10,905 nucleotides of DNA from Dyadobacter fermentans (GTDB taxonomy: Bacteria > Bacteroidota > Bacteroidia > Cytophagales > Spirosomataceae), in assembly GCF_019924045.1 (NCBI RefSeq), contig NZ_JAHXBN010000030.1, positions 1-10,905 of the forward strand. Reading direction: 5' to 3'. This document shows, one piece after another, positions 1-10,905 of the stretch. The position numbers and the translations under genes were made by a program. The notes under the pieces were generated by a model. It made no database searches, was not told where the DNA came from, and worked only from the letters and a program-made list of their open reading frames with translations. Position 1 is the stretch's first letter, and every line of letters begins with the position of its first letter.

Positions 1-90
1 GCCCATTTGCGTTTCTACCAATATTACATGCCTGACGGCATTTGTTTCCCCATCAGTAAAAACCAACCATACTTAATTATAACTACCGCC

Positions 91-170
91 ACATGACCAA
101 CCCTGACCAGATTTAACCACACCTGACTACACCTAACAACTCCTGACCACACCTGACAACACCCGACACC
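91..170. repeat. 10-bp tandem repeat, about 8 degenerate copies
   Basis: Eight consecutive 10-bp units with consensus ACCTGACCAC run without a gap or slip. The best copies are ACCTGACTAC, TCCTGACCAC and ACCTGACAAC; units 1 to 3 and 5 are more degenerate. The array lies upstream of the haem-protein gene. The period is close to one helical turn of DNA. An ORF on the opposite strand crosses it, but its low-complexity translation looks like a by-product of the repeat. No promoter or RNA gene is evident inside it. It differs in period and consensus from the heptad family elsewhere in the window. Confidence 0.8.
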
Positions 171-242
171 CCGTCTGTCCACTTCACCCCCGAATGTGTC
201 CAACTCAGCCCGAAACCAATTCCCGACCATAGCGTACAAGTC

Positions 243-250
243 TACTTTTG
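243..250 (+). promoter_or_regulatory. candidate Bacteroidota -7 element (TACTTTTG)
   Basis: TACTTTTG matches the Bacteroidota -7 consensus TAnnTTTG exactly and ends 18 bases before the ATG at 269. No good TTTG -33 box is visible about 19-21 bases upstream, so the assignment is tentative. If it is real, transcription would start near 255-258, giving a very short leader. That would exclude the TTG at 248 as the translation start and support the ATG at 269. Confidence 0.35.
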
Positions 251-268
251 AGCAAAAAACAAACCGCT

Positions 269-1207
269 ATGAACACCCTGAAACGCCACAGATACCGTAA
301 CGCCGCCGCGATCGTAGCAGGCATTCTTTTTACCAGTTTCGTTGTATTGCAAGTCAACAGCCCGAAGATTGAAAATCCGCCGGTAACCTCGGAATTTCAC
401 GGGCCGGAAGAGGTAACCCGCATCCTGAAACGCTCATGCTACGACTGCCATTCCAACGAAAGCAACCTGCGCTGGTACGATAAAGTGGCGCCATTCTCCT
501 ACAAAGTCGCTGCCGATGTGGAGGAAGCTCGGAAGCGGTTCAATTTTTCGGAATGGGACAGTATTCCGAAGGCCGATCAGGAAGGCAAGCTCTGGTACAT
601 CGTCAATATGATCGACGCCGGTCGGATGCCCCTGCCTGAATATGCCGCTGCGCACCCGTCCGCAAAGGTGACGCCCGCCGAGCTCGCGATCCTGAAAAAC
701 TATGTGACCAGCATTTCCCGTAAGCATTATGCGGCAGGCGATACCGCCGCGATCGTCGAAAAGCCCAAACTGTCGCACATTCAGACTTCCATCAACGGCA
801 TCCCCTATTTCGATGACTACAAAAACTGGAAGGTGATCAGCTCCACCGGCCGCCCCGACAATGGCACCTCTCGCATTATCTATGGAAACGACGTAGCCGT
901 AAAAGCCCTGGAAGAAAACACCATCCTCCCCTGGCCCGACGGCGCGGTGATCGTAAAAGTGGTATGGAACAGCCAGGCACCCGACGCCGACGGCAATGTG
1001 AAGCCCGGCAATTTCAACAACATCCAGATCATGGTCCGCGACGCCAAAAAATTCGCAGAAACCGAGGGCTGGGGGTTCGCAAGGTTCAGCGGCCTCGATT
1101 TGAAGCCTTACGGAAAGACGGCAGCGTTCGCCACGAGCTGCATCAACTGCCACCAACTCGCTAAAGGGACCGGATTTGTGTTCGATATTCCAACGAAGCC
1201 GAGGTAG
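269..1207 (+). CDS. haem-binding domain / cytochrome P460-like exported protein
   Basis: The product is 312 aa from the ATG at 269. An in-frame TTG at 248 would add seven residues, but it overlaps the candidate -7 element, and the ATG puts a basic stretch directly before the hydrophobic segment. An N-terminal signal/anchor (about residues 10-29) implies a periplasmic protein. The first domain has CYDCH (C57, C60, H61), followed by aromatic residues and an MPLPEY segment, the pattern of the Haem_bd family. The second domain (about 185-312) resembles cytochrome P460: an IIYGND strand, a KVVW strand and a terminal CINCH (C291, C294, H295). Two c-type haems are therefore expected (inference). The role is probably periplasmic electron transfer or a peroxidase/oxidase-like activity; substrate unknown. 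The next gene encodes another exported protein with a CxxC motif. Family assignment is fairly sure, function is not. Confidence 0.85.
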   Translation: MNTLKRHRYRNAAAIVAGILFTSFVVLQVNSPKIENPPVTSEFHGPEEVTRILKRSCYDCHSNESNLRWYDKVAPFSYKVAADVEEARKRFNFSEWDSIPKADQEGKLWYIVNMIDAGRMPLPEYAAAHPSAKVTPAELAILKNYVTSISRKHYAAGDTAAIVEKPKLSHIQTSINGIPYFDDYKNWKVISSTGRPDNGTSRIIYGNDVAVKALEENTILPWPDGAVIVKVVWNSQAPDADGNVKPGNFNNIQIMVRDAKKFAETEGWGFARFSGLDLKPYGKTAAFATSCINCHQLAKGTGFVFDIPTKPR

Positions 1208-1216
1208 ACTTAGCGT

Positions 1217-1286
1217 GACCGCCGACCATAGAGCGTAGACCATGGACCGCCGACCATGGACCATAGACCGTCGATTGGCGATGTCG
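1217..1286 (+). repeat. GACCNNN heptad array, forward, after haem-protein stop
   Basis: Ten consecutive 7-bp units begin nine bases after the stop codon. They read GACCGCC, GACCATA, GAGCGTA, GACCATG, GACCGCC, GACCATG, GACCATA, GACCGTC, GATTGGC, GATGTCG; the last two are decayed. The phase is kept throughout. An inverted block of the same heptads follows at 1318-1345, so the transcript could fold into an imperfect stem. Short heptanucleotide arrays are known in other bacteria, for example the cyanobacterial STRR sequences; whether these are related is unknown. Confidence 0.8.
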
Positions 1287-1314
1287 CATAGCACCAAATT
1301 CCTCAATTCACCCA

Positions 1315-1396
1315 AACCATGGTCTGCGGTCCATCTTCCATGGTCAACTATTCAAATGATCACCAGACCCGACTCGGTCGGCGGTCAAAACAACCC
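1315..1396 (-). repeat. inverted heptad block and duplicated leader, copy A
   Basis: Four heptads in reverse orientation (NNNGGTC: CATGGTC, TGCGGTC, CATCTTC, CATGGTC; 1318-1345) are followed by a non-repetitive spacer containing ATGATCACCA. Two more reverse heptads (CTCGGTC, GGCGGTC; 1373-1386) and an AAAACAA tail complete it. The same layout with similar sequence recurs at 2218-2311 before the lipoprotein gene. This copy ends about 27 bases before the DUF1223 start, so it must be part of that gene's leader or promoter region. Confidence 0.75.
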
Positions 1397-1422
1397 AATC
1401 AACCATTAAATCACCAAAAATC

Positions 1423-2208
1423 ATGAAAACCAACATCATCACTTCGATTTTTCTGTCTCTTGGCATTTCGATCTCTGCTATGGCTTTTAATGCAAATACT
1501 GATGACAATTCTGCCAACAAAGGCTTCGCGGTCGTCGAACTCTTCACCTCAGAGGGCTGTTCCAGCTGCCCGCCGGCCGACAAGCTCCTTGCGAAAATCC
1601 AGGAGGAGCACGCAGGCAAGCCGGTTTACATCCTGGCATTCCACGTCGATTACTGGAACCACCAGGGCTGGCGGGATGTGTTCAGTGAAAAAGACTTTAC
1701 AAAACGGCAGTACCAATATGCGAGCTGGCTCCAACTCGAAACGGTTTACACGCCGCAGGTAGTCGTAAATGGCAGGCACGAGCTGATCGGCTCACAGGAA
1801 GAAACACTCAGACGAGCCCTGAATATTGAACTGAACTCCGCAGCCCCGGCACGATTAAATGCGGAAGCACAAATCGAAGGCGGAAAGCTGAAACTCACTT
1901 ACCAGGCATCAAATGCCGCCCGAAATACCGTATTGCAGGTTGCATTGGTGCAAAAAGTGGCGCATACGATGGTGAAGCGGGGCGAGAATGCGGGCCGGTT
2001 ACTACCCCACGTGCAGATCGTCCGCCGCATTCAAAGTTTCCCTGCGGCGACCGCCGGTAATGTAGCGGTGAACCTCCCCGAAGGCTTCAACCCCACTGAA
2101 TGGGAAGCGATTACGTTCCTGCAAAACACACAGAACGGTAGCATTGTGGCCGCTGACAGACCTGTTATTGACGGCCGACCGCAGACCGCCGACGGCCGAG
2201 CGCGTTAA
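1423..2208 (+). CDS. DUF1223 thioredoxin-like secreted protein
   Basis: The product is 261 aa. The N-terminal hydrophobic stretch (residues 5-21, ending in SAMA) is a probable signal peptide. VVELFTSEGCSSCPPAD (about 37-53) is the hallmark of the DUF1223 family: a thioredoxin-like fold with a CxxC pair (C46, C49), followed by FHVDYWNHQGW and a TPQVVVNGRHE strand with the cis-Pro-like TPQ. This suggests a periplasmic thiol-disulphide protein; its substrate is not known. The last 12 residues (250-261, DGRPQTADGRAR) are encoded by a run of GACCNNN heptads, so the C-terminus is probably not native. The start ATG lies directly after the duplicated leader repeat. The upstream haem protein with CxxCH motifs makes a role in the same envelope compartment plausible, but this is inference. 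Confidence 0.88.
   Translation: MKTNIITSIFLSLGISISAMAFNANTDDNSANKGFAVVELFTSEGCSSCPPADKLLAKIQEEHAGKPVYILAFHVDYWNHQGWRDVFSEKDFTKRQYQYASWLQLETVYTPQVVVNGRHELIGSQEETLRRALNIELNSAAPARLNAEAQIEGGKLKLTYQASNAARNTVLQVALVQKVAHTMVKRGENAGRLLPHVQIVRRIQSFPAATAGNVAVNLPEGFNPTEWEAITFLQNTQNGSIVAADRPVIDGRPQTADGRAR
2170..2204 (+). repeat. GACCNNN heptad array inside the DUF1223 3' end
   Basis: Five phased heptads (GACGGCC, GACCGCA, GACCGCC, GACGGCC, GAGCGCG) form the last codons of the DUF1223 gene; the TAA follows one base later. They belong to the family found just after the haem-protein and response-regulator stops. Here the array lies before the stop, and the reading frame runs through it. Confidence 0.8.
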
Positions 2209-2217
2209 AGTAACGTC

Positions 2218-2311
2218 AAACCATGGTCGATGGTCCATCGTCCATGGTCAAATATCCCAAACGATCACCATACTCCGCCGGCGGTCAGCCGTCCGCGGTC
2301 AAAACAAACCA
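2218..2311 (-). repeat. inverted heptad block and duplicated leader, copy B
   Basis: Four reverse heptads (CATGGTC, GATGGTC, CATCGTC, CATGGTC; 2222-2249) are followed by a spacer with ACGATCACCATAC. Three more reverse heptads (GGCGGTC, AGCCGTC, CGCGGTC; 2280-2300) and an AAAACAAACCA tail complete it. The layout and much of the sequence match 1315-1396, spacer included. It ends seven bases before the lipoprotein ATG. Confidence 0.75.
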
Positions 2312-2318
2312 TACTCTC

Positions 2319-2816
2319 ATGAAAAACCTCATAGCAGTCTTCGTTTTCGCTGTATTCGCACTGACAAGTTGCCAGCAGCCGCGCAAGTTCACACCTGCAC
2401 CCGAAACCATCTTCGACGATCATGGACTGCACGTGATCACCTCCTTCCACAACGACCGTACCCGCACGATTTCGGTGCTTTACGGCAATGATGAGGCCCT
2501 CGCACATGCGGGTGGCGAGCGCGCCGGTACGCCCGGCGTGACGACGCGCGGCGTGGCGACGCCCGGCGTACCGGCGCCCGGCGAACTTTTCAAGCTGGTG
2601 ACTTGGGACCTGAAACAAAACCCGCTCTGGTTTGGCAGTGATATCAATGGCGGCTTGCTATCGGTGGAAACGGTGGTTGTTTCCGCCGGCGAATCGGGTC
2701 CGGCGATCGAATACACGATTGACAATTCGGCTCAGAAAACGGGCAAAAATGCCGTTTCAAGCAATGCAGAGCGGATTAGTTTTATATTTGCCCAACGGGC
2801 GTCTGTTTTCCCGTAA
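2319..2816 (+). CDS. small lipoprotein with P460-like core and 5-aa repeat
   Basis: The product is 165 aa from the ATG at 2319. The reading frame opens further upstream, but that part is the repeat leader. A lipoprotein signal ends in LTSC with the acceptor cysteine at C18. The core has ISVLYGNDEAL (51-61), then FKLVTWDLKQNPLWFG (91-106) and LLSVETVVV. This parallels the IIYGND...KVVW order in the P460-like domain of the first gene, so a related fold is inferred. No CxxCH is present, so covalent haem binding is not expected. Residues 71-90 are four tandem 5-aa units (TPGVT, TRGVA, TPGVP, APGEL) encoded by a 15-bp GC-rich repeat, probably an expanded loop. It lies 18 bases before the sensor kinase gene, so co-transcription is plausible. 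Specific function unknown. Confidence 0.75.
   Translation: MKNLIAVFVFAVFALTSCQQPRKFTPAPETIFDDHGLHVITSFHNDRTRTISVLYGNDEALAHAGGERAGTPGVTTRGVATPGVPAPGELFKLVTWDLKQNPLWFGSDINGGLLSVETVVVSAGESGPAIEYTIDNSAQKTGKNAVSSNAERISFIFAQRASVFP
2529..2588 (+). repeat. 15-bp minisatellite within lipoprotein gene
   Basis: Four 15-bp units each centre on ACGCCCGGCGTG or a close variant (ACGCGCGGCGTG, GCGCCCGGCGAA). The unit length is a multiple of three, so the frame is kept and the product carries a Thr/Ala-Pro-Gly-Val pentapeptide series. The stretch is much more GC-rich than the surrounding gene. Confidence 0.8.
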
Positions 2817-2834
2817 ACCGGTTCACGAACAATC

Positions 2835-3854
2835 ATGGTACAAAAGACATTCAGGGTTTCGGCGGTAATCGTCTGGCTGAGTTCCGTGTCGCTGGGCATA
2901 CTCACCACGGTGCCCAAAATAGCCGAGAAGCATCCCAATGGTTTTGAAGCGATTACCAGCGCGCTGATCACCACCTCATTCACATTGTTTGTGTGGTATT
3001 TCAATATCTACTCGCTGCCCAAGTTCACGAAGGAGCATTCATCCTCGGGCTTTTCGTACCCGCTACTGTTCCGTAGCATCGCCATCGGCATGGTGCTCAT
3101 GTTCCTGATGGTAGGCGCACAAAAACTGGCTATCCCTTCGCTGGACTTCGGGCCGGTGGTACTGATGTTCGAAGTACGGGGGATCATGATCAACCTGATC
3201 TTCTATATGCTGCTGCATTTGCTTTACCAGACCCATCGCAACCAACAGGTGATCCTCGAACTTGAACGCAGCAAGGCCGACAACCTCGGCGCACAGTATG
3301 AACTGCTGAAACAACAGGTCAACCCGCATTTCCTCTTCAACAGTCTCAGCACCCTGAAATCCATGGTGGAACTGGAAGACAAGAACAGCGTCGACTTCAT
3401 ATTGAAATTATCTGACTTTTACCGGTTTACATTAGAAAACAGAAAACTCGACCTGATCAGTCTTGCGGAGGAAATTGAAATACTCGACGCTTACATGTAT
3501 TTGCTGAAAGCACGGTTTGAAGAGGGAATCGAGCTCGAATACCGGATCCCGGAAGACGTTTACCGTACTTGGATACCGCCGTTCACACTGCAACTGCTCG
3601 TCGAAAACTGCATCAAGCACAATGTGGTTTCGCTCGATAAGCCGCTTCACATTACCATATATGAGGAGAACGGCCTGCTGATCGTCGAGAACCCGCTGCA
3701 ATTGAAGAAGAACCCCGAGCATTCCACCGAGGTAGGGCTCGACAATATCAACCGGCGGTATTTCCACCTGCTGAACCAAAAAATACAAATCGAAAACGAC
3801 CAGGAATATTTCAGGGTCAAACTGCCGCTCATTCATGAAAATCGTAATCATTGA
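2835..3854 (+). CDS. LytS-family sensor histidine kinase
   Basis: The product is 339 aa. Four hydrophobic segments (about 6-26, 36-60, 75-100, 105-131) place the N-terminal half in the inner membrane, with no sizeable periplasmic domain. A short coiled-coil-like linker leads to QVNPHFLFNSL, the His_kinase (PF06580) phosphoacceptor motif with H165. The ATPase part has LLVENCIKHN (N258) and VGLDNINRRY (G301); the first glycine box is reduced to IVENP, which is common in this family. The kinase should autophosphorylate and pass phosphate to the LytTR regulator encoded next. The two genes overlap by 20 nt, so translation is probably coupled. The signal is unknown; the lipoprotein just upstream could be an accessory sensor, which is inference. 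Confidence 0.92.
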   Translation: MVQKTFRVSAVIVWLSSVSLGILTTVPKIAEKHPNGFEAITSALITTSFTLFVWYFNIYSLPKFTKEHSSSGFSYPLLFRSIAIGMVLMFLMVGAQKLAIPSLDFGPVVLMFEVRGIMINLIFYMLLHLLYQTHRNQQVILELERSKADNLGAQYELLKQQVNPHFLFNSLSTLKSMVELEDKNSVDFILKLSDFYRFTLENRKLDLISLAEEIEILDAYMYLLKARFEEGIELEYRIPEDVYRTWIPPFTLQLLVENCIKHNVVSLDKPLHITIYEENGLLIVENPLQLKKNPEHSTEVGLDNINRRYFHLLNQKIQIENDQEYFRVKLPLIHENRNH

Positions 3855-4602
3855 AGACGAAATCAAAACGGCCCGCTCGCTGGCACAGCTCATCACGACG
3901 CTCCGGCCCGAAGCCGAGGTGGTAGCCACGATCCAGAGCGTAGAGCGGGCCGTTTCCTACCTCACCGAAATGCCCCAGCCCGACCTGATATTTATGGACA
4001 TCCAGCTTTCGGACGGCCTTTGTTTCGAAATTTTCGAGTCGGTGAAAGTGGTACCGCCGGTGATATTCTGCACTGCCTATGACCATTATGCGATCGAGGC
4101 ATTCAAGGCTAATGGCATCGATTATCTGCTCAAACCATTTAAAAAAGAGCATATTGAAGGCGCGCTGGACAAGCTAAGCCAGCTAAAAAGCTATTTTTCC
4201 ACCGAAAAACCGCTGGTACCCGAGCTCGAATTACTTCTGAAAAGGCTCGGCGAGCCCGAAGGCAAAAAGAGCTTCCTCGTTTTCAGGCAAAACAAATACA
4301 TCACGATCAAAACCGAGACAATCGCCTTCTTTTACATTCACAATGAAACTACCTGGCTGCGCACATTCGATAACCAGGATTACACCATCGCGCAGCCGCT
4401 GGAAGAAGTGCAGGGCATGGTGGCGTCGTCACAGTTTTACAGGCTCAATCGCCAGTATCTGGTCAATTTCGATGCGGTGAAGGAAGTGGAGCATTATTTT
4501 TCGCGGAAGCTCTTTATCAAACTCACGATCCCGACGCCCGAAAAGCTGCTGATAGGAAAGGAAAAAGTGAGCCATTTTCTCGGCTGGCTGGAAAATCGCT
4601 GA
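3835..4602 (+). CDS. LytTR-family DNA-binding response regulator
   Basis: The product is 255 aa. The receiver domain (about 1-118) has the acidic pair E7/D8, phosphoacceptor D55 in LIFMDIQLSDG, T80 and K100 in DYLLKPF. A linker leads to a LytTR DNA-binding domain (about 147-252), recognised by FLVFRQNKYITIKTETIAFFY and the FYRLNRQYLVN strand-turn. It is the cognate partner of the overlapping LytS-type kinase. Targets cannot be read from the window; LytTR proteins bind short direct repeats, and I found no convincing pair upstream of the neighbouring genes. The TGA is followed at once by three GACCNNN-type heptads and then a strong terminator. Confidence 0.93.
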   Translation: MKIVIIEDEIKTARSLAQLITTLRPEAEVVATIQSVERAVSYLTEMPQPDLIFMDIQLSDGLCFEIFESVKVVPPVIFCTAYDHYAIEAFKANGIDYLLKPFKKEHIEGALDKLSQLKSYFSTEKPLVPELELLLKRLGEPEGKKSFLVFRQNKYITIKTETIAFFYIHNETTWLRTFDNQDYTIAQPLEEVQGMVASSQFYRLNRQYLVNFDAVKEVEHYFSRKLFIKLTIPTPEKLLIGKEKVSHFLGWLENR

Positions 4603-4621
4603 CCGCGCGTCGCCGACCGCA
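4601..4621 (+). repeat. three GACCNNN heptads overlapping response-regulator stop
   Basis: GACCGCG, CGTCGCC and GACCGCA follow one another in phase. The first begins on the second base of the TGA stop. This is a small member of the heptad family and again sits at a 3' gene end in forward orientation. Confidence 0.6.
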
Positions 4622-4626
4622 AAAAG

Positions 4627-4663
4627 AAAAATCCATTGAACATAATAGGATCAATGGATTTTT
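4627..4663. terminator. intrinsic terminator, probably bidirectional
   Basis: A perfect 13-bp inverted repeat (AAAAATCCATTGA / TCAATGGATTTTT) surrounds an 11-base loop. The stem core ATCCATTGA is flanked by A and T tracts, so a U-run forms on either strand. It lies 24 bases after the response-regulator stop and about 115 bases past the stop of the convergent hydrolase gene, so it can serve both. Confidence 0.85.
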
Positions 4664-4778
4664 AACTACATAACTCAATAGCAATAACCGCACTTGGTGT
4701 ACCTGTTATTGTGGTCGAAATATATCGTTAAGAAGCAGGCGGTGTAATTAAAAATGAATTAAAAAATATCCCGCTTCC

Positions 4779-5459
4779 TCAGATCGTGATGGTCTGACCT
4801 ATTTCCGGCAAATGCAGCGCCAGGCCGGCGTCAGCGAAAGCCTTGATTGCCGCGGCCTTATCCACTTTGATAAACCCGAAAGTATCATAATGCACACCCA
4901 GCACCTGGGTCACGCCGAGCATTTTCGCAGCTTCGATGGCGTCTTCGATCCCCATCGTCAGCACGTCGCCGATTGGCAATGCCGCGAAATCCAGTTTAGC
5001 CCATTTCGGAATGAGCGACATATCGAGCGTCAGCGCAGTATCGCCGCTGTAATAGAAATTCCCATCTTCGGTTTTGAATGCAAAACCCTCTGCCACCCCG
5101 GCATAGCTACCATCCTGAAAGCTGCTCGAATGCACGGCTGCCGTGCCTTTCGCGGTACCAAAATCGAACGTCCATTTGCCGCCGGGATTCAACGGGTGCA
5201 CGTTCTTCACCCCCTGCGCACCGAAATGCGTGTAGAGTTCCCAGCTGCCGACCACCATCGCGTCGTTATTGTTAGCGATCTTCACCACATCGTGCGAGTG
5301 GTCGAAATGGCCGTGCGACACAAAAATATAATCCACCCGGATGTCGTCCGGGTTAATGCCTTTGGCCAGTTCGTTGCCTGATATAAATGGATCGAAAAGG
5401 ATCGTTTTGCCTCCTGCAACTACGGAAAAACAGGAGTGGCCGTAATAGGTTACTTTCAT
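4779..5459 (-). CDS. UPF0173 metal-dependent hydrolase (MBL fold)
   Basis: The product is 226 aa from the ATG at 5459, MKVTYYGHSCF being the usual beginning of the family. The frame opens 37 codons further upstream, but that extension has no family character. Metallo-beta-lactamase-fold ligands are visible: SHGHFDH (H49, H51, D53, H54), H110, D140 in YYSGDT, and H190 near the C-terminus. The length fits UPF0173 / YtkL-type hydrolases, which are cytoplasmic; no signal peptide is seen. The natural substrate is unknown. It is transcribed alone and convergent with the two-component genes. A weak promoter match lies upstream on the minus strand: TTTG (5507-5504), 19 bases, then TATTATTA (5484-5477); I do not rely on it. 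Confidence 0.92.
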   Translation of the reverse strand: MKVTYYGHSCFSVVAGGKTILFDPFISGNELAKGINPDDIRVDYIFVSHGHFDHSHDVVKIANNNDAMVVGSWELYTHFGAQGVKNVHPLNPGGKWTFDFGTAKGTAAVHSSSFQDGSYAGVAEGFAFKTEDGNFYYSGDTALTLDMSLIPKWAKLDFAALPIGDVLTMGIEDAIEAAKMLGVTQVLGVHYDTFGFIKVDKAAAIKAFADAGLALHLPEIGQTITI

Positions 5460-5613
5460 TGTTTCAGTTTTTAATGTAATAATACTGCCGTCCCGGGAGC
5501 TGTCAAAATGATGCTGGCACAAAAAAGTGTATGAAAGGTAATGCATGCTTAATCGTCCATTTCTACCCAATCGGGCACATGTAACCGAAGGTATTCTTAT
5601 ACAGCGATTTATG

Positions 5614-5628
5614 GGGAAAATTTTTCCC
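5614..5628. promoter_or_regulatory. perfect 7-bp inverted repeat, possible operator
   Basis: GGGAAAA-T-TTTTCCC is a perfect palindrome around one base. It lies about 8 bases upstream of the candidate -33 box and about 85 bases before the first gene of the pilus-like operon, a position that suits a regulator site. The loop is too short for a good hairpin, so a protein-binding site is more likely than a terminator. Confidence 0.35.
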
Positions 5629-5635
5629 AGTTTCG

Positions 5636-5666
5636 TTGGAAATACGTAAAAGTACTTCTACATTCG
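5636..5666 (+). promoter_or_regulatory. candidate promoter of the pilus-like operon
   Basis: TTGG (5636-5639), 19 bases, then TACATTCG (5659-5666) approximates the Bacteroidota pattern TTTG - N19-21 - TAnnTTTG with one mismatch in each box. It would give a leader of about 40 bases before the ATG at 5711. Confidence 0.3.
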
Positions 5667-5710
5667 TGAGCATTTATGATGCGAATTAAAATTCACTATC
5701 TAATTCTTTC

Positions 5711-6286
5711 ATGATTATGAAAAAACGTTTCTCCCTTCTCTCGTTCATGTTTGTGGTGGTGTTGGCTGGCTTCTCGGGCCGTGCAGTGGCGCAGGACACA
5801 CAAACCGACAACCATCAGATCTCTGTGGTTGTACCTGTCGTAGCTTTGCTCGACCTAGAAACCTCTGCAACCAGAAATTTTACAGCCAGTTTTACCAAAC
5901 CGACCAACGACGAAGCAGGTGAAAAGATCCTCGCCCCAGCCGATAACAGTACCATCTGGCTCAACTACACATCGATCCAGGCAGGAACCACTACCAAGAA
6001 AGTAAATGTGAAAGCCAGCGCATTAGTCGAGGGCGTGGACATCCACATCGTAGCCGCAGCCGCTGCGGGAGGCGCTGGTACAAAGGGAACTCCGACAGCC
6101 GGCGGCTTCAACCTGACGACAGCCGATCAGGCACTCATTACCGATATCGGAAGTGCTTATACGGCTTCGGGACCGACCAGCGGCCACCAGCTTACTTATT
6201 CTTTCATCGCTGCCGACGCCAATTATGCAAACCTGCGCTCCGGCACGACGAACGTGACAGTGACCTATACGCTCGCGGATAACTAA
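5711..6286 (+). CDS. secreted pilin-like subunit 1
   Basis: The product is 191 aa; ATGs at 5711 and 5717 are both possible (MIMKK). A signal peptide ends at about AVAQ (residue 28). The mature protein is small, rich in Thr, Ala, Val and Asn, without cysteine, with alternating hydrophobic strands as in beta-sandwich subunits. It begins with HQISVVVPVVALLDLE (35-50) and ends with YANLRSGTTNVTVTYTLADN (172-191). Both ends, plus a central NSTIWLNYTS strand and HQLTYSF, recur in the subunit encoded at 9796-10341, so the two are paralogues. The Ala/Gly stretch at 115-123 is unique to this copy. First gene of the operon, eight bases before the chaperone-like gene. It is likely the major exported fibre or surface subunit; this rests on context and strand pattern, not on a recognised family. 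Confidence 0.75.
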   Translation: MIMKKRFSLLSFMFVVVLAGFSGRAVAQDTQTDNHQISVVVPVVALLDLETSATRNFTASFTKPTNDEAGEKILAPADNSTIWLNYTSIQAGTTTKKVNVKASALVEGVDIHIVAAAAAGGAGTKGTPTAGGFNLTTADQALITDIGSAYTASGPTSGHQLTYSFIAADANYANLRSGTTNVTVTYTLADN

Positions 6287-6294
6287 GATCCTGA

Positions 6295-7077
6295 ATGAAA
6301 TGGATTGCCTTACTCAGCATGATGCTACTGATGCCCCGGTACACGCGGGCATCGGTAGTGATCTTGAACGGATTGACGCACAACCACAGCATTCCGACGC
6401 CCGCCACGAAGATCCAGGGGGCCATCAAGGTTAAAAATGATGGCGGAAAAGACTCCCGTATACTGGTCTACCGTCAGGACCTCGTTTCGCAATGCGATCA
6501 GCAGGCGGCTTACCCGGAGATCGGCAGCCACGGCAGGTCGCTCGGTGCTGGACTAAAAACCAATGTCGACGAGCGGGTGATCGCTATCCATGAAGAGTAC
6601 GACGTGCGGTACACGATCGAAGCCGATCCGAACCGCCAGCCGGGCACTTATTGGGAGGTTATTATGGTGGAGGTGGCCGATCCTGTGCGCGAAGAGGCAC
6701 ACAACGGCATTCATGTCAATTCGAAAGTACGCTACGCCATTCAGGTGATCGTGGACATCGGGCCGGTGGAAGGGCCGCCCCTGTCCTATGAAAAGGTCAT
6801 CTACGAAAAACTTTCCGCCGAGCAATCGGTCCTGAAAATCGTGCTGAAAAACAACGGCGCGTACGGCGCACGTACGAATGTCATCCTCGAAGTTTACGAC
6901 AGCAACGGTAACAAACTCAAAACCACGCAGCCCAACACCCGGATGCTTTACCCGGGCAATTGCAGCACGTTTGAGATACCCATTACCGACATACCGAAAG
7001 GCAAGTACGACTGCGTGATCATCGCCGACACCAAAAAAGACCTGTTCGGTTCGAACATTTCTTTACAGATTGAATAA
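6295..7077 (+). CDS. periplasmic chaperone-like protein (PapD-like architecture)
   Basis: The product is 260 aa, with a signal peptide ending near TRA (residue 19). Two Ig-like parts are suggested. In the first (about 20-155), IQGAIKVKNDG and SRILVYRQDL are followed by VRYTIEADPNRQPGTYWEVIMVEV, the order of conserved strands in pilus chaperones (a KN-x strand, then G-x-Y-W before the next strand). In the second (about 165-260), SVLKIVLKNNG leads to NVILEVYDSNGNKL and a final NISLQIE strand. The length fits chaperones of the PapD/CooB type. Cysteines are at 67, 223 and 240. I see no certain match to a named family, and proteins with paired Ig-like domains of the WxL-associated kind (DUF916/DUF3324) are an alternative comparison. 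Its position between a subunit gene and the barrel gene supports a chaperone role. Its 3' end overlaps the next gene. Confidence 0.65.
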   Translation: MKWIALLSMMLLMPRYTRASVVILNGLTHNHSIPTPATKIQGAIKVKNDGGKDSRILVYRQDLVSQCDQQAAYPEIGSHGRSLGAGLKTNVDERVIAIHEEYDVRYTIEADPNRQPGTYWEVIMVEVADPVREEAHNGIHVNSKVRYAIQVIVDIGPVEGPPLSYEKVIYEKLSAEQSVLKIVLKNNGAYGARTNVILEVYDSNGNKLKTTQPNTRMLYPGNCSTFEIPITDIPKGKYDCVIIADTKKDLFGSNISLQIE

Positions 7078-9799
7078 TCCTCCTCTCCCATTGTACCGGC
7101 TCATCGCCATATTGCTTTTGCTGACAGGATTGCATGGTTACGGGCAAACACCTGTAACCGTGAGCCTGGCCAATGTGCCGGATACCGTGGTTCCCGGCGG
7201 GCATATCACGTTGTTTTTTGATGTAAAATCTGCCTCACCCCTACCTGATTCGCTGCGGGAAGAAATACAGCTGCCCGAAAAATGGCGGCTTCTTTCCCAG
7301 CGACGTCCGGTAAGGACCGCCGGCGACCAACGGGTACGTTACTTTTACGTAATAGGCACGCCGGCAGGCTGTGCTTCGGGTGAGTACCTGGTGAAATTCC
7401 GGATTTATGCAAATGCCCAGGAGATGGCCGCGCAGGTGCCGCTCACGATCGGGCAAATCCGCAACATCGAGCTCTTTGTTGTGACGCAGCCCGAATTTGT
7501 CCGCGAAGGAGACACACTCCGGCTAACTTACATGATCCGCAATGCGGGCAACAATGCCGAAAAATTCCATCTGAAATCCGACCACGGCAAAATCGAGCAG
7601 GTAACCGACAGCCTGACCCTCGAACCCGGGGCCGGCACCCATGTGGCCGTCTCACAAGTCATTCCGGTCACCGACAACAATGCGTGGCAAGCGTCGTCGA
7701 ACCTTTCGGTGATGATGACAGGCGCCGCCGAGCCGGTGTATTCCGTAACCAGCATACCCGTTTTTTCCTCCAAAGTCAGAAAGATCGACCGCTACTTCCG
7801 CTTCCCGGTGGAAGTGGGCGGTGGATATTTGTCGTATCGCTACGGCGGCAGGGAGGTTACCGCATACCAGTATCAGGCCACGGGCAAGGGATTTATCGAC
7901 CAGAAGGAGCGCCATTATCTCGATTTCGTCGTTCGCGGTCCCAACCAGTTCGTATTTCCGGCGGTGGGCACTTACGACCAGTATTCCCTCGATTACGCCT
8001 GGCGCAAACGTGTGTTTGTCTCAGCCGGCGATTATGTTTTGCAGCTCAACAACCTGATGGAATTCGGTCGCTTCGGACGCGGGCTGCGGGTGGAACAACA
8101 GTTTAAAAAAGTGGCCTACACGGTATTTTACCAGAAAGCCCGCTTTTTTATGAACCAGAAAGAATCGTTCGGGGGCAAGTTTATATACAAATTCAATGAG
8201 TCGGTCCATGTGGGGATGCATTACGCTTCCAAAGATGTGTTTTTCCATCGCCAGCGTTTCTGGTCGCACCTGGCGGGCCTGGCCGCGAACGTCCACACGA
8301 AAGAATTCAACCTGGAAAGCGAAATAAGCGCCGGCAAGGCGATCGGCAAAACCGATTACGGGACATTTCTGCGGCTCCAATTGACCAAAAAATGGATCAG
8401 TATTACGAGCAATGTTATCTACGCAGGCAAGCATTTCTATGGCTTTTACAACAATAGCCGACTGTTCAACAACAATATCGGCTTTAACATCACCCGCAAA
8501 CTGACCATCGGGGCCAGCAACAACTTTTCCGACGTAAACCCCAGCCTCGACGCCAACCTGTACAGCGTTTCGCCCAAAGACCGCAGCTACCTCGGCTACG
8601 TCTCCTTTCAGCCCGACCAGCGTAACCGCTTTTTCCTGTTCTATTCCAAAGCGGAACGTAAAGACCGGCAGCAACCGGCAGCATTCCATTACTCCGAGCA
8701 TTTCAGTAATTTCTCGTACAACCTCACCTCCCCTAAGTTTACGCTCTTTTACCAGGGGCGCTATGGCTATTCCAAGAACCATCTCGCGCCGGACAACAAC
8801 GGCCAAAACGAATCATTTTCAAACCTGGTGCAGCCGGCGGTCCGGCTCTTTCCGTGGATTTGGGTCGGAGGGTACTTCGAGCACCAGCATACCAGCAAGT
8901 TTTCAACTTCCGGCTTGGTCGAAAACTTATTCTTTTACGGGGGGAACGCGCGGATCAACATCAAACGTAATCTGTACGCAAGCTTCCTTTACCGCAACAA
9001 CTACGCCCCCGATGAGCTGTACGTGCGGAGGAGCTTTGTGGACGCATCGGTGGTGCTGGATCTGAAAAGACACGTTTTCTCTTTCTCCGGCGGCCGCTCC
9101 TATATTCCCAATGTGGACAACACCGACCAAAACACGCTGTTTTTCAATATTAAATATGCATTACGGCTGAATGTCCCGCTGGGGCGAAAAAAAAATATCG
9201 GCACGGTAAGAGGGCAACTTACAGGCTTCGGCTACCGCAAGCAGGGCAACCTCATCCAACTCGGCAGCCACAAGTTCATGACCGACAGCACCGGCATGTT
9301 CACTTTCGACGGCGTAGCACCCGACCGGTACTACCTTAGCATTACGCAAAACGAATCGGGCAGCGAGGGCGTGGTGCCCGTCGTACGTATGCCCATGCTG
9401 GTAGATGTGCGCTCCGACAGCCTTAGTGTAGTGGAGATCCCGCTGACGCGCACAGGCAGCATCGCGGGCAGGATCGAATTTTTAAAAGCGAAACAAAATG
9501 GTTTGTCGTCGGTACTGACGGAAAAGCCTGCGGTGCTCGTAAAACTGCATGGTGAAAACGGCAGTTACCTGACCGAACTGAACGATAAAGGCGAATTCTC
9601 GTTCCGGGAAATACGGCCCGGTAGCTGGGAAATATCGGTATTCATTCCCGGCAGTCAGGACCGATTCGTCGTCGAGGATGGTAACCGCCAGCTCACGGTA
9701 GAAACCGACAAGACCCTCGACCTCACGTTCCGGATCAAGCCGAACGAGAAGCGGATCCATTTTTCGGAAAGAAATTTTGAAGTATCTGTCAAAAAATGA
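7070..9799 (+). CDS. usher-like outer-membrane barrel protein with terminal Ig-like domains
   Basis: The product is 909 aa from a TTG that overlaps the previous stop by eight bases. Another TTG at 7091 would start at MYRLIAILLLL and gives an equally good signal peptide; no ATG is suitable. Cleavage is expected near GYGQ (residue 26). Two Ig-like, NEW3-type domains follow (about 27-128 and 129-230), the second with LRLTYMIRNAGNNAEKF. Residues 240-700 are a long series of alternating aromatic beta strands, typical of a large outer-membrane barrel. The C-terminus has two carboxypeptidase-regulatory/CnaB-like domains (about 703-785, with TDSTGMFTFDGVAPDRYYLSI; and 795-900, with LNDKGEFSFREIRPG). 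Classical ushers also combine an N-terminal domain, a barrel and two C-terminal Ig-like domains in 800-900 aa. I see no plug domain. Function as the secretion pore for the flanking subunits is inferred. Confidence 0.7.
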   Translation: MNNPPLPLYRLIAILLLLTGLHGYGQTPVTVSLANVPDTVVPGGHITLFFDVKSASPLPDSLREEIQLPEKWRLLSQRRPVRTAGDQRVRYFYVIGTPAGCASGEYLVKFRIYANAQEMAAQVPLTIGQIRNIELFVVTQPEFVREGDTLRLTYMIRNAGNNAEKFHLKSDHGKIEQVTDSLTLEPGAGTHVAVSQVIPVTDNNAWQASSNLSVMMTGAAEPVYSVTSIPVFSSKVRKIDRYFRFPVEVGGGYLSYRYGGREVTAYQYQATGKGFIDQKERHYLDFVVRGPNQFVFPAVGTYDQYSLDYAWRKRVFVSAGDYVLQLNNLMEFGRFGRGLRVEQQFKKVAYTVFYQKARFFMNQKESFGGKFIYKFNESVHVGMHYASKDVFFHRQRFWSHLAGLAANVHTKEFNLESEISAGKAIGKTDYGTFLRLQLTKKWISITSNVIYAGKHFYGFYNNSRLFNNNIGFNITRKLTIGASNNFSDVNPSLDANLYSVSPKDRSYLGYVSFQPDQRNRFFLFYSKAERKDRQQPAAFHYSEHFSNFSYNLTSPKFTLFYQGRYGYSKNHLAPDNNGQNESFSNLVQPAVRLFPWIWVGGYFEHQHTSKFSTSGLVENLFFYGGNARINIKRNLYASFLYRNNYAPDELYVRRSFVDASVVLDLKRHVFSFSGGRSYIPNVDNTDQNTLFFNIKYALRLNVPLGRKKNIGTVRGQLTGFGYRKQGNLIQLGSHKFMTDSTGMFTFDGVAPDRYYLSITQNESGSEGVVPVVRMPMLVDVRSDSLSVVEIPLTRTGSIAGRIEFLKAKQNGLSSVLTEKPAVLVKLHGENGSYLTELNDKGEFSFREIRPGSWEISVFIPGSQDRFVVEDGNRQLTVETDKTLDLTFRIKPNEKRIHFSERNFEVSVKK

Positions 9800-10341
9800 A
9801 GTATGCAATGCTCATATGCTGTGTTTTGTCGGGCCTGGCCTCGCACGCCCAGGTGGTCGCGAACGTGGACGTGAGCATTTCCATGCCTTCGGTGGCGCTG
9901 GTGGATATTCTGCCGTCGGGCTCCAACAGCGTTACGCTGCAAATGACCGCCCCGACCGAAGCCGGCAATACCGTCGGGACCGGCTCCTCCAATAATACCA
10001 ATTGGCTGATATTCACCTCGGCCGTCACCAGCGGAGGATCACGAAGCATCAAGGGCGACGTGATAGGAACATTGCCCGCGGGTATCCGGCTGCGCCTGGA
10101 CGTATCCGCATATGTGGGCTCGGGGCTGGGCTTCACGGGGGGAAACAGCTACGTCACAGCCAACAAATACCTCACCAACACCCCGGTGAGTTTCATCGAC
10201 AACATTAAAGGCGCCTACACCGGCATCACCTATGGCAGTAATGGTTTCCAGCTAACCTATTCTCTTGAAATACAAGACTATGCCAATATCCGCAGCGGCA
10301 CCTCGAACGTGACGGTGCGTTACACCATGGCCGACAACTGA
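9796..10341 (+). CDS. secreted pilin-like subunit 2
   Basis: The product is 181 aa. The ATG overlaps the stop of the barrel gene by four bases (ATGA). The signal peptide ends at SHAQ (residue 19). The mature N-terminus (VDVSISMPSVALVDIL, 24-39) matches the N-terminal strand of subunit 1, and the C-terminus (YANIRSGTSNVTVRYTMADN, 162-181) is almost the same as that of subunit 1. NNTNWLIFTS (66-75) and GFQLTYSL (150-157) also align. The middle differs: it has no poly-Ala stretch and a Gly-rich loop at 107-117. Same compartment and probably the same fibre as subunit 1, perhaps a minor or adaptor subunit because it lies after the assembly genes. Not assigned to a named family. Confidence 0.75.
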   Translation: MKYAMLICCVLSGLASHAQVVANVDVSISMPSVALVDILPSGSNSVTLQMTAPTEAGNTVGTGSSNNTNWLIFTSAVTSGGSRSIKGDVIGTLPAGIRLRLDVSAYVGSGLGFTGGNSYVTANKYLTNTPVSFIDNIKGAYTGITYGSNGFQLTYSLEIQDYANIRSGTSNVTVRYTMADN

Positions 10342-10817
10342 TGAAGTACATTATCGCCTTCTGCATTGCAAGCCTCGCAACCTTCGCCGCTTCCGCGCAA
10401 ACGATTTCGATCAACAGCGGAACGACGTGGTCTATCCCCTCGCTGTCGTCGACGATCACCAAAGCCGGCAAAAACTATGAGCATATCGAAACCAGCAGCG
10501 CCTCACAGACCCTCCTGAAAGTAAATGCGCTGCTCGCATGGTCTATCACCGCGCACCTCAGCGCAACTTCCAACTGGGACTCCTCGCTTAAACTATCGGT
10601 GCAGCGGACGGGCAATGGCACAGGCATTGCCATCCTCACCGGCGGCACTACCTACATCCAGCTCACCAGTACACCGCAGGCTTTTTTCAACGGCCTGCTC
10701 AACCTCACGGCCCACCGCGATAACATTCCCATACAGTACAAAATCGAAGGGCTGTCGGTAATGCTACCGGTAAAGACTTACACGACGACGGTGACTTATA
10801 CGATTTCGGGGTTGTAG
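10341..10817 (+). CDS. secreted subunit-like protein 3
   Basis: The product is 158 aa. Start and previous stop share one base (TGATG), so translation is probably coupled. The signal peptide ends at ASAQ (cleavage after residue 19 or 20). The mature part is rich in Ser, Thr and Ile and has no cysteine. It ends in a beta hairpin and the alternating strand TYTTTVTYTISGL (146-158), comparable in place and pattern to the NVTVTYTLADN end of subunits 1 and 2. The N-terminal VALLD strand is absent. It loosely recalls spore-coat-U or CS1-like fimbrial subunits, whose C-termini also end in a TVTVT-type strand, but I cannot assign it. Last gene of the operon; a minor or tip subunit is one possibility. 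No large two-domain adhesin gene is present in the window. Confidence 0.65.
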   Translation: MKYIIAFCIASLATFAASAQTISINSGTTWSIPSLSSTITKAGKNYEHIETSSASQTLLKVNALLAWSITAHLSATSNWDSSLKLSVQRTGNGTGIAILTGGTTYIQLTSTPQAFFNGLLNLTAHRDNIPIQYKIEGLSVMLPVKTYTTTVTYTISGL

Positions 10818-10905
10818 GGCCCTGCGGGCCCGACCGCCGACCATGGACCGCCGACGGCCGATCATATGCTGCGCCCGTGCTAAAAATGCCCTGCGGGCCC
10901 GACCG
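10817..10905 (+). repeat. GACCNNN heptads, GGGCCC hairpin and 18-bp direct repeat
   Basis: Starting on the last base of the stop codon, GGGCCC-TGC-GGGCCC (10817-10831) can form a short GC-rich hairpin with no T-run. Five heptads follow (GACCGCC, GACCATG, GACCGCC, GACGGCC, GATCATA; 10832-10866). The 18-bp sequence GCCCTGCGGGCCCGACCG occurs at 10819-10836 and exactly again at 10888-10905, where the window ends, so a second array probably continues beyond it. It is the same family as the arrays at 1217, 2170 and 4601. Confidence 0.75.

Follow-up and report, generated by a model that had tools for sequence, protein, structure and literature searches.

A candidate chaperone–usher-like fibre assembly operon in a divergent Bacteroidota branch

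We analysed a five-gene operon within a 10,905-nucleotide stretch of Dyadobacter fermentans DNA (hereafter the window) and conclude, with a probability of roughly three in four, that it encodes a chaperone–usher-like fibre assembly system, of which subunit secretion and polymerization are the steps we infer. The evidence is best read as a divergent Bacteroidota branch of chaperone–usher-like assembly that would proceed by donor-strand exchange. Conserved gene order, homology of the chaperone, likeness of the subunits to a pilin fold and a predicted barrel all support the fibre operon first proposed by a sequence-only reading, whereas direct profile comparison with E. coli proteins gave no match.

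The open reading frames reproduce the order, sizes and overlaps originally read from the letters, and the five same-strand genes are tightly coupled, with an 8-base gap followed by overlaps of 8, 4 and 1 bases (Table 1). Many relatives of the 909-aa barrel protein are 892–902 aa long, so translation may in fact begin slightly downstream of the TTG, by a few codons. Judged by sequence, each of the three subunits begins with a hydrophobic, signal-like stretch followed by AQ (residues 27–28 in sub1), and a simple lipobox pattern occurs in 0 of 32 sub1, 0 of 30 sub4 and 1 of 30 sub5 rows, in agreement with the ordinary signal peptides described earlier. None of the five proteins scored above the Pfam or NCBIfam cut-offs. 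Single-sequence PDB searches returned one weak unrelated match, Rfam returned no match, and promoter and terminator scans gave results within chance.

Table 1. Genes of the operon and candidate functional segments, in window coordinates.
Feature	Position	Strand	Basis
sub1 gene, 191 aa	5711-6286	+	ORF
sub1 residues 37-41, N-terminal candidate donor strand with alternating hydrophobicity	5819..5833	+	32-row conservation
sub1 residues 182-188, V-x-V-x-Y-x-L C-terminal strand, candidate chaperone-bound strand	6254..6274	+	Conservation
Chaperone-like gene, 260 aa, two-domain, WxLIP/PapD superfamily	6295-7077	+	ORF, profile homology
Chaperone Arg146, candidate anchor of subunit C terminus	6730..6732	+	Invariant in 40-row alignment A7
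Usher-like outer-membrane barrel gene, 909 aa, TTG start	7070-9799	+	ORF, predicted model
Usher-like residues 27-232, two N-terminal beta domains	7148..7765	+	DSSP of model
Usher-like residues 247-699, predicted plugless barrel of 26 strands	7808..9166	+	DSSP strand count
Usher-like residues 702-906, two C-terminal beta domains, CarboxypepD_reg-like	9173..9787	+	Model and Pfam
sub4 gene, 181 aa, homologous to sub1	9796-10341	+	ORF
sub4 residues 24-30, N-terminal candidate donor strand with alternating hydrophobicity	9865..9885	+	30-row conservation
sub5 gene, 158 aa	10341-10817	+	ORF

A scan of named genomes yielded 33 loci, drawn from Dyadobacter, Leadbetterella, Emticicia, Arcicella, Lacihabitans, Flectobacillus, Pseudarcicella, Telluribacter and Runella, together with Saprospiraceae and Cytophagales MAGs and one record named Cellulophaga. 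The hosts of the operon are soil and freshwater bacteria. All five genes stand in identical order in 28 of the 33 loci, spanning eight named genera, the Cellulophaga record and two MAGs, and the conserved order that the sequence-only reading had suggested looking for in other genomes was thereby found. Among the rest, contig ends cut three loci whose remaining genes are in order (L016, L024 and L034), one carries the usher and sub5 as shorter ORFs (L012), and one is degraded, with most of its chaperone gene lost by deletions (L010); a single complete locus has an aberrant sub5 C-terminal end (L008). Upstream genes for a histidine kinase, a regulator, a haem protein and a DUF1223 protein show high identity in seven Dyadobacter loci and a lactamase-fold gene does so in six; because these flanks are kept in only six or seven loci, we regard the five genes as the conserved unit.

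At family level, a barrel match at E ≤ 1e-5 was present in 53 of 222 genomes, or in 51 once two genomes with matches limited to C-terminal residues (G025 and G128) were removed, indicating a patchy distribution. Across the phylum, a deeper barrel profile aligned over at least 450 of its 909 positions in at least 18 of 395 genomes, a lower bound because a maximum of two candidates per genome was scored. We rejected a larger barrel count (103 of 395) as a count of systems, since it consists mostly of matches to the C-terminal or N-terminal piece alone. The chaperone profile matched 45 of the 395 genomes. Distant loci were taken from 15 of 20 genomes with a match, and in the 13 with a recognized barrel gene (L048–L060) the chaperone gene always adjoins it and subunit genes were recognized in ten (E ≤ 1e-2, some near the limit); retention of subunit genes in homologous loci, as expected of a fibre operon, thus extends from the 28 complete named loci to most of these distant ones. 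Two further loci (L061 and L062) showed a weak chaperone match and no barrel match at E ≤ 1e-2. A barrel match lies within 500 bases of 20 of the 26 chaperone places found at E ≤ 1.6e-37 in the phylum genomes, 14 of these 20 being profile seeds. The 12 non-seed places comprise six with a barrel match and six without (L063–L068, five of them from one genus), and inspection of the latter recognized no barrel and, in L065, missed the chaperone ORF itself.

The 260-aa protein is linked to known structures through its relatives. Eight positions, including Trp120, Arg146 and Tyr147, are invariant in 40 diverse relatives (alignment A7), and the profile of this alignment matched the PDB entries of EfmWxLIP1 (9i25 and 9i1y) at E 5.5e-7 with both domains covered. 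EfmWxLIP1 stood alone at the top of that search, the runner-up being at E 0.088, and PapD-type chains were absent from the PDB profile matches listed for the family. A first profile that included the weakly related L061 and L062 gave E 2.8e-10; A7 differs from it by the removal of L061, L062 and L049 and the addition of P0151 and P0152. Taken singly, the relatives gave weak Pfam scores alone, most commonly to WxLIP_HBD (16 of 52); the two models of the DUF916–DUF3324 pair found 16 and 3 of the 52, always weakly (best E 2.4e-4 and 0.0026), but not the 260-aa protein itself. The relationship to the DUF916–DUF3324 pair takes the form of homology to EfmWxLIP1 across both domains. A WxLIP_HBD search of the protein's own genome missed it, returning two weak matches elsewhere, and the WxLIP link is therefore carried by the relatives' profiles and not by the single sequence. 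PapD_N and DUF4402 had no match over cut-off in the same genome. Passages of PMC10599100 describe WxLIP as two tandem Ig-like domains, with a hairpin strand predicted to complete the WxL sandwich; the words chaperone, usher, donor and pilus do not occur in its main text. The proposal of a chaperone-like protein with an Ig pair is supported by homology to a solved protein over both domains, whereas direct profile comparison of the family with E. coli K-12 chaperones reached only 4.4%.

A classical usher combines an N-terminal domain, a 24-strand barrel with a plug and two C-terminal domains. The model of the 909-aa protein (pTM 0.56) is predicted to share this layout, but with 26 strands and no plug. 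With this model, Foldseek ranked FimD and PapC usher chains first to fourth in alignments spanning the whole layout, whereas VIA placed the Mtr complex barrel at the top, followed by FimD. The two C-terminal Ig-like domains noted earlier correspond to two beta domains in the model, which Pfam scores as CarboxypepD_reg-like in two stretches, reaching 30.3 bits where the cut-off is 32.3. PF00577 matched neither the 909-aa protein at E ≤ 5 nor anything in its genome at E ≤ 1, and direct profile comparisons of the barrel family with E. coli ushers gave 4.1% (A10) and 0.4%, no match, which places the barrel, as tested on sequence, outside the PF00577 family. An usher-like barrel is thus favoured by overall architecture but not by strand number or plug, and the profile–profile match to usher and chaperone families suggested at the outset failed against the E. 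coli sets directly, being obtained through intermediates only.

Those intermediates belong to a second Bacteroidota branch. Its chaperones (A14, 18 rows: L072–L079 plus ten proteins) matched the window chaperone family at 99.9% over 254 columns, E. coli K-12 chaperones at 94.7% over 191 columns and EfmWxLIP1 at E 3.3e-5. As controls, A14 gave 27% with E. coli pilins (12 columns) and 42% with window-type subunits (22 signal-peptide columns), and the subunits gave 0.6% with E. coli chaperones. The E. coli profiles are small (7, 6 and 15 sequences for the chaperone, usher and pilin sets), so a failed match is weaker evidence than a success. Going by these profiles, the 260-aa protein is linked to PapD-type chaperones via A14 and would belong to a chaperone superfamily spanning WxLIP, PapD and the present branch. 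Eight second-branch barrels, including those of L076 and L077 (A16), likewise matched the window barrel family at 99.9% over 829 columns. Some A14 proteins already carry automatic NCBI names, 'P pilus assembly chaperone PapD' or 'fimbrial biogenesis chaperone', and we therefore restrict the description of the system as undescribed to the window branch.

The same branch bears on the foremost alternative, that the operon encodes a very diverged archaic (sigma) chaperone–usher pilus missed by the models, in which case the mechanism would be the same and novelty alone would differ; we consider this rather unlikely. PF00577 exceeded its cut-off in none of the 395 phylum genomes (E. coli serving as a positive control), yet sub-threshold matches in six (E 1.9e-5 to 0.0058) suggest a usher kinship among Bacteroidota barrels lying by related chaperones, and archaic systems are said in part of PMC9452303 to span a wide range of phyla. 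In four of the six genomes (L086–L089), a second-branch chaperone lies beside a barrel of 994–1505 aa; three of these barrels carry SPOR domains, and subunit genes were recognized by profile in L086 and L088. Rescoring retained PF00577 in these latter two loci (2.2e-4 and 3.2e-4, respectively) but not in L087 or L089 at E ≤ 0.1, a point against this alternative. Also pointing to archaic pili is L076, with a weak PapD_N chaperone (8.8e-4), a subunit matching DUF4402 over cut-off (3.9e-9) and another with SCPU at 0.012. The barrels of L086–L089, L076 and L077 together (A17) reached 58.7% over 253 columns with E. coli ushers and 95.2% over 405 columns with the window barrel family; this latter match, however, covers the second half and C-terminal domains only, which argues against an archaic origin of the window system, as do the strand number and missing plug of its barrel and a chaperone family that matches WxLIP and not E. 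coli chaperones directly.

Among the subunits, sub1 and sub4 (related by phmmer at E about 1e-19) both possess conserved alternating stretches at their N and C termini. Hydrophobic residues occupy sub1 positions 37, 39 and 41 in 97–100% of 32 rows, against 9% and 38% at 38 and 40, and positions 182, 184, 186 and 188 in 100%, against 0–3% between; the corresponding values at sub4 positions 24, 26, 28 and 30 are 77–100% of 30 rows, against 0% between. The predicted sub1 model assigns no strand to residues 37–41. sub5 has the C-terminal strand and a broken N-terminal pattern (22/24, then weaker 30/32/34), on which grounds we tentatively assign it as the tip subunit. The model of sub1 is similar, with weak scores, to chaperone–usher pilins; direct profile comparison did not place the subunits in the E. 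coli pilin set, and the subunit profile had no relevant PDB match. Membership of the WxL family was rejected, as the subunit profile had no such PDB match and 92 subunit rows gave no WxL Pfam match at E ≤ 1. Matches to NUP210 Ig, DUF1072 and NamA either were short or failed to reach the cut-off and were put down to chance; the first of these came up repeatedly, in 9 of 30 sub4 rows (best 7e-4), which we take as a general resemblance to Ig domains. sub1 is probably the main fibre subunit, since its gene opens the operon and occurs in duplicate in L021, L029, L030 and L031, four of the 33 named loci. In the second branch, a 339–345-aa protein with a pilin-like end strand is encoded between chaperone and barrel in L072, L073, L074 and L078, a position in which a two-domain tip adhesin would be plausible.

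These features also weigh on a second alternative, in which the chaperone–barrel pair exports small beta-sandwich proteins that reach the surface singly, as a coat resembling a capsule or as a short tip complex, with no long fibre. The window holds only three subunit genes, and polymer formation is something we infer; yet candidate donor and acceptor strands are conserved in sub1 and sub4, where a monomer would have no need of them, and sub1 is duplicated as above, making this alternative improbable.

Under the preferred reading of chaperone–usher-like fibre assembly, all five proteins would be exported by Sec, as their signal-like N termini suggest. A periplasmic two-domain chaperone would then lend a beta strand to an incomplete Ig-like subunit, beside its conserved C-terminal strand, with the invariant Arg146 as candidate holder of the subunit C terminus. 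Chaperone–subunit pairs may bind the barrel protein at its periplasmic domains. The incoming subunit would then displace the chaperone strand with its own alternating N-terminal stretch, as sequence pattern and fold suggest, and subunits would exit via the 26-strand pore.

So conceived, the system resembles the chaperone–usher pathway (PapD/FimC, PapC/FimD, FimA/CfaB) in gene order, in a predicted barrel flanked by N-terminal and two C-terminal domains, in putative Ig-like subunits with alternating terminal stretches (here from sequence and the weakly scored sub1 model) and in signal peptides without lipobox. It differs in the predicted strand number and missing plug of the barrel, in the lack of direct profile similarity to the E. 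coli K-12 chaperone, barrel and subunit sets, and in a chaperone profile that matches WxLIP instead. Bacteroidota are known mainly for lipoprotein-type pili. Like these type V (FimA/Mfa) pili, the window system would give surface fibres in the same phylum; unlike them, it has a dedicated chaperone and barrel, its subunits have no Mfa/FimA Pfam match, and the lipobox is absent from sub1 and sub4 rows and present in a single sub5 row by the simple pattern. Separately, one of the 52 chaperone relatives matched Mfa2 at E 0.099, a chance-level score.

Gram-positive WxL/WxLIP clusters (DUF916–DUF3324; EfmWxLIP1) similarly encode a two-domain protein, homologous over both domains, with small secreted proteins, but the window system adds an outer-membrane barrel. 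A Gram-negative WxL-like wall system, in which chaperone and subunits would stay together in a complex bound to peptidoglycan, with the barrel serving only to anchor it, is very unlikely: SPOR domains, which bind peptidoglycan, occur on some distant barrels, but the 909-aa barrel has no SPOR match in Pfam and window-type subunits have no WxL domain match. Passages of PMC10599100 propose peptidoglycan binding for WxLIP, to which the chaperone is homologous, and report a transmembrane helix in it, whereas on a simple hydropathy scale none of the 40 chaperone rows has a transmembrane-like stretch (peak 19-aa hydropathy past residue 60, 0.40–1.29). A lipobox-like motif occurs in one of these 40 rows. 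The MtrB barrel has 26 strands and is similar in size to the window barrel, but an Mtr-type conduit or nutrient porin with accessory binding proteins as neighbours is scarcely credible, given that the five genes include no cytochrome-like gene, the upstream haem-protein gene lies outside the conserved unit, the barrel bears additional N- and C-terminal beta domains and the subunits resemble pilins.

Among the matches listed in open-licence literature other than preprints, no title described such a system in Bacteroidota; a search for DUF4402 found no paper, and part of PMC4793230 leaves the chaperone–usher pathway out of its scope. If our reading is right, Bacteroidota also possess a chaperone–usher-like route that escapes family models (none of the 395 sampled genomes has PF00577 above its cut-off), and the plugless barrel offers a way to test what the usher plug is for. 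The chaperone would further connect, at sequence level, the WxL-interacting proteins of Gram-positive bacteria with the chaperones of pili, making a common origin testable. We tentatively raise the possibility of a deep-branching class of secretion by strand lending, in which Gram-positive WxLIP and Gram-negative PapD derive from one ancestral chaperone and an intermediate form survives in the Bacteroidota. There, a WxLIP-like chaperone would hand subunits resembling pilins to a 26-strand gate that lacks a plug, recruitment and gating falling to its N-terminal beta domains; were this true, the WxL system would be a wall-bound cousin of pili.

Among relatives of the operon's cluster (genes for the subunits sub1, sub4 and sub5, the chaperone and the usher-like barrel), four loci of a second Bacteroidota chaperone branch (L072, L073, L074 and L078) carry, between chaperone and barrel, a protein of 339–345 amino acids that ends in a pilin-like strand and is a candidate two-domain tip adhesin. 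Distant barrels at L056–L059 bear long C-terminal extensions that include several hydrophobic stretches; SPOR domains are present in other distant barrels.

The cluster has also decayed and doubled. In the degraded Dyadobacter luticola copy (L010), deletions have placed the chaperone gene's final 27 codons immediately after a piece of sub1, and the match to sub4 is confined to two pieces. The first copy in the Emticicia tandem (L020) has its sub1 truncated by the locus edge. A cluster from a record named Cellulophaga sp. BC115SP (L035) closely resembles that of Flectobacillus (L027), which may reflect either a mislabelled genome or transfer.

The haem-protein, DUF1223 and kinase–regulator genes upstream of the operon are retained near it, at high identity, in seven Dyadobacter loci. 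Two types of interspersed repeat occur in the window, one resembling GACCGCCGACCATGGACC and the other CCATGGTC.

Features of the window and of related loci
Feature	Sequence	Positions	Location
Haem-binding and cytochrome P460 protein; DUF1223 protein; histidine kinase with LytTR regulator	Window	248–4602	Upstream of operon
Interspersed repeats	Window	1217–1279, 1313–1356, 2170–2199, 2217–2260, 10819–10905	Intergenic and window's end
Degraded five-gene cluster	Dyadobacter luticola, L010	6664–10043	
Tandem five-gene clusters (n = 2)	Emticicia sp. CRIBPO, L020	1–10730	

One chaperone relative, P0152, is assigned by its source to Longimicrobiaceae, a group outside Bacteroidota. Five loci of a single genus (L063–L067) encode chaperone homologues beside which we looked for barrel or subunit genes and recognised none, raising the question of whether the chaperone family may have a further use.
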